From: an uncultured Acidimicrobiales bacterium
GTDB taxonomy: Bacteria > Actinomycetota > Acidimicrobiia > Acidimicrobiales > Aldehydirespiratoraceae
Length of the DNA: 64,000 nucleotides
Reading direction: 5' to 3'
NCBI GenBank assembly: GCA_958296055.1
Contig: CATQHS010000001.1
Span: forward strand, 2,948,277-3,012,276
Shown: piece after piece, positions 1-64,000 of the stretch
Numbering within the stretch: the stretch's first letter is position 1
How the letters are laid out: each line of letters opens with the position of its first letter
Notes under the pieces: generated by a model
Database searches by the model: none
The model's input: only the letters and a program-made list of their open reading frames with translations
Told to the model about the DNA's origin: nothing
Position numbers and translations under genes: made by a program

Positions 1-15
1 CGGTCCGGGGCTGAC

Positions 16-1131
16 ATGGCCAGAAACGAGCTGCTGGCCGAAGACCCGGACGACCGCCCCGTCGAAGATGGCGGACTCGGCGACTCCGAGGCCGATGCTG
101 AGGCCGATGGGCTGCTGTCGCCGGTGGTGCAGATCCGGGACCGGGCCACCGAAGCCGGCCTGCGGCCCCGCACTCTGACCGATTTCGTGGGCCAGGCCGA
201 GCTGAAGGGCCACTTGGAGGTGCTGCTGGGCGCGGCCCGGAACCGCCGGGAGCCCGCCGACCATTTGCTGTTCGCCGGCCCGCCCGGTCTGGGCAAGACC
301 ACCCTGGCCCACATCGTGGCCAACGAGGTGGACACCAACCTGCAGGTGACCTCGGGCCCGGCTTTGGAGCGGGCCGGGGACCTCGCCTCCATGCTGGCCC
401 GGATCGAGACCGGCGACGTCTTGTTCATCGACGAGATCCACCGACTGCCCCGGCCGGTGGAGGAGGTGCTCTACCCGGCCATGGAGGACTTCCGGATCGA
501 CGTGGTCATCGGCAAGGGCCCGGCCGCCAACTCCATAAGGCTCGACCTGGCCCCCTTCACCCTGGTGGGGGCCACCACCCGCACCGGCCTCATCACCGGG
601 CCGCTGCGGGACCGCTTCGGGCTAGTGGCCCGGCTGGACTATTACACCGCCGACGACCTGATCGCCATCGTGACCCGGACCGCCCGCATCCTCGGGGTGG
701 AAATCGACTCGGCCGGGGCGGCTGAGATCGGCCGGCGGGCCCGGGGCACCCCCAGAATCGCCAACCGCTTGCTGCGCCAGGTCCGCGACTTCTCCGAGGT
801 TCACCGGGACGGCCGGATCGACCGGGAAGTGGCCGGCCAGGGCCTGGCCTTCTTCGGCGTGGACGAGATCGGCCTCGACAAGGCGTCCCGGGCCGTTCTG
901 GAGGCGCTGTGCGGCCGATTCGGGGGCGGCCCGGTGGGCTTGTCCACCCTGGCCATCGCGGTGAGCGAGCCGACCGAGACCGTCGAGGACGTGTACGAGC
1001 CCTTCCTCATCCAGCAGGGCCTGCTCATGCGGACCCCCCGGGGCCGGGTGGCCACGGCCGCGGCCTGGACCCATCTCGGGCTGACCGCGCCCCGGCCCGA
1101 CCCCGACGTCCAGTCGGGGTTCTTCGACTGA
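16..1131 (+). CDS. ruvB: Holliday junction branch-migration helicase RuvB
   Basis: RuvB is the AAA+ motor that works with RuvA to move Holliday junctions during recombination repair. The protein (371 aa) shows Walker A GPPGLGKTT near residue 88, Walker B DVLFIDEIHRL near 139, sensor 1 GATTRTG and the arginine-finger segment GPLRDRFG near 195, followed by the winged-helix C-terminus. It has an acidic N-terminal extension of about 35 residues before the conserved core. A TGA one base before the ATG suggests the end of an upstream coupled gene, probably ruvA, which is outside the window. queA follows after 13 bases, so the two are likely cotranscribed. Confidence 0.97.
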   Translation: MARNELLAEDPDDRPVEDGGLGDSEADAEADGLLSPVVQIRDRATEAGLRPRTLTDFVGQAELKGHLEVLLGAARNRREPADHLLFAGPPGLGKTTLAHIVANEVDTNLQVTSGPALERAGDLASMLARIETGDVLFIDEIHRLPRPVEEVLYPAMEDFRIDVVIGKGPAANSIRLDLAPFTLVGATTRTGLITGPLRDRFGLVARLDYYTADDLIAIVTRTARILGVEIDSAGAAEIGRRARGTPRIANRLLRQVRDFSEVHRDGRIDREVAGQGLAFFGVDEIGLDKASRAVLEALCGRFGGGPVGLSTLAIAVSEPTETVEDVYEPFLIQQGLLMRTPRGRVATAAAWTHLGLTAPRPDPDVQSGFFD

Positions 1132-1144
1132 CGGCCCTGGGCAG

Positions 1145-2284
1145 GTGATCGGGAACGGGTGCCAAGACCCGGAGGCGTCCTCGGCCGCGGCCGGCGCGGC
1201 CCCGCCCCGGACCCCTGACGATCTCGACTACGAGCTGCCAGCCGCGGCCATCGCCCAGACTCCCCTGGCCGAGCGGGACCAGGCTCGGCTGCTGGTGGAC
1301 CGCGGCGACCGGGTTGACCACCGGCGGGTTGCCGATCTCGACTCGCTGCTCGAACCCGGCGACGTGATGGTGGTCAACGACACCCGGGTGTTCCCGGCCC
1401 GGCTCCGGCTGCGCCGGGCCACCGGCGGCGCGGTGGAGGTGCTCCTGCTGGAAGGGCCGGGAGACGGGCCCTCCGACCCCGCCCGGCACCCAGGCCCGGG
1501 TCCGGGCGGCGACTCGGCTGTCGGCTCGCCGGACGACTCGGGCGGTGACTGGCGGGAGGCGCTGGTTCGGCCGTCGCGGCGGCTCCGGGTGGGCGAGGTG
1601 GTCGATTCGGACGGCCTCGGAGTGGAGATCGGCGTCGACTTGGGCCAGGGCCGGCGGCTGGTGCGCCCCTTCGACGCCGGCTGGGACCGGCTCGACCGGC
1701 TCGAAGCGGTGGGCGAGGTGGCCCTGCCGCCCTACATCCGCGAGCCCGTCGCCGATCCCGAGCGCTACCAGACAGTTTTCGCCCGCCGGCCCGGGTCGGT
1801 GGCCGCCCCCACTGCCGGCCTGCACCTGACCGAGCCCCTGCTGGAGCGGATCAGGGCCCGGGGCGTGACGGTGGCCCCGCTGGATCTGGCCATAGGGCTC
1901 GACACCTTCCGCCCGGTGACGGCGGACCGGCTCGACGACCACGTCATGGCCAGCGAGCGCTACCGAATACCGGCCGCCACGGCCGAGGCGGTGGCCGCGG
2001 CCCGCCGGGTGGTGGCGGTGGGCACGACGGCGGTGCGGGCCCTGGAGACGTGGGCGGCCACCGGCGCGGGATCGGACCGCAGCAGCCTGTTCATCCGCCG
2101 CCCCTTCCGCTGGCGGGTCGTGGACGTGTTGATGACCAACTTCCATCTGCCCCGGTCGACGCTTCTGTGCCTGGTGGACGCGTTCGTCGGCCCCCGCTGG
2201 CGCCGCCTATACGAGACGGCCCTAGCCGAAGGCTATCGATTCTTGTCCTTTGGCGACGCCATGCTCCTGAACCGGACGGCGTGA
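1145..2284 (+). CDS. queA: S-adenosylmethionine:tRNA ribosyltransferase-isomerase QueA
   Basis: QueA moves the ribosyl part of SAM onto 7-aminomethyl-7-deazaguanine in tRNA to give epoxyqueuosine. Family segments are present in order: DYELPAAAIAQTPL near the N-terminus, VVNDTRVFPARL, PPYIREP, SVAAPTAGLHLTE and the C-terminal TNFHLPRSTLLCLVDAF. At 379 aa it is longer than the usual ~345 because of a Gly/Pro/Asp-rich loop (about residues 100-130) and about 25 extra N-terminal residues. The start is GTG, 13 bases after ruvB. It forms a queuosine pair with tgt, from which it is separated by one reverse-strand gene. Confidence 0.95.
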   Translation: MIGNGCQDPEASSAAAGAAPPRTPDDLDYELPAAAIAQTPLAERDQARLLVDRGDRVDHRRVADLDSLLEPGDVMVVNDTRVFPARLRLRRATGGAVEVLLLEGPGDGPSDPARHPGPGPGGDSAVGSPDDSGGDWREALVRPSRRLRVGEVVDSDGLGVEIGVDLGQGRRLVRPFDAGWDRLDRLEAVGEVALPPYIREPVADPERYQTVFARRPGSVAAPTAGLHLTEPLLERIRARGVTVAPLDLAIGLDTFRPVTADRLDDHVMASERYRIPAATAEAVAAARRVVAVGTTAVRALETWAATGAGSDRSSLFIRRPFRWRVVDVLMTNFHLPRSTLLCLVDAFVGPRWRRLYETALAEGYRFLSFGDAMLLNRTA

Positions 2285-2298
2285 AAAATGTTGAGCAG

Positions 2299-2330
2299 AT
2301 AACCGGTTTTCGCTACCGGGGGACGATTTT
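2299..2330 (+). terminator. possible terminator hairpin after queA
   Basis: CCGGT and ACCGG can pair around a 7-base loop just after the queA stop, followed a few bases later by ATTTTA. The stem is only five base pairs and its right arm overlaps the last codons of the convergent gene, so this is a weak call. Confidence 0.3.
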
Positions 2331-4460
2331 ATAGACGGAGGTGCGGGCCAGCACATAGAGTTCTCCGTGGCCGTCTTTGCCGAAGGAATATACGGTCCAG
2401 AAGTCGAAGGGCATTTCTACCGCTCGGGACCAGTCGTAGTGCTCGGTCACTTCGCCGTCGGCGTAAACGAAAGTGCGGATCCACTCGCTGACGATATCGG
2501 AGTAGAAGTACCGGCCGACCATCTCGGGGATGGCGGGGCCCCGGTAGACGTAGCCGCCGATGACCGCGATCCCTTCAGTGTGGGGATAGTCGACTTGGGG
2601 GATGAACAGTCCAGCGGCGTCGCAGACCTGGATTCTGGTGAGGCTACGGCAGTCGGTGCCCTCCATCGTGTCCCAGCCGTAGTTGATCCCGCCCTGAGAG
2701 GCGTCGGCTATGTTGACCTCCTCCCAGTTTCCACCCCCCACGTCGGCGATGTAGATGTTGGGGCCGTCGAAGCTGAACCGCCATGGGTTGCGCAGCCCGT
2801 AGGCCCAGACCTCGGGCAGGCCCCGCCTGCCGTCGGCGAAGGGGTTGTCGGCGGGGATCGCATAGGGGTCGCCGTTGTCCACGTCAATGCGAACGATGGT
2901 TCCAAGCTCAGTCTGGGGATCCGGGGCTTGCTCCGAGCCGGGCCACTCGCAGCCTCCGTCGCCGACGGACAGGTAGAGATATCCATCGGCCCCGAACTGG
3001 AGCTGCCCGCCATAGTGGTATATGCATTCCTGTTCGAAGGTGATGATCTGGCGGGCGGTGGAGGGGTCGGCCCGGTTGGGGTCCTCGGGGTCGGCCCGGT
3101 ATTCGAACACCTGGCTGTGGCCGTCCAAGTCCGTGTAGAAGACATAGAACTTGCGGTTGGCGTTGAAGTTCGGGTGGAAGGCCAGTCCGAGCAGCCCTTG
3201 TTCCCCCCCTCCGGGTCCGGTCCCTGTGGGTTGCATGACCTTGTGGGTGATGTCGAGGAACGGATCGGGTGTGAGGGCGCCGTCGGCGATGATGCCGATC
3301 GTCCCCCGCCTGAGCGTCAGGAACAGCCGGTCGTCGCCGGGTGGGGCCTGCAGGTCGGTGGTGCCGTCAAGACGGTGGATGCCGTCTACTACCAGCTCGA
3401 GCCGCCACGGGCTCGGCCGGGGCTCGGTCGGTTTCAGGTCGAGGGCCCGGGCCAGCAACGCCGCCGCTTGGTCGCGCCGCACCGGGTCGTCGGGGCAGAA
3501 CCGGCCGGGCCCGCAGCCGGCGACGATGCCGTTGGAGGCCAGAGCGTTGATGGCTATCTCATGGGCGGAGCCGTCGTCGTCGGTGAAGTGATCCCGGATG
3601 GGCGGGACCAGGCCGGAGAGGGCCCGGGTCAGCATGGTCGCCATCTGAGCCCGGGTCAGCGAGTCGTCGGGGCAGAACCGGCCGGGTGCGCAGGGGGGCG
3701 CGATCCCGGCGGAGGCCAGCCGGTTGGTGGCGTCCTCGTGGACGCTGGCGTCGTCGTCGGAGAAGAAGTCCTCCGCGTTGTCGGGGACCAGATCGGGGAA
3801 GGCCCGCACCAGCAGGGAGGCGAACTGGCCCCGTTTAACATCTTCATCGGGGCAGTAGAGGTCTTCTCGGCATCCGAGGGTGATGTGAGCGGCGGCGATG
3901 GCCTCAATGGCGCCCTCGTGGACGTTGCCGTCGTCATCGGAGAACCAGTAACCGGGCGCAGGCGGGACCGATGCTCCCAGAGAGCCCAGAGAGACGGTGG
4001 TTCTCCAACTCCGGCCCGCGGCATTTTCAGCCCGTATATCCACATGGTGCACGGCGCCGGGGGCCAGGCCGGTCAGGGTCAGGCTGCGGGCCGTCCCCGG
4101 CAGCGTCACCGGATCCGACCACAGATGACCCGGGCCCGTTTTGTAGCGGTAACTGTATTTGGTGACCTGGGCTCTCGGCGGCGGGTCTTCCCAGGCGACC
4201 GTGACAGTGCCGTCGGAGAAGGACGAGGTCGATACGACCGGCCGCGGCGGGACGCTCGACGGTTCGGCGGTGGCCGTTTCCGCGGTGGTGTCAGGCGTCG
4301 CCGTTGCGGTGGTATGGGCGGCGGCGGTCGCCGTCACATTGGCCACCGCCCCGACGATCGCCGCCCCGACCGCGAATATCCTCCAACGCCAGCACCCTAA
4401 CCCGATGCCCAAAACGCTACTGCCGCAACGCCAGCCTCCGCAACCGCTTTCCACGATCAA
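2313..4460 (-). CDS. secreted FN3 / SLH / glucose-sorbosone dehydrogenase-like protein
   Basis: Not a named gene; the domains are clear. A hydrophobic N-terminal signal (about residues 20-48) and a Thr/Ala linker lead into one fibronectin type III domain (about 70-165). Three S-layer-homology-like repeats follow (about 170-345), each with FSDDDGxxHE...CPDDxxxRxQ features. A beta-propeller of the glucose/sorbosone dehydrogenase family fills the C-terminus (about 352-715), with QGLLGLAFHPNF, YLYLSVGDGG, YGLRNPWRFSFD and IADVGGGNWEEVN. It is probably cell-surface attached and may oxidise a sugar with PQQ. Start is TTG 4460 or GTG 4454. It lies antisense between queA and tgt, which are normally adjacent. 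Confidence 0.85.
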   Translation of the reverse strand: MIVESGCGGWRCGSSVLGIGLGCWRWRIFAVGAAIVGAVANVTATAAAHTTATATPDTTAETATAEPSSVPPRPVVSTSSFSDGTVTVAWEDPPPRAQVTKYSYRYKTGPGHLWSDPVTLPGTARSLTLTGLAPGAVHHVDIRAENAAGRSWRTTVSLGSLGASVPPAPGYWFSDDDGNVHEGAIEAIAAAHITLGCREDLYCPDEDVKRGQFASLLVRAFPDLVPDNAEDFFSDDDASVHEDATNRLASAGIAPPCAPGRFCPDDSLTRAQMATMLTRALSGLVPPIRDHFTDDDGSAHEIAINALASNGIVAGCGPGRFCPDDPVRRDQAAALLARALDLKPTEPRPSPWRLELVVDGIHRLDGTTDLQAPPGDDRLFLTLRRGTIGIIADGALTPDPFLDITHKVMQPTGTGPGGGEQGLLGLAFHPNFNANRKFYVFYTDLDGHSQVFEYRADPEDPNRADPSTARQIITFEQECIYHYGGQLQFGADGYLYLSVGDGGCEWPGSEQAPDPQTELGTIVRIDVDNGDPYAIPADNPFADGRRGLPEVWAYGLRNPWRFSFDGPNIYIADVGGGNWEEVNIADASQGGINYGWDTMEGTDCRSLTRIQVCDAAGLFIPQVDYPHTEGIAVIGGYVYRGPAIPEMVGRYFYSDIVSEWIRTFVYADGEVTEHYDWSRAVEMPFDFWTVYSFGKDGHGELYVLARTSVYKIVPR

Positions 4461-4527
4461 GCTATGGTCAAACTACTAGAAAGTTTCTGTCGCTCGAACA
4501 CGGACCATACTCGAATACGGATCATAA

Positions 4528-5670
4528 GTGCGGGCAACGTTCACCCCTGAATCGGTCGACGCCGGGAGCGGGGCCAGAGCCGGCCGGGTCGCCACCGCCC
4601 GGGGGTCGTTCGCCACACCGTGCTTCATGCCGGTGGGCACCAGGGGGGCGGTGCCCCACCTGAGTTCCGCGGATCTGGAGGCGCTCGGCGTCGAGGTGGT
4701 CTTGGCCAACACTTATCACCTGATGCTGAGGCCCGGCCCGGAGACCGTCGCCGAACTCGGCGGCATCCACGGCTTCGCCGACTGGTCCGGGCACGTGCTC
4801 ACCGACTCGGGCGGCTACCAGATCTTCTCGCTGCGGCCCGAGGTGGACGACGAAGGGGCCCGGTTCGCCTCCGTCTACGACGGCGCCGCCTGCTTGCTCA
4901 CCCCGGAGCGGGCCGTGGAGGTCCAGGCCCTGATCGGCGCCGACATCGCCATGGCCTTGGACGTGTGCCCCGACTCGGGCGCCGAGCCGGCGGTGATCGG
5001 CCGGGCCGTGGACCGCACGGCCGACTGGGCCCGTCGGGGTCGCCGCGCCTTCCTCGCCCACCCCGACGCCGCCGGGCGCCAGTGCCAGTTCGGCATCGTG
5101 CAGGGCGGCGTCGATGAGCGGCTGCGGGCCTCTTCGGCCGAGCGCACCGTCGAGATCGGCTTCGACGGCTACGCGGTGGGAGGGCTGTCGGTGGGGGAGG
5201 AGCGGCCCGAGATGCTGGCCGCCTTGGACGCCTGCGTTCCCCTGCTGCCCGCCGACCGGCCCCGCTACATGATGGGCTTGGGCGACCCGGCCGGGATCGT
5301 CGAATCGGTGGCCCGGGGAGTGGACATGTTCGACTGCGTGTTGCCGGCCCGGCTGGCCCGCCACGGCACCGTTCTGGCCGACGGGGGCCGGTTCAACCTC
5401 CGCCGGGCCGAGAACGCCGGCTCAGACGAGCCGCTCGACCCCGGCTTCCCCCAGAGCCCGGCCGCCCGCTGGTCTCGGGGGTACCTGCGCCACCTGCTGG
5501 CCGTCGGCGAGCCGACCGCGGCCCGGATCCTCACCCTGCACAACCTGGCCTGGCTGCTGCGGTTCATGGCCCGGCTCCGGTCTGCCATCACCGCCGGGCG
5601 CTTCGAGCAGGAGCGAGCCGCCGTCCACCAAGTCTGGTCCCAACCGCCCGGCGGCGCAGCTCGTACTTGA
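4528..5670 (+). CDS. tgt: queuine/preQ1 tRNA-guanine transglycosylase (zinc cysteines missing)
   Basis: Tgt exchanges guanine-34 of certain tRNAs for preQ1. Visible family motifs are GTRGAVPHLS, LANTYHLMLRPG, the catalytic DSGGYQIFSL near residue 92, and GVDMFDCVLPAR with the nucleophile Asp near 268. Unusually, the C-terminal zinc site is absent: where bacterial Tgt normally has DPxCxCxxC, this protein reads LDPGFPQSPAARWSRGYL, keeping only the later LHNL histidine. Length (380 aa) is normal and the frame is intact. Start is GTG. The 3' end overlaps the end of the convergent acyl-CoA ligase by about 80 bases. Confident as to family; whether it is active is open. Confidence 0.92.
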   Translation: MRATFTPESVDAGSGARAGRVATARGSFATPCFMPVGTRGAVPHLSSADLEALGVEVVLANTYHLMLRPGPETVAELGGIHGFADWSGHVLTDSGGYQIFSLRPEVDDEGARFASVYDGAACLLTPERAVEVQALIGADIAMALDVCPDSGAEPAVIGRAVDRTADWARRGRRAFLAHPDAAGRQCQFGIVQGGVDERLRASSAERTVEIGFDGYAVGGLSVGEERPEMLAALDACVPLLPADRPRYMMGLGDPAGIVESVARGVDMFDCVLPARLARHGTVLADGGRFNLRRAENAGSDEPLDPGFPQSPAARWSRGYLRHLLAVGEPTAARILTLHNLAWLLRFMARLRSAITAGRFEQERAAVHQVWSQPPGGAART

Positions 5671-7270
5671 GCACCTTGCCGCCCGGGTTGCGGGGCAGTT
5701 CGTCGGTTAGCTCGGTGTGGCGGGGGGCCTTGTAGTTGGCCATCCGGTTCCGGCACCAGGCCTGAACCGCCTCCCCGGCCAGCTCCGAGGGATCGGCGCC
5801 CGGCGCGGGCACCACGAAGGCGTAGCCGACCTCGCCCAGGCGGTCGTCGGGCACCCCCACCACCGCCACCTGGCCGATGCCGGGATGGTCCAGCATCATC
5901 TCCTCCACCTCGGCCGGGTAGACGTTGAAGCCGCCGGTGATGAACACGTCCTTGATCCGATCGGTGATGTCGATGTAGCCGGCCGCGTCCATCACGCCCA
6001 CGTCGCCGGTGTGGAGCCAGCCGTCGGAGTCGACCGCCTCGGCCGTCTGCTCCGGGTCGTCGATGTAGCCGGCCATGACGTTGTAGCCCCGCACCACGAT
6101 CTCCCCCGGCGAGCCCCGGGGCATCTCAGCGCCGTCCGGCCCCGCCACCTTCACTTCGACGCCGTCGATGGCCCGGCCCGAAGTGGTCGAGACGGTCTCG
6201 GGGGCGTCGTCGTGGCGGCACATGGTGGCCACCCCGGTGGACTCGGTCAGCCCGTAGCCGGTGAGGACAGTCCCGAAGCCGAGCCGGGCCCGCATCTCGG
6301 AGATCAAAGACACCGGCACCGGGGCCGCGCCGGTTACGGCCAGCCGCAGGGTGGACATGTCGAAGGACTCCAGGTCGGGGTGGTCCAGGATCATTCGGTA
6401 GATGGTGGGGGGGCCGGGAAGCACCGTGATCCGCTCCTCACTGATGCGCTCCATCACCGAGGCCACGTCGAACACCGGGTGGGGGATCATGGTCGCCCCC
6501 GCGGTCAGGCAGGCCAGGATGCCGGCCTGAAGCCCAAAGGAGTGGAAGAAGGGGTTGACGATCAGGTACCGGTCGCCCTCGCGGAGCCCCACCACCTCCG
6601 CCCAGGTCCGGTAGGTGCGGCAGACGGCGCCGTGAACCAGCATGGCCCCCTTGGGCTTGCCGGTGGTGCCCGAGGTGAACATGACGTGGCCGATGTCGGC
6701 GGCGGTCACCGCCCCGGCCCGGGCGGCCCGCTCGGCCTCGTCGGCGCCGTCGGCCCGATCCAGAAAGTCGCCGAACCCGGCGGCGCTGGAGCCGGGTTCG
6801 CCCCTCATCACCACGATCTCGCGCAGGGCCGGGGGGATCCCGGCCGATGCCAGCATCTGCGGGTAGTCGGTGCCGAGGAAGCCGTCGACGGTGAACAAGA
6901 GCCGGGCCCCGGCCTTGTCCAGCACGTAGGCGGCCTCAGCCCCCTTGAAGCGGGTGTTGACCGGCACCACTGCGGCCCCGGCCGCATAGGTTCCCAGGGC
7001 GGCCACCACCCATTCCCAGATGTTGGGGGCCCAGATCCCGACCCGCTCGCCGGGGCCCACCCCCGAGGCCATCAGGGCCCGGGCGGCCCGGCGGGCCTCG
7101 TCTCGGAGCCGAGCGAAAGTCCAGCGCACGTCGGCGTCCACCAAGGCCTCCGCCGAGCCGAACCGGGCCGCGGCCGCGTCGATCAGCTCGCCGATGGTCC
7201 CCGGCGGTTCCGGGCCCCCGGCGGCCGGGGTCCCGGCATCGGGAGTCTCGACATGAGGGGTCTCGGTGAT
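5588..7270 (-). CDS. acyl-CoA synthetase (AMP-forming ligase)
   Basis: ANL-superfamily ligase that activates a carboxylic acid as acyl-AMP and then the CoA ester. Motifs: P-loop FTSGTTGKPKGAML, TGYGLTEST (A5), WLHTGDVG (A7), DRIKDVFITGGFNVYPAEVE (A8) and the catalytic-lysine end GGKVLKYEL. The first canonical start is TTG at 7144, but that would delete the conserved N-terminal segment TIGELIDAAAARFG, which is encoded in frame upstream. A perfect AGGAGG (7278-7283) lies exactly 7 bases before an ATC codon at 7270-7268, giving a natural-looking N-terminus (TETPHVETPDAG). I therefore extended the gene to 7270; this start is non-canonical or reflects a base error. Confidence 0.88.
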   Translation of the reverse strand: MTETPHVETPDAGTPAAGGPEPPGTIGELIDAAAARFGSAEALVDADVRWTFARLRDEARRAARALMASGVGPGERVGIWAPNIWEWVVAALGTYAAGAAVVPVNTRFKGAEAAYVLDKAGARLLFTVDGFLGTDYPQMLASAGIPPALREIVVMRGEPGSSAAGFGDFLDRADGADEAERAARAGAVTAADIGHVMFTSGTTGKPKGAMLVHGAVCRTYRTWAEVVGLREGDRYLIVNPFFHSFGLQAGILACLTAGATMIPHPVFDVASVMERISEERITVLPGPPTIYRMILDHPDLESFDMSTLRLAVTGAAPVPVSLISEMRARLGFGTVLTGYGLTESTGVATMCRHDDAPETVSTTSGRAIDGVEVKVAGPDGAEMPRGSPGEIVVRGYNVMAGYIDDPEQTAEAVDSDGWLHTGDVGVMDAAGYIDITDRIKDVFITGGFNVYPAEVEEMMLDHPGIGQVAVVGVPDDRLGEVGYAFVVPAPGADPSELAGEAVQAWCRNRMANYKAPRHTELTDELPRNPGGKVLKYELRRRAVGTRLGGRRLAPARSARR

Positions 7271-7325
7271 CGGTGGGCCTCCTGATCGCAGTTCTCGATA
7301 GCGGTCTCGCCGACCCGGATCAGGG

Positions 7326-7338
7326 TAGCTTTGACCCG
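7326..7338 (+). promoter_or_regulatory. -10 element of leaderless glcD promoter
   Basis: TAGCTT ends 7 bases before the glcD ATG, so transcription should begin at or next to the start codon. There is no Shine-Dalgarno sequence. The -35 region is not obvious. Confidence 0.5.
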
Positions 7339-8826
7339 ATGACCGGGCTGCTCTCCCGCGCCGCCGGTCGGGTTGCGGGCCGCCGCCGATCCCGGCCCGA
7401 TCCGCTGGTGGCCGACTTGGTGGCCGCCCTGGGCCCCGACCGGGTCCAAGCCGACGCCGCCGCCCGGTACCTGGCCTCCCGGGACGCCTCCATCTTCTCC
7501 GAGGGCACGGCCGGGCCGGTCTGCTTCCCCGCCTCCACCGAGCAGGTGCAGGCCTGCATGCGCATCGCCGCCCGCCATCACCGGGCGGTGGTGCCCCGGG
7601 GGGCCGGGACCGGGCTGTCGGGCGGCGCGGCCCCGCTGGGCAGCCCGGTCGTGCTGTCCATGACCGGCATGAACTCGGTGCTGGAGGTGGATCTCGACAA
7701 CCGCGTCGCCTGGGTCCAGCCCGGGCTGGTCAACCTGGAGCTGTCCCGGCGGGTCGCCGCCCACGGCCTGCACTTCGCCCCCGACCCCTCCAGCCAGCAG
7801 GCCTGCACCATCGGCGGCAACGTGGCCAACAACTCCGGCGGCCCCCACTGCCTGGCCTACGGCGTCACCAGCGCCCACGTCGCCGCGGTGGAGGTGGTGC
7901 TCTCCGACGGCGAGGTCGTGGTGCTGGGCGGGCTGGAGGCCGAGCCCGGCGGCTACGACCTGCGGGGCGCCTTCATTGGGTCCGAGGGCCTGTGCGGCAT
8001 CGCCACCGCCGTGGCCGTGCGCCTGACCCCGAACCCGCCCGCGGTCAAGACCATGCTGGCCGCCTACCCCGATGCGGCCTCGGCCGCGGCCACCGTCGGC
8101 GCGGTGATCGCCGACGGCATGGTGCCGGCGGCCATTGAGCTGATGGACGCCCGGGCGGTGGCCGTCATCGAGGAGTTCGCTCGGGCCGGCTACCCCCGGG
8201 ACGCGGGCGCGGTGCTGCTGATCGAGGTGGACGGGATGGACGGGGGAGCAGCCATCCAGGCTGACCGGGTGGTGGCCATCGCCTCCGCCAACGGCGCGGC
8301 CAGCGTGCGGGTGGCGGCCGACGAGGCCGAGCGGGCCCGGCTGTGGAAGGGCCGCAAGAACGCCTTCGGGGCCGTGGCCAACCTGGAGCCCGACTACTAC
8401 CTCCACGACACCGTCGTGCCCCGCAGCAAGCTGGCGGAGGTGATAGAGGCGGTGGGCGAGATCGCCGACCGCCACGGGGTCAGCGTGATCAACGTGTTCC
8501 ACGCCGGCGACGGCAACCTGCACCCCATCCTGGCCTACGACTCCCGGATCGAGGGCATGACCGAGCGGGTGGCCGCGGCCGGCGAGGAGATCATCGAGGT
8601 GTCGCTGGCCGCGGGCGGCGCCCTGTCGGGCGAGCACGGCATCGGGGTGGAGAAGCGGGACCACATGGACAAGATGTTCTCCCCGGCCGACCTCGACCAT
8701 CAGAACCGCTTGCGCCAGGCTTTCGATCCCCACTGCCGGATGAACCCGGGCAAGGTCCTGCCCAGCCCCCACTCCTGCGCCGACATCGCCTCGCTGAAGG
8801 CAGCCGACGGAGCCCTGTGGGGCTGA
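7339..8826 (+). CDS. glcD: glycolate oxidase FAD-linked subunit GlcD
   Basis: Flavoprotein subunit that oxidises glycolate (or a related 2-hydroxy acid such as lactate) together with GlcE and GlcF. The PCMH-type FAD domain shows VVPRGAGTGLSGGAAP and DPSSQQACTIGGNVANNSGGPHC in the first third; the C-terminal FAD-oxidase domain shows INVFHAGDGNLHP, GEHGIGVEKR and FDPHCRMNPGKVLP. I chose the ATG at 7339 rather than an upstream GTG because family similarity starts close after it and a -10 box sits 7 bases upstream. It is the first gene of glcD-glcE-glcF, with glcE 20 bases downstream. Confidence 0.93.
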   Translation: MTGLLSRAAGRVAGRRRSRPDPLVADLVAALGPDRVQADAAARYLASRDASIFSEGTAGPVCFPASTEQVQACMRIAARHHRAVVPRGAGTGLSGGAAPLGSPVVLSMTGMNSVLEVDLDNRVAWVQPGLVNLELSRRVAAHGLHFAPDPSSQQACTIGGNVANNSGGPHCLAYGVTSAHVAAVEVVLSDGEVVVLGGLEAEPGGYDLRGAFIGSEGLCGIATAVAVRLTPNPPAVKTMLAAYPDAASAAATVGAVIADGMVPAAIELMDARAVAVIEEFARAGYPRDAGAVLLIEVDGMDGGAAIQADRVVAIASANGAASVRVAADEAERARLWKGRKNAFGAVANLEPDYYLHDTVVPRSKLAEVIEAVGEIADRHGVSVINVFHAGDGNLHPILAYDSRIEGMTERVAAAGEEIIEVSLAAGGALSGEHGIGVEKRDHMDKMFSPADLDHQNRLRQAFDPHCRMNPGKVLPSPHSCADIASLKAADGALWG

Positions 8827-8846
8827 GGCCCGGTGGGGTTGACGCG

Positions 8847-9812
8847 GTGGAGCTGACCGCGCCGAGGGCCGCTCCGGGCGCTGGACCCGGCGCGGCGGCG
8901 GCCGTCGACGAGGCGTTGGCCGAGTTCGCGGCCGAGGTCGGCCCCTCCGGCCCGGTGTGCGTGCGGGGCGGCGGCACCCGCTGGTGCCAGGGCGGTCCCG
9001 GTGACCCCGAGGCCAGGGTGGTGGCGGCCCCGGCGGGCGTGATCGACTTCGAGCCGGCCGAAATGACGGTGCGGGTCCGGGCCGGCACCACCGTGGCCGA
9101 CCTGCACCAGACCCTGGCCGCGGCCGGGCAACGGACCGCCCTGCCGGTGCGGCCCTCGGGCACCGTGGGCGGGGCCCTGGCCGTGGGCGAGTCGAGCCCG
9201 GCCCGGCTCGGGCTGGGCCCGGTGCGAGACGCCCTGCTCCAAGCCCGCTACGTGGACGCCGAGGGCCGGGTGGTCACCGCGGGCGCCCCCACCGTGAAGA
9301 ACGTCAGCGGGTTCGACCTGTGCAAGCTGCTGGTGGGGTCGCTGGGCACCATCGGGCTCATCGGCGAGGCGCTGCTGCGAACCCGGCCCATCCCCCAGAC
9401 CGAGCGGTGGGTGCGGGCGGCCGGGGCCGACCCGAAATCGGTGCTGGGGCAGAGCCGGACCGCGGCCTCGATCCTGTGGGACGGCTCGGCGGTGTGGGTG
9501 CTGGCCTCCGGATATGAGGTGGACGTGGAGGCCGACCTGGGCGAGTTGGCCGGCCTCGGGGATTTCGAGCCCGCCGACCCGCCCGAGCTGCCGCCCCACC
9601 GGTGGTCGTGCTCCCCGGCCTCCGCCGCGTCCTTCGGGCCCGAGCGCCTGGGCGGCGACGGGCGGTTCGTGGCCGAGATCGGGGTCGGGGTGGTACACGC
9701 CGACCGGCCCCAGCCCCCTCGGCAGATGAGCCCGGGCGCGGCCCGGCTGAACGATCAGATCAAGGCCCGCTTCGACCCGACCGGCCGCCTCAACCCCGGC
9801 CGGCGGCCCTGA
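8847..9812 (+). CDS. glcE: glycolate oxidase FAD-binding subunit GlcE
   Basis: Second FAD-binding subunit of glycolate oxidase. It has a PCMH-type FAD-binding domain (VCVRGGGTRWCQGG, LPVRPSGTVGGALAVGES, TVKNVSGFDLCKLLVGSLG) and ends FDPTGRLNPGRRP, as is usual for the family. GTG at 8847 is the first in-frame start after the glcD stop. At about 321 aa it is slightly shorter than typical (~350). Its TGA overlaps an ATG (TGATG) that opens a short leader frame before glcF. Confidence 0.9.
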   Translation: MELTAPRAAPGAGPGAAAAVDEALAEFAAEVGPSGPVCVRGGGTRWCQGGPGDPEARVVAAPAGVIDFEPAEMTVRVRAGTTVADLHQTLAAAGQRTALPVRPSGTVGGALAVGESSPARLGLGPVRDALLQARYVDAEGRVVTAGAPTVKNVSGFDLCKLLVGSLGTIGLIGEALLRTRPIPQTERWVRAAGADPKSVLGQSRTAASILWDGSAVWVLASGYEVDVEADLGELAGLGDFEPADPPELPPHRWSCSPASAASFGPERLGGDGRFVAEIGVGVVHADRPQPPRQMSPGAARLNDQIKARFDPTGRLNPGRRP

Positions 9813-9898
9813 TGGACCTCGGGCTCCCGAGGCATTTCGCCCTGATGGACCTCGGGCTCGACCCGGGCGGGAGACGCTGATGGACCTCGGGCTCGACA
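9808..9898 (+). repeat. triplicated glcF start region with mini-ORF
   Basis: The sequence CTGATGGACCTCGGGCTC occurs three times in a row, with its ATGs at 9812, 9845 and 9880. Only the last opens glcF. The first two share a frame and encode a 22-residue peptide starting MDLGL, the same as the GlcF N-terminus; its TGA overlaps the glcF ATG. Both joints are TGATG, the arrangement of translational coupling. It could be a coupling leader or simply a recent tandem duplication. Confidence 0.7.
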
Positions 9899-11064
9899 GC
9901 GATGAGCTGGTCTCGTGCGTGGCCTGCGGGCTGTGCCTGCCCCACTGCCCCACCTACGTCATCTCGGGCCGCGACGCCGAGTCGCCCCGGGGCCGCATCG
10001 CCCTCATGCACGCGGTGCAGGCCGAGGGGGCCCCGGTCACCGACGAGGTGGTCCGCTCCATGCAGACCTGCGTCCAGTGCCGGGGCTGCGAGACGGCCTG
10101 CCCCTCCGGGGTGCCCTTCGGCCATCTCATGGAGGGCACCCGGGCCGCCCTGGTCTCGGCCGGGCGGATCACCGGGCGGTGGCAGCGGCTCGGCCTGGCC
10201 GCCCTGGGCCGGCCCCGGCTGCTCAGGGCCGCCTCGGCCGGGCTGGGGCTGCTGCAGCGCCTGAGGATGATTCCGTCGGCCCGGCTGGGTCTGCCGGAGC
10301 GGATCCCGCTGCGCCGGCCCCGCCTGCGGGCCTCGGGCGCCGACGTCTTGTTGTTCACCGGCTGCGTCATGGACGCCTGGCAGCGCCCCGTCCACCGGGC
10401 CGTGCAGCGGGTAATCGAGGCCGCTGGTGCCGGTGTGACCCCCACCGGCGCGGCCGCGCCCTGCTGCGGGGCTCTGCCCGCCCACGCCGGGCTGGAACGT
10501 CTGTCTAAGTCCATGGCCGAGAGGGTGATGGCCGGTCTGGAAGGTCTGGGCGGAGGCGCCGGAGAGGTGCCTGTCCTGGTCGACTCGGCCGGCTGCGGAG
10601 CTGCGCTCAAGGACTATGGGCGCCTGCTCGGCACCGAGGAGGCCCGCCGCTTCTCGGCCCGGGTCTTCGACGTGCACGAGTGGCTGGCCCCCCGCCTGGA
10701 TCGCCTGCCGCCCGTCCGCCCACTGGAGGCGGCCGTGGCCGTGCAGGACCCCTGCCACCTCCGCCATGTGCAGCGGGCCCACGAGCCCGTGTACGAGGTG
10801 CTCGAGCCCTTCGTGGAGTCGGTGGCGACCCTCGACGACGACGGGCTGTGCTGCGGGGCCGGTGGCGCCTACTCGGTTCTGGAACCCGAGCGGGCCCGGA
10901 TGATCCGCGACCGCAAGCTGGCTGCCCTGGAGCGCTCCGGGGCAACCGTGGTGGCCAGCGCCAACCCCGGCTGCTCGCTGCACCTAGCCGCGGCCGGCCT
11001 CGACGTGCGCCACCCCCTGGAGCTGGTGGCCCAGGCTCTGGAGGTGCCGGCGCTCAGGGCATGA
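9880..11064 (+). CDS. glcF: glycolate oxidase iron-sulfur subunit GlcF
   Basis: Electron-transfer subunit with two [4Fe-4S] ferredoxin motifs, CVACGLCLPHCP (about residues 12-23) and CVQCRGCETACP (about 65-76). Two CCG (heterodisulfide reductase-like) domains follow, marked by FTGCVMDAW...CCGALPAHAG and DPCHLRH...GLCCGAGGAYSV. Length 394 aa is normal. The start overlaps the stop of the preceding mini-ORF. It completes the glcDEF operon. Its 3' end lies in a tandem repeat shared with the end of the convergent quinone reductase. Confidence 0.94.
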   Translation: MDLGLDSDELVSCVACGLCLPHCPTYVISGRDAESPRGRIALMHAVQAEGAPVTDEVVRSMQTCVQCRGCETACPSGVPFGHLMEGTRAALVSAGRITGRWQRLGLAALGRPRLLRAASAGLGLLQRLRMIPSARLGLPERIPLRRPRLRASGADVLLFTGCVMDAWQRPVHRAVQRVIEAAGAGVTPTGAAAPCCGALPAHAGLERLSKSMAERVMAGLEGLGGGAGEVPVLVDSAGCGAALKDYGRLLGTEEARRFSARVFDVHEWLAPRLDRLPPVRPLEAAVAVQDPCHLRHVQRAHEPVYEVLEPFVESVATLDDDGLCCGAGGAYSVLEPERARMIRDRKLAALERSGATVVASANPGCSLHLAAAGLDVRHPLELVAQALEVPALRA

Positions 11065-11156
11065 GCGGCGCCGAGAGGCTGGCGCTCAGGGCATGAGCGG
11101 CGCCGAGAGGCTGGCGCTCAGGGATCAGGGGATGAGCAGTGCCGAGAGGCCGGCGC

Positions 11157-11172
<16 letters not shown>
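11049..11172. repeat. tandem repeat carrying both stop codons of a convergent junction
   Basis: A 32-bp unit beginning GGCGCTCAGGG is repeated about 3.5 times: two identical units, one with a 7-bp insert, and one partial. The first unit contains the glcF stop; the last contains the quinone reductase stop on the other strand. Every unit carries both stop-codon contexts, so the array looks like an expansion of an ancestral overlapping convergent junction. Confidence 0.8.
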
Positions 11173-12143
<971 letters not shown>

Positions 12144-12186
12144 GGCTGTGGCCTCCCTCGGTCGGTTCCATCAACGACTGCTGCGC

Positions 12187-14025
12187 TCATGGCTGCTCCT
12201 GGCGTTTGAGGATGTTGGCCCACCGGTCGCGCAGCCCCATCGTCCGGTGGAACAGCGGGGGCTCGCCGCCGTCGCGGGCGAAGTAGCCGAGCCGCTCGAA
12301 CTGCACCACCGTCCCGGGCGGGGTGTCGGCCAACCCCGGCTCCAGCTTGCAGCCTGCGAGCACTTCCCGGGAGCCCGGGTTGTACGAAGCGAGCGGGTCG
12401 GCGCCGTCGGCGCCGGGGACCGGGTCGGTGAACAGCCGGTCGTACAGCGCCACCCGGGCGTCCACCGCGTGCTCGGCCGAGACCCAGTGGATGGTGGCCT
12501 TCACCTTGCGGCCGTCGGGGGCCCGCCCAGCGCCGGTCTCGGGGTCGTAGCGGCACCGCAGCCCGGTCACGGTTCCGTCGGAGTCGGTGATCGTGTCATG
12601 GCAGCGCAGGAAATACCCGGCCCGCAGCCTCACCTCCCGGCCCGGAGCCAGCCGGTAGAACTTGGCCGGCGGGTCGGCCATGAAGTCGTCGCGCTCGATC
12701 CACAGCCGCCCGGTGAAGGGCACCTTGCGGGTGCCGGCCGAGTCGTCTTCGGGGTTGTTGGGGGCCTCTCGCCACTCCACCCGGCCTGCGGGCCAGTTCT
12801 CGATCACCACCTCCAGCGGCCTCAGCACGGCCATCCGGCGGAGGGCGCGGCGGTTGTGGTGGTCGCGCCCGAAGGCTTCCAGCAGCTCGATCTCGTGTAC
12901 GCCCTCCACCCGGTCCACCCCGATGTGGTCGCAGAAGGCCCGGATGGCCTCGGGCGGGTACCCCCGGCGGCGCAGCCCCCGCAGGGTGGGCATGCGGGGG
13001 TCGTCCCACCCGTCCACCTTGCCCTCGTCCACCAGCACGGCCAGGGCCCGCTTGGAGGTGACGGTGTGGGTGAGGTTCAGGCGGGCGAACTCGGTCTGGC
13101 GGGGCTGGTGGCCGGGCAGGGGCAGGTGGTCCAGGAACCAGTCGTACAGCGGCCGGTGGCTGTCGAACTCCAGGCTGCACAGCGAGTGGGTGACGCCCTC
13201 TACGGCGTCGCTCTGGCCGTGGGCCCAGTCGTAGGTGGGATAGATGCACCAGTCTTCGCCGGTGCGGAAGTGGGACGCGTGGCGGATGCGGTACATCACC
13301 GGGTCGCGCATCTGCATGTTCTCGTGGCTCATGTCGATTTTGGCCCGCAGCACCCTGGCCCCGTCGGCGAACTCCCCGGCCCGCATCCGGCGCAGCAGGT
13401 CCAGGCTCTCGGCCGGGGGGCGGTCCCGCCACGGGCTGTCCGTGCCGGAGGCGGTGAAGCCGCCCCGGCTCTCGGAGACGGCGGCCGCGTCTTGGTCGTC
13501 CACGTAGGCCAGGCCCGCTTTCACCAGGTGTTCGGCCCACCGGTAGAGCTGCTCGAAGTAGTCGGACGCGTAGACGGCCGGGCCGTCGGGCTCGAAGCCC
13601 AGCCAGGCGATGTCGGACTCGATCGACCGGGCGTACTCCTCGGTCTCGCCGGCCGGGTTGGTGTCGTCGAAGCGCAGCTTGCAGGCCCCACCCAGCTCGG
13701 CGGCGATGCCGAAGTTGAGGCATATGGCCTTGGCGTGGCCGATGTGGAGGTAGCCGTTGGGCTCGGGCGGAAAGCGGGTCTGGACCCGGCCCCCGAAGGC
13801 CCCGGCGGCGCGGTCGCGGCGGATCTGGCCGCGGATGGGGTCGGCGGTCCGGCCGGCTGTCGGCGGGTCGGGGACGGCCCCCCCGGACACTGCGGTGCTG
13901 CTGCGGTCGGAGGAGCCGGTCCCGGACACGCCGGTGTTCCTACCAGGGCCGCCGACTGCCGCCAACCCGGCCGGCGGCGCCCCGGCTGGCGGCGACCCGG
14001 CCGGTGCCGGGCCGGTTCTCGGCAT
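12187..14025 (-). CDS. glnS: glutaminyl-tRNA synthetase
   Basis: Class I synthetase that charges tRNA-Gln directly. Signature RFPPEPNGYLHIGHAKAI includes the HIGH motif; RFDDTNPAGETEEYA, the GlnRS-type signature TVTSKRALAVLVDEG, and the C-terminal anticodon-binding beta-barrels (VEWREAPNN, VPFTGRLWIERDDF) follow. Most actinobacteria instead make Gln-tRNA through GatCAB, so the gene may have been acquired. The core is preceded by about 80 low-complexity Pro/Ala/Gly residues; the frame is open to 14166, which would overlap the upstream gene, so I took the ATG at 14025 (about 612 aa). The exact start is uncertain. Confidence 0.92.
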   Translation of the reverse strand: MPRTGPAPAGSPPAGAPPAGLAAVGGPGRNTGVSGTGSSDRSSTAVSGGAVPDPPTAGRTADPIRGQIRRDRAAGAFGGRVQTRFPPEPNGYLHIGHAKAICLNFGIAAELGGACKLRFDDTNPAGETEEYARSIESDIAWLGFEPDGPAVYASDYFEQLYRWAEHLVKAGLAYVDDQDAAAVSESRGGFTASGTDSPWRDRPPAESLDLLRRMRAGEFADGARVLRAKIDMSHENMQMRDPVMYRIRHASHFRTGEDWCIYPTYDWAHGQSDAVEGVTHSLCSLEFDSHRPLYDWFLDHLPLPGHQPRQTEFARLNLTHTVTSKRALAVLVDEGKVDGWDDPRMPTLRGLRRRGYPPEAIRAFCDHIGVDRVEGVHEIELLEAFGRDHHNRRALRRMAVLRPLEVVIENWPAGRVEWREAPNNPEDDSAGTRKVPFTGRLWIERDDFMADPPAKFYRLAPGREVRLRAGYFLRCHDTITDSDGTVTGLRCRYDPETGAGRAPDGRKVKATIHWVSAEHAVDARVALYDRLFTDPVPGADGADPLASYNPGSREVLAGCKLEPGLADTPPGTVVQFERLGYFARDGGEPPLFHRTMGLRDRWANILKRQEQP

Positions 14026-14147
14026 TGAATTTCTCGGCGTTAAACAGCGAGCCGGGCCTGTAGATGGACCCGGCTCGCCTGGACACGCCCGGGCGATGGA
14101 GGGAGATCGCACGGACGGTTTGGACGAGCGCCAGTTTCGCACACCGA

Positions 14148-15122
14148 TTAGCGCGAATGGCGGCAATCCGGGTGAACGACTTTCTGGGCGGCGAGGACGG
14201 CTAGGGCGTCGGTCACTTCCAAGCCGTCAGCGTCCTTGAAGCCCTCCAAGCGGCTGTAGACGGCCGCGGCGGCCCGGTGGAAGCCGTCGGGGAGCCCGGC
14301 CGCGGCGAAGGTGTCGGCGATCTCGGCCATCTCGCCCGACCAGCGCCAGGCCTTGGGCGCCACCGAGCCGGCCGAGCCGGCCAGCCGGTCCACCAGCCCG
14401 GGCTGGGACAGCTCCCACTCCCGGGCCAGCGCATCCCCCACCCCGTTGGCCCGGGCCAGCGCGGCGGTGGCCAGCAGCAGGGCGCTGGTGCCCTTGGTCC
14501 AAGCCGCGTAGGCCATCTTGAGGGCCGAGGCCGTCCCCGGCCCGCCCGGCACCGTCCGGGCGTCGAGCGGCGAGCCCTCGAACCGGGCCGCTACGCCGGC
14601 CGCGCCGGGGCCGGACAGGTACAGCCGGGTGGTCCCCGGTGCCACGGCCGGCGGCCCGATGATCCCGCCGTCCACGAAACGGTCGAAGCGAGCCGCCATC
14701 CGTTGGGCGGTGGCGACCGAGACGGCGTTGGCGTCCACGTAGCACCCGTCGAAGCCGACGGCGGCCACCGCTTCGGCCACCGCCTCGGCCGCGTGGGGCG
14801 GGCACACCGAGATCACCGTGTCGGCCCGGCCGGCCGCGTCGGCCAAGTCGGCTGTCTCGGTCAGCCCGGCGGTGGCGGCCCGGGCCCGGGTGGCGGCCGA
14901 GCGGCCCCGGCTCACCCACAGGACCCGGCCCCGGCAGGCGGCCGCCACCGTGGCCCCCATGGCGCCGGGATGAAGCACGGCGGTGACGGGCTCGTCTGCG
15001 GCCCCGGTGGCGGTCGGCTGGCCCCCGGCATCGGTGACGGGCTGGCCTGCGGCCCCGGTGGCGGTCGGCTGGCCCCCGGCGTTGGTGAGCGGGCCGGGTC
15101 TGCCCGACCCGGCGCCGGTCAC
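14148..15122 (-). CDS. 6-phosphogluconate dehydrogenase-like protein (DUF1932)
   Basis: NAD(P)-binding beta-hydroxyacid dehydrogenase-like protein. The Rossmann motif appears as VLHPGAMGATVAA, followed by ISVCPPHAAEAVAEAV, DANAVSVATAQRM and GGIIGPPAV; the C-terminal helical part (KMAYAAWTKGTSALLLA) matches DUF1932. Substrate unknown. The GTG at 15122 lies three bases after the livF stop with AAGG before it, giving 324 aa, but the first ~48 residues are low-complexity and contain a 17-residue tandem repeat. GTG 14978, right at the Rossmann motif, is an alternative start. It is downstream of the liv genes and upstream of glnS. Confidence 0.8.
   Translation of the reverse strand: MTGAGSGRPGPLTNAGGQPTATGAAGQPVTDAGGQPTATGAADEPVTAVLHPGAMGATVAAACRGRVLWVSRGRSAATRARAATAGLTETADLADAAGRADTVISVCPPHAAEAVAEAVAAVGFDGCYVDANAVSVATAQRMAARFDRFVDGGIIGPPAVAPGTTRLYLSGPGAAGVAARFEGSPLDARTVPGGPGTASALKMAYAAWTKGTSALLLATAALARANGVGDALAREWELSQPGLVDRLAGSAGSVAPKAWRWSGEMAEIADTFAAAGLPDGFHRAAAAVYSRLEGFKDADGLEVTDALAVLAAQKVVHPDCRHSR
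14981..15082. repeat. 51-bp in-frame tandem duplication
   Basis: Two 51-bp units that differ at only a few positions, each beginning CGGTGACGGGCT on the + strand, encode a repeated 17-residue segment (AGGQPTATGAA...) in the N-terminus of the DUF1932 protein. Confidence 0.8.
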
Positions 15123-15124
15123 CT

Positions 15125-15865
15125 TTAGACCTCGCCCAGATACGAGGCCCGCAAGTCGGGGTGGGCCAGCAGGTTTTCGGCCGTGTCGTCGAGCACCACC
15201 CGGCCGGTCTGGAGCACCCAGCCCCGGTCGGCCACCGAAAGGGCCATGTTGGCGTTCTGCTCCACCATGAAGATGGTCATCCCCGCCTCGTGGATCTGCT
15301 GGATCAACTCGAAGTTCTGCTGCACCAGGGCCGGGGCCAGCCCCATGGACGGCTCGTCCATAAGCAGCACCCTGGGCTGGGCCATCAGGGCCCGGCCGAT
15401 GGCCACCATCTGCTGCTCGCCCCCCGACAGGGTGCCCGCCTTCTGGTGGAGCCGCTCGGCCACCCGGGGGAAGAGCTCGAACACCCGCTCCAAGTCCTCG
15501 GCCACTCCGCCAGGGTCCTTGCGCAGATAGGCGCCGAGCTGGAGGTTCTCCCTCACGGTCAGGCGCTTGAACAGCCGGCGGTTCTCGGGGACCATGGTGA
15601 CGCCCCGGGCCACCCGGTAGCTGGTGGGCTTGTCGTTGATCACCTCGCCGTCGAGCAGCACCTCGCCGGAGGTGGGCTTGACCATCCCCAGCAGGGTCTT
15701 GAGCGTGGTGGACTTCCCGCTGGCGTTGCCGCCCAGCAGGCACACCAGCTCGCCGGGGTGGATGGCCAGGTCGACGTCGGCGAGGATGTGAACCGCTCCG
15801 TAGTGGGTGTTCACCCCGCGCATTTCCAACAGGGCCGGCCCGGCGGTTTCGGCGGTTTCGGTCAC
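15125..15865 (-). CDS. livF: branched-chain amino acid ABC transporter ATP-binding protein LivF
   Basis: Second ATPase of a HAAT-type importer, 246 aa. Walker A is LLGGNASGKSTTLKTLLG, the signature LSGGEQQMVAIGRALM, Walker B RVLLMDEPSMGLAP, and the switch histidine region is replaced by MFMVEQN-type IFMVEQNANMA, as is typical for LivF. In Walker A the usual GxNGAGKS reads GGNASGKS. Its GTG overlaps the livG stop (GTGA), showing translational coupling. It is the last gene of the transporter operon. Confidence 0.95.
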   Translation of the reverse strand: MTETAETAGPALLEMRGVNTHYGAVHILADVDLAIHPGELVCLLGGNASGKSTTLKTLLGMVKPTSGEVLLDGEVINDKPTSYRVARGVTMVPENRRLFKRLTVRENLQLGAYLRKDPGGVAEDLERVFELFPRVAERLHQKAGTLSGGEQQMVAIGRALMAQPRVLLMDEPSMGLAPALVQQNFELIQQIHEAGMTIFMVEQNANMALSVADRGWVLQTGRVVLDDTAENLLAHPDLRASYLGEV

Positions 15866-18594
15866 GGCACCTCGGATCTGCGGCCCAGGTAGGCCTCGAT
15901 CACCGCCGGGTCGGTGGACACTTCCTCGTAGGAGCCCTGGGCGATGGCCTCGCCGTGGTCGAGCACCACCACCCGGTCCGACACGTCGCGCACCACGTTC
16001 ATGTCGTGCTCGATCAGCACGACGGTGAAGCCCCAGTCGCTTCGCAGCAGGCCGATCTGCTCGGTGAGCCGGGCCGACTCCACCGGGTTCATGCCCGCCA
16101 CCGGCTCGTCCAGCAGGATCAGCCGGGGCATGGTGGCCATGGCCCGGGCGATCTCGAGCCGGCGCCGGTTGGCGTAGGAGAGCGTCGACGCGGGCTGGTC
16201 GAGCCGGTAGCCGGTCAGGCGGGACCCGAAGAACTTGAGCACGAACTGCCCGTAGGTCCGGATCTCGGCTTCTTCGTGGCGGAAGTTCCTGGTGCGCAGC
16301 AGCGCGCTCAGCGGGCCCTGGCGGGTGCGGCAGTGCTGGGCCACCATCACGTTCTCCAGCACCGTCATGTTGTCGAAGAGCCTGACGTTCTGGAAGGTGC
16401 GGGCGATCCCCATGGCCGCCACCTGGTTGGGGTCCATGCCCAACAGCGAAGTCCCCTCGAAGCGTATGTCGCCGGAGCTGGGGGCGATCATCCCGCTGAT
16501 CAGGTTGAACAGGGTGGTCTTGCCCGCTCCGTTGGGTCCGATGACCGACACGATCTCGCCCTCGGCCACCTCGAAGTCGAGATCGGCCAGGGCTTGGAGG
16601 CCGCCGAAGGAGACGCCGAGGCCCCGGGTCTGAAGCAGCGGCCAGTCGGTCGCGGCCTCCCGCCGGGCCCGTCGCCGTCGGCCCAGCCCGTCGAAGCCGC
16701 CCGGTTCGACGGACGGCTCGGCCTCGCCTTCCCCGTCGTCGCCGCCGTCCTCGTCGTCGTCCTCCCCGTCGCCTTCGCCGTCTTCGGGGGCGGCTTGGAC
16801 TGCTTGGAGCCAGGTGTCTTGGAGCACCTCCTCGGGTTGCAGCTCGCGGCTGCGGCGCACGTTGGGGATCAGCCCCTGAGGCCGCTTGAGCATGATCCAC
16901 ACCAGCAGAGCGCCGTACACCAAGAGCTTGTACTCGGACAGCTCTTGGAGCAGGCCGGGCTGGCGGGGCCCGCCCAGCACCCCGATGAGGACGGCGGCTC
17001 CGGCGATCACCCCGGCCACGCTGCCCATCCCCCCGAAGATGACGATGACCAGGATGACTATGGAGATGAGGATGAGGAAGCTCGACGGGAAGATGGAGCC
17101 GACCTTGGCCGAGAAGATGGCGCCGCTGAACGAGGCCAGGACGGCGCCGACCACGAAGGCCATGAGCTTGGCGCTCACCGTGTTGACGCCCATGGCGTCG
17201 GCCACCGTCTCGTCCTCGCGGATGGCCATCCAGGCCCGGCCCAGCCGGGACCGCTCCAGCCGCCACGACGCGTAGACGGCCAAGGCGCAGAAGACCATCA
17301 CCAGATACAGCACCGACCGCGGGTCGGTGCCCTTGACGGTGGCCAGGCCGAACACCTGCACCCCGGGGATGTTGGTGATGCCCTGGGCCCCGCCGAACCA
17401 TCCCGACAGCCAGTCGGACAGGAACAGCAGCCGGATGATCTCGCCGAAGCCGAGGGTGACGATGGCCAGGTAGTCGCCCCGCATCCGGATCACCGGGGCC
17501 CCGATGAACAGCCCCACCAACGCGGCCATCACCATCGCCACCGCCAAGGCCGCGAACCAGGGGAGCTCGGGCGCGATCCTGGGCGAGGCGGCCGCGGTCA
17601 GAACGGCCACGGTGTAGCCGCCCACTGCGTAGAAGGCCACATAGCCGAGGTCCAGGATCCCGGCCAGCCCCACCACGATGTTGAGGCCCAGGGCCAGCAG
17701 GACGAACAGCCCGACGTTGGCCAGCAGCTCGTTGGTGATCTTGCCCACCAGCAGGGGAAAGACCACCGCGGCCAGCCCGAACGCCAGCACCAGCCCGGCG
17801 TTGGCCCGGGTCCGGGCCGGGCCCTCCAGGGCGCTCAGCCGGCCCCGGGCCCGGGCGACCCGACCCCGGCCCGCCCCGGCTGCCAGCCCCGCCGCCGCGG
17901 CCAGCACGATGGCGCCGGGCCAGCTCACCCCGCCCCGGGGGGCGTAGAGCTGATCGGCGACCGCCTCCAGGCGCAGACCCTCCATCAGGTCGGTCAGGAT
18001 GGTCTCCAGCACCGCGGCGCCGACGACGGCCGCGGCCGCGGCGATCACGGCCCGGCGAACCGGGCTGGCCAGCAGGTGCAGGGCCCCGGCCGCGGCGCCG
18101 ACGGCGGCGCCGATGACCGGCCAGGCGACCACTCCGAACCAGGCCCCCTGCCCGAAGCCGCAGATCTCGGCGAGCTGCGGGCTCCAGTTGACCAGCGGGT
18201 CTCGCAGGTCGAAGTTGGCCAGCAGCACCGCCAGCACCGAGACCCCGGCCCCGGTCAGGGCCCCGGTCAGGGTGCCGGCTAGGACCTCGCGTCCGCCTTT
18301 GGCCGGCGACTGCACCCCCTCCAGGACCGGCTCATGGCCCACCCGGTGCCCCAGGATCAGCGGCAGCCAGGCCAGGGCCAGATAGCCGAGGCTCAGGATC
18401 GGCTCGACGATGGTGCGGTTGTCGAGTCCGACGGGCATGCCGGAGAGGGCGATGAACACCTGGACCAGGGCGCCTACTCCGCCGAGCCGCAGGATCCGGC
18501 CCCAGGGCTGATCCGCTGCCGGCCGGGCCGGTGCCGTCGGGGGGCTGGCCTCGCGGTCGGGGGCCGCCGTCGTTGGCGCGGGGGCCGCGGTCAT
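15862..18594 (-). CDS. fused branched-chain amino acid permease/ATPase (LivM-LivG)
   Basis: One 910-residue reading frame joins two proteins usually separate. About residues 45-590 are the LivM permease with many hydrophobic segments, including extra N-terminal membrane helices, the core GLNIVVGLAGILDLGYVAFY, GDYLAIVTLGFGEIIRLLFL and the FGGMGSVAGVIAGA loop. An acidic linker of about 30 residues (EDGEGDGEDDDEDGGDDGEG) leads to the LivG ATPase (about 640-910): Walker A GPNGAGKTTLFN, signature TLSYANRRRLEIARAMA, Walker B LILLDEPVAGMN. The ATG overlaps the livH stop (ATGA). Such fusions are known in other bacteria; no stop or frameshift is visible here. Confidence 0.92.
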   Translation of the reverse strand: MTAAPAPTTAAPDREASPPTAPARPAADQPWGRILRLGGVGALVQVFIALSGMPVGLDNRTIVEPILSLGYLALAWLPLILGHRVGHEPVLEGVQSPAKGGREVLAGTLTGALTGAGVSVLAVLLANFDLRDPLVNWSPQLAEICGFGQGAWFGVVAWPVIGAAVGAAAGALHLLASPVRRAVIAAAAAVVGAAVLETILTDLMEGLRLEAVADQLYAPRGGVSWPGAIVLAAAAGLAAGAGRGRVARARGRLSALEGPARTRANAGLVLAFGLAAVVFPLLVGKITNELLANVGLFVLLALGLNIVVGLAGILDLGYVAFYAVGGYTVAVLTAAASPRIAPELPWFAALAVAMVMAALVGLFIGAPVIRMRGDYLAIVTLGFGEIIRLLFLSDWLSGWFGGAQGITNIPGVQVFGLATVKGTDPRSVLYLVMVFCALAVYASWRLERSRLGRAWMAIREDETVADAMGVNTVSAKLMAFVVGAVLASFSGAIFSAKVGSIFPSSFLILISIVILVIVIFGGMGSVAGVIAGAAVLIGVLGGPRQPGLLQELSEYKLLVYGALLVWIMLKRPQGLIPNVRRSRELQPEEVLQDTWLQAVQAAPEDGEGDGEDDDEDGGDDGEGEAEPSVEPGGFDGLGRRRRARREAATDWPLLQTRGLGVSFGGLQALADLDFEVAEGEIVSVIGPNGAGKTTLFNLISGMIAPSSGDIRFEGTSLLGMDPNQVAAMGIARTFQNVRLFDNMTVLENVMVAQHCRTRQGPLSALLRTRNFRHEEAEIRTYGQFVLKFFGSRLTGYRLDQPASTLSYANRRRLEIARAMATMPRLILLDEPVAGMNPVESARLTEQIGLLRSDWGFTVVLIEHDMNVVRDVSDRVVVLDHGEAIAQGSYEEVSTDPAVIEAYLGRRSEVP

Positions 18595-19715
18595 GCCCGG
18601 TCCTGGGCCGAGAGGCGCTCGCCGAACAGGCCGCTGGGCCTGATCAGCAGCACCAGGATCAGCACCGCGAACGCCACCGCGTCCCGCAACTGGGACACGC
18701 CGCTCACCCCGAGCGGCTCCAGGATCATCAGCGGCCCCACCGCCTCGGCCGTGCCCAGGGTCAATCCGCCGGCCATGGCCCCGCCCATGTTGCCGATCCC
18801 GCCCACCACCGCGGCGCTGAAGGCCTTGATGCCGGGCAGGAAGCCGGTGGTGTGGACCACGCTGCGGAACAGGAGTCCCCAAAGGATGCCCGCCACCCCG
18901 GCCATGGCCCCGCCCACCGCGAAGGTGGTGACGATGGTGCGGTCGACGTTGATGCCCATGAGGGCGGCGATCTCCTTGTCCTCGGCCACCGCCCGCATGG
19001 ACCGGCCCATCCGGGTCCGCTCCACCATGAACCACAGCAGGGCCATGGACAGCGCCGCCACCGCGATCACCAGGATGCGGGTGCCCTGGATGTCCAGGGG
19101 CGTGTACTTGGCGGTGAGCCACTCGGGCAGGCCCGGGTAGGCCTTGGCCCCGGGGCCGAGCAGCACCACCGACACGTTCTGGATGAAGAACGACACGCCG
19201 ATGGAGGTGATCAGGGCCACCAGGAAGGGCGACCCCCGCAGCGGCCGGTACGCCACCCGCTCCATCACCACGGCGGTGGCGGTGGAGGCGATGGTGGCCA
19301 GCAGCACTATCAGCACCAGCGAGCCGATGAAGTTCGACTCCCAGGCCCCGGCGTCGGCCAGCTTGTTGGAGGCGATCATCCCGGTCATGGCCCCCACCAT
19401 GAACACCTCGCCGTGGGCGAAGTTGATGAACCCCAGCACCCCGTAGACCATCGAATAGCCCAGGGCGATCAGGCCGTACATGGCCCCCTGGGACAGGCCG
19501 GCCACCACCAGGCCCTGAATCTGGGCGCCGGTGAGGCCGGTGGCGTCGGGGTTGGCCCAGCGGGCGAACGGGTTGTCCGAGTTCACCTGCTGGGCGATGA
19601 AGGCGGCCAGGCCGATGACGATGACCCCCAGCGCCACCACCCGCAGACCGGTGAGGAACCAGTCGATCCGGGTGCGGGACCGGGAGGCGCCCCGACGGCG
19701 GATGCCGAGGGTCAC
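18591..19715 (-). CDS. livH: branched-chain amino acid ABC transporter permease LivH
   Basis: Inner-membrane permease (374 aa) with LivH features: GLSQGAMYGLIALGYSMVYG, FINFAHGEVFMVGA, RMGRSMRAVAEDKEIAALMG and AVVGGIGNMGGAMAGG. The first ~60 residues form an extra arginine-rich and hydrophobic N-terminus. The start is GTG; it overlaps (GTGA) the stop of a 14-codon frame that opens with ATG at 19756, which may couple its translation. It is followed without gap by the LivM-LivG fusion and preceded by the binding-protein genes. Confidence 0.94.
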   Translation of the reverse strand: MTLGIRRRGASRSRTRIDWFLTGLRVVALGVIVIGLAAFIAQQVNSDNPFARWANPDATGLTGAQIQGLVVAGLSQGAMYGLIALGYSMVYGVLGFINFAHGEVFMVGAMTGMIASNKLADAGAWESNFIGSLVLIVLLATIASTATAVVMERVAYRPLRGSPFLVALITSIGVSFFIQNVSVVLLGPGAKAYPGLPEWLTAKYTPLDIQGTRILVIAVAALSMALLWFMVERTRMGRSMRAVAEDKEIAALMGINVDRTIVTTFAVGGAMAGVAGILWGLLFRSVVHTTGFLPGIKAFSAAVVGGIGNMGGAMAGGLTLGTAEAVGPLMILEPLGVSGVSQLRDAVAFAVLILVLLIRPSGLFGERLSAQDRA

Positions 19716-19790
19716 CTCCCGCTCCCGTCGCGCCCCGCGACCGGTGCTGCCGTCATGTGGCCTGCCCGCCTCTGAACGGCTCGGAGCCCC

Positions 19791-21173
19791 TTAGTTGGGG
19801 ACGTACTCGAAGACGACGTTGGATTTGCTGGCGTCGAGGTCGTCGGCGCTGTCGTGGCGGATGACGGTGATGCGGGCCGCCGCGCAGTCTCCGTAGCCGT
19901 CGCAGGCGAGGGTGCCGGTGATCCCGGCGTAGCCCGAGACCCCGTCGAGGTGCTGGCGCACCCCGGCCCGGTCGATCATCAGAGATCCGTCGCTGACGTA
20001 GGAGGCGGCCTCGATGGCTTCCAGCAGCAGGGTGGTGGCGTCGTAGGCGTGGGCCCAGAACGACGCCTCGGGGGCCGAGCCGTAGGTGGTTTCGTAGGCG
20101 GCCAGGAAGTCGTCGGCGCTCACGCCGGTGCTCTGGTTGGTGTTGGTCCCGTAGCGCAGGTCCGGCCCCGAGAAGTACATGCCCTCGGACTGGGGCAACT
20201 CCAGGAAGGTGTCCACCAGCAGGCCGTCCGCCCCCAGCCGGGCCGCGTCCTGGAGCCCGGCCACGCCGGGGGCCTGGTCGGCCACGAAGTCACCGGCGGG
20301 CTGGAAGATGGGGAAGAACAACGCCTGAGGCGTTCCGGCGGCCAGCTCGGTGAGCACCGGCACCATGTCGGTGTCCTCCTTGTTGATGCCGGTGAAGCCG
20401 GTCATCTCGCCGCCGAGGGCTTCGAAGGAGTTGGCGAAGCTCTGGGCCAGGCCCTGGGTGTAGGGGTCGCCGTCGTGGATGGCTGCCGCGGTGGTGAGGC
20501 CCAGGTCCTCGAACACGAACTGGGCCACGGCCGCGCCCTGGATCAGGTCGTTGTGGGCGGTGCGGTAGTAGCCGGGCTGGTAGCTGTCGCCGGGGGTGCC
20601 GGCCAAGTCCGAGGTGAGCGACGGGGAGGTGTTGGACGGCGAGATCATCACCATGTTGGCCGCGCTGATCAGCGGCGAGGCCGCCACCGCCGCCCCCGAG
20701 CAGGAGGTGCCGATGACCCCGATCACCTGGTCGTCGGCCACGATGGTCTGGGCCGCGGCCTGGCCCCCGTCGGCCGAGCACAGGTCGTCGAGGCCGGTGC
20801 CCATGTCCACGTCGAAGCCCCGGATCGCCCCGTAGTCGGCGATGGCCATCTCGATGGCCCGCTGCATGGGCAGGCCCAGGAAGGCCACGTCGCCGGTTAT
20901 GGCATTGAGCGAGCGGATCTGGACGGCCTCGCCGGCCGACACCTCCACCTCGCCCAGCGACCCGTCGCCCATGTAGTCGGGCGGTGCCGGGGCCGGGGCC
21001 TCGGTGGTGGTTGCGGCTGGCGCGGTTGTCTCGGTGTCGTCTCCGTCGTCGCCGCCGCAGGCCGCGGCCACCAAGGCGAACGAGGCCATGATCGAAAGCA
21101 GGGCCAGGAATCGGCCCCGCTTCCATTTCCGTCCCTTACGGATTGGCGCTGCCGTGGTTGCTGCGATGGCCAT
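19791..21173 (-). CDS. ABC transporter substrate-binding lipoprotein (LivK-like, copy 1)
   Basis: Type I periplasmic-binding-protein lipoprotein, 460 aa, probably the binding partner of the adjacent Liv permease. The N-terminus has Arg/Lys residues, a hydrophobic stretch and lipobox LVAAACGG, then a Thr/Ala/Pro linker. Family features: QIRSLNAITGDVAFLG, ADDQVIGVIGTSCSG, MVMISPSNTSPSLT, GYYRTAHNDLIQG. A strong GGAGGTTC precedes the ATG. It is one of three tandem paralogues; this copy is nearest the permeases. The ligand cannot be deduced. Confidence 0.9.
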   Translation of the reverse strand: MAIAATTAAPIRKGRKWKRGRFLALLSIMASFALVAAACGGDDGDDTETTAPAATTTEAPAPAPPDYMGDGSLGEVEVSAGEAVQIRSLNAITGDVAFLGLPMQRAIEMAIADYGAIRGFDVDMGTGLDDLCSADGGQAAAQTIVADDQVIGVIGTSCSGAAVAASPLISAANMVMISPSNTSPSLTSDLAGTPGDSYQPGYYRTAHNDLIQGAAVAQFVFEDLGLTTAAAIHDGDPYTQGLAQSFANSFEALGGEMTGFTGINKEDTDMVPVLTELAAGTPQALFFPIFQPAGDFVADQAPGVAGLQDAARLGADGLLVDTFLELPQSEGMYFSGPDLRYGTNTNQSTGVSADDFLAAYETTYGSAPEASFWAHAYDATTLLLEAIEAASYVSDGSLMIDRAGVRQHLDGVSGYAGITGTLACDGYGDCAAARITVIRHDSADDLDASKSNVVFEYVPN

Positions 21174-21267
21174 CGGTGAACCTCCATGGTCGACCGGCCG
21201 AGCGCGTGGTCCCAAGCCGGGTGCTCTCTCTATAACTCTAACAATCGCCCCCGGTGCAGATGAAGCA

Positions 21268-22494
21268 TTAGGGGGCGTATTCGAAGACGATGTTGCGCCT
21301 GCTGGCCGCGATGTCGTCGGCCCGGTCGTGGCGGATGACGGTGATGCGGGCCGCGCCGCAGTCTCCGTAGTCATCGCAGGTGAGGGTGCCGGTGATCCCG
21401 GCGTAGCCCGAGACCCCGTCGAGGTGCTGACGGACCCCGGCCCGGTCGATCACCAGGGCCCCGTCGTCGCCGACCCGGGAGGCGGCCTCTATGGCCTCCA
21501 GCAGCAGGGTGGCGGCGTCGTAGGCGTGGGCCCAGTACGGCGCCTCGGGGAGCGAGTCGTAGGCGGCCTCATAGTCGGCCAGGAAAGCCTCGGCGCCTTT
21601 GCCGGTGCTCTGGTTGGTGTTGGCCCCGTAGCGCAGGTCCGGCCCCGAGAGGTACATGCCCTCGGTTTGGGGCAGTTCCAAGAAGCTGTCGGACAGCAGG
21701 CTGTCGGCTCCGATCAGCACCGCGCTCTCCAGTCCCGGCACCCGAGGAGCCTGGTCGGCCACGAAGCCGCCGGCCGATTGGAAGACGGGGAAGAACAGGA
21801 CTTGGGGCCTGCGGGCGGCGAGTTCGGTGAGCGCCGGCGCCATGTCGGTGTCTTCTTTGGCTATCTCGGCCAAGCCGGTGATCTGGCCGCCCAGGGCTTC
21901 GAGGGAGTTGGCGAAGCTCTGGGTCAGGCCCCGGGTGTAGGGGTCGCCGTCGTGGATGGCCGCCGCGGTGGTGAGGCCCAGGCCCTCGACCACGAATCGG
22001 GCTACGGCTTCGCCCTGGATCAGGTCGTTGTGGGAGGTGCGGTAATAGCCGGGGCGGTGGTTCTCGCCGGGGGTGCCGGCCAGGTCCGAGGTGAGCGACG
22101 GGGAGGTGTTGGACGGCGAGATCATCACCATGCCCGCCGCGCTGATCAGCGGGGACGCCTCTGCCGCCGCCACCGAGCACGAGGTGCCGATGACCCCGAT
22201 CACCTGGTCGTCGGCGGTGATGGTCTGGGCCCCGGCCCGGCCCCCGTCGGCCGAGCACAGGTCGTCGAGGCCGACGCCCATGTCCACGTTGAAGCCCCGG
22301 ATCGCCCCGTAGTCGGCGATGGCCATCTCCACGGCCCGCTGTCTGGACAGTCCCGAAGGGTCCGGGTCTCCGCCTATGGAGTTGAGCGAGCGGATCTGGA
22401 CCGCCTCGCCGGCTGGCACCTCCACTGTGCCCAGCGACCCGTCGCCCACCGGATCGGGTTCGTCGCCGCCGTCGCCGCAGGCCCCGGCCGTCAA
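21268..22494 (-). CDS. ABC transporter substrate-binding protein (LivK-like, copy 2, start lost?)
   Basis: Paralogue of its neighbours, sharing most residues (for example MVMISPSNTSPSLTSDLAGT and RAGVRQHLDGVSGYAGITGT). The only canonical start is TTG at 22494, which begins six codons before the lipobox cysteine (LTAGAC) and would leave no signal peptide. The signal peptide is nevertheless encoded in frame upstream (a basic RKRRRRQ segment, then RLPARLGVAISLA) but without ATG, GTG or TTG. A 15-bp triple repeat lies at the expected 5' end. It may use CTG, have lost its start, or be decaying. Confidence 0.78.
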   Translation of the reverse strand: MTAGACGDGGDEPDPVGDGSLGTVEVPAGEAVQIRSLNSIGGDPDPSGLSRQRAVEMAIADYGAIRGFNVDMGVGLDDLCSADGGRAGAQTITADDQVIGVIGTSCSVAAAEASPLISAAGMVMISPSNTSPSLTSDLAGTPGENHRPGYYRTSHNDLIQGEAVARFVVEGLGLTTAAAIHDGDPYTRGLTQSFANSLEALGGQITGLAEIAKEDTDMAPALTELAARRPQVLFFPVFQSAGGFVADQAPRVPGLESAVLIGADSLLSDSFLELPQTEGMYLSGPDLRYGANTNQSTGKGAEAFLADYEAAYDSLPEAPYWAHAYDAATLLLEAIEAASRVGDDGALVIDRAGVRQHLDGVSGYAGITGTLTCDDYGDCGAARITVIRHDRADDIAASRRNIVFEYAP

Positions 22495-22590
22495 GGCGAG
22501 CGAGATGGCAACCCCCAGCCGGGCCGGGAGCCGGCCCGGCTGTCGGCGGCGCCGCTTCCGGGCGGGCGCTGCCGGTGTTCGCGCCTGGTA

Positions 22591-22635
22591 TCTCAGGGGT
22601 GTTGACCTCAGAGGTGTTGATCTCAGGGGTATTGG
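22591..22635. repeat. 15-bp tandem repeat at the livK copy 2/copy 3 junction
   Basis: Three 15-bp units (TCTCAGGGGTGTTGA and variants) in a row. The last unit holds the stop codon of copy 3. They lie where the start region of copy 2 would be expected. Confidence 0.8.
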
Positions 22636-23927
22636 AAGACGATGTTGGATTTGCTGGCGTCGAGGTCGTCTTTGTCGTCGTGGCGGATGACGGTGAGGCG
22701 GGCCGCGCTGCAGTCTCCGAAATCGTCGCAGGTGAGGGTGCCGGTGATGCCCTGGTAGCCGGTGACCCCGTCGAGGTGCTGGCGCACCCCGGCCCGGTCG
22801 ATCACCAGGGCCCCGTCGTCGTTGATCCAGGAGGCGGCCTTGATGGCATCTAGCAGCAGGGTGGCGGCGTCGTAGGAGTGGGCCCAGTAGGCGCCCTCGG
22901 GGGGCGAGCCGTAGGTGGCCTCATAGGCGGTCAGGAAGGCTTCGGCGTCTTTGCCGGTGCTTTGGTTGGTGTTGGCCCCGTAGCGCAGATCGGGGCCGGT
23001 TATGTACAGACCTTCCGATTGGGGGAGTTGCATGAACGAGTCCACCAGCAGGGCGGCGCCTGCGACCAGAACGGTGTTCTCGAGTCCCGGGACTTCTGGG
23101 GCTTGGTCGGCTATGAAATCGCCGGCGGGCTGGAAGATGGGGAAGAACAGCGCCTGGGGTGCCCCGGCGGCGAACTCGGTGAGCACCGGCACCATGTCGG
23201 TGTCCTCCTTGTTGATGCCTGCGAAGCCGACAATCTGGCCGCCGAGGGACTGGTAGGAGTCGGAGAAGCTCTGGGCTAGGCCCTGGGTGTAGGGGTCGCC
23301 GTCGTGGATGGTCGCCGCGGTGGTGAGGCCCAGATCCTCGTATACGAACCGAGCCACGGCCTCCCCTTGGATCAGGTCGTTCTGAGAGGTGCGGTAGTAG
23401 CCGGGGTGATAGCTCTCGCCGGGGGTGCCGGCCAGGTCCGAGGTGAGTGACGGGGAGGTGTTGGACGGCGAGATCATGACCATGCCCGCGGCGCTGATGA
23501 GCGGGGAGGCCGCCACCGCCGCCCCCGAGCAGGAGGTGCCGATGACTCCGATCACCTGGTCGTCGGCCACGATGGTCTGGGCCGCGGCCTGGCCTCCGTC
23601 GGCCGAGCACAGGTCGTCGAGGCCGGTGCCCATGTCCACGTCGAAGCCCCGGATCGCCCCGTAGTCGGCGATGGCCAACTCCACGCCCCGCTGATTGGGT
23701 ATCCCCAGAGCGGCCACGTCGGCGCTGATGGCGTTGAGCGAGCGGATCTGGACGGCCTCGCCGGCCGGCACCTCCACCGTGCCCAGCGACCCGTCGCCGG
23801 TGTGATCGGGCTGGGCTGGCGCCGAGGCGGTGACCGCGGGCTCGGCGTCTTCGGACCCGCCGCCGCATCCTGCGGCCAGCAGGGCGAATGCGATCGCCGC
23901 TCCCGAGAAAGCCAACCGGCCCGACAC
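22623..23927 (-). CDS. ABC transporter substrate-binding lipoprotein (LivK-like, copy 3)
   Basis: Third tandem paralogue, 434 aa. Signal peptide MSGRLAFSGAAIAFALLAAG with lipobox LLAAGC, then the same type I binding fold (VQIRSLNAISADVAALG, ADDQVIGVIGTSCSG, RAGVRQHLDGVTGYQGITGT). The GTG start has no Shine-Dalgarno but is preceded by TATACT ending 7 bases upstream, so the mRNA is probably leaderless and this is likely the first gene of the liv operon. It is divergent from aroK. Confidence 0.9.
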   Translation of the reverse strand: MSGRLAFSGAAIAFALLAAGCGGGSEDAEPAVTASAPAQPDHTGDGSLGTVEVPAGEAVQIRSLNAISADVAALGIPNQRGVELAIADYGAIRGFDVDMGTGLDDLCSADGGQAAAQTIVADDQVIGVIGTSCSGAAVAASPLISAAGMVMISPSNTSPSLTSDLAGTPGESYHPGYYRTSQNDLIQGEAVARFVYEDLGLTTAATIHDGDPYTQGLAQSFSDSYQSLGGQIVGFAGINKEDTDMVPVLTEFAAGAPQALFFPIFQPAGDFIADQAPEVPGLENTVLVAGAALLVDSFMQLPQSEGLYITGPDLRYGANTNQSTGKDAEAFLTAYEATYGSPPEGAYWAHSYDAATLLLDAIKAASWINDDGALVIDRAGVRQHLDGVTGYQGITGTLTCDDFGDCSAARLTVIRHDDKDDLDASKSNIVFQYP

Positions 23928-23940
23928 GCCCTCCAGTATA
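23928..23940 (-). promoter_or_regulatory. -10 element of leaderless livK copy 3
   Basis: On the minus strand TATACT is followed by 7 bases and then the GTG start codon. This is the best -10 match of the leaderless set in the window and probably drives the liv operon. Confidence 0.55.
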
Positions 23941-23999
23941 GGCCCGGCCTGCCGGTGCCATCCATGGGCGGACGCCGGCCTCCGCCGCGGAGCCGCAAC

Positions 24000-24013
24000 T
24001 AGCCTCCGGGGGC
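24000..24013 (+). promoter_or_regulatory. -10 element of leaderless aroK
   Basis: TAGCCT is followed by 8 bases and the GTG of aroK. No Shine-Dalgarno sequence is present. Confidence 0.4.
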
Positions 24014-24571
24014 GTGAGCGGGGGCCGCAACATCGTCCTCACCGGGTTCATGGGAACCGGCAAGACCGCGGTGGGGCGGGCCTTGGCCCAGCAGACCGGC
24101 CGCGAGTTGGTGGACACCGACGTGGTGATCGTGGAACGGGCCGGGCCCATCCCCGAGATATTCGAGCGGCGGGGCGAGGACGAGTTCCGCCGACTGGAAC
24201 GGGCGGTGGCCCGGGAGCTGGCCGGGCGCACCGGCTTGGTCATCGCCACCGGGGGGGCCACCATGCTCGATCCCGCCAACCGGGCCGCCCTGGCCGCCAC
24301 CGGCGACGTGGTGTGCCTCACCGCCGACACCGACGCCATCGTCGAGCGGGTCACCGCCGGCGGCGGAGCAGCCCGCCGCCCTCTCCTGGCCGGGGGAGAT
24401 CCAGGAGATCCAGGAGATCCAGAGGGGGGCGTGAGGGCCCGGGTGGAGGCCCTGCTGGTCGAGCGGGCCGAGGGCTACGGCCGGTTCCCCCAGGTGGACA
24501 CCACCGGCCGCCCCCCCTCGGAGGCGGCCGGCGCGGTGCTGGCCGTCATCGCCGGCCTCCGAGCCCCCTGA
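24014..24571 (+). CDS. aroK: shikimate kinase
   Basis: Phosphorylates shikimate at the 3-OH in aromatic amino acid synthesis. Motifs: Walker A GFMGTGKTAVGRAL, shikimate-binding DTDVVI, RGEDEFRRLE, TGGATM and the LID arginine region RRPLLAGG. The usual GGG of the substrate site reads GGA. Just after the LID, a 9-bp sequence (GGAGATCCA) is repeated three times and encodes GDPGDPGDP. Length 185 aa is near normal. The remaining aro genes are not adjacent. Confidence 0.92.
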   Translation: MSGGRNIVLTGFMGTGKTAVGRALAQQTGRELVDTDVVIVERAGPIPEIFERRGEDEFRRLERAVARELAGRTGLVIATGGATMLDPANRAALAATGDVVCLTADTDAIVERVTAGGGAARRPLLAGGDPGDPGDPEGGVRARVEALLVERAEGYGRFPQVDTTGRPPSEAAGAVLAVIAGLRAP

Positions 24572-24591
24572 CCCCCTGGCCTCTTACCGGG

Positions 24592-25203
24592 TCAGCCCCC
24601 CAGGTCGGCCCAGCGGCGGATCCAGGCGTGCATGGCGATGCCCGCGGCCACCCCGGCGTTGATGGATCGGGTGGAGCCGAACTGGGCGATGGACACCACC
24701 GGGTCGGCCGCGGCCCGGGCGGGCTCGGACAGGCCCGGGCCCTCTTGGCCGAACAGCAGCAGGCAGCGCCGGGGCAGCTCGGCCGTCTCGACGGGAACGG
24801 CGCCGGGCAGGTTGTCCACCCCCACGATGGGCAGATCCTCGGAGGCGGCCCAGATGGCCAGGTCTTCGACGGAGCGGTGGTGGCGGACGTGCTGGTAGAC
24901 GTCGGTCATCATGGCCCCCCGGCGGTTCCAGCGCCGCTTGCCCACGATGTGCACCTCGGCGGCCAAAAAGGCGTTGGCGGTGCGCACCACCGTGCCGATG
25001 TTGCGGTCGTGGTCCCAGTTCTCGATGGCGATGTGGAAGGGGTGCCGGCGGGTGTCGAGGTCGGCGACTATGGCCTCCACGCTCCAGTAGCGGTACCGGT
25101 CGATCACGTTGCGCCGGTCGCCGCCCCGTAGCAGTTCCTCGTCGAGGTGGTCGCCGACGGGCCAGGGCTTGGGGTGCGGACCGACGCCGACGGGATCGGC
25201 CAT
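24592..25203 (-). CDS. SpoU-family RNA 2'-O-methyltransferase
   Basis: SPOUT methyltransferase of the TrmH/SpoU type, 203 aa, acting on tRNA or rRNA ribose. The three SpoU motifs are seen: IENWDHDRNIGTVVRTANAF (motif 1), LLLFGQEGPGLS (motif 2) and IAQFGSTRSINAGVAAGIAM (motif 3), which together form the SAM-binding knot. The ATG at 25203 is only 24 bases from the start of the divergent channel gene. Convergent with aroK. Target base unknown. Confidence 0.9.
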   Translation of the reverse strand: MADPVGVGPHPKPWPVGDHLDEELLRGGDRRNVIDRYRYWSVEAIVADLDTRRHPFHIAIENWDHDRNIGTVVRTANAFLAAEVHIVGKRRWNRRGAMMTDVYQHVRHHRSVEDLAIWAASEDLPIVGVDNLPGAVPVETAELPRRCLLLFGQEGPGLSEPARAAADPVVSIAQFGSTRSINAGVAAGIAMHAWIRRWADLGG

Positions 25204-25214
25204 CGAACCAACCC

Positions 25215-25227
25215 TAATCTGGGCGCC
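25215..25227 (+). promoter_or_regulatory. -10 element of leaderless channel gene
   Basis: TAATCT ends 7 bases before the GTG. The whole divergent interval between the two start codons is 24 bases, so both genes must be expressed from extremely short or leaderless transcripts. Confidence 0.45.
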
Positions 25228-26004
25228 GTGAGGATTGTACTCCGGCGCCGTCCGAGGCTGGCTCGACGGGTACCGCGGGACCCCTGGGGTCGTTTTCGGG
25301 CCGGTTTGCTCGGGCTCGGCGCGGTGATCGTGGTCGGCACCGCCGGCTACGCCATCCTGGGCCTGAGCCTGCTTGACGCCGTGTACCAGACGGTGGTCAC
25401 CGTCTCCACCGTGGGGTTCCGGGAGCTGGGCGAGGTCGGGCATCGGTACCAGCTCTTCACCATCGTTCTGATCCTGTTCGGCACGGGCACGGCCCTGTAC
25501 ACGCTGGGCGTGCTGCTCGAGACGCTGTTCGAGGGCCATCTCAACGACCAGTTCGGGAGGCGACGGATGCAAAAGGAGATCAACGGATTGAAGGCCCACA
25601 TCGTGGTGTGCGGGTACGGCCAAGTGGGCCAGGCCATCGCGGCCGAGTTGAGCGGGGGCGGCCGGGAGGTGGTGATCGTCGACCGCCGCGACGACCTCGA
25701 GACCGAGATCCCGCTGGTGATCACCGGCGAGGCCACCGACGACGATGTCCTGGCCCGGGCCGGGCTCGGCCATGCTCGGACGCTGATCCTGGCTCTCGAC
25801 TCCGACACCGACAACCTCTACGTGACGCTCACCGCCCGCACTCTGCGGCCCGACCTGTTCATCGTGGCCCGGGCCAACAGCGAGACTGCCGAGCCCAAGC
25901 TCCGCCAGGCCGGCGCCAACCGGGTGGTCAACCCCCACGAGATCGGCGGCCGTCGCATGGCCGCCCTGGCCCTGGAGCCCCCACGCGACTTGCCCGGGGA
26001 TTGA
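25228..26004 (+). CDS. two-TM potassium-channel-like protein with RCK/TrkA-N domain
   Basis: 258 aa. Two membrane helices (LLGLGAVIVVGTAGYAILGL and LFTIVLILFGTGTALYTLGV) flank a pore loop TVVTVSTVGFRELGEV. A Rossmann RCK domain follows with HIVVCGYGQVGQAIAAEL, VIVDRR, ITGEATDDDVL and AGANRVVNPHEIGG. The filter position reads GFR rather than GYG, so potassium selectivity is not certain. There is no C-terminal RCK-C subdomain. It may be a ligand-gated potassium channel or a relative with altered selectivity. Confidence 0.85.
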   Translation: MRIVLRRRPRLARRVPRDPWGRFRAGLLGLGAVIVVGTAGYAILGLSLLDAVYQTVVTVSTVGFRELGEVGHRYQLFTIVLILFGTGTALYTLGVLLETLFEGHLNDQFGRRRMQKEINGLKAHIVVCGYGQVGQAIAAELSGGGREVVIVDRRDDLETEIPLVITGEATDDDVLARAGLGHARTLILALDSDTDNLYVTLTARTLRPDLFIVARANSETAEPKLRQAGANRVVNPHEIGGRRMAALALEPPRDLPGD

Positions 26005-26038
26005 CCTTCGGCTCCGTCATCAGCGTCGGGTCGTTGGG

Positions 26039-26662
26039 TTGATCTTCGTCTTCGCCCTGCACGCGGCCGGAGCCGCGGTGCTAGTAGTGGCCGGGCTGGC
26101 CAAGCTGGCCCGCCCCGGCCCCGCCGCAGACCTCCTGGCCCGGCTGGGGCTTCCGGCCCGGCTGGGTCTCGTTCGGCTGGCCGGGTTGGCCGAATGCGCC
26201 CTCGGCGCCGCCGCACTGGCCGTCGGCGACTCGGATCCGGCCCCCGTCGCGCTGCTGGTTGAGGCCGCCGGGTGGCCCTGGCCCCTGCACGGTGGGGCCA
26301 GATCGGTCTTGGCCGCGGCTGTCGGCGGGCTCTACGCCGTCTTCGCCTTCGTGGTCCTCAGAGCCCGAAGGCTGGGAGCCCCATCCTGCGGCTGCCTGGG
26401 CCGGGCCGGGGGACCGCCGTCGTTGAGCCAGGCCGCAGTGGACTTGGTCTTCGCCGCCGCGGCCCTGATCGCCTCCACCGCCCAGCCCGGCTTGACTAGC
26501 ACCCCCCTGGAGGTCCTAGAGCATGTGAACCCCCTCCTCTTCATACCGGCAGTCGGCGTGATCGCCGGCCTGGCCCTAGCCGTGCTCTCCGCCACCCCCC
26601 AGGCCGGGGGGTGGCACGGGGGCCAGGTTTTCGCCGCCCCGCGGCGAAAACCGCGCCCGTGA
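26039..26662 (+). CDS. MauE/DoxX-like membrane protein
   Basis: About 207 aa with four to five hydrophobic segments (LHAAGAAVLVVAGLAKLA, LAGLAECALGAAALAV, VLAAAVGGLYAVFAFVVL, LLFIPAVGVIAGLALAVL) and a CGCLG cysteine pair after the third, as in MauE-type proteins linked to disulfide or electron transfer. Start is TTG, the only one in frame. The last ~20 residues (ATPQAGGWHGGQVF...) are encoded by a copy of the dispersed repeat module, so the original C-terminus was probably replaced or extended. Confidence 0.65.
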   Translation: MIFVFALHAAGAAVLVVAGLAKLARPGPAADLLARLGLPARLGLVRLAGLAECALGAAALAVGDSDPAPVALLVEAAGWPWPLHGGARSVLAAAVGGLYAVFAFVVLRARRLGAPSCGCLGRAGGPPSLSQAAVDLVFAAAALIASTAQPGLTSTPLEVLEHVNPLLFIPAVGVIAGLALAVLSATPQAGGWHGGQVFAAPRRKPRP

Positions 26663-26690
26663 CAGGACCCGCCGGCCGGACAGAGCAAGG
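26591..26690 (-). repeat. solo copy of the GTCCTGTCAC dispersed repeat module
   Basis: On the minus strand this reads CTTGCTCTGTCCGGCCGG, then CGGGTCCTGTCACGGG, an internal palindrome (GGTTTTCGCCGC / GCGGCGAAAACC), then CCCCGTGCCACCCCCCGGCC. It is the same module seen twice at 58.2-58.4 kb and, without the palindrome, at 60.1 kb. It overlaps the end of the MauE-like gene. Confidence 0.85.
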
Positions 26691-26720
26691 GACAGGAAAG
26701 GGTCATAGCGAAGCGAAGGA

Positions 26721-27524
26721 TCAACGACGCTGGCAGCGCGGACACCAGGTCGTCCCCCTGGCATCGACGAGCCGGCGGCGCAGCTCGGCGCCGCAGCGGG
26801 GGCAGGGCCGTCCCGCCTGCCCGTAGCAGTGCAGGTGATGCTGATTGGACCCCGAGCCGCCCTCGGGGGTCACGTAGTCGCGCAGCGTCGTCCCGCCGTG
26901 CTTCAGCCCCGAGGCCAGGGCGGCGCGGATGGCCTCGGCCAGCGCCGCGGCCCGAGCCCGGGACACGGTCCGGGCCGCCGGGTTGACCGAGGCCAGCCAC
27001 AGCGCCTCGTCGGCGTAGATGTTCCCCACCCCGGCCACCGGCCGCTGGGACAGCAACTGGGTCTTCACCCGGCGGGTGCTGGCCCCCAGGGCCCGCCACA
27101 GGCTCTCGGCCGTGAACTGGTCGCTGAAGGGCTCGGGGCCAAGCTGGTGCAGGGTGGGGACGGTGCGGTAACAGCCCGCCTCCACCACGTGAAGGCGCCC
27201 GAAGCGGCGGATGTCGTGGAAGGTGAGGACGGCCCCGTCGTCCAGGCGCCACCAGGCTCGCAGGTGGGAGTGGCGCAGGTCTGGAGCCGACTCCACCGCC
27301 AGCCGGCCGGTCATGCCCAGGTGGACGATCAGCTCCCGGCCGTCGTCCAAGCCGACGACGAGGTACTTGCCCCGGCGCCGGACCGGTCCGATCCCGGCCC
27401 CCGCCGCCTCGACCGCGGGCGTGAACTTGGCCGAGGCGTGCGAGCCCGCGTCCAGGACGGTCCGGCCCCTCAGCCGGGGCTCGAGCTGGACCCGGATGGT
27501 CTCGACTTCGGGGAGTTCGGGCAC
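26721..27524 (-). CDS. mutM: formamidopyrimidine-DNA glycosylase
   Basis: Removes oxidised purines and nicks the abasic site. All hallmarks are present: N-terminal PELPEVE with the catalytic proline, RRGKYL, VHLGMTGRL, the helix-two-turn-helix region VAGVGNIYADEAL and the C-terminal zinc finger CPRCG...CPRCQRR. Start is GTG; length (267 aa) is normal for the family. hemH lies 20 bases upstream on the same strand. Confidence 0.95.
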   Translation of the reverse strand: MPELPEVETIRVQLEPRLRGRTVLDAGSHASAKFTPAVEAAGAGIGPVRRRGKYLVVGLDDGRELIVHLGMTGRLAVESAPDLRHSHLRAWWRLDDGAVLTFHDIRRFGRLHVVEAGCYRTVPTLHQLGPEPFSDQFTAESLWRALGASTRRVKTQLLSQRPVAGVGNIYADEALWLASVNPAARTVSRARAAALAEAIRAALASGLKHGGTTLRDYVTPEGGSGSNQHHLHCYGQAGRPCPRCGAELRRRLVDARGTTWCPRCQRR

Positions 27525-27544
27525 CGCCTGCTCGGTTCCGGGGC

Positions 27545-28555
27545 TCAGGAGCGGGGGCAGCAGCCGGGCGGGCAGGCGTCGGGGCCGACGCCCAGCGAAC
27601 CCAGGGCCCGCCGGGGGCCGCCGCCGGTCCGCTCCTCGATCAGCTCCCGCCCCATGGCCACGAACCGGGGATCGGGGGCCGTGCCGGGGGTCACCGCCCG
27701 GGCCAGCTTGATCCCCGCGTCAGCCGCGGTGGCCGCCGCCTCCACATCGAGGTCCCACACCACCTCCATGTGGTCGGTGACGAACCCGATGGGGGCCAGC
27801 ACCACCCGCGGATGGGCCGGGGCGACGGCCCGGAGGTGGTCGTTGACGTCGGGTTCGAGCCACGGCGCCGCAGGCGGGCCGCTGCGGCTCTGCCACACCA
27901 GGTCCCAGCCCGAATGGCCGGTGGCGGCGGCGATGAGGCCCGCCGCCTCCCGGAGCTGGCGCTCGTATTGACAGCCGCCGGCCATGGCCAGCGGGATGGA
28001 GTGGGCGGTGAACACCAGCCGGGCCTCGGGACCGGGGCCGAACGACTCCTTCAGCTTCGACGAGGCGGCCGCCACCGCGTCTGCCCAGGGCTCGATGAGC
28101 CCGGGATGGTCGTAGTAGGGGCGGATCTTGTCGATGACCGGGGCGCCGGGGCCGGCCGCGGCCCGGGCCGCCTCGATGTCCTCTAGATACTGACGGCAGC
28201 CCGAGTACGACGAGTAGGCCGAGGTGACCAGGGCCAGGGCCCGGCGGTGCCCGGCCGCGGCCATGGCCGCCACCGCGTCGGCGAGCCAGGGCCGCCAGTT
28301 GCGGTTGCCCCAGTAGACGGGCAGGCCGATCCCGGCCCGGTCCAGCTCGTCGGCCAACTCCCGGCGCAGCCGCCGGCACTGCTGGTTGAGCGGGCTGACC
28401 CCGCCCACCCGGTCGTAGTGGCGGGCCGCCTCCTCCAGCCTCGACCGGGGCACGCCCCGACCGGCGGTGACGTTCTGAAGGAAGGGCAGCACCTCGTCGG
28501 GGCCCTCGGGGCCGCCGAACGACACGATCACCACCGCGTCGTAGGGCTCGCTCAC
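27545..28555 (-). CDS. hemH: ferrochelatase (coproporphyrin/protoporphyrin)
   Basis: Inserts iron into the porphyrin, last or next-to-last step of haem synthesis; actinobacterial members generally use coproporphyrin III. Motifs: VVIVSFGGPEGPDEVLPFL at the N-terminus, YWGNRNWRPWL, TSAYSSYSGCRQYLEDIE, the active-site histidine FTAHSIPLAM and the acidic region LAPIGFVTDHMEVVWDLD. The C-terminus carries CPPGCCP, consistent with the [2Fe-2S] cluster of many actinobacterial enzymes. I chose GTG 28555, at which family similarity begins; its GGGAGG overlaps the start, so the initiation signal is unusual. Confidence 0.93.
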   Translation of the reverse strand: MSEPYDAVVIVSFGGPEGPDEVLPFLQNVTAGRGVPRSRLEEAARHYDRVGGVSPLNQQCRRLRRELADELDRAGIGLPVYWGNRNWRPWLADAVAAMAAAGHRRALALVTSAYSSYSGCRQYLEDIEAARAAAGPGAPVIDKIRPYYDHPGLIEPWADAVAAASSKLKESFGPGPEARLVFTAHSIPLAMAGGCQYERQLREAAGLIAAATGHSGWDLVWQSRSGPPAAPWLEPDVNDHLRAVAPAHPRVVLAPIGFVTDHMEVVWDLDVEAAATAADAGIKLARAVTPGTAPDPRFVAMGRELIEERTGGGPRRALGSLGVGPDACPPGCCPRS

Positions 28556-28580
28556 CTCCCGCCCCGATGCTTGAGGGTGC

Positions 28581-29360
28581 TCAGCGGCCAGCGAAGACGG
28601 CTTTGCCAGGCCCCTTCTCCAGGAAGCTGGCCACCCCGGTGCGGGCGTCCTCGGTGGTGAAGCAGGCCCCGAAGCAGGCCGCCTCGCGCTCCAATCCCTC
28701 GCCGATGTCGAGGGCCAGGCCGTCCATGATGGCCTGCTTGGCCATCCGCAGAGCGGCCGGGCCGGCCGCATACCGGGCCGCCAGCTCGCAGGCCGCGTCG
28801 TACAACTCGGCGGCCGGGTGCACGGCTGACGCCAGCCCGATTTCGAGAGCCTCCTCGGCGGGTATGTGGCGGCCGGTGTAGATGATCTCCTTGGCCCGGG
28901 TGACCCCCACCAGCCGGGGCAGCCGCTGGGTTCCGCCGCCCCCGGGGATGATGCCCAGGAGTATCTCGGGCTGGCCGAAGACGGCGTCGTCGGCCGCCAC
29001 CCTGAAGTCGGTGGCCATGGCCAGCTCCATGCCCCCGCCCAGGGCGTAGCCGTTGACGGCCGAGACGGTGATCTGGGGCAGGTTCTCCAGCGCCAGCAGG
29101 GCGTCGTTGATGGACGCCGACAGGGCCTGGCCCCCGGCTCGGTCCAGCCCGGCGAAGCCGCCGATGTCGGCACCGGCCGCGAAGATCTTGGGCCCGCCCC
29201 ACACCACCACCGCCCGCACTTCGTCGGAGGCGGCCAACTCGGCGGCGGCGGAGGCCAGCTCCTCGACGACCTGGTCGTTGAGGGCGTTCATCTTGGGCCG
29301 GTCGAGGCGGATGACGGCCACCCCGGCCGCGGCGGTCTCGACCCGAACCAGCTCTCCCAT
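28581..29360 (-). CDS. enoyl-CoA hydratase/isomerase (crotonase family)
   Basis: 259 aa crotonase-fold enzyme. Oxyanion-hole segments KIFAAGADI and NGYALGGGMELAMATDFR, the catalytic-glutamate region FGQPEILLGIIPGGGGTQRL, and AKEIIYTGRHIPAEEALEIGL match true enoyl-CoA hydratases of fatty-acid oxidation. GAGGAGGAGA lies just before the ATG at 29360, preferred over an upstream in-frame ATG. It sits directly upstream of hemH on the same strand, with no functional link evident. Confidence 0.9.
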   Translation of the reverse strand: MGELVRVETAAAGVAVIRLDRPKMNALNDQVVEELASAAAELAASDEVRAVVVWGGPKIFAAGADIGGFAGLDRAGGQALSASINDALLALENLPQITVSAVNGYALGGGMELAMATDFRVAADDAVFGQPEILLGIIPGGGGTQRLPRLVGVTRAKEIIYTGRHIPAEEALEIGLASAVHPAAELYDAACELAARYAAGPAALRMAKQAIMDGLALDIGEGLEREAACFGACFTTEDARTGVASFLEKGPGKAVFAGR

Positions 29361-29452
29361 GTCTCCTCCTCGGGCCCTGGCTGACTTCTTGGGCCGCAAC
29401 CTACCCCGGCGGGTCTAGGGTCGCGGCCGGCTCAACCGGCCCCGGAGGTGCA

Positions 29453-30268
29453 GTGGCCCCCATCGCCGATCTCGGTCCCGACCGCATCCTGCTCACCGAC
29501 CGGGTGGCGGTGGTCACCGGGGCGGCCCGGGGCATCGGGGCCGCCACCGCCGTCGCCCTGGCCCGGTTCGGGGCCGATGTGGCCGTCTGCGACAAGGACC
29601 CCGGCCCGCTGCCCGGGGTGGAAGCCGAGATCGCCGCTGCTGGCCGGCGTTGCTTCTCCGAGGTCCTCGACGTCCGCGACGGCGACCGGGTGCGGGACTT
29701 CCTGGGCCGAGTCCGCGGCCGGCTCGGCCCCATTGACGTGCTGGTCAACAACGCCGGGGGTGGGTTCCGGGCCCTCTTCGAGTCGGTGTCGCCCAAGGGC
29801 GAGAGCGCCTTGGTGGCCGAGAACTTCACGACCGTGGCCAACTGCGTCCGCCACGGGGCGCCCCTGATGGCCGACGGCAGTGCCATCGTCAACGTCACCT
29901 CGGTGGAGGCCTACCACGCCTCGCCGGGATACGCCGTCTACGGGGCTATGAAGGCCGCGGTCCAGCAGTTCACCCAGACCCTGGCCCTGGAGCTGGGGGG
30001 CCGGGGCATCCGGGTCAACTGCGTGGCCCCCGACATGATCGCCACCCCCGGCGAGGATGCCCTCACCGAGGGTTCCGGGGCCATAATCGAGGGCTTGGCC
30101 CCGTCGCCGCTGCGGCGCCGGGCCGCCCCCGAGGAGTGCGCGGCGGTGATCGTGTTCCTGGCCTCCGACATGGCCGGCTTCGTCACCGGGACCACCATCC
30201 CCGTCGACGGCGGCACCGTGGCCGCCGCGGCCTGGAAGGTCGGCGCCGACGGCCGCTTCGTCATGTGA
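29453..30268 (+). CDS. short-chain dehydrogenase/reductase
   Basis: Classical SDR, 271 aa. Cofactor motif VVTGAARGIGAAT (TGxxxGxG), NNAG motif VLVNNAGGG, catalytic Ser in VNVTSVEAYHAS and YxxxK as YAVYGAMK. C-terminal FVTGTTIPVDGG is typical of NAD(P)-dependent members. GGAGGTGCA precedes the GTG start. Divergent from the crotonase; convergent with the PAC2 gene, with a tandem repeat at the junction. Substrate unknown. Confidence 0.9.
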   Translation: MAPIADLGPDRILLTDRVAVVTGAARGIGAATAVALARFGADVAVCDKDPGPLPGVEAEIAAAGRRCFSEVLDVRDGDRVRDFLGRVRGRLGPIDVLVNNAGGGFRALFESVSPKGESALVAENFTTVANCVRHGAPLMADGSAIVNVTSVEAYHASPGYAVYGAMKAAVQQFTQTLALELGGRGIRVNCVAPDMIATPGEDALTEGSGAIIEGLAPSPLRRRAAPEECAAVIVFLASDMAGFVTGTTIPVDGGTVAAAAWKVGADGRFVM

Positions 30269-30277
30269 CCGCCTCAG

Positions 30278-30354
30278 TCAGGCGGCCGCTTCGTCATGCG
30301 GCCGTGTCGGTCAGGCGGCCGCGTCGGTCATGCGGCCGTGTCAGTCAGGCGGCC
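30278..30354. repeat. 33-34 bp tandem repeat at the SDR/PAC2 convergent junction
   Basis: Units starting TCAGGCGGCCGC and ending in GCGGCCGTGTC are repeated about 2.3 times. They include copies of the SDR terminal sequence GGCCGCTTCGTCATG and of the PAC2 terminal sequence TCAGGCGGCC. Confidence 0.8.
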
Positions 30355-31213
30355 TTTCGCCGGGGTCGGTCCGGTTGCGCAGGTAGCGCTCTAGTTCGGC
30401 GGCGAGGTCGTCGGGGCTGGGCATTTGGCGGGCGGCCCGCTCGTCGGCCCGGGACTCGAGCCGGCGCACGTATTTCTCCACGTCTTCCTCGCCGGCCATG
30501 GCCTGATCGACCTGCTCCTCCCACTGCCGGGCCGGCTCGTCCAGCTCGGCCCAGCCGGTGTCCAGGCCGGTCACCCGCTCGAAGCGCTCCAGCAGCGCCC
30601 GAGATCCCTTCGGGTTGGGGGTGCCCGAGACGTAGTGGGGCACCGACACCCGCAGGGACGCGGCCGGGACGCCGGCCCGGGCGAAGCGGTCCTGCAGCGC
30701 GCCCGCCACCCCGGTCGGGCCCTGGTAGCTGGGCCTGCTCAGCCCCAGCGCGGCGGCCAACTCGGGGTCGGAGCTGGAACCGGTCACGGTCAGGGGGCGG
30801 GTGTGGGGCACCTCGGCCATCTGGGCGCCCATGGTGACCATGAGCGCGGCCCCCACCGCCTCGGCCGCCTCGACCATCGCCTCGACGAAGGCGCCCCACC
30901 GCAGGTTGGGCTCGGCGCCCGTCACCGTCACCATGTCCCGGCCGGCGTCGGGGAACGGCAGCGCCTGGACTCCGATGTCGGGCCAGGCGATCTGGCGGCG
31001 GCCGCCGACGACCCGGGCCTGGGGCCGCTGCTCGCCGAAGTTGAACAGCTCCTCGGGGTCGACCCGGGCCAGCGGGACGGCCTGGCCGCGCTCGCTCAGC
31101 CACTCGAGGGCCCCGGTGGCCGACGAGCCGGCGTCGAACCAGCCTCGAAAGGCCGTCACCATGACCGGGGAGCGCAGGGCCGGAGGCGGCGACTCCCACA
31201 CCAGCAGGCTCAC
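30341..31213 (-). CDS. PAC2 family protein
   Basis: 290 aa member of the PAC2 (proteasome-assembly-chaperone-like) family common in actinobacteria. Recognisable segments are MVTAFRGWFDAGSSATGALE, the LFNFGEQRP region, the tryptophan-arginine GAEPNLRWGAF, LMVTMGAQMAEVPHTRP and VPHYVSGTPNPKGSRALLER. Its role in bacteria is not established; archaeal/eukaryotic relatives help assemble proteasomes. GTG at 31213 is the first in-frame start of the conserved region. No proteasome genes are adjacent. Confidence 0.85.
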   Translation of the reverse strand: MSLLVWESPPPALRSPVMVTAFRGWFDAGSSATGALEWLSERGQAVPLARVDPEELFNFGEQRPQARVVGGRRQIAWPDIGVQALPFPDAGRDMVTVTGAEPNLRWGAFVEAMVEAAEAVGAALMVTMGAQMAEVPHTRPLTVTGSSSDPELAAALGLSRPSYQGPTGVAGALQDRFARAGVPAASLRVSVPHYVSGTPNPKGSRALLERFERVTGLDTGWAELDEPARQWEEQVDQAMAGEEDVEKYVRRLESRADERAARQMPSPDDLAAELERYLRNRTDPGERPPD

Positions 31214-31315
31214 CGCCCCAGCATGGCACGGCGCCGCAGCAAAAGAACCAGTAGCAGAACCCGGCTCGGGAGGGCCGGTGCGCCCGGCCCGTCGGCCGGG
31301 GCGGGCCGGGGCGGG

Positions 31316-31351
31316 TTGGACATCGTCGCCGACGGGGCTAGCGTGAAGGCC
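31316..31351 (+). promoter_or_regulatory. leuA leader promoter
   Basis: TTGGAC (-35, 31316-31321) and TAGCGT (-10, 31339-31344) are separated by exactly 17 bases. Seven bases after the -10 lies the GTG of a leucine-rich leader peptide, so the transcript is probably leaderless. Confidence 0.6.
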
Positions 31352-31387
31352 GTGACCCCCGCCGCCTCCCTGCTCCTGCTGATGTAG
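31352..31387 (+). CDS. leuA leader peptide (MTPAASLLLLM)
   Basis: An 11-codon frame with four consecutive leucine codons (CTG CTC CTG CTG) followed by ATG TAG. An in-frame GTG three codons upstream would add three residues, but the promoter places the 5' end at 31352. It lies 204 bases before leuA and is followed by two hairpins, the layout of a leucine attenuator. Short leader peptides before leuA are known in other actinobacteria. Confidence 0.6.
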   Translation: MTPAASLLLLM

Positions 31388-31448
31388 GCGAGCGCCACAT
31401 ACCGGTGCTCGCCGAATCCCCTCGTGCCTTGCGGCCGGGGGGATTTTT
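31387..31448 (+). terminator. leuA attenuator: pause hairpin plus intrinsic terminator
   Basis: Two stem-loops follow the leader stop codon. GGCGAGC pairs with GCTCGCC over a 13-base loop; then AATCCCC pairs with GGGGATT and is followed directly by a T tract (ATTTTTAG). The second is a normal intrinsic terminator, so ribosome stalling at the leucine codons could decide whether transcription enters leuA. An alternative antiterminator fold was not computed. Confidence 0.55.
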
Positions 31449-31591
31449 AGTTCTCGGGCCGCCCCCCCCCCCCCCCCAAGCCCCCCCAAGCCCTGCCCGC
31501 CCCCCCCAAGCCCTGCCCGCCCCGCCCAAGCCCTGCCCGCCCCCCAGCCGAAAACGCCAATCCCCGCACAACCGCAAAGGACGTGATCGAC
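31449..31591 (+). repeat. poly-C tract and CCAAGCCCTGCCCG repeats before leuA
   Basis: A run of 16 C (31462-31477) is followed by three or four copies of a 15-17 bp unit around AAGCCCTGCCCGCC. No gene is visible here. The strand is almost pure pyrimidine for about 90 bases, ending just before the leuA ribosome-binding site AAAGGA. Confidence 0.75.
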
Positions 31592-33313
31592 ATGAGAACG
31601 ATGCCGTTCGAGAAGTACCGGCCCTACCCGGCGGTGGAGCTCCTCGACCGCACCTGGCCCGACCGCCGGCTGGAGAAGGCCCCGCTGTGGTGCTCGGTCG
31701 ACCTGCGCGACGGCAACCAGGCCCTGGTCGACCCCATGGACATCCCCCGCAAGCAGCGGATGTACGACCACCTGGTCCAAATGGGGTTCACCGAGATCGA
31801 GATCGGGTTCCCAGCCGCGTCCCAGCCCGACTTCGACTTCTGCCGCCGCTTGGTGGAGCAGGACCTGATCCCCGACCACGTGACCGTCCAGGTGCTGACC
31901 CAGGCCCGGCCCGAGCAGATCGAGCGGACCTTCGAGGCCGTCGAGGGGGTGCCGAGGGCGATAGTTCACCTGTACAACTCCACCTCGGTCACCCAGCGCC
32001 GGGTGGTGTTCGGCACCGACCGGGCCGGCATCGTCGACATCGCCGTGGCCGGTGCCGAGCAGTGCCTGCGGAGCCTCGACCAGGCCGGGCCAGCCACCTC
32101 GGGCATCCGCTTCGAGTACTCGCCCGAGAGCTACACCGGCACCGAGCCCGACTTCGCGGTGGAGGTGTGCGAGGCGGTCATGGACGTCTTCGGCCCCACC
32201 CCGGACTGGCCGCTGATCCTGAACCTGCCGGCCACGGTGGAGATGTCGGGCCCCAACCTCTACGGCGACCTGATCGAGCGCTTCCACCGCCAGATCCGCA
32301 GCCGCGACAGCATCGTGCTGTCGCTGCACCCCCACAACGACCGGGGCACGGCCGTGGCCGCGGCCGAGTTCGGGCTCATGGCCGGCGCCGACCGGGTGGA
32401 GGGCACGCTGTTCGGCAACGGCGAGCGCACCGGCAACGTCGATCTGGTGACCATCGCCTTGAACCTGTTCACCCAGGGCGTCGATCCCGAACTCGATATC
32501 AGCGACATCGACGCCGCCCGGCGAATCTTCGAGTACGCCAACCGCATGACCGTGCCCGAGCGCCACCCCTACGCCGGCGATCTGGTGTACACCGCCTTCT
32601 CCGGCAGCCACCAGGACGCCATCAAGAAGGGCATGGCCGCCATCTACGACGTGGCTCCCGGCGATCCGCTGACCGGCGAATACGACCAGTGGGACGTGCC
32701 CTACCTGCCCATCGACCCCCACCACTTGGGCCGCAGCTACGAGGCGGTGGTGCGGGTCAACAGCCAGTCCGGCAAGGGCGGCGTGGCCTACGTGCTGCTT
32801 CACGAGTACGGCCTCGACCTGCCCCGCCGCCTCCAGGCCAACTTCTCCCGGGTCATCCAGACCGTGACCGAGGACACCGGCACCGAGATCACCTCCTATG
32901 AGATCCACCGCCGGTTCATCCGGGAGTACGTGGCCCCCGAGGACCCCTGGATCGAGCTGATCGGGCACCGGGCCACCACCGACACGCTGGTGACGGACCG
33001 CTCCGAGATCGAGGCCCGGCTCTTGGTGGGCGGGGCCGAGCGCACCGTCATCGGCGAGGGCAACGGCCCCATAGACGCCTTCGTCTCGGCCCTGCAGGCA
33101 GACGGGCTGTTCGCGGGCAAGATCGTCGACTACTACGAGCACGCCATCGGCTCCGGCAGCGATGCCACCGCCGCCGCCTATGTGGAGGTCGACACCGGCG
33201 ACCGCTACACCACTTGGGGGGTGGGGATGCACGAGTCGATCGTGTCGGCCTCGCTGCGGGCCGTGGTCAGCACCGTTGAGTGCATGCACCGCACCGGCCG
33301 GGTCCTTGGATAG
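31592..33313 (+). CDS. leuA: 2-isopropylmalate synthase (class II LeuA)
   Basis: First committed step of leucine synthesis: condenses acetyl-CoA and 2-oxoisovalerate. Catalytic-domain motifs are VDLRDGNQALVDPMD near the N-terminus, IEIGFPAASQPDFDF, VLSLHPHNDRGTAVAAAE with the metal-binding His pair, and GTLFGNGERTGNVDL. The C-terminal regulatory (leucine-binding) domain follows. Length (573 aa) is that of the long actinobacterial class. ATG 31592 is 10 bases after AAAGGA; a GTG nine bases upstream is less well placed. Likely controlled by the leader peptide and terminator described upstream. Confidence 0.95.
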   Translation: MRTMPFEKYRPYPAVELLDRTWPDRRLEKAPLWCSVDLRDGNQALVDPMDIPRKQRMYDHLVQMGFTEIEIGFPAASQPDFDFCRRLVEQDLIPDHVTVQVLTQARPEQIERTFEAVEGVPRAIVHLYNSTSVTQRRVVFGTDRAGIVDIAVAGAEQCLRSLDQAGPATSGIRFEYSPESYTGTEPDFAVEVCEAVMDVFGPTPDWPLILNLPATVEMSGPNLYGDLIERFHRQIRSRDSIVLSLHPHNDRGTAVAAAEFGLMAGADRVEGTLFGNGERTGNVDLVTIALNLFTQGVDPELDISDIDAARRIFEYANRMTVPERHPYAGDLVYTAFSGSHQDAIKKGMAAIYDVAPGDPLTGEYDQWDVPYLPIDPHHLGRSYEAVVRVNSQSGKGGVAYVLLHEYGLDLPRRLQANFSRVIQTVTEDTGTEITSYEIHRRFIREYVAPEDPWIELIGHRATTDTLVTDRSEIEARLLVGGAERTVIGEGNGPIDAFVSALQADGLFAGKIVDYYEHAIGSGSDATAAAYVEVDTGDRYTTWGVGMHESIVSASLRAVVSTVECMHRTGRVLG

Positions 33314-34055
33314 CCCGGGCCCGGGCCGGGGCCGGTCGGGTGAGGCCGGGCTGGCGGCGCTGCCCGAGGACTGGGACCGGGCCATCGCCGTGGTGGCCCA
33401 TCCCGACGACCTCGAGTACGGCGCGTCCGCGGCCATCGCCCGCTGGACCAGCCTCGGCAAAGACGTCCGCTACGTGCTGGCCACCCGGGGCGAGGCCGGC
33501 ATCGACTCGGTGCCGCCCGAGCGGGCCGGTCCGCTGCGCACCGAGGAGCAGGTGGCGGCCGCGGCCGCGGTGGGGGTGTCCGCGGTGGAGTTCCTCGACC
33601 ACCCCGACGGCCTGGTCGTCAACGGGGTCGGGCTGCGACGGGACCTGGCCGCGGCCATCCGCCGCCACCGGCCGGAGGCGATCATCGGGTCGAACTTCCG
33701 CGACCGCTGGGGCGAGGCCGGGCCGTGGAACCACGTCGATCACCGCGAGTTGGGCCGAGCCCTGCCCGACGCGGTGCGCGACGCAGCCAACCGCTGGCTG
33801 TTCGCCGATGCGGGCGAGCCGTGGAGCGGCGTTCGCTGGGTCGCCTACGCTGGCTCTCCCTCGCCCACCCACGGCGTGGACGTGACCGGCTACCTCGACC
33901 GGGGCGTGGAGGCGCTGCTGTGCCACCGCATCTACATCGAGAGCCTCGGCGACCCCTCTTTCGACCCGGAGTCGTTCCTGAGGGGCGGCTGCGAGCGGGC
34001 CGGGAAGATGCTGGGCACGGATCTGGCCGTCGCGTTCGAGCTGGTCCCGGTTTGA
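33306..34055 (+). CDS. PIG-L family deacetylase
   Basis: Zinc-dependent de-N-acetylase of the LmbE/PIG-L family, 249 aa. The zinc motif AHPDD occurs as VVAHPDDLEYGASAAIARW; ATRGEAGID, EFLDHPDGLV and the third-ligand region WNHVDHRELGRA are also present. Relatives include MshB and Mca of mycothiol metabolism, but this cannot be assigned to either. TTG 33306 overlaps the leuA stop by eight bases and is the only start that keeps the N-terminus, suggesting coupling to leuA. Confidence 0.85.
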   Translation: MDSPGPGRGRSGEAGLAALPEDWDRAIAVVAHPDDLEYGASAAIARWTSLGKDVRYVLATRGEAGIDSVPPERAGPLRTEEQVAAAAAVGVSAVEFLDHPDGLVVNGVGLRRDLAAAIRRHRPEAIIGSNFRDRWGEAGPWNHVDHRELGRALPDAVRDAANRWLFADAGEPWSGVRWVAYAGSPSPTHGVDVTGYLDRGVEALLCHRIYIESLGDPSFDPESFLRGGCERAGKMLGTDLAVAFELVPV

Positions 34056-34153
34056 CCCCCCGGCCCTGACCGCTGGCCCGGCCGCGGCTCGCGGGCGCCA
34101 CCGGTCGGGGCGAGCGACTGGCGCGGCGGCCGCTGACGGCGCAGACTCGAGCC

Positions 34154-35128
34154 ATGGCCTACGCCTTGATGCGGCTCAACTTCATCTGCCCCGACCCCGC
34201 CGACGCCGAGGCGGTGAGCGACCGGTACCGGGCCGGGCTGGATCTGGCCCGCCACGTTGACGGCCGCGGCTTCGACGCCGTCTCGCTCGAGGAGCACCAC
34301 TGCAACCCGATGGGCTGGAGCCCCACGCCCCTGGTGAACGCGGCCATGATCCTGGCCAGCACCGAGCGCCTCAGCGTGATCGTCTCGGCCCTGTTGCTGC
34401 CCCTTCACGATCCGGTGCGGGTGGCCGAGGACTTGGCCGTGATCGACCTGGCGAGCCGGGGCCGGATCATGGTGTGCACCGGGCTGGGGTACCGGCCGGT
34501 GGAGTACGCCGCCTTCGGCCGGGAGTTCCGGCGGCGGGGCCGCATCCTCGACGAGGCGCTGGAGGTGATGCTGAAGGCCTGGACCGGCCAGCCCTTCGAG
34601 CACAACGGCCAGATGGTGCAGGTGACGCCGATGCCCTACACCCGCCCGCACCCGATGGTGCTGATCGGGGGGTCGTCAGAGGCGTCGGCCCGGCGGGCGG
34701 CCCGGCTCGGGCTTCCCCTGCAGCTTCCGGGGCAGTTCCCCGAGATCGAGGCGCTGTACTACGCCGAGTGCGAGCGGCTGGGCGTGCCGGGCTTCTGCAT
34801 CGCCCCCGACAACGTGGTGATGCTGCACGTGGCCGACGACCCCGACCGGGTGTGGGCCGAGCACGGCCACTGCTTCCTGTTCGAGGCCGCGGCCTACAAG
34901 TCCTGGCAGCCCCCGGGCCAGACCTCGGCGGTGTGCTCGGCGGCGACCACAGTCGAGGAACTGCGGGCCGAGGGCATCTACCGGGTGCTCACCCCCGACG
35001 AGGCCGTCGAGCTGGCCAGGGGCTCCGGCACGTTGAGCCTGCACCCCCTGGTGGGGGGGATGCCGGTGGAGGAGGCCTGGTCCAGCGTGGAGCTGACCGT
35101 GGAACGGGTCCTGCCCGCCCTAGGCTGA
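34154..35128 (+). CDS. LLM class flavin/F420-dependent oxidoreductase (A)
   Basis: Luciferase-like monooxygenase fold, 324 aa: N-terminal RGFDAVSLEEHHCNP, the strand TERLSVIVSALLLPLHDPVRVAEDLAVID and LASRGRIMVCTGLGYRPVEY are typical. The cofactor (FMN or F420) and substrate cannot be told. It is the first of three LLM enzymes within 4 kb, interleaved with a crotonase, which suggests a degradative cluster acting on CoA thioesters or xenobiotics. Confidence 0.88.
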   Translation: MAYALMRLNFICPDPADAEAVSDRYRAGLDLARHVDGRGFDAVSLEEHHCNPMGWSPTPLVNAAMILASTERLSVIVSALLLPLHDPVRVAEDLAVIDLASRGRIMVCTGLGYRPVEYAAFGREFRRRGRILDEALEVMLKAWTGQPFEHNGQMVQVTPMPYTRPHPMVLIGGSSEASARRAARLGLPLQLPGQFPEIEALYYAECERLGVPGFCIAPDNVVMLHVADDPDRVWAEHGHCFLFEAAAYKSWQPPGQTSAVCSAATTVEELRAEGIYRVLTPDEAVELARGSGTLSLHPLVGGMPVEEAWSSVELTVERVLPALG

Positions 35129-35196
35129 CTGGGGTCTCCCCGGACGGCTGGACCGCGTCCGGGGTGCTTCGATCCCGTCGAGGAGGTAACCGGGCC

Positions 35197-35976
35197 ATGG
35201 ACTACCAGCATCTGTCATGCGAGCGCGCCGGTGCCTACGTGACCGTCACCTTGAACCGGCCCGAGCGCCGCAACTGCCTGTCCTCGGCCGTGCTCGGCGA
35301 ACTCGAGCACGCCTTCGCGTCTACCGGCGAGGCGGACGACGTGGCCGGGATCGTGCTCGCCTCCACCGGGCCGGTCTTCTCCTCGGGCCACGACTTGGGC
35401 GAGATGGCGGCCCTGGGCGAGCCCGAGCTGCGGGGGCTCTTCGACGCCTGCACCCGGGCCATGAAGGCCATGGCCGCCGCCCCCCAAGTGGTGGTAGCCC
35501 AGGTGCAGGGCCTGGCCACGGCGGCCGGGGCCCAGTTGGCGGCCAGCGCCGATCTGGTGGTGGCCTCCGAGAACGCCCGCTTCGCCACCCCCGGCGGGAG
35601 GGGCGGGCTGTTCTGCCACACCCCCATGGTGGCGGTGGCCCGCCAGGTCGGGCGCAAGCGGGCGGCCGAGCTGGCCCTCACCGGCGACGTAATCGACGCG
35701 GCCACCGCCCTGCAGTGGGGGCTGATCAACCGGGTGGTGGCCGCGGAGCGGCTGAGCGAGGCGACCATGGAGCTGCTGGAGGCGGCCACCCGGGGCAGCC
35801 GCTACGCCAAGGGCATCGGCAAGCAGGTGATGTACGCCCAGATGGACATGGTCGTCGACGACGCCTATGAGCTGGCCATAGACGCCATGGCCCGGGCCGC
35901 GGCCGTCGGCGACGGCGCCGAGTGGCCCCGAGCCTTCATCGAGAAGCGCCAGCCGGTCTGGACCCACACCGGGTAA
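35197..35976 (+). CDS. enoyl-CoA hydratase-related protein (ECHDC3-like)
   Basis: Crotonase-fold protein, 259 aa. Oxyanion-hole segments are VFSSGHDLGEM and GLATAAGAQLAASADLV; ARFATPGGRGGLFCHTPMVA resembles ECHDC3-type proteins rather than classical hydratases. The usual catalytic glutamates are not evident. AGGAGG lies 9 bases before the ATG. Same strand as the flanking LLM genes. Confidence 0.85.
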   Translation: MDYQHLSCERAGAYVTVTLNRPERRNCLSSAVLGELEHAFASTGEADDVAGIVLASTGPVFSSGHDLGEMAALGEPELRGLFDACTRAMKAMAAAPQVVVAQVQGLATAAGAQLAASADLVVASENARFATPGGRGGLFCHTPMVAVARQVGRKRAAELALTGDVIDAATALQWGLINRVVAAERLSEATMELLEAATRGSRYAKGIGKQVMYAQMDMVVDDAYELAIDAMARAAAVGDGAEWPRAFIEKRQPVWTHTG

Positions 35977-36061
35977 CCGGGAGGGGTGGCCCCGGGACTC
36001 CCCGGGCCCGTCAGGCTGCTGACCTGCAGGAACGGGCTGAGGTTGAGGCGCTGAGGCAGGC

Positions 36062-37069
36062 GTGCAGCTTGGGCTGACTCTGGGGTACTGGGGCCGGGGC
36101 ATGCCCGCCGATCTGGTGGAGCTGGCCGCAGTCGCCGAGGAGTCCGGGTTCGACGCGGTGTGGTCGGCCGAGTCGTGGGGGTCCGACGCCTTCTCGCCGC
36201 TGGTGCTGATCGCGGCCCGCACCAAGCGGATCAAGCTGGGCACCGGCGTGGTGCAGATCTCGGCTCGGACCCCGACGGCCGCGGCCATGCACGCCGTGAC
36301 CCTCGACCACATCTCCGGCGGCCGGGTGATCCTCGGCCTGGGGGTGTCCGGGCCCCAGGTAGTGGAGGGCTGGTACGGGCAGCCTTTCGGCCGGCCGCTG
36401 GCCAGAACTCGGGAGTACGTGGAGGTCCTCCGCCGGGTCTTCGCCCGGGAGGCTCCGCTGCGGTTCGACGGCGAGCATTACCGGCACCCCTACGACGGCC
36501 CCGGCGCCGCGGGCCTGGGCAAGCCGCTGAAGATCATGACCCACCCGCTGCGGTCGATCCCCATCTGGATCGGGGCCGAGGGTCCCCGCAACGTGGCTCA
36601 GACCGCCGAGATCGCCGACGGCTGGCTGCCGCTGTACTACTCGCCGTTCCGGCCCGAGGTCTACGCCGACTCCCTGGCCGGGGCCCGGCCCGGCTTCGAG
36701 ATAGCGGTGAACGTGACCCTGCGGGTTTGCCCCGATGTGGAGGAGGCGCTGTGGCCCATCAAGACCGTTCTGGCCTTCTATATAGGCGGAATGGGGGCGC
36801 GGGGTGAGAACTACCACACCGAGCTGATGGCCCGGATGGGGTACGAGCAGGCGGCTCGCACCGTCCAAGCCCTGTTTTTGGCCGGCCGCCGGGACGAGGC
36901 CGCGGCCGCGGTGCCCTCGGAGTTCGCCGACGAGATCTCCCTGGTCGGCCCGGTCGAGCGGATCAGAGACCGGCTCCAGGCCTGGGCCTCCACCCCAGTG
37001 ACGATGTTGAACGTCTCAGCCCGCTCGGCCCAGGAGTGCCGCCAGGCCGCCGAACTGGTGAAAGGGTGA
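36062..37069 (+). CDS. LLM class F420-dependent oxidoreductase (B)
   Basis: 335 aa, close to F420-dependent LLM enzymes: MQLGLTLGYWGRGMPADLVE, ESGFDAVWSAESWGSDAF, RIKLGTGVVQISARTPTAAA, DHISGGRVILGLGVSGPQVV. The C-terminal half has IPIWIGAEGPRNVAQTAEIADGW, which is common in this subfamily. Start GTG. Likely acts with its neighbours; substrate unknown. Convergent with the next LLM gene, 23 bases apart. Confidence 0.9.
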   Translation: MQLGLTLGYWGRGMPADLVELAAVAEESGFDAVWSAESWGSDAFSPLVLIAARTKRIKLGTGVVQISARTPTAAAMHAVTLDHISGGRVILGLGVSGPQVVEGWYGQPFGRPLARTREYVEVLRRVFAREAPLRFDGEHYRHPYDGPGAAGLGKPLKIMTHPLRSIPIWIGAEGPRNVAQTAEIADGWLPLYYSPFRPEVYADSLAGARPGFEIAVNVTLRVCPDVEEALWPIKTVLAFYIGGMGARGENYHTELMARMGYEQAARTVQALFLAGRRDEAAAAVPSEFADEISLVGPVERIRDRLQAWASTPVTMLNVSARSAQECRQAAELVKG

Positions 37070-37092
37070 CCGGGCAGCCGATAACCGGCGGG

Positions 37093-38307
37093 TCAGGGGC
37101 GGTAGGGGACCGGCATGGAGGCGCTGGGGGGGAGCGTCACCTCGATCTCTGGCGGCGGGTTGTTCCACTCCGGGTGCTTGGGCACGAAGTTGGCCCGGTA
37201 CTTCTCGGTGGAATGGGTGCGGTCCTTGTCGAACTCGGGGATGACCTGATCGCCGAAGATCTCGATCATCTCGAGGATCTCTTCGTACTCGAACCCCTCG
37301 TTGGGCAGCCCGAACACGAGCTGGTCGGTGCCCACCGCCACGTAGGACCGCTCTAGCTGTTCGCACACCTCCTCGGGGGTGCCGCACAGGATGTAGCCGC
37401 CCTGTATGGCCCAGTCGAGGGTGGCCTCGTCGGGGATACCCAGCGGCGGCTCGGGCCAGGTGGGGGCGCCCGGCTTCTTGGGGATGGTGTCGTGGTACAG
37501 GCACACCATCGAGTACAGGTAGCCCCGGCCCTTCAGGAGGGCGATCTCGCGGGCCCGGGCCCGGTCCTCCAGGCAGATCAGGGCGTTGGTCATCATCACG
37601 TTGTCGTTCATATAGGACCCGAGCGGCTCGGTGCAGCCCGCGACCGCCTCCTTGTAGCTGTCGATGCGGCCCTTGAGGGCCGGCGCCGGCTCGAAGTTGA
37701 AGGCGATGGCCCCCATGCCCAGCGACCCGGCGGTGGCGAAGGTGGCCGGGTTGCCGCAGGCCACCCACAGGGGCGGGTGGGTGCCGTGCAGGGGCTTGGG
37801 CAGGATGTTGTGGACAGGCGGCACGAAGAAGTGCTCGCCCTGGTATGAGTAGTCGCGCTGGGCCCACATCCGGGGGATCTCGGCCATCACCTCGGCCCAC
37901 ATGGCCTTGGTCTCAGAGGTGAGGGTGCCGTTGAAGCTGGCCACCTCGTGGCTGCCCGCCCCCCGGCCGGTGCCGAACTCGAAGCGGCCCTCGCAGAAGT
38001 GGTCGAGCATGGCTGCCCGCTCCGCCAGCCGGACCGGGTGCTCCTTGGTGGTGGGGAGGCTGGTGATGGCCGTGCCCAGGTGGATGTAGTCGGTCTGGGC
38101 CGCCACCCAGCCGATCATCACCTCGGGGGCCGAGAGGTGGCTGTACTCGGTGAGGGCGTGGTGTTCGCCGAACCAGGCGAACTTCCAATTGTGCTTGTCG
38201 GCGTGGATCGGGTACGACGCCTCCCTCATCAACATGAGGTGCTCGTGCTCGGGGATGTGGGCCGACGGTCCGGGGATGTAGCCGTTCTGGAAGATTCCGA
38301 ACTCCAC
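37093..38307 (-). CDS. LLM class oxidoreductase (C), alkanal monooxygenase-like
   Basis: 404 aa. MEFGIFQNGYIPG, FAWFGEHHALTEYSHLSAPEV, LGTAITSLPTTKEHPVRLAE and EGRFEFGTGRGAGSHEVASF mark the luciferase-like fold; it belongs to the same subgroup as the gene at 45.6 kb (shared EHH...EYSHxSAPEV). The GTG start follows GGAGG. It is divergent from the SAM methyltransferase. Confidence 0.88.
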   Translation of the reverse strand: MEFGIFQNGYIPGPSAHIPEHEHLMLMREASYPIHADKHNWKFAWFGEHHALTEYSHLSAPEVMIGWVAAQTDYIHLGTAITSLPTTKEHPVRLAERAAMLDHFCEGRFEFGTGRGAGSHEVASFNGTLTSETKAMWAEVMAEIPRMWAQRDYSYQGEHFFVPPVHNILPKPLHGTHPPLWVACGNPATFATAGSLGMGAIAFNFEPAPALKGRIDSYKEAVAGCTEPLGSYMNDNVMMTNALICLEDRARAREIALLKGRGYLYSMVCLYHDTIPKKPGAPTWPEPPLGIPDEATLDWAIQGGYILCGTPEEVCEQLERSYVAVGTDQLVFGLPNEGFEYEEILEMIEIFGDQVIPEFDKDRTHSTEKYRANFVPKHPEWNNPPPEIEVTLPPSASMPVPYRP

Positions 38308-38371
38308 GACCTGCCTCCGATCTCTGGGTGCCGAGGATCAGATCTCCGGGATCGGGCCCACGGTACCGGGT

Positions 38372-38384
38372 TATGGTCGGGGCC
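38372..38384 (+). promoter_or_regulatory. -10 element of leaderless methyltransferase
   Basis: TATGGT ends 7 bases before GTG 38385. Its second to fourth bases are an in-frame ATG (38373), so the upstream ATG is more likely part of the promoter than the start codon. Confidence 0.45.
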
Positions 38385-38966
38385 GTGACCCGCTGGAGCG
38401 AGCAGGGCGGTTCCCGGGGCGGCGACTACGACGCTCGCTGGAGGCGGCTGGCCGATGCGGGGGAGTCGATCCACGGCGAGGCCGACCTGGTTGAGTGGTT
38501 CGGGCCGTCTTGTGTGCTCGACGCTGGCTGCGGAACCGGCCGGGTGGCCATCGAGCTGGCCCGCCGGGGCGTCGACGTGGTCGGCGTGGACCTCGATCCG
38601 GTCATGCTGGACACCGCCCGCCGCAAGGGGCCCGACATCGAGTGGATCTGCGGCGACCTGGCGGACGCGGCCGTCACCGACGGCGAGGGCCAGCGCCGGG
38701 CCTTCGACGCGGTGGTGATGGCCGGCAACGTGATGATCTTCCTGGCGCCCGGCACCGAGGCCGCGGTGCTGGCCAACATGGCCCGCCACCTGGGACCCGG
38801 TGGGCGGATCGTGGCCGGGTTCCAACTCGACCGGCCCGGCCCGGCGGTGGCCGCCTACGACCGGATGGCGGCCGAGGCCGGGCTGACTCTCGAGCACCGG
38901 TGGTCCACCTGGGACCGCCGCCCCTACACCGGCGGCGATTACGCTGTCTCGGTGTGGATTTCATAA
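38385..38966 (+). CDS. class I SAM-dependent methyltransferase
   Basis: Small methyltransferase, 193 aa. Motif I is CVLDAGCGTGRVAIELARRG, motif II GVDLDPVMLDTARRKG, followed by WICGDLADAAV and MAGNVMIFLAPGTEAAVLAN. The substrate is unknown. GTG 38385 was preferred to ATG 38373 because a -10 box overlaps the latter. The next 65 bases are AT-rich and mark the left edge of the restriction-modification insertion. Confidence 0.88.
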   Translation: MTRWSEQGGSRGGDYDARWRRLADAGESIHGEADLVEWFGPSCVLDAGCGTGRVAIELARRGVDVVGVDLDPVMLDTARRKGPDIEWICGDLADAAVTDGEGQRRAFDAVVMAGNVMIFLAPGTEAAVLANMARHLGPGGRIVAGFQLDRPGPAVAAYDRMAAEAGLTLEHRWSTWDRRPYTGGDYAVSVWIS

Positions 38967-39031
38967 TATTACAAGATATCTACATGAGGATGAAGTCAGA
39001 GTCAGACCGCCGAACTACACTGATGTAAGCT
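38967..39031 (+). promoter_or_regulatory. AT-rich promoter region of the DNA methyltransferase
   Basis: An unusually AT-rich interval (TAATATTACAAGATATCTAC) for this genome. TACACT (39016-39021) is a good -10 element 10 bases before the methyltransferase ATG, leaving a leader of only a few bases. Confidence 0.4.
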
Positions 39032-39946
39032 ATGAGGGTGGGAACGCGGGCCTGGCTGCCGGCGGTCGAGATCGGCGAGTCGGCGCTGTACGAGGCGGAC
39101 TGCCTCGAGTGGCTGGCCGACGCCAAGCCGGAGTCGATCCACGGGGTCGTCACCGATCCCCCTTACGGATTGGTCGAGTACAGCCGGGACGAGCAGGCGA
39201 AGCTCCGAAGGGGCCGGGGAGGGGTCTGGCGGATGCCGCCTTCCTTCGACGGCCATCGGCGCTCGCCGCTGCCCCGGTTCACCACGCTGACCGACTCTGA
39301 ACTGGAGCATCTTGAGGCCTTCTTCGAGGGCTGGGCCGGGCGCTTGCTGCCGGTGCTGGTTCCCGGCGCCCACGTGATGGTCGCCTCGAACCCCCTCGTC
39401 TCCTATCTGGTGGCGGCCGCGGTATGCCGGGCCGGGTTCGAGCGGCGGGGGGAGATCGTGCGTCTGGTGATGACCATGCGGGGCGGCGACCGGCCGAAGA
39501 ACGCGCACGAGGAGTTCCCGGACGTGACGGTCATGCCCCGCTCCAAGTGGGAGCCGTGGCTGCTGTTCCGCAAGCCGATCGAGGGCCGGGTCCAAGACAA
39601 TCTGAGGAAGTGGGGCACCGGCGGACTGCGCCGCATCTCCGATGAAGCGCCGTTCGGCGACGTCATCGCCTCAGCGCCGACCCACCGCTCGGAACGAGAG
39701 CTTGCCGGCCATCCCAGCCTCAAGCCCCAGGCCTTCCTCCGGCAGGTGGTCCGGGCCATCCTGCCGCTGGGCGAGGGCGTCGTGCTCGATCCGTTCGCCG
39801 GATCTGGCTCCACTCTGGCCGCCGCCGAACGGGTCGGCTATCGGAGCGTCGGGATCGAGTCCGACGCCTGTTACGTGAAGATCGCCCGCGAGGCGATTCC
39901 CGCCCTCCGAGACCTCGAAGTCCGCAGTCAGTCAGGGTCGAGATAG
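39032..39946 (+). CDS. type II DNA methyltransferase (beta-class)
   Basis: Site-specific DNA amino-methyltransferase (N4-cytosine or N6-adenine), 304 aa. Motif IV is VVTDPPYGLVEYS (DPPY) near residue 42; SAM-binding motif I comes later, as LDPFAGSGSTLAAAERVGYR near 258, the order of the beta class. The target-recognition region lies between. It is convergent with, and overlaps by 19 bases, a PD-(D/E)xK nuclease gene, so it is the protective half of a restriction-modification pair. Recognition site unknown. Confidence 0.92.
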   Translation: MRVGTRAWLPAVEIGESALYEADCLEWLADAKPESIHGVVTDPPYGLVEYSRDEQAKLRRGRGGVWRMPPSFDGHRRSPLPRFTTLTDSELEHLEAFFEGWAGRLLPVLVPGAHVMVASNPLVSYLVAAAVCRAGFERRGEIVRLVMTMRGGDRPKNAHEEFPDVTVMPRSKWEPWLLFRKPIEGRVQDNLRKWGTGGLRRISDEAPFGDVIASAPTHRSERELAGHPSLKPQAFLRQVVRAILPLGEGVVLDPFAGSGSTLAAAERVGYRSVGIESDACYVKIAREAIPALRDLEVRSQSGSR

Positions 39947-40536
39947 ACCCAGTTGCGACGCAGCTTAGCCACTCCGTCCGCATGGAGGGTCGCGGTCCGG
40001 GTGCCGAGTTCACCCCGGTCATTGCGGCGAAAATCCTCGAGAGCCACACAGCCGATGTAAACCTCGGTGAACTTGAGAGGCGGTCGGCTGGTCACCGACT
40101 CCGTGCCCGGGTCGACTCGGTAGACGAAGACGCACATCCACTGCTCGCGGGCGCCGTGGGTGTCGACCGCCCCGCCCTTCTTGCGGGTGCATTTGATCTC
40201 GACGCCGTCTTCGCCGGCTTTCGCTGAGTCGTTCGGGTAGAGGTTGCGCACCAGCAAGTCGGGGTGGCCGTTGTGATACCGGTTCTGGACCAGCGTCCGT
40301 GAGTGGGCGGCGACGCTCGCGGTGAGCATGTCTGAGACGGTCCCCGACAGGTTCGCCTTTCTCAGAGTGTCTTCCAGTCGGCCGAGACCCTTGCCCGTCA
40401 GATGGAGGTTCACGTCGTAGAAGAAGTCGTAGATGTCCTGCATGGCGGACTCGAAGTCGAGCAGCCTCAGGTCATATGGAAGAGCCGCGCTTCGGTTCAG
40501 CTTCGACTTGTCCACGGTTCGTCGATAGATCGTCAC
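39928..40536 (-). CDS. putative type II restriction endonuclease (PD-(D/E)xK)
   Basis: 202 aa protein not recognised by name. A PD-(D/E)xK nuclease core is visible: HPDLLVRNLYPND...GVEIKCTRKK near residues 95-125, followed by WMCVFVYRVD. The neighbourhood (tail-to-tail overlap with a DNA methyltransferase) supports a restriction enzyme. GTG start. Lower GC and codon use unlike the flanks suggest recent transfer. It could instead be another nuclease, but the pairing makes restriction most likely. Confidence 0.78.
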   Translation of the reverse strand: MTIYRRTVDKSKLNRSAALPYDLRLLDFESAMQDIYDFFYDVNLHLTGKGLGRLEDTLRKANLSGTVSDMLTASVAAHSRTLVQNRYHNGHPDLLVRNLYPNDSAKAGEDGVEIKCTRKKGGAVDTHGAREQWMCVFVYRVDPGTESVTSRPPLKFTEVYIGCVALEDFRRNDRGELGTRTATLHADGVAKLRRNWVYLDPD

Positions 40537-40592
40537 CGCGGGATTTCCGATCTACTCGGTTGCGCTGGTCCCTCCATGTCGCTACGTACTGG

Positions 40593-41456
40593 TCAGGGGT
40601 TGAGGCCGAGGACTCGGGCTGCGTTTTGGCGCAGGAACTTGGGCCACACCTCGTCCTTGAAGGGCACGCCGGGTAGCTCGGTCATGATCCGCTCCAGTGA
40701 CAGGCCCATCGGGAAATAGCCGGCATATATGACCTTGTCGGTGCCCCGGGTGTTGGCGTAGTCGATGATCGACTTCGGGTAGTATCTAGGGGCGAAGGCC
40801 GATGTGGAATAGTGCAGGCCCGGCCATTTGAGCATCAGCTTCACCGCCAGTTCGTCCCAGGGCTCGCAGCCGTGGCGGGTCACCAGGGTGAGTTCAGGGA
40901 AGTCGTACATCACCTGGTCGATGCGCTCGACGTGCTGGGCGGCCATGGGCAGCCGGGGGCCGGGCACCCCGGCGCACATGAAGATGGGTATGTCCAGGTC
41001 GCAGCAGGCGGCGTAGATCGGATACCACTTGGCGTCGTCGATGGGCACCGGCGGGACGCAGCCGGCCGGGAAGGCCCCCACCGCCCGGATGCCGCGCTCA
41101 TCGTAGAGCCCGCGGATCTTGCGGACCGAGCCCATCACGTCGTTGGCGTCCACCTGGCAGGACCCGACGAACCGGTCCGGGTGGTCGGCCAGCGCCTTGC
41201 GGCCCGTCTTCCCCTCGCACCCGACCAGCCCCATCTCGATGCCGTGGGCGTCCATCTCGGCCAGGGTCACCCCGATGGGGTCGCCGACACCCACCTTCTC
41301 CTTGGGGACCCCCTTGAACATGTACTCCACCGGGAAGTCGAAACCGGCCGACTCGGGGTCTTTGAGCTGGGTCCGGATGAACTCATAGGTGGAGAAATCG
41401 GGGCCGGGGAAGCCGATCATGGTGTCGATGATCCCGATGTCGCTCGGCATGGCCAT
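40593..41456 (-). CDS. amidohydrolase family 2 protein
   Basis: TIM-barrel amidohydrolase (ACMSD-like), 287 aa. Features: IGIIDTMIGFPGP at the N-terminus in place of the usual DxHxH, ALADHPDRFVGSCQVD, GIRAVGAFPAG, and ELTLVTRHGCEPWDE. The first metal-binding histidines are replaced (IDTMIG), so metal-dependent catalysis is doubtful. AGGAGG lies about 8 bases before the ATG. It follows the acyl-CoA dehydrogenase on the same strand. Confidence 0.85.
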   Translation of the reverse strand: MAMPSDIGIIDTMIGFPGPDFSTYEFIRTQLKDPESAGFDFPVEYMFKGVPKEKVGVGDPIGVTLAEMDAHGIEMGLVGCEGKTGRKALADHPDRFVGSCQVDANDVMGSVRKIRGLYDERGIRAVGAFPAGCVPPVPIDDAKWYPIYAACCDLDIPIFMCAGVPGPRLPMAAQHVERIDQVMYDFPELTLVTRHGCEPWDELAVKLMLKWPGLHYSTSAFAPRYYPKSIIDYANTRGTDKVIYAGYFPMGLSLERIMTELPGVPFKDEVWPKFLRQNAARVLGLNP

Positions 41457-41529
41457 GTCGTTGCCTCCTGGTTGAGGTTCCGCGGCCGGAGGCCCCGACC
41501 CGCGGCCGGGCCGGGCCGGCTCGGGAGGG

Positions 41530-42783
41530 TCAGTTCCTGGGCACCTCGCTCCAGGGGATCTCCTTGTCCACCCGGGGCTCGCCCGGCAGGCCCAGCACCT
41601 GCTCGCCCAGGATGTTGCGCATGACCTCGCTGGTGCCGCCCTCGATGGAGTTGGCCCGAGACCGCAGGAACTCGTGGTGGGGGTCGCGGGCCCGGCCCGT
41701 GCCGGTTATCTCCTCGGGCCGCCGGTAGGTGTAGTCGTAGCCCACCGCCCCGGCCGGCCCCTCCAAGTCGATGATGGTGGACCGCAGCTCCTGGTTGAGC
41801 TCGGCGCCCATCAGCTTGCTCACCGACCCCTCCGGGCCCGGGTTCTTGGCCCTCATGTTCTCTGAGGCCCGCAGGACGGTCAGCCGCAGCGCCTCGGCCT
41901 TGACCCACAGCCGCATCGCCTGATCGAGATGGACGCGGGTGCGGACGCCGGGGTCCATGCCCCGGTAGGCGTCGACGATCAGGTCGGTGGGCTTGCCTCC
42001 CCCCACGGGATTGTTGCCCCCGATGGCGGTCCGCTCGTTCATCAGCGTGGTGAGGGCCGCTCTCCAGCCCTCGCCCACCCCGCCGATCCGGCAATCGTCG
42101 GGCACCCGCACGTCGGTGAGGTAGACCTCGTTGAACTCGGCCTCGCCGGTCATCTGGCGCAGGGGCCGGACCTCCACCCCCTGGCTGCGCATGTCCAGGG
42201 CGAAGTAGGTCAGCCCCTTGTGCTTGGGGAGGTCGGGGTTGGAGCGGGTGACCAGCATCCCCCAGTCGGCGGCGTGGGCCAGCGTCGTCCACACCTTCTG
42301 GCCGTTGACCACCCATTCGTCGCCGTCGAGGACGGCCCGGGTGGCCAGGCCGGCGAAATCCGAGCCCGCACCGGGCTCGCTGAAGAGCTGACACCAGAGG
42401 TCGGCGCCGGTGAACATGGGCCGCAGGAAGCGATCCTTCTGCTCGTCGGTGCCGTGGGTGACGATGGTGGGCCCGGCCAGCCACATGAAGAAGGTGCCCG
42501 ACTTGGGCGGGGCGGCCCCGGCCCCGCGGAGGCGGTTCTCTACCCGGCGGTTGAGCTCGGAGCGGACCCCGAGCCCGCCCCGGCCGGACGGGAAGTGAAC
42601 CCAGGCCAGCCCGGCGTCGAAGCGGTGGCCCCGGAACTCCTCGTCGCCGGTGGTTGCGGGGTCGTGATCCCGCAGCAGGGACTCGACCGCTTCGTCCACC
42701 ATCAGGGCCTGCTCGTCGCCGGGTCCGGCTGCGTCGGCGTGGATGGTGCTGGCGGGGGTGGCGTCCGTGTGCGTCGCGCTCAT
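41530..42783 (-). CDS. acyl-CoA dehydrogenase
   Basis: FAD-dependent acyl-CoA dehydrogenase, 417 aa. FSEPGAGSDFAGLATRAVLDGDEWVVNGQKVWTT-type segments are seen in two parts, QLFSEPGAGSDFAGL and WVVNGQKVWTTLAHAADWG; LRQMTGEAEFNEVYLTDVRV and the C-terminal SIEGGTSEVMRNILGEQVLG complete the fold. The usual catalytic glutamate region is present only in part, so the substrate class is unclear. Start ATG; the divergent promoter region contains the first palindromic element. Confidence 0.93.
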   Translation of the reverse strand: MSATHTDATPASTIHADAAGPGDEQALMVDEAVESLLRDHDPATTGDEEFRGHRFDAGLAWVHFPSGRGGLGVRSELNRRVENRLRGAGAAPPKSGTFFMWLAGPTIVTHGTDEQKDRFLRPMFTGADLWCQLFSEPGAGSDFAGLATRAVLDGDEWVVNGQKVWTTLAHAADWGMLVTRSNPDLPKHKGLTYFALDMRSQGVEVRPLRQMTGEAEFNEVYLTDVRVPDDCRIGGVGEGWRAALTTLMNERTAIGGNNPVGGGKPTDLIVDAYRGMDPGVRTRVHLDQAMRLWVKAEALRLTVLRASENMRAKNPGPEGSVSKLMGAELNQELRSTIIDLEGPAGAVGYDYTYRRPEEITGTGRARDPHHEFLRSRANSIEGGTSEVMRNILGEQVLGLPGEPRVDKEIPWSEVPRN

Positions 42784-42815
42784 GCCGTCAAGCTACCTTG
42801 TGTTCTTCCGAGCTT

Positions 42816-42864
42816 GTTTTCTGAGCAAGTGTTGTCGTATATCGACAACCGATGCTCAGAAAAC
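42816..42864. repeat. palindromic element, copy 1 (intergenic)
   Basis: A 49-bp inverted repeat: outer arms GTTTTCTGAGCA / TGCTCAGAAAAC and a perfect inner palindrome GTTGTCGTATATCGACAAC. It lies between the divergent acyl-CoA dehydrogenase and MDMPI genes, 28 bases before the latter start. A second copy is inside mutA. Both strands are open in one frame and read FSE..LS..DN.CSE-like peptides. Confidence 0.85.
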
Positions 42865-42892
42865 CGGCGGAGCGGAGAGGGGAGGGCCGGCC

Positions 42893-43678
42893 TTGCGCAC
42901 GGAACTGATCGACAGGACCGAGGAGTGCTTCGCCGCCATCTCGGGACTGTGCGCCGACCTGGGCCCCGATGAGTGGGAGGTGCAGTCGCTGTGCCCGGCC
43001 TGGACGGTGCGGGAGGCGATCGCCCACACCGTCGGGGTGGAGGAGGCGCTGACCGGATGGGAGGTCACCGCCGAGAGCCTTCCCCCCTTCGAGAAGATGC
43101 TGGCCCTCACCGAGGCGGCCCCGGCCATGAGCGCCCCCGAGTTCAGGGCCCGGGTCGAGGGGGCCTTCGCCGCCCGGCGGGCCGAATTGGGTGCCCTGGC
43201 CGACGCCGACATGGACCGGCCTGCGCTCACCCCGGTGGGCAAGGCCACCTACGGCCGCTTCCTGGCCATCCGGGTCTTCGATCTGTGGGTCCACCTGCGG
43301 GACGCCTCCATCCCGCTGGGCCGGCCCACCGACGACGGCGGTCCGGCCGCCGAGATGGTGCTCGACGAGGTGGCGGGGGCCATCGGCTACATCGCCGGCA
43401 AGAAGGTGGGGCTGCCCGACGGCATGACCATGCGCATCGACGTCGACGGCCCGGTGCGGCGCCGGATCGGGGTGGCGGTGGACGGGAGGGCCGCGGCCGT
43501 CGATCCCGAGTCTCTGACCGCCCCCGACGTGGTGCTGGCCGCCGACTCGACCACCTTCATCATGCTGGCCTGCGGGCGCATCGACCCCCAGGCCAAGATC
43601 GACGAGGGGGCCATTCGCTGGACCGGCGACGCCGAATGGGGCGAGCGGGCCGCCCGCAACCTGGCCTTCACGATTTGA
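42893..43678 (+). CDS. maleylpyruvate isomerase-fold (MDMPI/DinB-like) protein
   Basis: Actinobacterial protein of the mycothiol-dependent maleylpyruvate isomerase family (TIGR03083-like), 261 aa. The N-terminal helical bundle has LCPAWTVREAIAHTVGVEEAL and RFLAIRVFDLWVHLRDA (metal-site histidines), and a C-terminal sterol-carrier-like half ends FIMLACGRIDPQAKIDEGAI. The reaction is unknown. TTG start chosen because GGGAGG lies 7 bases upstream and the family N-terminus begins here. mutA follows immediately. Confidence 0.85.
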   Translation: MRTELIDRTEECFAAISGLCADLGPDEWEVQSLCPAWTVREAIAHTVGVEEALTGWEVTAESLPPFEKMLALTEAAPAMSAPEFRARVEGAFAARRAELGALADADMDRPALTPVGKATYGRFLAIRVFDLWVHLRDASIPLGRPTDDGGPAAEMVLDEVAGAIGYIAGKKVGLPDGMTMRIDVDGPVRRRIGVAVDGRAAAVDPESLTAPDVVLAADSTTFIMLACGRIDPQAKIDEGAIRWTGDAEWGERAARNLAFTI

Positions 43679-43692
43679 CCGGCCTTGGCTCG

Positions 43693-45630
43693 GTGACCGG
43701 CCTTACGCTGGCCGGCGAGTTCCCGGCCGTCGGCGCCGACGATTGGACGGCGCTGGTCGAGCGGGTGCTCGGGGGCCGGTCCTTCGAAGAGGTGCTGGTC
43801 GGGGCCACCTCAGACGGCATTGAGATCGAGCCCCTTTACGTCGGCTCGGACCGGGACGCAGACGAAGCAACGGCCCGGCTCGTCCGGGGCCTGAGCCTGC
43901 GCAACCCGAGCACCGAGGGCGCCGGGCCCGCCCTCGAAACGCAGGCGGCCGGAGGCTGGGACGTCCGCCAGCACTGCGACGGGACCGACCCGGCCGAGGT
44001 CCGGGACCGGCTGCTCGCCGATCTCGGCGGCGGGGCCGCTTCGGTCGAGATCGGACCCGGCCCGGCCGCCGCCGACCTCGGCCCGATCCTCGAAGGGGTG
44101 AGGATCGACCAGACTCCCGTCGGGCTCGCCCCCCACGCCGAGCCCGCCCGGGCCGAGGCTCTGGCCGAGCTGGCCGGTCGGTCAGGCCCGGCGGCGGCGC
44201 CCGGCTGCTCCCTCGGGTTCGACCCGGTGGGGGAGTGGGCCCGCTCGGGCCGCCCGGTGGACCCGGCCCAGGCCGCCCGGCTGGTGGAGAGGCTCAAGGG
44301 CCGGGGGCAGCTCCGCCCGGGAATGCGGGCGGTGGCGGTGGATGCGGCCCGGCCGGCCGCGGCCGGGGCCACCGAGGTCCAGGTGTTGGCCTGGGCGACC
44401 GCGGCCGGGGTCGCCTACCTGCGGGCGCTGACCCAGGCCGGATCGAGCGTGGAGGAGGCGGCCGGGCTGATCGGGTTCCGCCTGCCCGCCGCCGCCGACC
44501 AGTTCGCGACCATGGCCATGCTGCGAGCGGCCCGGGTGATGTGGGGCCGGGTGGTGGCCGCCTCCGGCGGATCGGGGCCGGCCGCGGCCCAGTACCAGCA
44601 CGCGGTGACCGACGAGGCCATGTACAGCCGCCGCGACCCGGGGGTGAACCTGCTGCGGGGCGCCGCCGCCGCGCTGGCCGCCGGGACGGGCGGCGCCGAC
44701 GCCGTGACCGTGCTGCCCCTTGACTATGCCGCCGCCGGAATACCGGGCGGGCTGGGGGCTCGGCTGGCCCGCAACACCCAGTTGCTGCTGCTGGAAGAGG
44801 CCCAGCTCGGCCAGACCTTCGACCCGGCCGGAGGGTCGTTTTACGTCGAGTCGCTCACCCGCGAGCTGGCCGAGCGGGGCTGGCGGGCGTTCCAGGCCGT
44901 CGAGGCGGCCGGGGGCATCATGGCCGTGCTGGCCGACGGGACCATGGCCGAGGCCATCGAATCGAGCTGGAACAACCGGCTGGCCGCGCTGGGAACCCGG
45001 TGCCAGGCGGTGACCGGGGTCAGCGACTTCCCCCTGCTGGAGGAGCCCCCGCCGGATAGCCGCCCCGGCGGGTTGTCGGACCGCCGCCCCGACGGTTTTT
45101 CTGAGCATCCGTTGTCGTATGGCGACAATCCTTGCTCAGAAAACCAGCAGAGCCCGGGCGGCGGGCTGCCGGTGCGGCGACCGGCCCAGCCCTTTGAGGA
45201 TCTGCGCGACGCCGCCGACCGCCACCTGGCCCGGACCGGGCGGCGGCCGACCGTGGCGGTGGTGGCGCTAGGCCCCGAGGCCGCCCACGGGCCCCGGACC
45301 GCCTGGGTCCGCAACCTGCTGGCCGCCGGGGGAGTGGCCGCCGTCGGCGGGCGCGGCGACGGAGCCGCTTCGCCCGTCGAGGCCGCGGCCGCCTTCGGAG
45401 CCGGCCCCGACCGGACCGCGGTGATCACCGGGTCCGACGAGGCCTACTCCCAGCGGGCGGCGGCCACGGCCCGGGCCCTGGCCGGGGCCGGAGCGACCCT
45501 GGTGGCGCTGGCCGCCGACCCCGAAGAGGGCTGGGACGACGCGCGGGCCGCGGGCGTGGACGAGTTCTGGCACGACGGGATGGACGTGCTGGGGGTGCTG
45601 GGCCGCCTGCACGCCGCGCTCCTAGGCTGA
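43693..45630 (+). CDS. mutA: methylmalonyl-CoA mutase small subunit MutA
   Basis: Non-catalytic chain of the B12-dependent mutase, 645 aa. The TIM-barrel region includes EVQVLAWATAAGVAYLRALT, AADQFATMAMLRAARVMWGR, RRDPGVNLLRGAAAALAAG and DPAGGSFYVESLTRELAERG. The C-terminal flavodoxin-like domain lacks DxHxxG, as expected for the small chain. Between the domains a palindromic element is inserted in frame (GFSEHPLSYGDNPCSEN). No large subunit (mutB) is in the window. GTG 43693 is preferred; TTG 43675 overlapping the upstream stop is possible. Confidence 0.9.
   Translation: MTGLTLAGEFPAVGADDWTALVERVLGGRSFEEVLVGATSDGIEIEPLYVGSDRDADEATARLVRGLSLRNPSTEGAGPALETQAAGGWDVRQHCDGTDPAEVRDRLLADLGGGAASVEIGPGPAAADLGPILEGVRIDQTPVGLAPHAEPARAEALAELAGRSGPAAAPGCSLGFDPVGEWARSGRPVDPAQAARLVERLKGRGQLRPGMRAVAVDAARPAAAGATEVQVLAWATAAGVAYLRALTQAGSSVEEAAGLIGFRLPAAADQFATMAMLRAARVMWGRVVAASGGSGPAAAQYQHAVTDEAMYSRRDPGVNLLRGAAAALAAGTGGADAVTVLPLDYAAAGIPGGLGARLARNTQLLLLEEAQLGQTFDPAGGSFYVESLTRELAERGWRAFQAVEAAGGIMAVLADGTMAEAIESSWNNRLAALGTRCQAVTGVSDFPLLEEPPPDSRPGGLSDRRPDGFSEHPLSYGDNPCSENQQSPGGGLPVRRPAQPFEDLRDAADRHLARTGRRPTVAVVALGPEAAHGPRTAWVRNLLAAGGVAAVGGRGDGAASPVEAAAAFGAGPDRTAVITGSDEAYSQRAAATARALAGAGATLVALAADPEEGWDDARAAGVDEFWHDGMDVLGVLGRLHAALLG
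45095..45144. repeat. palindromic element, copy 2 (in frame inside mutA)
   Basis: A 50-bp copy of the element found at 42.8 kb: arms GTTTTTCTGAGCA / TGCTCAGAAAAC and core GTTGTCG-TATGG-CGACAAT. It keeps the mutA frame open and falls in the linker between the barrel and the C-terminal domain. Similarity to copy 1 continues a few bases beyond the right arm. Confidence 0.85.
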
Positions 45631-45636
45631 GGCTGA

Positions 45637-46884
45637 ATGCGGTTCGGGATCTTCTACGAGCACCAGTTGCCCCGGCCCTGGGCCCCCGACTCCGAGGAGA
45701 GGCTCTTCGCCGAGGCCCTCGAGCAGGTGGAGATCGCCGATCAGGTCGGCATCGACGTGGCCTGGGCGGTCGAGCACCACTTCCTGGAGGAGTACTCGCA
45801 CTGCTCGGCTCCCGAGGTTTTCCTGTCGGCCTGCGCGGCCCGCACCCAGCGGATCCGCCTCGGCCACGGCATCCGCCAGACCCCCCCGAAGTACAACCAC
45901 CCGGCCCGCACCGCCGAGACGGTCGCCACCCTCGACGTGATCTCCCGGGGCCGGGTGGAGTTGGGCATCGGCGAGGGCGCCACCCGGCTGGAGTTGGGCG
46001 GCTTCGGCATCCCGGCCAAGCAGAAGCGGGCCATGAGCCTGGAGGCGGGGGAGCAGGTCGCCAACATGATGGCCCTCACCCCCTATCCGGGCTTCGAGGG
46101 CGAGCACTTCTCCATGCCGTGCCGCAACGTCATCCCCAAGCCGGTGCAGAAACCCCACCCGCCCTTGTGGATCGCCTGCACCAACCGCTCGACCATCGAG
46201 CTGGCCGCCCGGCGGGGCCTGGGCGCCCTGGCCTTCGCCTTCGTCGATCCCGACGAGGCCCGGCACTGGGTGGAGATCTACTACAAGCTCATCAAGAGCG
46301 ACGAGTGCGTGCCGCTGGGCCACACCGTCAACGCCAACGTGGCGGTGGTGACCGGCTTCTCGCTCCACCACGACCGGGTCGAGGCCATCCGCCGCGGCTA
46401 TGACGGGTTCCACTTCTTCGCCTACGCCCTGCGCCAGTTGGTGGTGAGCGACACCGTCCCCGGCCACACCACCTTGTGGGACCGGTACACGGCCCAGCGG
46501 GGCTCGGGCCTAGACGACGCCATCGCCGCGGCCCGGGCCGCGGGCGACGACTACTCCGACACCATCGGCACTCCCGCCGATGCGGTCCGCTGGCTCCGGG
46601 AGGCGGAGAGCACCGGCGTGGACCACGTGATCTTCCTCCAGCAGGGCGGCAACAACCGCCACTCCGACATATGCCACAGCCTCCGGCTGTTCGGTGATGA
46701 GGTGCTGCCGGAGCTGGCCGCGGGCCGGGCCGAGCGGGAGGCGGCCAAGGCGGCCGACCTGGCCCCCTACGTGGAGGCCGCCCTGGAGCGCAAGTCGTGG
46801 ATGGCGCCGCTGACCCCCGCCGAGGTGCCGGTGGTGAAGGCCTCGGTCCAGCAGGCCGCGGTGCCGGCCAGCCCCATCACCTGA
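45637..46884 (+). CDS. LLM class oxidoreductase (D)
   Basis: 415 aa luciferase-like enzyme: MRFGIFYEHQLPRPW, VAWAVEHHFLEEYSHCSAPEV, IRLGHGIRQTPPKYNHPART, ISRGRVELGIGEGATRLELG. It is related to oxidoreductase C. It starts 6 bases after mutA. Its last codons (SPIT-stop) lie in a 68-bp sequence that recurs 4 kb downstream at the end of the homocysteine methyltransferase gene. Confidence 0.9.
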   Translation: MRFGIFYEHQLPRPWAPDSEERLFAEALEQVEIADQVGIDVAWAVEHHFLEEYSHCSAPEVFLSACAARTQRIRLGHGIRQTPPKYNHPARTAETVATLDVISRGRVELGIGEGATRLELGGFGIPAKQKRAMSLEAGEQVANMMALTPYPGFEGEHFSMPCRNVIPKPVQKPHPPLWIACTNRSTIELAARRGLGALAFAFVDPDEARHWVEIYYKLIKSDECVPLGHTVNANVAVVTGFSLHHDRVEAIRRGYDGFHFFAYALRQLVVSDTVPGHTTLWDRYTAQRGSGLDDAIAAARAAGDDYSDTIGTPADAVRWLREAESTGVDHVIFLQQGGNNRHSDICHSLRLFGDEVLPELAAGRAEREAAKAADLAPYVEAALERKSWMAPLTPAEVPVVKASVQQAAVPASPIT

Positions 46885-46930
46885 GCCTGGCCTCGTTCCC
46901 CAAGGCGGCGGCCATGGCCGCGATATGCTC
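46863..46930. repeat. left 68-bp direct repeat of the lipoprotein island
   Basis: Identical at 66 of 68 positions to 50924-50991. It contains the end of LLM gene D and, on the other strand, a remnant of the last ~15 codons of the homocysteine methyltransferase (IAAMAAALGNEA...). Confidence 0.9.
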
Positions 46931-47029
46931 AGTTACCTCCTTCCCAAAAATCGACTCCGAATATATGATCACGTGCCCGCCGGTTCCCAGGTTCCTGCTG
47001 AAACGCCCTTCGACATGGCCCGGGGTCTT

Positions 47030-48091
47030 CTACCAGCTTCGTTTTGTTAGGCTTACAAGGTTACCGCCCCACCAAAAGTTGACTAGATATGTGTGATGTC
47101 CGCTGGCCAGGTTCTCGTAGATGCAATCTAGATTACCGCTCGTATTTGACGCGCATAGTAGGTAATCTCCTGGCGGTAGTGCCGTCTCGGCCGACCCGTC
47201 TGGGCCGGTGGTGATCACATGAGCCCAATCGTGTGCTAAGTTTTCAGAACTAACCTGTAATCTATGCTCTTCCAACTCGTTGGCTCCGTTGTCGGAGATG
47301 GCTGCCCACCAGGCGTTGACATGGGCCGCACCGACGACGATTATGTCCGTATTATCGGATGGATGGGATGGTTCGATGTCGTCGTTGTAGGTAGCTTCGA
47401 ATGTGATGGTTGCCGGTGTCCCTGCCAATCTCGTGTCGTCTAGGAACCGCTGGTATCGATCGCTGGCCCCCACTTCTATGACGGCATGACCGTGAGTGAA
47501 ATAAATGTATACGGTAATATGGTTATTTGACTGTAGAGAGAGATAACCTAGAGAAAGATGATGGCTGCATCCGGCTATCAGATCATTGATTGGCGATATG
47601 GCGCACAACGAATGATCATCTGTCTCTGGGTCATAGGCGAAGCGCAGCTCGGCGGTTCCGTTCGGGCCGGTGGTGATGAACTGTGCTGGAGCGGAGGCGA
47701 GCCTTTCAGCGGTGGACTGCACTCGCACTCCTGGGGGGATGAAACGGCGGATGCCCAGTTCGTCTCCCCCCACAGCCGTCCACCAATCTTCCAATAAATC
47801 CAAGGACACCGAAGAATTCCGGGATGTGTCTTGTATGACGGCGATGCGGATATCGGGCAGCATGGCGCAGGGCTTGTCGTCGTCGCTGTCGACGTCGCCG
47901 TAGGCTACGAACCTGACGGTCACCGTGTCGTCGCCGGGCCCGGCCGTTTCGTCCAGCGCGGTGACATCGCACACCGCGGCCGGTGAGACAACCGCTGGAC
48001 CGGTCGAGTCGCAGGCGTAGAATATGCTCGCAGCGGCGACGAGCAGCCCGCACAGGAGCCAGAATAGGATTTTATACGTGCGGGTTTCCAT
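47030..48091 (-). CDS. secreted lipoprotein of unknown function, paralogue A
   Basis: Unrecognised family, 353 aa. N-terminal signal METRTYKILFWLLCGLLVAA with a possible lipobox SIFYAC. The mature part has VRFVAYGDVDSDDDKPCAML, a tryptophan-rich segment (LEDWWTAVGGDELG) and two beta-sandwich-like repeats resembling prealbumin-type domains (ITTGPNGTAELRF; ITTGPDGSAETALPPGDYLLC). Cysteines occur in spaced pairs, suggesting disulfides. It ends one residue later than its paralogues (KRSW). Lower GC than the flanks. Function unknown. Confidence 0.8.
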   Translation of the reverse strand: METRTYKILFWLLCGLLVAAASIFYACDSTGPAVVSPAAVCDVTALDETAGPGDDTVTVRFVAYGDVDSDDDKPCAMLPDIRIAVIQDTSRNSSVSLDLLEDWWTAVGGDELGIRRFIPPGVRVQSTAERLASAPAQFITTGPNGTAELRFAYDPETDDHSLCAISPINDLIAGCSHHLSLGYLSLQSNNHITVYIYFTHGHAVIEVGASDRYQRFLDDTRLAGTPATITFEATYNDDIEPSHPSDNTDIIVVGAAHVNAWWAAISDNGANELEEHRLQVSSENLAHDWAHVITTGPDGSAETALPPGDYLLCASNTSGNLDCIYENLASGHHTYLVNFWWGGNLVSLTKRSW

Positions 48092-48134
48092 GAGATTGCT
48101 TTCGTTGAAGGCGATGTTCGACGTCGGTTTTCTA

Positions 48135-49316
48135 TCAGCTTCGTTTTGTTATGCTTACAAGGTTACCGCCCAACCAAAAGTTAACTAGATATGTGTGATG
48201 TCCGCTGGCCAGGTTCTCGTAGATGCAATCTAGATTGCCGCGCCAAGTGGCTGAGCATATTAGGTAATCTCCTGGCGGTAGTGCCGTCTCGGCCGACCCG
48301 TCTGGGCCGGTGGTGATCACATGGGCCCAATCGTGTGCTAAGTTTTCAGAAGTAACTTGTAGTCTATTCGCTTCCAGTTCGTTAATTGGGCCGTTGTAGA
48401 TAGCTGTCCACCAGGCGTTGACGTGGGCGGCACCGACGACGATTATGTCCGTATTATCGGATGGATAGGATGGTTCGATGTCGTCGTTGTCGGTAGCTTC
48501 GAATGTGATGGTTGCCGGTGTCCCTGTCGATCCTGTGTCGTCTAGGAACCGCTGGTATCGATCGCTGGCCCCCACTTCTATGATGGCGTGACCATGAGTG
48601 AAATAAATATATACTGTAATATGACTAATATGATCACTTGGAAACCCTCTCAGAGATAGATTGTGTTTGCATCCGGCTATCAGATCATCGATTGGTGATA
48701 TGGCGCACAACGAATGATCATCTGTCTCCGGGTCATAGTCGAAGCGCAGTTCGGCGGTTCCGTCCGGGCCGGTGGTGATGAACTGCGCTGGAGCGGAGGC
48801 GAGCCTTTCAGCGGTGGACGGCACTCGCACCCCTGGGGGGATGAAACGGCGGATGCCTAGTTCGTCTCCCCCCACAGCCGTCCACCAATCTTCCAATAAA
48901 TCCAAGGACACCGAAGAATTCTGGGATGTGTCTTGTATGACGGCGATGCGCACATCGGGCAGCATGGCGCAGGGCACGTCGTCGTCGCTGTCGACATCGC
49001 CATAGGCAACGATACTCACCGATGTATGGCTATCATCAGGCCAAGGACCAGCCCTGGTCGCCTCACTCAGCGGCGCGACATCGCACACCGCCGACGGTGA
49101 CACAACCGGCGCAGCCGGCGAGGCGGGCAAGACCCGCGAAGTCACAGGCGCAACCGGCGTAATAGACGGCGCCACCGGCGAAATAGATGACGGCGCAGCC
49201 AGCGTAACCGCGGAAGCGTCTTGTGGGACGGGCGCGTCTCGGCTGGCGCAGGCCCCGCTGGCCACCGCGGCCATCAGTCCGCATAAGAGCGTCCGGGTCG
49301 TCGTTGTCTTGTTCAC
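48135..49316 (-). CDS. secreted lipoprotein of unknown function, paralogue B
   Basis: 393 aa. The last two thirds are nearly identical to paralogues A and C, but the N-terminus differs: signal RTLLCGLMAAVASGAC with lipobox, then an Ala/Pro/Ser/Val-rich linker of about 60 residues. The GTG start overlaps (GTGA) the stop of a small FN3-like fragment upstream, so its 5' end looks recombined. Same domain layout and probable cell-surface location as its paralogues. Confidence 0.8.
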   Translation of the reverse strand: MNKTTTTRTLLCGLMAAVASGACASRDAPVPQDASAVTLAAPSSISPVAPSITPVAPVTSRVLPASPAAPVVSPSAVCDVAPLSEATRAGPWPDDSHTSVSIVAYGDVDSDDDVPCAMLPDVRIAVIQDTSQNSSVSLDLLEDWWTAVGGDELGIRRFIPPGVRVPSTAERLASAPAQFITTGPDGTAELRFDYDPETDDHSLCAISPIDDLIAGCKHNLSLRGFPSDHISHITVYIYFTHGHAIIEVGASDRYQRFLDDTGSTGTPATITFEATDNDDIEPSYPSDNTDIIVVGAAHVNAWWTAIYNGPINELEANRLQVTSENLAHDWAHVITTGPDGSAETALPPGDYLICSATWRGNLDCIYENLASGHHTYLVNFWLGGNLVSITKRS

Positions 49317-49504
49317 GGGCCGGCGGGTGCGGTGGGGGTGGCTGCGGTTTGGCTGGGTTGGCTGGTGCCGGTTGGGTTGAGGGCTCGGATTTGTACTTGG
49401 TTGCGGAGGTTGTTGGTGATGACGGGCATGGTGTGGCTGGTGGTGGCGGGGGTGCTGTTGTAGATGTGGTGCCAGCAGCGCCAGTCGGTTGTGTAGGTTT
49501 CCAT
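49313..49504 (-). pseudogene. fragment of a fibronectin type III domain, fused to a METxT start
   Basis: 63-residue frame beginning METYTTDWRCWHHIYNS and ending VQIRALNPTGTSQPSQTAAT, the typical last strands of an FN3 domain. The first codons resemble the start of paralogues A and C (METRTYK), suggesting a recombination joint. Its stop overlaps the paralogue B start. It is too short to be a complete domain. Confidence 0.55.
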
Positions 49505-49548
49505 GAGATTGCTTTCGTTTGAAGGCGATGTTCGACGTCGGTCTTCTA

Positions 49549-50598
49549 TCAGCTTCGTTTTGTTATGCTTACAAAGTTACCGCCCAACCAAAAGTTAACT
49601 AGATATGTGTGATGTCCGCTGGCCAGATTCTCGTAGATGCAATCTAGAATACCGCCCTGATTTGGCGCGCATAATAGGTAATCTCCTGGCGGCAGTGCTG
49701 TCTCGGCCGACCCGTCCGAGCCGGTGGTTATCACATGAGCCCAATCGTGTGCTAAGTCTTCAGAACCAACCTGTAATTTATTCGCTTCCAGTTCATTGGC
49801 TCCGTTGTCGGAGATGGCTGCCCACCAGGCATTGATGTGGGCGGCACCGACGACGATTATGTCCGTATTATCGGATGGATGGGATGGTTCGATGTCGTCG
49901 TTGTAGGTAGCTTCGAATGTGATGGTTGCCGGTGTCCCTGCCAATCTCGTGTCGTCTAGGAACCATTGGTACCGATCGCTGGCCCCCACTTCTATGGTGG
50001 CGTGACCGTGAGTGAAATAAATGTATATGGTAATATGATAATTCGGCCGTAGATGGAGATGATGATGGCTGCATCCGGCGATCAGATCATCGATTGGCGA
50101 TATGGCGCACAACGAATAATCATCTGTCTCCGGGTCATAGTCGAAGCGCAGTTCGGCGGTTCCGTCTGGGCCGGTGGTGATGAACTGTGCTGGAGCGGAT
50201 GCGAACCTTTCAGCGGTGGACGGTACCCGCACTCCCGGGGGGATGAAACGGTAGATGCCCAGTTCGCTTCCCCCCACAGCCTTCCACCAGTTCAACATGT
50301 CGTCTTTTTCTTTATCTGCACTATTTGCATGCTCTTCGCTTATGACGGCGATGCGCACATCGGGCAGCATGGCGCAGGGCTTGTCGTCGTCACTGTCGAC
50401 GTCGCCGTAGGCTACGAACCTGACGGTCACCGTGTCGTCGCCGGGCCCGGCCATTTCGTCCAGCGCGGTGACATCGCACACTGCTGTCGGTGAGACAACC
50501 GCTGGACCGGTCGAGCCGCAGGCGTAGAATATGCTCGCAGCGGCGACGAGCAGCCCGCACAGGAGCCAGAATAGAATTTTATACGTGCGGGTTTCCAT
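49549..50598 (-). CDS. secreted lipoprotein of unknown function, paralogue C
   Basis: 349 aa. The N-terminus is identical to paralogue A through the signal peptide (lipobox SIFYACG) and nearly so elsewhere; one internal segment differs (VISEEHANSADKEKDDMLNWW instead of VIQDTS...LEDWW). Both share the 5' flank CATGAGAT(T/C)GCTT and the 3' end TKRS. Likely the product of recent duplication in the island. Function unknown. Confidence 0.8.
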   Translation of the reverse strand: METRTYKILFWLLCGLLVAAASIFYACGSTGPAVVSPTAVCDVTALDEMAGPGDDTVTVRFVAYGDVDSDDDKPCAMLPDVRIAVISEEHANSADKEKDDMLNWWKAVGGSELGIYRFIPPGVRVPSTAERFASAPAQFITTGPDGTAELRFDYDPETDDYSLCAISPIDDLIAGCSHHHLHLRPNYHITIYIYFTHGHATIEVGASDRYQWFLDDTRLAGTPATITFEATYNDDIEPSHPSDNTDIIVVGAAHINAWWAAISDNGANELEANKLQVGSEDLAHDWAHVITTGSDGSAETALPPGDYLLCAPNQGGILDCIYENLASGHHTYLVNFWLGGNFVSITKRS

Positions 50599-50634
50599 GA
50601 GATCGCTTGCGTTTTAAGGCGATGTCGACGCCGG

Positions 50635-50889
50635 TCACGGGCCGGTGGGGGTGGCTGCGGTTTGGCTGGGGGGTCCGGCAGTCGGGCTCGTCGCCCAGGA
50701 TGGATCGGCTTCGCCGACCCCCCACAACCCCGCCGCCAACACCAACAAAACCAGCCACCACCCCCAACGCGCCCGCGCCCCGGCCCCGCACCAGCCCCCG
50801 TCGCGGCCTGACCAGCCAACCCCCATGCCCACGGCCCCCCAACGGCATCGAGAATGTTCGAACCCGAACCTACCCCCCCGAACCCGCAC
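50635..50889 (-). pseudogene. relic of a secreted FN3 protein
   Basis: 84-residue frame with a signal-peptide-like stretch (WGWWLVLLVLAAGLWGVG) followed shortly by PPSQTAATPTGP, the same tail as the FN3 fragment 1.2 kb away. Everything between signal and tail seems deleted. No other gene is visible in the ~330 bases between paralogue C and the methyltransferase. Confidence 0.4.
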
Positions 50890-50923
50890 CAGTCAAAAAA
50901 ACCAAAGTGAGCTGGCCGACACG

Positions 50924-50991
50924 GCCGGCCAGCCCCATCACCTGAGCCCGGCCTCGTTCCCCAAGGCGGCGGCCATGGCCGCGATGTGCTC
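50924..50991. repeat. right 68-bp direct repeat of the lipoprotein island
   Basis: Partner of 46863-46930 (66/68 identical), 4,061 bases away. This copy contains the functional 3' end and stop codon of the homocysteine methyltransferase; the extra bases beyond the stop are the copied end of LLM gene D. Confidence 0.9.
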
Positions 50992-51843
50992 GGGGGTGCT
51001 GCCGCAGCAGGCACCGATGACGACGGCCCCGGCCCGGCGAGCCCGCACCGCCCCGGCCGCCATCACCTCGGGGGCGCCGTCGTAGACGAGTCGGCCGCCG
51101 CTCCATTCGGGCACCCCGGCGTTGGGCTTGCACACCACCGGGATGCCCGCGGCCTCGGCGGCGATGGCGGCCGCCGCCGCCTCGGTGTCGGCCAGGTTGG
51201 CGCCACAGTTGGCCCCCATGGCCGCCGGGCCGAGCCGCCCCAGCCGTCGGGCCATGTCCGAGCCGGTCACCCCCATCATGGTGCGCCCGGCCGTGTCGAA
51301 GCTCATGGTGACCGCCACGGGCAGGTCGCAGGCGGCCCCGGCCCCCCGCATGGCCGCCTCTGCCTCGCCGAGATCGCTCATGGTCTCAATCCACAACAGG
51401 TCGACGCCGCCCGCGGCCAGCGCCCGGGCCTGTTCGGCGAAGGCCTCCTCACAGGCCGGGGCCGACATGGCCCCCAGGGGCTCGAGCAGCTCGCCGGTGG
51501 GCCCCATCGACCCGGCCACCACCGCGGCCCGGCCCGCCCCGTCGGCCGCGGCCCTGGCGTTGGCGGCCGCGGCTCGGTTGAGTTCGCCGACCCGGTCCTC
51601 GAGGCCGTGCAGGGCCAGGCGGAAGCGGTTCCCGCCGAAGCTGTTGGTGAGCACCAGGTCGGACCCGGCCTCGAAGTAACGGCGGTGGACGTCTTGGATG
51701 GTCTCGGGCCGGTCGAGGTTCCACCGCTCGGGGGAATCGCCGGACTCCAGGCCGGCGGCGAAGAGCTGCGTGCCCATGGCCCCGTCGGCCAGGGCGTAGC
51801 CCTGGGCGGAGATGATCTCGTCGAGTTTGCCGAGCGTCGCCAT
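50938..51843 (-). CDS. homocysteine S-methyltransferase family protein
   Basis: 301 aa zinc-dependent methyltransferase barrel related to betaine-homocysteine methyltransferase and the MetH N-terminal domain. GYALADGAMGTQLFAAGLE at the N-terminus, LTNSFGGNRFRL, MGANCGANLADTE and IGACCGSTPEHIAAMA carry the expected zinc cysteines (one in GANCG, two in GACCG). The methyl donor is unknown. Upstream, GGAGGA-like sequences occur four times in 45 bases, the last adjacent to the ATG. Divergent from the SDR. Confidence 0.9.
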   Translation of the reverse strand: MATLGKLDEIISAQGYALADGAMGTQLFAAGLESGDSPERWNLDRPETIQDVHRRYFEAGSDLVLTNSFGGNRFRLALHGLEDRVGELNRAAAANARAAADGAGRAAVVAGSMGPTGELLEPLGAMSAPACEEAFAEQARALAAGGVDLLWIETMSDLGEAEAAMRGAGAACDLPVAVTMSFDTAGRTMMGVTGSDMARRLGRLGPAAMGANCGANLADTEAAAAAIAAEAAGIPVVCKPNAGVPEWSGGRLVYDGAPEVMAAGAVRARRAGAVVIGACCGSTPEHIAAMAAALGNEAGLR

Positions 51844-51948
51844 CTTCCTCCGGGCCTCCTCCGAAGTTTTCTCCGGGTTTCCTCCGGCCGGCGGGGGCCG
51901 GTCGTACAAGATAGGGGCCTGGCCGCCAACCGATTGGAGCAAACCGCA

Positions 51949-52749
51949 GTGGCCGTGAACATCGACCGCATCACCTCGCTTTTCGGGCTGGAGGGCAAGA
52001 CGGCCGTGGTCACCGGCGGTAGCCGCGGCATCGGCTACATGATCGCGGCCGGGCTGCTCGACGCCGGGTGCCGGGTGATCGTCTCGGCCCGCAAGGAACA
52101 GCCGCTGAGGGCCGCGGCCGCCGAACTGGAGGCCCGAGGCCCCTGCGAGGCCGTCGCCACCGACCTGTCCGACCCCGAGGGCTGCGAGGCCCTGGCCGCC
52201 GCCGTCGCCGACCGGGCCCCCGAGATAAACATCCTGGTCAACAACGCCGGGGCGGCCTGGGGCGCCTCTCTGGACCGGTTCCCGGTCGAGGGCTGGGACA
52301 AGGTGATGGACACCAACGTGCGAGGGCCGTTCCTGCTCGCCCAGAGGCTGCTGCCCCGCCTGCGGACCGCGGCCCGACCCGACGACCCGGCCCGGATAAT
52401 CAACGTCGCCTCCGTCGACGGGATCGCCGTGCCCGAGATGGAGACCTACTCCTACTCGGCCTCCAAGGCCGCCCTCATCATGCTCACCCGCCACCTGGGC
52501 CGGCGGCTGGCCCGCGACCACATCACCGTCAACGCGGTGGCCCCGGGCCCCTTCGACTCCAAGATGATGGCCTTCCTGCTCGACGACCCCGAGGCCCGGG
52601 CCGAGGTGGCGGCCGGGATACCCCTGGGCCGCATAGGCGCCCCCGACGACATGGCCGGCGCCGTCATCTATCTGGCGTCACGGGCCGGCGCCTACCTCAC
52701 CGGGGCGGTGCTGCCGGTGAGCGGTGGCCGGGCCTGCGTGTCCGGGTAG
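51949..52749 (+). CDS. short-chain dehydrogenase/reductase
   Basis: 266 aa classical SDR. TVVTGGSRGIGY-type cofactor motif (AVVTGGSRGIGYMIAAG), ILVNNAGAAWGA, catalytic INVASVDG and YSYSASKAAL (YxxxK), and VNAVAPGPFDSKMM. Resembles gluconate/3-oxoacyl reductase-like members. GTG 51949 has GGAG 9 bases upstream; GTG 51955 is the alternative. The truncated nucleoside hydrolase frame begins directly after its TAG. Confidence 0.9.
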   Translation: MAVNIDRITSLFGLEGKTAVVTGGSRGIGYMIAAGLLDAGCRVIVSARKEQPLRAAAAELEARGPCEAVATDLSDPEGCEALAAAVADRAPEINILVNNAGAAWGASLDRFPVEGWDKVMDTNVRGPFLLAQRLLPRLRTAARPDDPARIINVASVDGIAVPEMETYSYSASKAALIMLTRHLGRRLARDHITVNAVAPGPFDSKMMAFLLDDPEARAEVAAGIPLGRIGAPDDMAGAVIYLASRAGAYLTGAVLPVSGGRACVSG

Positions 52750-53490
52750 GGCCGGGACCGCTTCCACTGGAACGAGATGTGGGGCCACGAGGGCGCGGGG
52801 GTGCTGACCGACGAGGAGCGGCGGGTGCCCGACGCCGAGCCGCGCCGTGAGGACGCGGCCCGGTTCATCCTCGACGCCGCGGCGCGGGCCCGCGATCGCC
52901 TGAACGTGATCACCATCGGCCCGGTGACCAACCTGGCGCTGGCGCTCCAAATGGAGCCGGGGCTGGCGGAGGCGCTGGGCCCGGTGACGATCATGGGCGG
53001 CCTGGTCGATCGCGGCGCGGTGGCCTGGCCCGCCTACTTCGAGACGAACCTCAACGCCGACCCGCTCGCCGCCGAGGTGGTGCTCGGTTCCCCGCTGGAC
53101 ATCACGCTGGTGCCGCTGGAGGTCACCCTGCAGGTGTACCTCGGTCGAGCCGACCGCGATCGCCTGGCCCGGGACGGAGGCCCGGTCTCTCAGAGGCTGG
53201 CCCGGCTCATCGACGAGATGCGCGAGCCGTTCCTCGCCTTCAACGAGAGAAACGGCCTAGACGGCTCCCACTTCGACGAGCGCACCTACATGCACGACCC
53301 GCTCGCCGTGCACGTCGCCCTCGGGGGCTCGCACGCGACCGTGCGGGAGACCCACATCGCCGTCGAGTACGAGGGACAGATCCTGCGAACCGTCGAGCAC
53401 GCCGATCGCCGCCCCAACATGCGGGTGTGCGTCGCCGCGGACGGGCCCGCATTCGTGTCCGGCTGGGTGGACGCGGTCATCGGCGTCTGA
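52750..53490 (+). pseudogene. 5'-truncated inosine-uridine nucleoside hydrolase
   Basis: The frame resembles the C-terminal three quarters of a nucleoside hydrolase: HEGAGVLTD, LNVITIGPVTNLALAL, PVTIMGGLVDRGAVAWPAYF, ETNLNADPLAAEVVL, MHDPLAVHVAL. The N-terminal ~75 residues with the calcium-binding DTDxxxDD motif are missing; similarity starts immediately after the SDR stop. The first ATG is 52777. Without the metal site it should be inactive, so I call it a truncated remnant although the frame is intact. Confidence 0.7.
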
Positions 53491-53617
53491 CCGAACCCCG
53501 GCCCGCCCGGGGGCGAGCCCGGCCCAACCGGGCGTGGTGGAATCGGGCTCGGGGCGCTCTACCCTCGACCGGGCGCCTGGAGCCGGGTCCGGGCCGCAAA
53601 GCCGTGCCGGGAGGCCG

Positions 53618-53911
53618 ATGCCAGTGGCAACGGGACGATCCAGCTTCGCAAAACGCCAGCGGGACATGGCCAAGAAGGCCAAAGCCGAAGCCAAGCGCCA
53701 GCGGCGGTTCGAGCGCGGCGGGGCCGACCTTCTCGACGACGCCGACATGGACGGAGACAGCGAAGCCCCGGTGCCCGGGCCCGCCCTCAGCAACGACGAG
53801 ATCATGGCGAAAGTGGCCGACCTGCACCACCGCTACGACAAGGGCTTGGTGGATCTCGACACCTTCGACGAGCAGAAGGCCTTGCTGATGGAGCAGATCT
53901 CCATCGACTGA
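53618..53911 (+). CDS. small SHOCT-like protein
   Basis: 97 aa. A basic, alanine-rich helix (FAKRQRDMAKKAKAEAKRQ) is followed by an acidic stretch and a C-terminal SHOCT-like helix pair (IMAKVADLHHRYDKGLVDLD, FDEQKALLMEQI). SHOCT domains usually mediate oligomerisation. Function unknown. GGGAGG lies 3 bases before ATG 53618 and 9 before GTG 53624, so either may be the start. Confidence 0.65.
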   Translation: MPVATGRSSFAKRQRDMAKKAKAEAKRQRRFERGGADLLDDADMDGDSEAPVPGPALSNDEIMAKVADLHHRYDKGLVDLDTFDEQKALLMEQISID

Positions 53912-53959
53912 CGGGCCTGTTTGGCCCGGGGCTACCGGAGCGACGCAAGGAGCGGGCCG

Positions 53960-55117
53960 GTGAGAACACGAGTGACCGAGATGCTCGGGATCGAGTTCCC
54001 GATCCTCGCCTTCAGCCACTGCCGCGACGTGGTGGCCGCGGTGTCCAAGGCCGGCGGCATGGGCGTGCTCGGGGCGGTGGCCCACACGCCCGACGCCCTG
54101 GAGATGGACCTCGACTGGATCGAGGCTGAGATCGGCGACCGGCCCTACGGGGTCGATCTCATCATCCCGGCCCGCTACGCGGGCGACGACGCCGGCGGCT
54201 ACTCGCTGGAGGAGATCCGGGGGTTGATCCCGGCCGCCCACGCCGCTTTCGTCGAGGACATCCTGGCCCGCTACGACGTGCCGCCCCTGCCCTCGGGCGG
54301 CGGGGCCGGGGCCGGGGGGACGGTGCCGGTGGGGGTGGGGCCCACCGGCGGCGACGCGCCGTTCTCGGCCAACGCGGCCGGACCCCAGCTCGACATCGCC
54401 TTAGCCCACCGGACCGCCTTCGTGGCCAACGCCCTGGGGCCGCCCCCTCAGTCGATGATCGACGCGGTCAAGGACTCCGGCCGCCTGGTGGGGGCCCTGG
54501 CCGGCCGGGCCGTCCACGCCGAGCGCCACGCCGCCGCCGGGGTCGACGTCATCATCGCCCAGGGATACGAGGCCGGGGGCCACACCGGCGAGATCGGCTC
54601 GATGGTGCTCATCCCCGAGATCGCCGACGCGGTGGACGTGCCGGTGCTGGGGGCGGGCGGCATCGGCCGGGGCCGCCAGATGGCCGCCGCCCTGGCCTTG
54701 GGCGCGGAGGGGGTGTGGTGCGGGTCGGTGTGGCTCACCACCGCCGAGGCCGAGACCCACCCGGTGGTGAAGGACAAGATGCTGGCCGCCTCTTCGGCCG
54801 ACACCGTGCGGTCCCGGTCGCTCACCGGCAAGCCGGCCCGCATGCTCAAGTCGGCTTGGACCGAGGAGTGGGCCCGGGCCGACACCCCCGAGCCCCTGGC
54901 CATGCCCCTGCAGCCCATCCTGTCTGAGGAGGCCCAGCGTCGGATCGCCCGGGCCGCGCACCGGGCCGGGTCGGGGGCGGAGAAGCTGGTCAACTACTAC
55001 GTGGGCCAGATAGTGGGTGCCATGGACAAGCCCAAGACCAGCCGCCAAGTGGTCTACGACCTGGTGGAGGAGTTCATCGACGCCGTCTCCGGGCTGGCCC
55101 GCCGACTCGACGACTGA
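53960..55117 (+). CDS. nitronate monooxygenase-family flavoprotein
   Basis: FMN-binding TIM barrel, 385 aa, of the nitronate monooxygenase/2-nitropropane dioxygenase family. Features: MLGIEFPILAFSHCRDVVAA, AGGMGVLGAVAHTPD, VDVIIAQGYEAGGHTGEIGS (phosphate/flavin and catalytic region) and VPVLGAGGIGRGRQMAAALA. A Gly-rich insertion sits near residue 118. GTG 53960 has AAGGAG about 8 bases upstream. True substrate unknown. Confidence 0.9.
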   Translation: MRTRVTEMLGIEFPILAFSHCRDVVAAVSKAGGMGVLGAVAHTPDALEMDLDWIEAEIGDRPYGVDLIIPARYAGDDAGGYSLEEIRGLIPAAHAAFVEDILARYDVPPLPSGGGAGAGGTVPVGVGPTGGDAPFSANAAGPQLDIALAHRTAFVANALGPPPQSMIDAVKDSGRLVGALAGRAVHAERHAAAGVDVIIAQGYEAGGHTGEIGSMVLIPEIADAVDVPVLGAGGIGRGRQMAAALALGAEGVWCGSVWLTTAEAETHPVVKDKMLAASSADTVRSRSLTGKPARMLKSAWTEEWARADTPEPLAMPLQPILSEEAQRRIARAAHRAGSGAEKLVNYYVGQIVGAMDKPKTSRQVVYDLVEEFIDAVSGLARRLDD

Positions 55118-55211
55118 CCGCCGGTGCCGCCGATGGCTATGTTGCCATTGTCCTATTACACTGTTAGAGACTGGTTGGAGACTGACGCTTAGAAGCTGAG
55201 GGGGAGGCGCT
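55118..55211 (+). promoter_or_regulatory. promoter region of the ADC-like/TetR operon
   Basis: AT-richer than its surroundings. TTGCCA (from 55143) and TAGAGA are 17 bases apart; TACACT at 55157-55162 is another -10 candidate. GAGACTG occurs twice with an 11-bp period (55167 and 55178), a possible binding site, perhaps for the TetR protein encoded in the same operon. Confidence 0.35.
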
Positions 55212-55976
55212 GTGACCGACGTACCGATGTCCAGACCCGGCGAGGTGGCCGGCTGGCCCAAGCTGGTGGTCCGCTACCGCACCGAGCCGGCCGGGGTCGG
55301 CCAGCTCGTCCCGCCGGGGCTGGTGCCGGGCGAGCCGATCGTCACCGTGGGCGTCTACTGCGTGCCCATTCTGGGCGAGCCCGAGTTCGGGGTCAGCATC
55401 AAGGTGCCGGCCGTCTGGAACGGCGTCGAGGGCCTCTACAACCTGGGCATGGGCATAGACCAAGAGGCAGCGGTGTTCGTCAGCGGCGAGACCAACGGCC
55501 AGCCCAAGTTCCTGTGCGACATCCGCTACTACCGCCTGGGCGACCGGGTTGCGGCCCGGGCCACCCATCAGGGCTACACGTTCGTCCGGTTCGAGGGGGA
55601 CGTGACCGGGGCGGCCGAGCTGGCCGCTGGCGATGTCGTCGAGCACGAGTGGTGGGTCAAGTACTCGCGGGCCATCGGCGGTGCCGAGAAGGAGTACGAC
55701 TTCCCGCCCCACGTGGTGGACGTGGCCACCACCTTCGCCCAAAAGCACGTGGAGGACGTGGACGGCCGCCTCGAGCTGCTCGACAGCCCCTGGGACCCGG
55801 TGGCCCGGTACCTGCCGATCGTCGAGCAGCTCTCGGCCCAGCTTGTGACCCATCAGCCCAAGGCCCGCAACATCGCCAACGCCGGCCCGCTCGACCCCGA
55901 CGCCTTCTGGCCCCACGCCGACACCATCGGCGGTTCGCGCTGGCCCGGCAGCTCAGGCGGTCCCCGCCCCCTCTGA
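55212..55976 (+). CDS. acetoacetate decarboxylase family protein
   Basis: 254 aa. GEPIVTVGVYCVPILGEPEF, VWNGVEGLYNLGMGIDQEAA and especially GETNGQPKFLCDIRYYRLGD, which aligns with the catalytic-lysine segment of acetoacetate decarboxylases (GxxxGxPK). Many family members are not true decarboxylases. GGGGAGG precedes the GTG. TetR starts 4 bases after its stop, so the two are one operon. Confidence 0.82.
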   Translation: MTDVPMSRPGEVAGWPKLVVRYRTEPAGVGQLVPPGLVPGEPIVTVGVYCVPILGEPEFGVSIKVPAVWNGVEGLYNLGMGIDQEAAVFVSGETNGQPKFLCDIRYYRLGDRVAARATHQGYTFVRFEGDVTGAAELAAGDVVEHEWWVKYSRAIGGAEKEYDFPPHVVDVATTFAQKHVEDVDGRLELLDSPWDPVARYLPIVEQLSAQLVTHQPKARNIANAGPLDPDAFWPHADTIGGSRWPGSSGGPRPL

Positions 55977-55980
55977 CCCG

Positions 55981-56697
55981 GTGACCGAGACCGCCGGGGA
56001 GCGGCGGGCCCAGCAGTCGCGAGAGGCCGCCAAGAGCGGCGAGCCCGGCCGCGGCGGTGAGCCTGCCCGCCGCGAGCCCCAGGGCATCACCGCGGAGATG
56101 ATCCTCGACGCCGCGGTCAAGATTCTCGAAGAGGAGGGCCACGCCGCGGTGACCATGCGGCGGGTGGCCGGCGACCTCGGGGTGGCACCCCCCACCGTCT
56201 ACTGGCACGTGGGCAACAAGGAGGCGCTTTGGGCGCGGCTGATGGACCGCCTCGAGCAGGACCTGAGGTGCGTTCAGCCCGTCGGTTCGACCCCGGCGGA
56301 GCGCATCTGCTCGGTGGTGAGGGGCCTGCACCAGCAGCTCCGCCGCTCCCCGGCCCTGCACGCCCTGGCCGAGGTGACGGGAAGGTCCCTGACGCTGTAC
56401 TCGCCGTCCCAGAGCGTGCTGGTGGCCGAGTTCCAGAGGGCCGGGATGTCACCCCGGCAGGTGGGGTTCGCCCTGCACAACCTGCTGGCCTTCAGCGCCT
56501 CGTTCTTCTACGTCGATGTGTTCCTACTGAAGGAGGGGCGGCGGACCCACCACTTCGCCGGCCCCGATGCCCTGGCCCCAGAGCTGGACCCCGACACGGC
56601 CGCGGCGGTCACCTCCGACGCCGACATGGACGCCGTCTTCGAGTTCCAGCTCGCCGGCTTGGTCGACTCGCTGCTGGCCCTGGGCGACGATGGTTGA
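55981..56697 (+). CDS. TetR family transcriptional regulator
   Basis: 238 aa. After a charged ~35-residue extension comes the TetR helix-turn-helix: ITAEMILDAAVKILEEEGHA, VTMRRVAGDLGVAPPTVYWH, VGNKEALWARLMDRL. The C-terminal ligand domain has hydrophobic helices (HNLLAFSASFFYVDVFLL). Probably controls the ADC-like gene upstream. The stop lies at the left end of a repeat shared with the convergent amidohydrolase. Confidence 0.9.
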   Translation: MTETAGERRAQQSREAAKSGEPGRGGEPARREPQGITAEMILDAAVKILEEEGHAAVTMRRVAGDLGVAPPTVYWHVGNKEALWARLMDRLEQDLRCVQPVGSTPAERICSVVRGLHQQLRRSPALHALAEVTGRSLTLYSPSQSVLVAEFQRAGMSPRQVGFALHNLLAFSASFFYVDVFLLKEGRRTHHFAGPDALAPELDPDTAAAVTSDADMDAVFEFQLAGLVDSLLALGDDG

Positions 56698-56775
56698 GGG
56701 CGCTCGAGGTTGAGGGTTTAGGGAACTCGGGGCCGGAGGGCGCTCGGGAGGTTGGGGGGAGGTTGAGGGCGCTCA
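56692..56775. repeat. junction repeat between TetR and amidohydrolase
   Basis: GGTTGAGGGCGCTC occurs exactly at 56692-56705 (with the TetR stop) and 56761-56774 (with the amidohydrolase stop), with degenerate partial copies between. Confidence 0.7.
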
Positions 56776-58071
56776 GATCTCCAGCGGCACCCGCTGGTTG
56801 AGCGGGTTCATGCCCGGGCACCCCTTGGCCTCTTCGGGGATGTCGCCGTAGTCGATCCCGGCAGCCACCTCGGCCTTGGTGAGGCAGTACTGCTCGGCCA
56901 GCGGGGCCAGAGCGTCGAGGTCGAAATTGTAGAGCTTGGCCGCGTTGGCGGTCAGCAGAGTGGTGGCGTCGTCGACGGGCATGCCGCCGAAGGTGAGTTT
57001 GAGGTGGTCCTTGGTGAACGGGTGCGAACCCTCGGTGTGGGGGTAGTCCGAGCCCCACATGATCTTGTCGAGCCCGATCTCGGCGGGCAGGTGGGCCTCG
57101 CTGGGCCGCAGGAAGCTGGCGCCTATGTAGCACTGGCGCTGCCAGTACTCGCTCGGCTTCAGCGACATCTGCGCCACCGCCATGCCCCCGAAGATCGACT
57201 CCGAGCCGTAGGCGGAGTACTTCATGCGGTAGTAGAAGGAGTCGAGCTCCTCGAGGACGCCGGGGAGCCAGGCCGTGCCGGTCTCGGTGTTCACGAACCG
57301 GATGCCGGGGTGGCGCTCGAACACGCCCGAGAACATCAGGTGCCACAGGGCCCGCTGGGACCACCACTTGACCTCGATCAGGTACATGGCCAGCGACGCC
57401 GGAAAGTGGTTGCCGAAGAAGGGGGTGGCCCCGCCGGCGTGGTGGTTCAGCGGCAAGCCGCTGGCTTCGACCGCGGCCCAGATGGGCTCGTAGGTCTTGG
57501 AGTACAGCGGCTCGAAGGGGGAGTCGGGGGGCGCTCCGGGCAGGAGGATCCCGCCCCTGAACCCGTTCTCGGCCGCCCACTCGATCTCGGCCACCGAACC
57601 CTCGACGTCGCCGAGGAAGATCTGGGCGATGCCCGCGCAGCGCTCAGGGGCTTGGCTGGTTAGGTCGTGCATCCAGCGGTTGTGGGCTCGCAGGCCCGCC
57701 CACCGGCGCTCGAAGTCGTCGGTGTAGGGCGGGGCCTCCAGCGCGGTGGCGGCGGGCGGAGCGAACGGCGGCTGGGTGTTGGGGAACATGACCTCGGCGA
57801 CCACGCCGTCGGCGGACTGCTCTCTGAGGCGCCGCTCAATCGACCAGTTCCGGTCGCCGTCGGCTATGGGATCGCCGTCCACGCCCACGCTGCGGGTGCT
57901 CTTGCGGCCCTTCCGGGCCTGCGCCTCGGCCGCCGCAGCCTGAGTCCGCTCGATCTCGTCGGCCCACTCGTCGAAGTCGGAGTGGTACTTCGACTCCAGG
58001 TAGGGCCGGTATTGCCGCAGGTCGCCACCGCAGTGGGTGTCGGCCGAGATGACGATGTGGTGCTCCGCCAT
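56773..58071 (-). CDS. amidohydrolase family 2 protein
   Basis: 432 aa TIM-barrel protein of the ACMSD-like amidohydrolase family. The N-terminus has VISADTHCGGDL, then AEVMFPNTQPPF, GFRGGILLPGAPPD, LPLNHHAGGATPFF (metal-site histidine), GIRFVNTETGTAW and the C-terminal DKIMWGSDYPHTEGSHPF with the catalytic Asp. Such proteins decarboxylate or hydrolyse aromatic acids; substrate unknown. Start ATG. Convergent with TetR. Confidence 0.88.
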   Translation of the reverse strand: MAEHHIVISADTHCGGDLRQYRPYLESKYHSDFDEWADEIERTQAAAAEAQARKGRKSTRSVGVDGDPIADGDRNWSIERRLREQSADGVVAEVMFPNTQPPFAPPAATALEAPPYTDDFERRWAGLRAHNRWMHDLTSQAPERCAGIAQIFLGDVEGSVAEIEWAAENGFRGGILLPGAPPDSPFEPLYSKTYEPIWAAVEASGLPLNHHAGGATPFFGNHFPASLAMYLIEVKWWSQRALWHLMFSGVFERHPGIRFVNTETGTAWLPGVLEELDSFYYRMKYSAYGSESIFGGMAVAQMSLKPSEYWQRQCYIGASFLRPSEAHLPAEIGLDKIMWGSDYPHTEGSHPFTKDHLKLTFGGMPVDDATTLLTANAAKLYNFDLDALAPLAEQYCLTKAEVAAGIDYGDIPEEAKGCPGMNPLNQRVPLEI

Positions 58072-58144
58072 CGGGTCCTCCTGATCTCGCCCTTTGGCTC
58101 ACTATACCGCTGTTATAACGCCCGGTCCGCGGTTGCGGGGCCGG

Positions 58145-58500
58145 TTGCTTGTCGGCCTGCGGGTCCTGTCACGGGTTGCTCCCTTTTTGGGCGCTTGCTC
58201 TCTCCGGCCGGCGGGTCCTGTCACGGGGGCGGTCGTCGCCGCAAGCGGCGCCGACGCTAACCCCCGCGCCACCCCCCGGCCTGGCGCACGAGCCCGATCG
58301 AGCCGGTTGCCCCCTTTTTGGGCGCTTGCTCTCTCCGGCCGGCGGGTCCTGTCACGGGGGCGGTCGTCGCCGCGGGTGCGGCGCCGACGCTGGCCCCCGT
58401 GCCACCCCCCGGCCTGGCGGGGCCGGTGTCTGGGGACTGGTTGTCTGGTTCGCTCCGGGTCTGTGCTACCCCCCGGCCTGGCGGGCCGGTGTCTGGGACT
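58145..58500 (+). repeat. left cluster of GTCCTGTCAC modules
   Basis: The 470-base gap between the amidohydrolase and the HNH gene has no gene but several copies of one module. A short copy (core 58163-58172) is followed 52 bases later by a full copy (core 58215-58224) and 131 bases after that by a second full copy (core 58346-58355). Full copies run CTTGCTCTCTCCGGCCGGCG, core, an internal palindrome (GGTCGTCGCCGC / GCGGCGCCGACG), then GCCACCCCCCGGCCTGGCG. A fragment of the last part recurs at 58463. Confidence 0.85.
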
Positions 58501-58540
58501 CTCGGTCACCCGATTTTCTCCGGTCCACCTGATTACTCGG

Positions 58541-59971
58541 TCAGGGGTTGAAGAGGGCGGGGGCGGTCGGCGGGGGCGGGTCGGGGCCGTTGGTGGGGTG
58601 GGCTGACCTGGGGCGGTTTGAGGTGGGGCTGGTTCGGGCTCGGGTTATGGGCGGCTGCGGGCTGCGGCTTGGTCGGGGTCGGCGGGGGTCGTGGGGGTGT
58701 TGGTCGTGGGGGTGTTGGTCGTGGGGGTGTTGGGGGTTGGCGGGGTTGGGTGAACGTAGGGGGTTGGGGGGTTGGAGGGCGGGTTTGCCGTTTTGGTGGG
58801 TGACTTGCCAGTGGTGGTCGTGGATGTTGTGGTGGCAGCGCCAGCAGACGAGTACGAGGTTTTCGATGTCGGTTCGGCGGGATTGGGCGTAGGGGACGAT
58901 GTGGTGGGCTTGGCATTGGCTGGGTTCGGCGCCGCAGCCGATGCAGCCTCCGTCGCGGGCGATGAGGGCTCGCCATTGTTTGGTGGTGGCGGTGCGGACG
59001 GTGGCTCCGTGGTAGAGGGGCTTGCCTTCGCTGAACAAGATGCCGGTGAGTTGGGCGTCGCAGGCGATGCGCTGCAGCACCTCCGGGGGCACGGGCCCGG
59101 TGCCGGGGATCTCGCAGCGCCCGGTGGGGTTGTCGCCGGTTAGGACGCCGATGTCGGCCACGGCGATGATCTCGGCCTTGGGCCGCCCGCCGGAGTCACT
59201 GCGGCCCTTGGCGTCGGCGGTGCCGGAGGTCAACAGGTCCAAGGCGTCGGCCCGGAGTTGATCCCAAGACCTCGATCCTTCTCCGCCGTCGGTGCTGTCG
59301 CTGTCGTTTGAGGCGAGTCGGGTGCGGGCTTCTTGTTGGTCTTGGCGGCGCAGTTGTTCGGCGGTGTCTTGGAGCCGGGAGCAGATGCGGGTGCCGGTCT
59401 CGGGGTCCAACAGGCCGTCGAGGCGGACCATGCCGTCCTGTTGTTTCGAGGTCCGCAGGTATCGGCGGCGGCGCTTGTTCATCCAGTCGCCGTGGCCGTG
59501 GTCGGGCTGGTGGCGCTGAGTCCAAGCACTGGCCTCGCGAGCGAACCGGTCAGGCGGCAGTTCCTTGGCCATCGCCAACAGATCAGCCGCGGAGCCCACC
59601 GCCTCGGGGGCAGTCCGCTGGGCCGCGTCCGCCAACCGCTCGGCGTTGGCCAAGGACACCTCCCCGGCATCGACCGCCGTGCGCAGCCCGGGCATTTCAT
59701 CGAGCACATCCGCGGTGCCGAGGCTTCTGCGGGCCTGGAGCTTGGACTTGCCCGCCCGGTCCCGCAGCACCGACGCCCCGCCGTCGCCGTGGCCTTCGCG
59801 CCAAGCGATTGATCGGGCCGCGTCGGTCTGCAACGCCGCCACCTTGGCCTCCCAAGACCGGCTGGCCGCGATCAGGTCCTTCAAACGGGCCACCGGCAGC
59901 TCCCCCGACCGCACCGCTTCCAGCAGCCGGGCCATGCCCCTGTCGACAGATCCGACCGTATCAGTGAACAT
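58541..59971 (-). CDS. DUF222 / HNH endonuclease (13E12 repeat family)
   Basis: 476 aa. The N-terminal DUF222 helical domain (SWEAKVAALQTDAARSIAW, ARRSLGTADVLDEMPGLRTA) leads to an HNH nuclease domain near residues 345-390: CIGCGAEPSQCQAHHIVPYA, NLVLVCWRCHHNIHDHHW, with zinc-binding CxxC pairs. The C-terminal ~80 residues are Pro/Arg-rich and include three HPHDQ repeats. On the minus strand TAGAGT lies 6 bases before the ATG, so it is probably leaderless. Inverted copies of one repeat module flank it on both sides. Confidence 0.9.
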   Translation of the reverse strand: MFTDTVGSVDRGMARLLEAVRSGELPVARLKDLIAASRSWEAKVAALQTDAARSIAWREGHGDGGASVLRDRAGKSKLQARRSLGTADVLDEMPGLRTAVDAGEVSLANAERLADAAQRTAPEAVGSAADLLAMAKELPPDRFAREASAWTQRHQPDHGHGDWMNKRRRRYLRTSKQQDGMVRLDGLLDPETGTRICSRLQDTAEQLRRQDQQEARTRLASNDSDSTDGGEGSRSWDQLRADALDLLTSGTADAKGRSDSGGRPKAEIIAVADIGVLTGDNPTGRCEIPGTGPVPPEVLQRIACDAQLTGILFSEGKPLYHGATVRTATTKQWRALIARDGGCIGCGAEPSQCQAHHIVPYAQSRRTDIENLVLVCWRCHHNIHDHHWQVTHQNGKPALQPPNPLRSPNPANPQHPHDQHPHDQHPHDPRRPRPSRSPQPPITRARTSPTSNRPRSAHPTNGPDPPPPTAPALFNP

Positions 59972-60060
59972 ACGATCACTCTACACCACCCGTGAGATAA
60001 TCACACCTTATATCCTGAAATAATCTAGAAAATATCTAAAAATATTGTAGAGGAGAGTCA
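59972..60060. other. AT-rich interval upstream of the HNH gene
   Basis: About 90 bases of strongly AT-rich sequence (TAATCTAGAAAATATC, TAAAAATATTGTAG), unlike anything else within 10 kb. It holds the HNH promoter on the minus strand. No gene is visible. Confidence 0.6.
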
Positions 60061-60073
60061 GTTGGCCCTGCGC

Positions 60074-60174
60074 GGTGCGCCAGGCCGGGGGGTTGCCCCC
60101 GTGACAGGACCCGCCCGCCGGACAGAGCAAGTGCTCAAGGGGAAGCAACCCCGTGACAGGACCCGCCGGCCGGA
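60074..60174 (-). repeat. right cluster of GTCCTGTCAC modules (inverted)
   Basis: Two copies on the minus strand with cores at 60101-60110 and 60153-60162, 52 bases apart, the same spacing as the outer two left copies. The first keeps the ends of the full module (CTTGCTCTGTCC..., CCCCCCGGCCTGGCGCAC) but lacks the internal palindrome. Together with the left cluster they form a long inverted repeat around the HNH gene. Confidence 0.85.
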
Positions 60175-60187
60175 TACAGAACCCCCG

Positions 60188-60560
60188 CTAACCGAACGAA
60201 AGACCGACCAACCGCTCGCTCAGCTCCCACAGCCGCCCGGCGGTGTCGGGGTTGTCGATCCACGGCTCGTAGCCCTGCTCGCCGGGGCCGGGGGCGGCGG
60301 GCCCGCAGTCGGCCAGGTAACAGCCGTTGTGAGCGTCCGCCTCGGGGGCGGTGGCCGCCCACACTTGAGTCGCCGCGCCCGCCTCGATGCTCTTGAATCG
60401 CAGGCCGCCCCCGCCCCCACTTCTCTCGGCCCGCTGCCTCAGCGCCTGGATTAGCTCGGGGGTGAGGTGGCGGCCGAGCCGAGTGGCGATGGCGCCGGGG
60501 TGGACCGAGAACGACAGCAGCTCACCGTCGAACCGGCGAGCCAGTTCGGCGGCGAAGCCG
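60188..60560 (-). pseudogene. C-terminal fragment of a short-chain dehydrogenase
   Basis: The minus-strand frame reads FAAELARRFDGELLSFSVHP, GAIATRLGRHLTPELI, FKSIEAGAATQVWAAT and PWIDNPDTAGRLWELSERLV, the C-terminal part of a retinol-dehydrogenase-like SDR. The cofactor motif and YxxxK are missing: similarity stops at about 60560 and no start codon serves this frame. A 5'-truncated relic. Confidence 0.7.
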
Positions 60561-60960
60561 GACCGACGAGGCTCTCGGCCAGGCCGTGGACGTGTGGAAG
60601 GCAGTCGAGCGAGAGATCATCACCCCTCTTCGACCGTGGCTCGGCTACTTCATGCTCATTGAATCTATGAGCTGTACGACCACATCCGCCCTCTCGAAAC
60701 AGGCGAGCAACGGCATCCGCCTCTTTTGGGTTGGGTGAGTCTACCCGTGGTGGTTGCGCTCCCGTGGTTGGCTGGAGATGCGAGCGGACGCGTTCGGCGT
60801 CGCTGGCCGACCAACCGACCTGCATAGCGGCGGAGGGAAAGGGACAAAAGACCGACTGGCTTTGATTTCGTGATGCAAAGGCATCCTCAGGAGAAGGCAC
60901 CGTTACTGTGGATAAGGCTCAAAGAGTGGAGGATTTCTAGTCCGCTTTGATGACATATTG
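60561..60960. other. about 400 bases without a recognisable gene
   Basis: A minus-strand frame of 149 codons spans much of this (ending inside the SDR relic in another frame) but shows no recognisable motif and no clear ribosome-binding site. Probably scrambled remnants. The last ~40 bases become AT-rich and carry TGTATACT, an extended -10 element, before the small gene. Confidence 0.4.
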
Positions 60961-61000
60961 TATACTAGGGTATGGCATTATAATGAAGAAAGAGGAGGCT

Positions 61001-61183
61001 ATGTTCAAATTCAAGAAGCGTGCTAAGCGCCCCAAACCGCCTCGTATTCTGCCGTTGGAATATACTGGCTATCACTGGCCGGAGCGTGAAGACGATAATG
61101 ATCCGATTGTGCTGCCCGAGAGCTGGTTCCCGGTGAAGGACTCTTCTCCGAAAACGGGCGAATCCGCAGACACTCCGCAATAG
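61001..61183 (+). CDS. small basic protein of unknown function
   Basis: 60 aa: MFKFKKRAKRPKPPRILPLE followed by an acidic, proline-rich tail (WPEREDDNDPIVLPESWFPV). AGAGGAGG lies just before the ATG and TATACT (60961-60966) upstream could be its -10. An ATG at 60983 would add six residues. AT-rich, codon use unlike the surrounding genes. Its end overlaps an IclR remnant on the other strand. Not recognised. Confidence 0.45.
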   Translation: MFKFKKRAKRPKPPRILPLEYTGYHWPEREDDNDPIVLPESWFPVKDSSPKTGESADTPQ

Positions 61184-61256
61184 CCGGGGTGTCCACCGGC
61201 TCCAGGGCCAAGGCTCGCAGCAGCATGAAGGCCCGCTCGATGGTCTGGATCGACAT
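61176..61256 (-). pseudogene. N-terminal fragment of an IclR-family regulator
   Basis: The minus-strand frame begins MSIQTIERAFMLLRALALEP and continues VDTPAIAECL, the first helices of an IclR helix-turn-helix domain. After about 27 codons similarity ends within the overlapping small gene. The rest of the regulator is missing. Confidence 0.6.
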
Positions 61257-61335
61257 GCGTCCAGCCTACCGACGGACCTCAAGCGGGCGTTCCAAAATCT
61301 GGAAGCCGGGATTCAGTAAGGGTTACGATGAGCGC

Positions 61336-62079
61336 TCATGGGTCGTTGTAGCTGATCAGATCATCCGGGGATTGCAGTGGCGTTTTTCCGTTTCCAAAGA
61401 AGCTAGTCGCTTCTTCAAGGGCGTGAGTAACCGCATTGTAGACACCGATGATTGTTCGTATCCCTGTTAGCGCGTGTGGTTGTTGAACTGTCCAGGTTTC
61501 GCCATTTTTGGAGCGAACCCACACACTTCCTTTGCCGGTGTTAGGGAAAGCTTGAGGGCGCAGAGTGTCACCGTGGGCAAAAGCATTGCGTATGTAAGAA
61601 ACTGCTTGTAGTAAGCCTTTTAGGTCGGCCCAGTTTGATGGGCTCGGTTGACGACTACCTCTGCCATCACCTTTATATGATTTTGGCTTCACAGTTGCTG
61701 TGAACTGAGCGACATCTGGAAGAATTCCAAGTTCTATTCCAAAGTGCGCAAATAAGATTCGTTCAATCTTGGTGGCACTGGGGGCACTGAGCGGGTTTTC
61801 GACGAGGTACTCGCGCTGACCCCGAGACAGAGTATCTTGCCCTGTCTCTGAATTTCGATGTCCGTGGGCCGCAAGGACGATGTTCTCCAAGCCGGCTTCC
61901 AGAGCGGCGTACGCGACCACGAGAGTCGACAACCATTGAGTGTTGCGGGGACCGCGGCGCCGTCCGCTGCCACCGCTTTGGATGTGGAAGTAGTCCCACA
62001 GATCGAGAACCGGTCGAAGATCGTCTCGGTAGAACTGGTTTACAGCGTCGTGGGCGTTGGGCCATCTTTTATCGGTCAT
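61336..62079 (-). CDS. HEPN-domain protein (putative RNase)
   Basis: 247 aa, not recognised by name. It shows an HEPN-type Rx4H motif, YIRNAFAHGD, with R near residue 164 and H near 169, preceded by a long helix (LKGLLQAVS) and an N-terminal helical half (STLVVAYAALEAGLENIVLA). This layout matches HEPN domains, which act as RNases in toxin-antitoxin and phage-defence systems. The ATG lies 6 bases after the DUF499 stop with AGGA between, so the two are cotranscribed. AT-richer than flanks. Nuclease function is inferred. Confidence 0.7.
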   Translation of the reverse strand: MTDKRWPNAHDAVNQFYRDDLRPVLDLWDYFHIQSGGSGRRRGPRNTQWLSTLVVAYAALEAGLENIVLAAHGHRNSETGQDTLSRGQREYLVENPLSAPSATKIERILFAHFGIELGILPDVAQFTATVKPKSYKGDGRGSRQPSPSNWADLKGLLQAVSYIRNAFAHGDTLRPQAFPNTGKGSVWVRSKNGETWTVQQPHALTGIRTIIGVYNAVTHALEEATSFFGNGKTPLQSPDDLISYNDP

Positions 62080-62085
62080 GTCCTG

Positions 62086-64000
62086 TCAGCTTTCGAAGTC
62101 GGTGGAGTCGAATTTGAGGGTGGCGGCGTTTTCGGTGACGGTTCGCTGCACCCGGTCGTCGAAGCCCTCAGGGGACTCGGCCTCCACCTCGATGGTGATC
62201 GACAGCTTGGCCCCTTCGGTTCGCTCCAACTGGCTCACGATGGCCTCGGCCACGTCGGCGGCGGTCTTGGCCCAGCGCACGGAGTCGAGCGTGATGCGCC
62301 CGTAGTAGCGGGTCGGCCATACCGGACCCGCCGGACCGGCTGGCTCGCCAGAGCCCTCTGCGCCCCCCGAACTCGGAGCGAGCAAGGGACCCCGGTCCCC
62401 GGGCCCGGTCCGATCCCCATCTCCGGGCGAGCCCGGAGTGGCCGCGGAATGCTCGGCTGAGCGCTGCGCAACCGCCGCAACGGGATTGACCAACAGCCCG
62501 CTCGGAGCGACCGCGGCGAGCTGTTCGTACGCCCTGAGCCCCACGTACCGCTCGCCGTCGTGGCCGTCGGCGTAGGCGAAGCCGTCCGTCTCCCACGTAA
62601 GCGCCAGCACCCCGTCCCGGACTGCCTCCTCCAGCACCGAGCGCTTCACCAGGCGGGGCAGGTACAGGTACTGCGTGTAGTCGTCCCACAACTGATCGAT
62701 CCCCACGTGGTCGCCCCGCCACAGCGGAATGCGGTTGATGTCGAGGCGCAGCCGGGTGCCGGAGTAGGCCGGGATCAGCGCCTCCTCGCCCTTCAGTTTC
62801 TCCGCCACCCGCTCGGCCAGCGTCCCCGAGCCCGAAACCCGGATGGCGTCCCAGCGGACCGGCCCGGTGGGGTCGCCTATGGACTGGTTCGGGTTGAGCA
62901 CCCACAGGTAGGTCTCGGCCACCCGGTCGTCGACGGTCTTGTGCGACTCCTTCAGCTTGTCCGCGATCTGGCGGACCTGGAAGTTGTCGAGGTGGAGCGT
63001 GTCGCGGTCCTCGTCGATGGACTTCCAGGCCAGCCACTGGCGGGCGGCGGCGCGCAGGTCGTCGAGGCGGGCCTTGTCGGCGGCGAGGAACACCAGCATG
63101 TTGCGGCACCGCCGGGCTCCGGCCCCCCGCTCGGCCAGCAGCCGCCCGGCGAACTCAAGCGCCTCGCTGTCGTCGGTCTTGGAGTCGTGCGGCGAACTCG
63201 GGTCGAGCACCACCAGCCGGGCCGAGCCCTCGTCGGGCACATCCCCCGGCGAGCGGGGGCAGGCGTGCACCGCCGTGAAGAGAGAGGGCCGGGACCGCAC
63301 CCCGTCCAAACGCGAGCGGATCTCCTCGTCGACGTCGGCGTCGGAGAAGTGGGACTGAGCCCGGTCCTGGGCCAGCCGGGTGACGGTGGGCTGTAGCGAA
63401 TACCAGTAGCGGGCCCCGTCGCGGTACAGGTGCATGGCCTGGTCCGACAGCCGCCGCAGGGCGTCGCCGAACGTGGCCGGCGCCTCGCCGGGCTGCACGC
63501 ACCCGAGCTTGATGGACCGGTCGTCGAGCCCCTTGTTGGCCGCCTCCTGCGACGGCGCCGAGCCGAAGTAGACGGTGCGGGCGATGCGCCGGGCCGCCGA
63601 GTAGCGGCCCAGGTTGGGGTTGGCCTTGTCCAGCTTCAGGGGCAGCGATTCGGGGCCGTCGATGTCGGTCTCGATAACCGGCCGCCAGCCGTCGTCGAGG
63701 TACCGGATCAGCTCGGCGGCCACGTCGTTGTCGTCGATGGGGATGGTGGCCGGCATGATCAGCAGCCCCGAGTCGCTGCGCACCCACAGCGAGTGGATGA
63801 CCTTGGCCATGAGCCGCAGCACCCCCCGGGTGCGCTGGAACCGCTCCAGCTCGGACCAGTCTCCGAAGAGTCGGTCGAACAGCTCGGGGTGGATCGGATA
63901 GGCGGCCTTCATGCGCCGCTCGTAGTCGCCCTCCCCGCACTCCGAGGGGAACTCGTTGCGCTGGGCCTGAGCCCGGTAGAGGTCCCCGAACGCCTTCACC
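62086..64000 (-). CDS. DUF499-family ATPase, C-terminal part (runs off window)
   Basis: At least 638 residues of the C-terminal part of a large protein; the start and any P-loop are beyond the window. Segments such as YPIHPELFDRLFGDWSELER, FQRTRGVLRLMAKVIHSLW, ARLVVLDPSSPHDSKTDDSE, RNMLVFLAADKARLDDLRAA and QLWDDYTQYLYLPRLVKRSV are typical of DUF499 ATPases. Such proteins belong to a predicted defence locus with a DUF1156 methylase and a helicase. A Gly/Pro-rich linker near residue 560 precedes a C-terminal domain (YYGRITLDSVRWAKTAADVA). The downstream HEPN gene supports a defence role. Confidence 0.8.
   Translation of the reverse strand, partial: VKAFGDLYRAQAQRNEFPSECGEGDYERRMKAAYPIHPELFDRLFGDWSELERFQRTRGVLRLMAKVIHSLWVRSDSGLLIMPATIPIDDNDVAAELIRYLDDGWRPVIETDIDGPESLPLKLDKANPNLGRYSAARRIARTVYFGSAPSQEAANKGLDDRSIKLGCVQPGEAPATFGDALRRLSDQAMHLYRDGARYWYSLQPTVTRLAQDRAQSHFSDADVDEEIRSRLDGVRSRPSLFTAVHACPRSPGDVPDEGSARLVVLDPSSPHDSKTDDSEALEFAGRLLAERGAGARRCRNMLVFLAADKARLDDLRAAARQWLAWKSIDEDRDTLHLDNFQVRQIADKLKESHKTVDDRVAETYLWVLNPNQSIGDPTGPVRWDAIRVSGSGTLAERVAEKLKGEEALIPAYSGTRLRLDINRIPLWRGDHVGIDQLWDDYTQYLYLPRLVKRSVLEEAVRDGVLALTWETDGFAYADGHDGERYVGLRAYEQLAAVAPSGLLVNPVAAVAQRSAEHSAATPGSPGDGDRTGPGDRGPLLAPSSGGAEGSGEPAGPAGPVWPTRYYGRITLDSVRWAKTAADVAEAIVSQLERTEGAKLSITIEVEAESPEGFDDRVQRTVTENAATLKFDSTDFES

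Follow-up and report, generated by a model that had tools for sequence, protein, structure and literature searches.

Short hairpins that share the arms TTCTGRGC/GCYCAGAA occur at 11–56 copies in scattered genomes of the order Acidimicrobiales, and this is the new observation reported here. The hairpins came to notice as two palindromes of about 50 bp in the window, a 64,000-nucleotide stretch of DNA from an uncultured Acidimicrobiales bacterium (source genome G000), one of them lying in frame within mutA. The initial annotation of these palindromes described something real, and their distribution is larger than it claimed. The hairpin is probably a short non-autonomous element (~43–51 bp), of a family so far found in Acidimicrobiales, that is moved in trans by a putative arm-recognizing enzyme. 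No report of such repeats in Acidimicrobiales was found in the literature (open-licence papers); for Acidimicrobium ferrooxidans, RepRanger gives no more than a number of predicted palindromes.

Palindromes in the window and in the source genome

The palindrome was found at both of the window sites where it had been described, each copy being 51 bp long (Table 1). The two copies have the arms TTTTCTGAGCA/TGCTCAGAAAA and the inner stem GTTGTCG-N5-CGACAA(C/T), and the outer arms in the source genome are GGTTTTCTGAGCA/TGCTCAGAAAACC. Single-strand folding of both window copies is strong (z = -6.9 to -9.4).

Table 1. Coordinates of the palindromic elements and of the genes that contain or flank them in the window
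Feature	Position	Strand	Details	Evidence
Palindromic element, intragenic copy	45095..45145		51 bp in mutA; arms 45097-45107 and 45133-45143; inner stem 45111-45117 and 45123-45129	Covariance model 77.5 bits, fold
Palindromic element, intergenic copy between divergent genes	42815..42865		Arms 42817-42827 and 42853-42863; inner stem 42831-42837 and 42843-42849	Covariance model 64.3 bits, fold
mutA, methylmalonyl-CoA mutase small subunit	43693..45630	+	645 aa	Pfam PF01642, 6oxc_B alignment, relatives' alignment, frame scores
Acyl-CoA dehydrogenase-like gene, left of intergenic copy	41530..42783	-	Start 31 bp from element	By reading
Maleylpyruvate-isomerase-like gene, right of intergenic copy	42893..43678	+	Start codon uncertain	By reading

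A covariance model trained on 19 copies detected 24 distinct copies in the 3.3-Mb source genome (best-strand E 1e-20 to 6e-11), far more than two, so the family is not limited to the window pair. The arm 11-mer TTTTCTGAGCA occurs 38 times genome-wide and its reversed control not at all, and 15 palindromes have perfect arms. The copies are 50–52 bp long, and alignments show arms that are nearly invariant from copy to copy; mean column identity is 86%, for which reason movement may not be recent. To the left (5') of the element the flanking sequence is C-rich, to the right (3') G-rich. Four of the copies form two head-to-tail pairs with a spacing of 61 bp. In an arm search of G000 and of a second carrier, G009, the arms were almost never found unpaired, and a role as uptake sequence was rejected on this ground.

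Other repeats are also present in the window. A second short repeat around CCGGCCGGCGGGTCCTGTCACGGG occupies six sites (26659-26673, 58158-58172, 58210-58224, 58341-58355, 60101-60115, and 60153-60167) against 0.5 expected, and it also adjoins the palindrome copy at 113.8 kb of the genome (L039). Three tandem paralogous genes at 47024-50613, with 300-bp blocks 77–94% identical, represent a recent tandem duplication, and three more on the minus strand at 19800-23927 have blocks 72–85% identical. A C-run with 20-bp tandem repeats (CCCCCCAAGCCCTGCCCGCC) at 31462-31541 lies directly upstream of a gene start.

Related hairpins in other Acidimicrobiales

The covariance model was applied to 60 relatives, and only G009 (OFTM10), which belongs to another genus of the same family, was positive, with at least 12 copies and about 17 on inspection. 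The G009 copies (51–52 bp) have the same outer arms and 51-bp length, and their inner stem is of the CGCGCG type as against TTGTCG in the source genome. Inner-stem pairs differ in both of their bases between the two genomes, with the structure kept in 94% of cells (32 copies). The covariation score over these 32 copies was 0.240 compared with 0.105 for shuffled and at most 0.097 for slid alignments, a difference that counts as few events because the signal is mostly one replacement between two genomes.

A pattern of TTCTGRGC, 20–36 bases, and GCYCAGAA was searched in 397 genomes of the order, a draw that G009 stood outside. Outer-arm hairpins numbered 56 in G216, 44 in G043, 34 in G240, 31 in G096, 18 in G000, and 11 in G219; the reversed pattern gave none in all six of these high-copy genomes, and counts elsewhere in the order were 1–3 or none. 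In a draw of 396 genomes across the phylum, none of those outside the order had more than three matches. Each carrier genome has its own particular inner stem, and CTGTCG-N-CGACAG as an order-wide inner motif was not clearly above control. The link between carrier genomes rests on a pattern that itself requires the arms, so it would overlook families whose arms differ; by our estimate, one 8-base arm would be common to unrelated palindrome families by chance only rarely. Copies are absent from six congeners of G216 (G192, G166, G278, G296, G329, and G375) and three of G240 (G038, G313, and G405).

Head-to-tail arrays in these genomes are evenly spaced, at 61 or about 70 bp. Joined flanks of G240 and G216 elements, with the element omitted, were compared with congeners in search of empty sites. 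At one G216 site, five head-to-tail copies extend over 364 bp, and G329, G296, and G278 align through the junction without the array (74–78% identity), the array spacer being too diverged for exact placement of the junction. This alignment makes clear that, in the related family of G216, a syntenic site can be occupied in one genome and empty in others of the genus; it is no demonstration of movement by the window's own family.

Some further observations concern the surroundings of individual hairpins. The element adjoins homologous genes (FolD-like by reading; 44% identity over 283 aa) at 198.4 kb of contig C1 in G000 (L038/L051) and at 373 kb of contig C1 in G240 (L183), which may be chance. 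Two genera have a hairpin ahead of one and the same small gene (L186 in G240 and L189, 1-1275, in G216; 60% identity over 109 aa), and the upstream neighbours differ. Locus L212 of G493, a genome of the same phylum and outside the class, holds three hairpins of 39 bp; their arms are TTCTGAGC and their inner stem is of the TTGCG type, and they may form a small outlying family.

Insertion in mutA

The identity of MutA is supported by Pfam PF01642 (E 3.5e-77). The claim that the palindrome adds residues in frame to the interdomain linker was borne out by codon scores and alignments: the open reading frame continues across the element with no stop codon, and the frame that scores positive for codon usage is the same to its left and to its right. 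The element encodes about 17 residues, GFSEHPLSYGDNPCSEN. Alignment with the mycobacterial small-subunit structure 6oxc_B places the end of domain 1 of the G000 protein near residue 453 and the beginning of domain 2 at residue 492, and the insert falls between them. Alignment of MutA from relatives showed that the GFSEHPLSYGDNPCSEN segment is absent from all 29 (the nearest at 58% identity) and is thus not conserved there. Linker length varies among these homologues; between two conserved blocks it is 42 residues in the G000 protein, 17 of them from the element, versus about 18 in the nearest relatives. As far as protein alignment at ≤58% identity can tell, the 17 in-frame residues are an insertion not present in the relatives.

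Position of the copies relative to genes

When genes were called with a simple model trained on the window, 23 of the 24 copies in the source genome proved intergenic and only that in mutA mid-gene; it is also the only clearly intragenic one, with five in genes if gene ends are counted. The same model gives a coding share of 83% for the window and 90% for the stretches from other carriers, so that random insertion would be expected to land nearly all copies in genes. A single mid-gene copy among 24 has P about 2e-18 under 85% coding. The element behaves as a short interspersed hairpin repeat of the REP/REPIN/RPE kind that mostly avoids genes.

Several copies border on genes and contribute to their ends. 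At three intergenic copies, a TGA from the element terminates the upstream gene, the arm reading V-F-stop in frame 1; the genes stopped in this way encode a PCMT-family protein, a mandelate-racemase/enolase-type protein, and a 131-codon frame without assignment. A fourth gene, of the HycI protease family, terminates at the element edge. On either strand, frames 0 and 2 are free of stops in 21–24 of the 24 copies, whereas frame 1 is open in one and meets TGA in 23. All four peptides quoted earlier for both strands of the window copies are correct, but their similarity is a trivial outcome of palindromy together with the position of TGA in the arm and is no signature of coding design. Survival in frame needs no such design either, because 51 = 3 × 17 and two of the three frames are open.

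The gene context bears on two other explanations. The hairpin could be a DNA-binding site (an operator or a nucleoid/architectural site), in which case a dimeric protein would bind the arms and the presence of a copy in mutA would be incidental. The near invariance of the arms, the constant ~51 bp in two genera, and the location of 11 of the 24 source-genome copies between divergent genes are what such a site would lead one to expect. We consider it unlikely, as contexts are mixed and genome-dependent (with convergent or tandem arrangements prevailing in the other carriers), the inner stem stays a stem while its sequence changes, copies form tandem arrays, presence within a genus is sporadic, and one copy is mid-gene. 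Less likely still is an RNA element, such as an mRNA 3' end hairpin, a stabilizer, or a processing site, spread by selection as has been argued for many REPs. The hairpin is strong on either strand, several copies abut stop codons, and in other carriers the hairpins are found chiefly between genes in convergent or tandem orientation. However, the T-run is on the wrong side for a terminator (TTTT at 5' and AAAA at 3'), by which transcription termination is ruled out; nearly half of the source-genome copies are between divergent genes; no Rfam family matched at the gathering threshold, with sub-threshold chance matches only; and the sporadic amplification would be left unexplained.

Search for a mover

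A search with PF01797 was negative for Y1/RAYT transposases in G000, G009, and G043 but positive in other relatives and in E. coli. No arm pair surrounds a gene-sized segment, as would be expected of an autonomous partner, in G000 or G009 with one mismatch allowed. The neighbour genes of the sampled elements include no transposase common across genomes, and no recurring neighbour gene offered itself as a candidate mover in this sample. No target-site duplication was seen; short repeats flank one or two copies only, e.g., ACTTGGG at L032. Insertion into pre-existing palindromes was rejected, since complementarity of the true flank pairs does not exceed that of shuffled ones. A plasmid or phage origin was likewise set aside, with no match except a single viral one that is a chance AT-rich match.

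These results weigh on the possibility that the element is a REPIN moved by RAYT, a Y1 tyrosine transposase. GTAG REPs and REPINs are associated with RAYT and a GTAG tag, and GTAG REPs also give stop codons to neighbouring ORFs (PMC3733652, PMC3116915). The hairpin unit, intergenic bias, multiple copies, tandem arrays, and donation of stop codons in Acidimicrobiales are all REP/REPIN-like (PMC3116915, PMC3733652), and the regular spacing of the head-to-tail arrays resembles that of REPIN clusters (PMC3116915). In contrast to REPs and REPINs, alignments of flanks and cores contain no GTAG tag, three carriers lack PF01797 matches for Y1, and long outer arms are common across genera with the inner stem exchanged. 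On these three carriers, a RAYT-moved REPIN is very unlikely.

Comparison with other short palindromic repeats

Rickettsia palindromic elements (RPEs) are about 150 bp long and nearly half are located in ORFs (PMC10969869). The initial annotation had likened the palindrome to these elements, and part of the likeness holds: it is a dispersed palindromic family without a known dedicated transposase, and it has added residues in frame to an intact protein (here mutA only) that are missing in 29 relatives. The gene-inserting logic is not supported, as the element has 51 bp and one of 24 copies mid-gene, well below the length and the ORF share of RPEs; the bacteria are also unrelated. A true Rickettsia-type element, selfish and adapted to in-frame gene insertion, is therefore very hard to credit despite the 17-residue insertion in mutA and the presence of four open frames (of six) in almost every copy, for those open frames follow from the arm sequence and one of 24 copies is intragenic in about 83–90% coding DNA.

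CGTC REPs (including RPE-4 and RPE-6) have been described as having no transposase, an 8–9 bp stem, an unpaired CGTC (TGTC) tag, and a CCA tail (PMC3733652). The present hairpins resemble them in being short palindromes that lack a dedicated transposase and in occurring in some cases in frame within a gene, but they have an 11–13 bp outer stem, an internal loop, a 6–7 bp inner stem, and no unpaired tag. Like MITEs, they have conserved terminal inverted repeats and a variable middle; unlike MITEs, they are very short and show no target-site duplication. Arms shared with an autonomous transposon were not seen within one mismatch in G000 or G009. Lacking the defining tags, they are filed as a variant of short palindromic repeats and not as RPE, GTAG, or CGTC repeats, from which they are set apart by the descriptions of those repeats. 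The earlier statement that no such family is known in actinobacteria was too strong, since untagged REP-like repeats have been noted in M. tuberculosis (PMC3733652).

Proposed mechanism and significance

A non-autonomous element acted upon through its arms fits the dispersed and sporadic copies, the fixed arms, the exchanged core with the hairpin kept, the intergenic bias, the arrays, and an insert absent in relatives. That the element moves, and that the arms are the target of an enzyme, we infer from this combination. A trans-acting enzyme would most likely recognize the outer arms, whether presented as paired ends or within a hairpin (extruded or single-stranded), and would then copy or move the unit to new places. 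Insertions in genes would mostly be removed by selection. The mutA copy may have survived as about 51 bp without target duplication, equivalent to 17 codons, entering one of the two open frames in a variable linker. Had it landed in the third frame, the arm would have supplied a TGA stop, as at the ends of three other genes.

It is possible, at somewhat short of even chances, that Acidimicrobiales harbour an undescribed class of mobile hairpins with fixed TTCTGRGC/GCYCAGAA arms, inner stems replaced by lineage, a mover that is neither RAYT nor an obvious IS transposase, and occasional in-frame protein remodelling. The remodelling aspect rests on a single copy, that in mutA, which offers a clean example of peptide gain in an enzyme without a break of frame. 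Short palindromic repeats without a known mover, such as RPEs and CGTC REPs, raise the question of what spreads them. The invariant arms, the exchangeable cores, and the close genomes with 56 versus 0 copies provide a direct comparative route to the enzyme.
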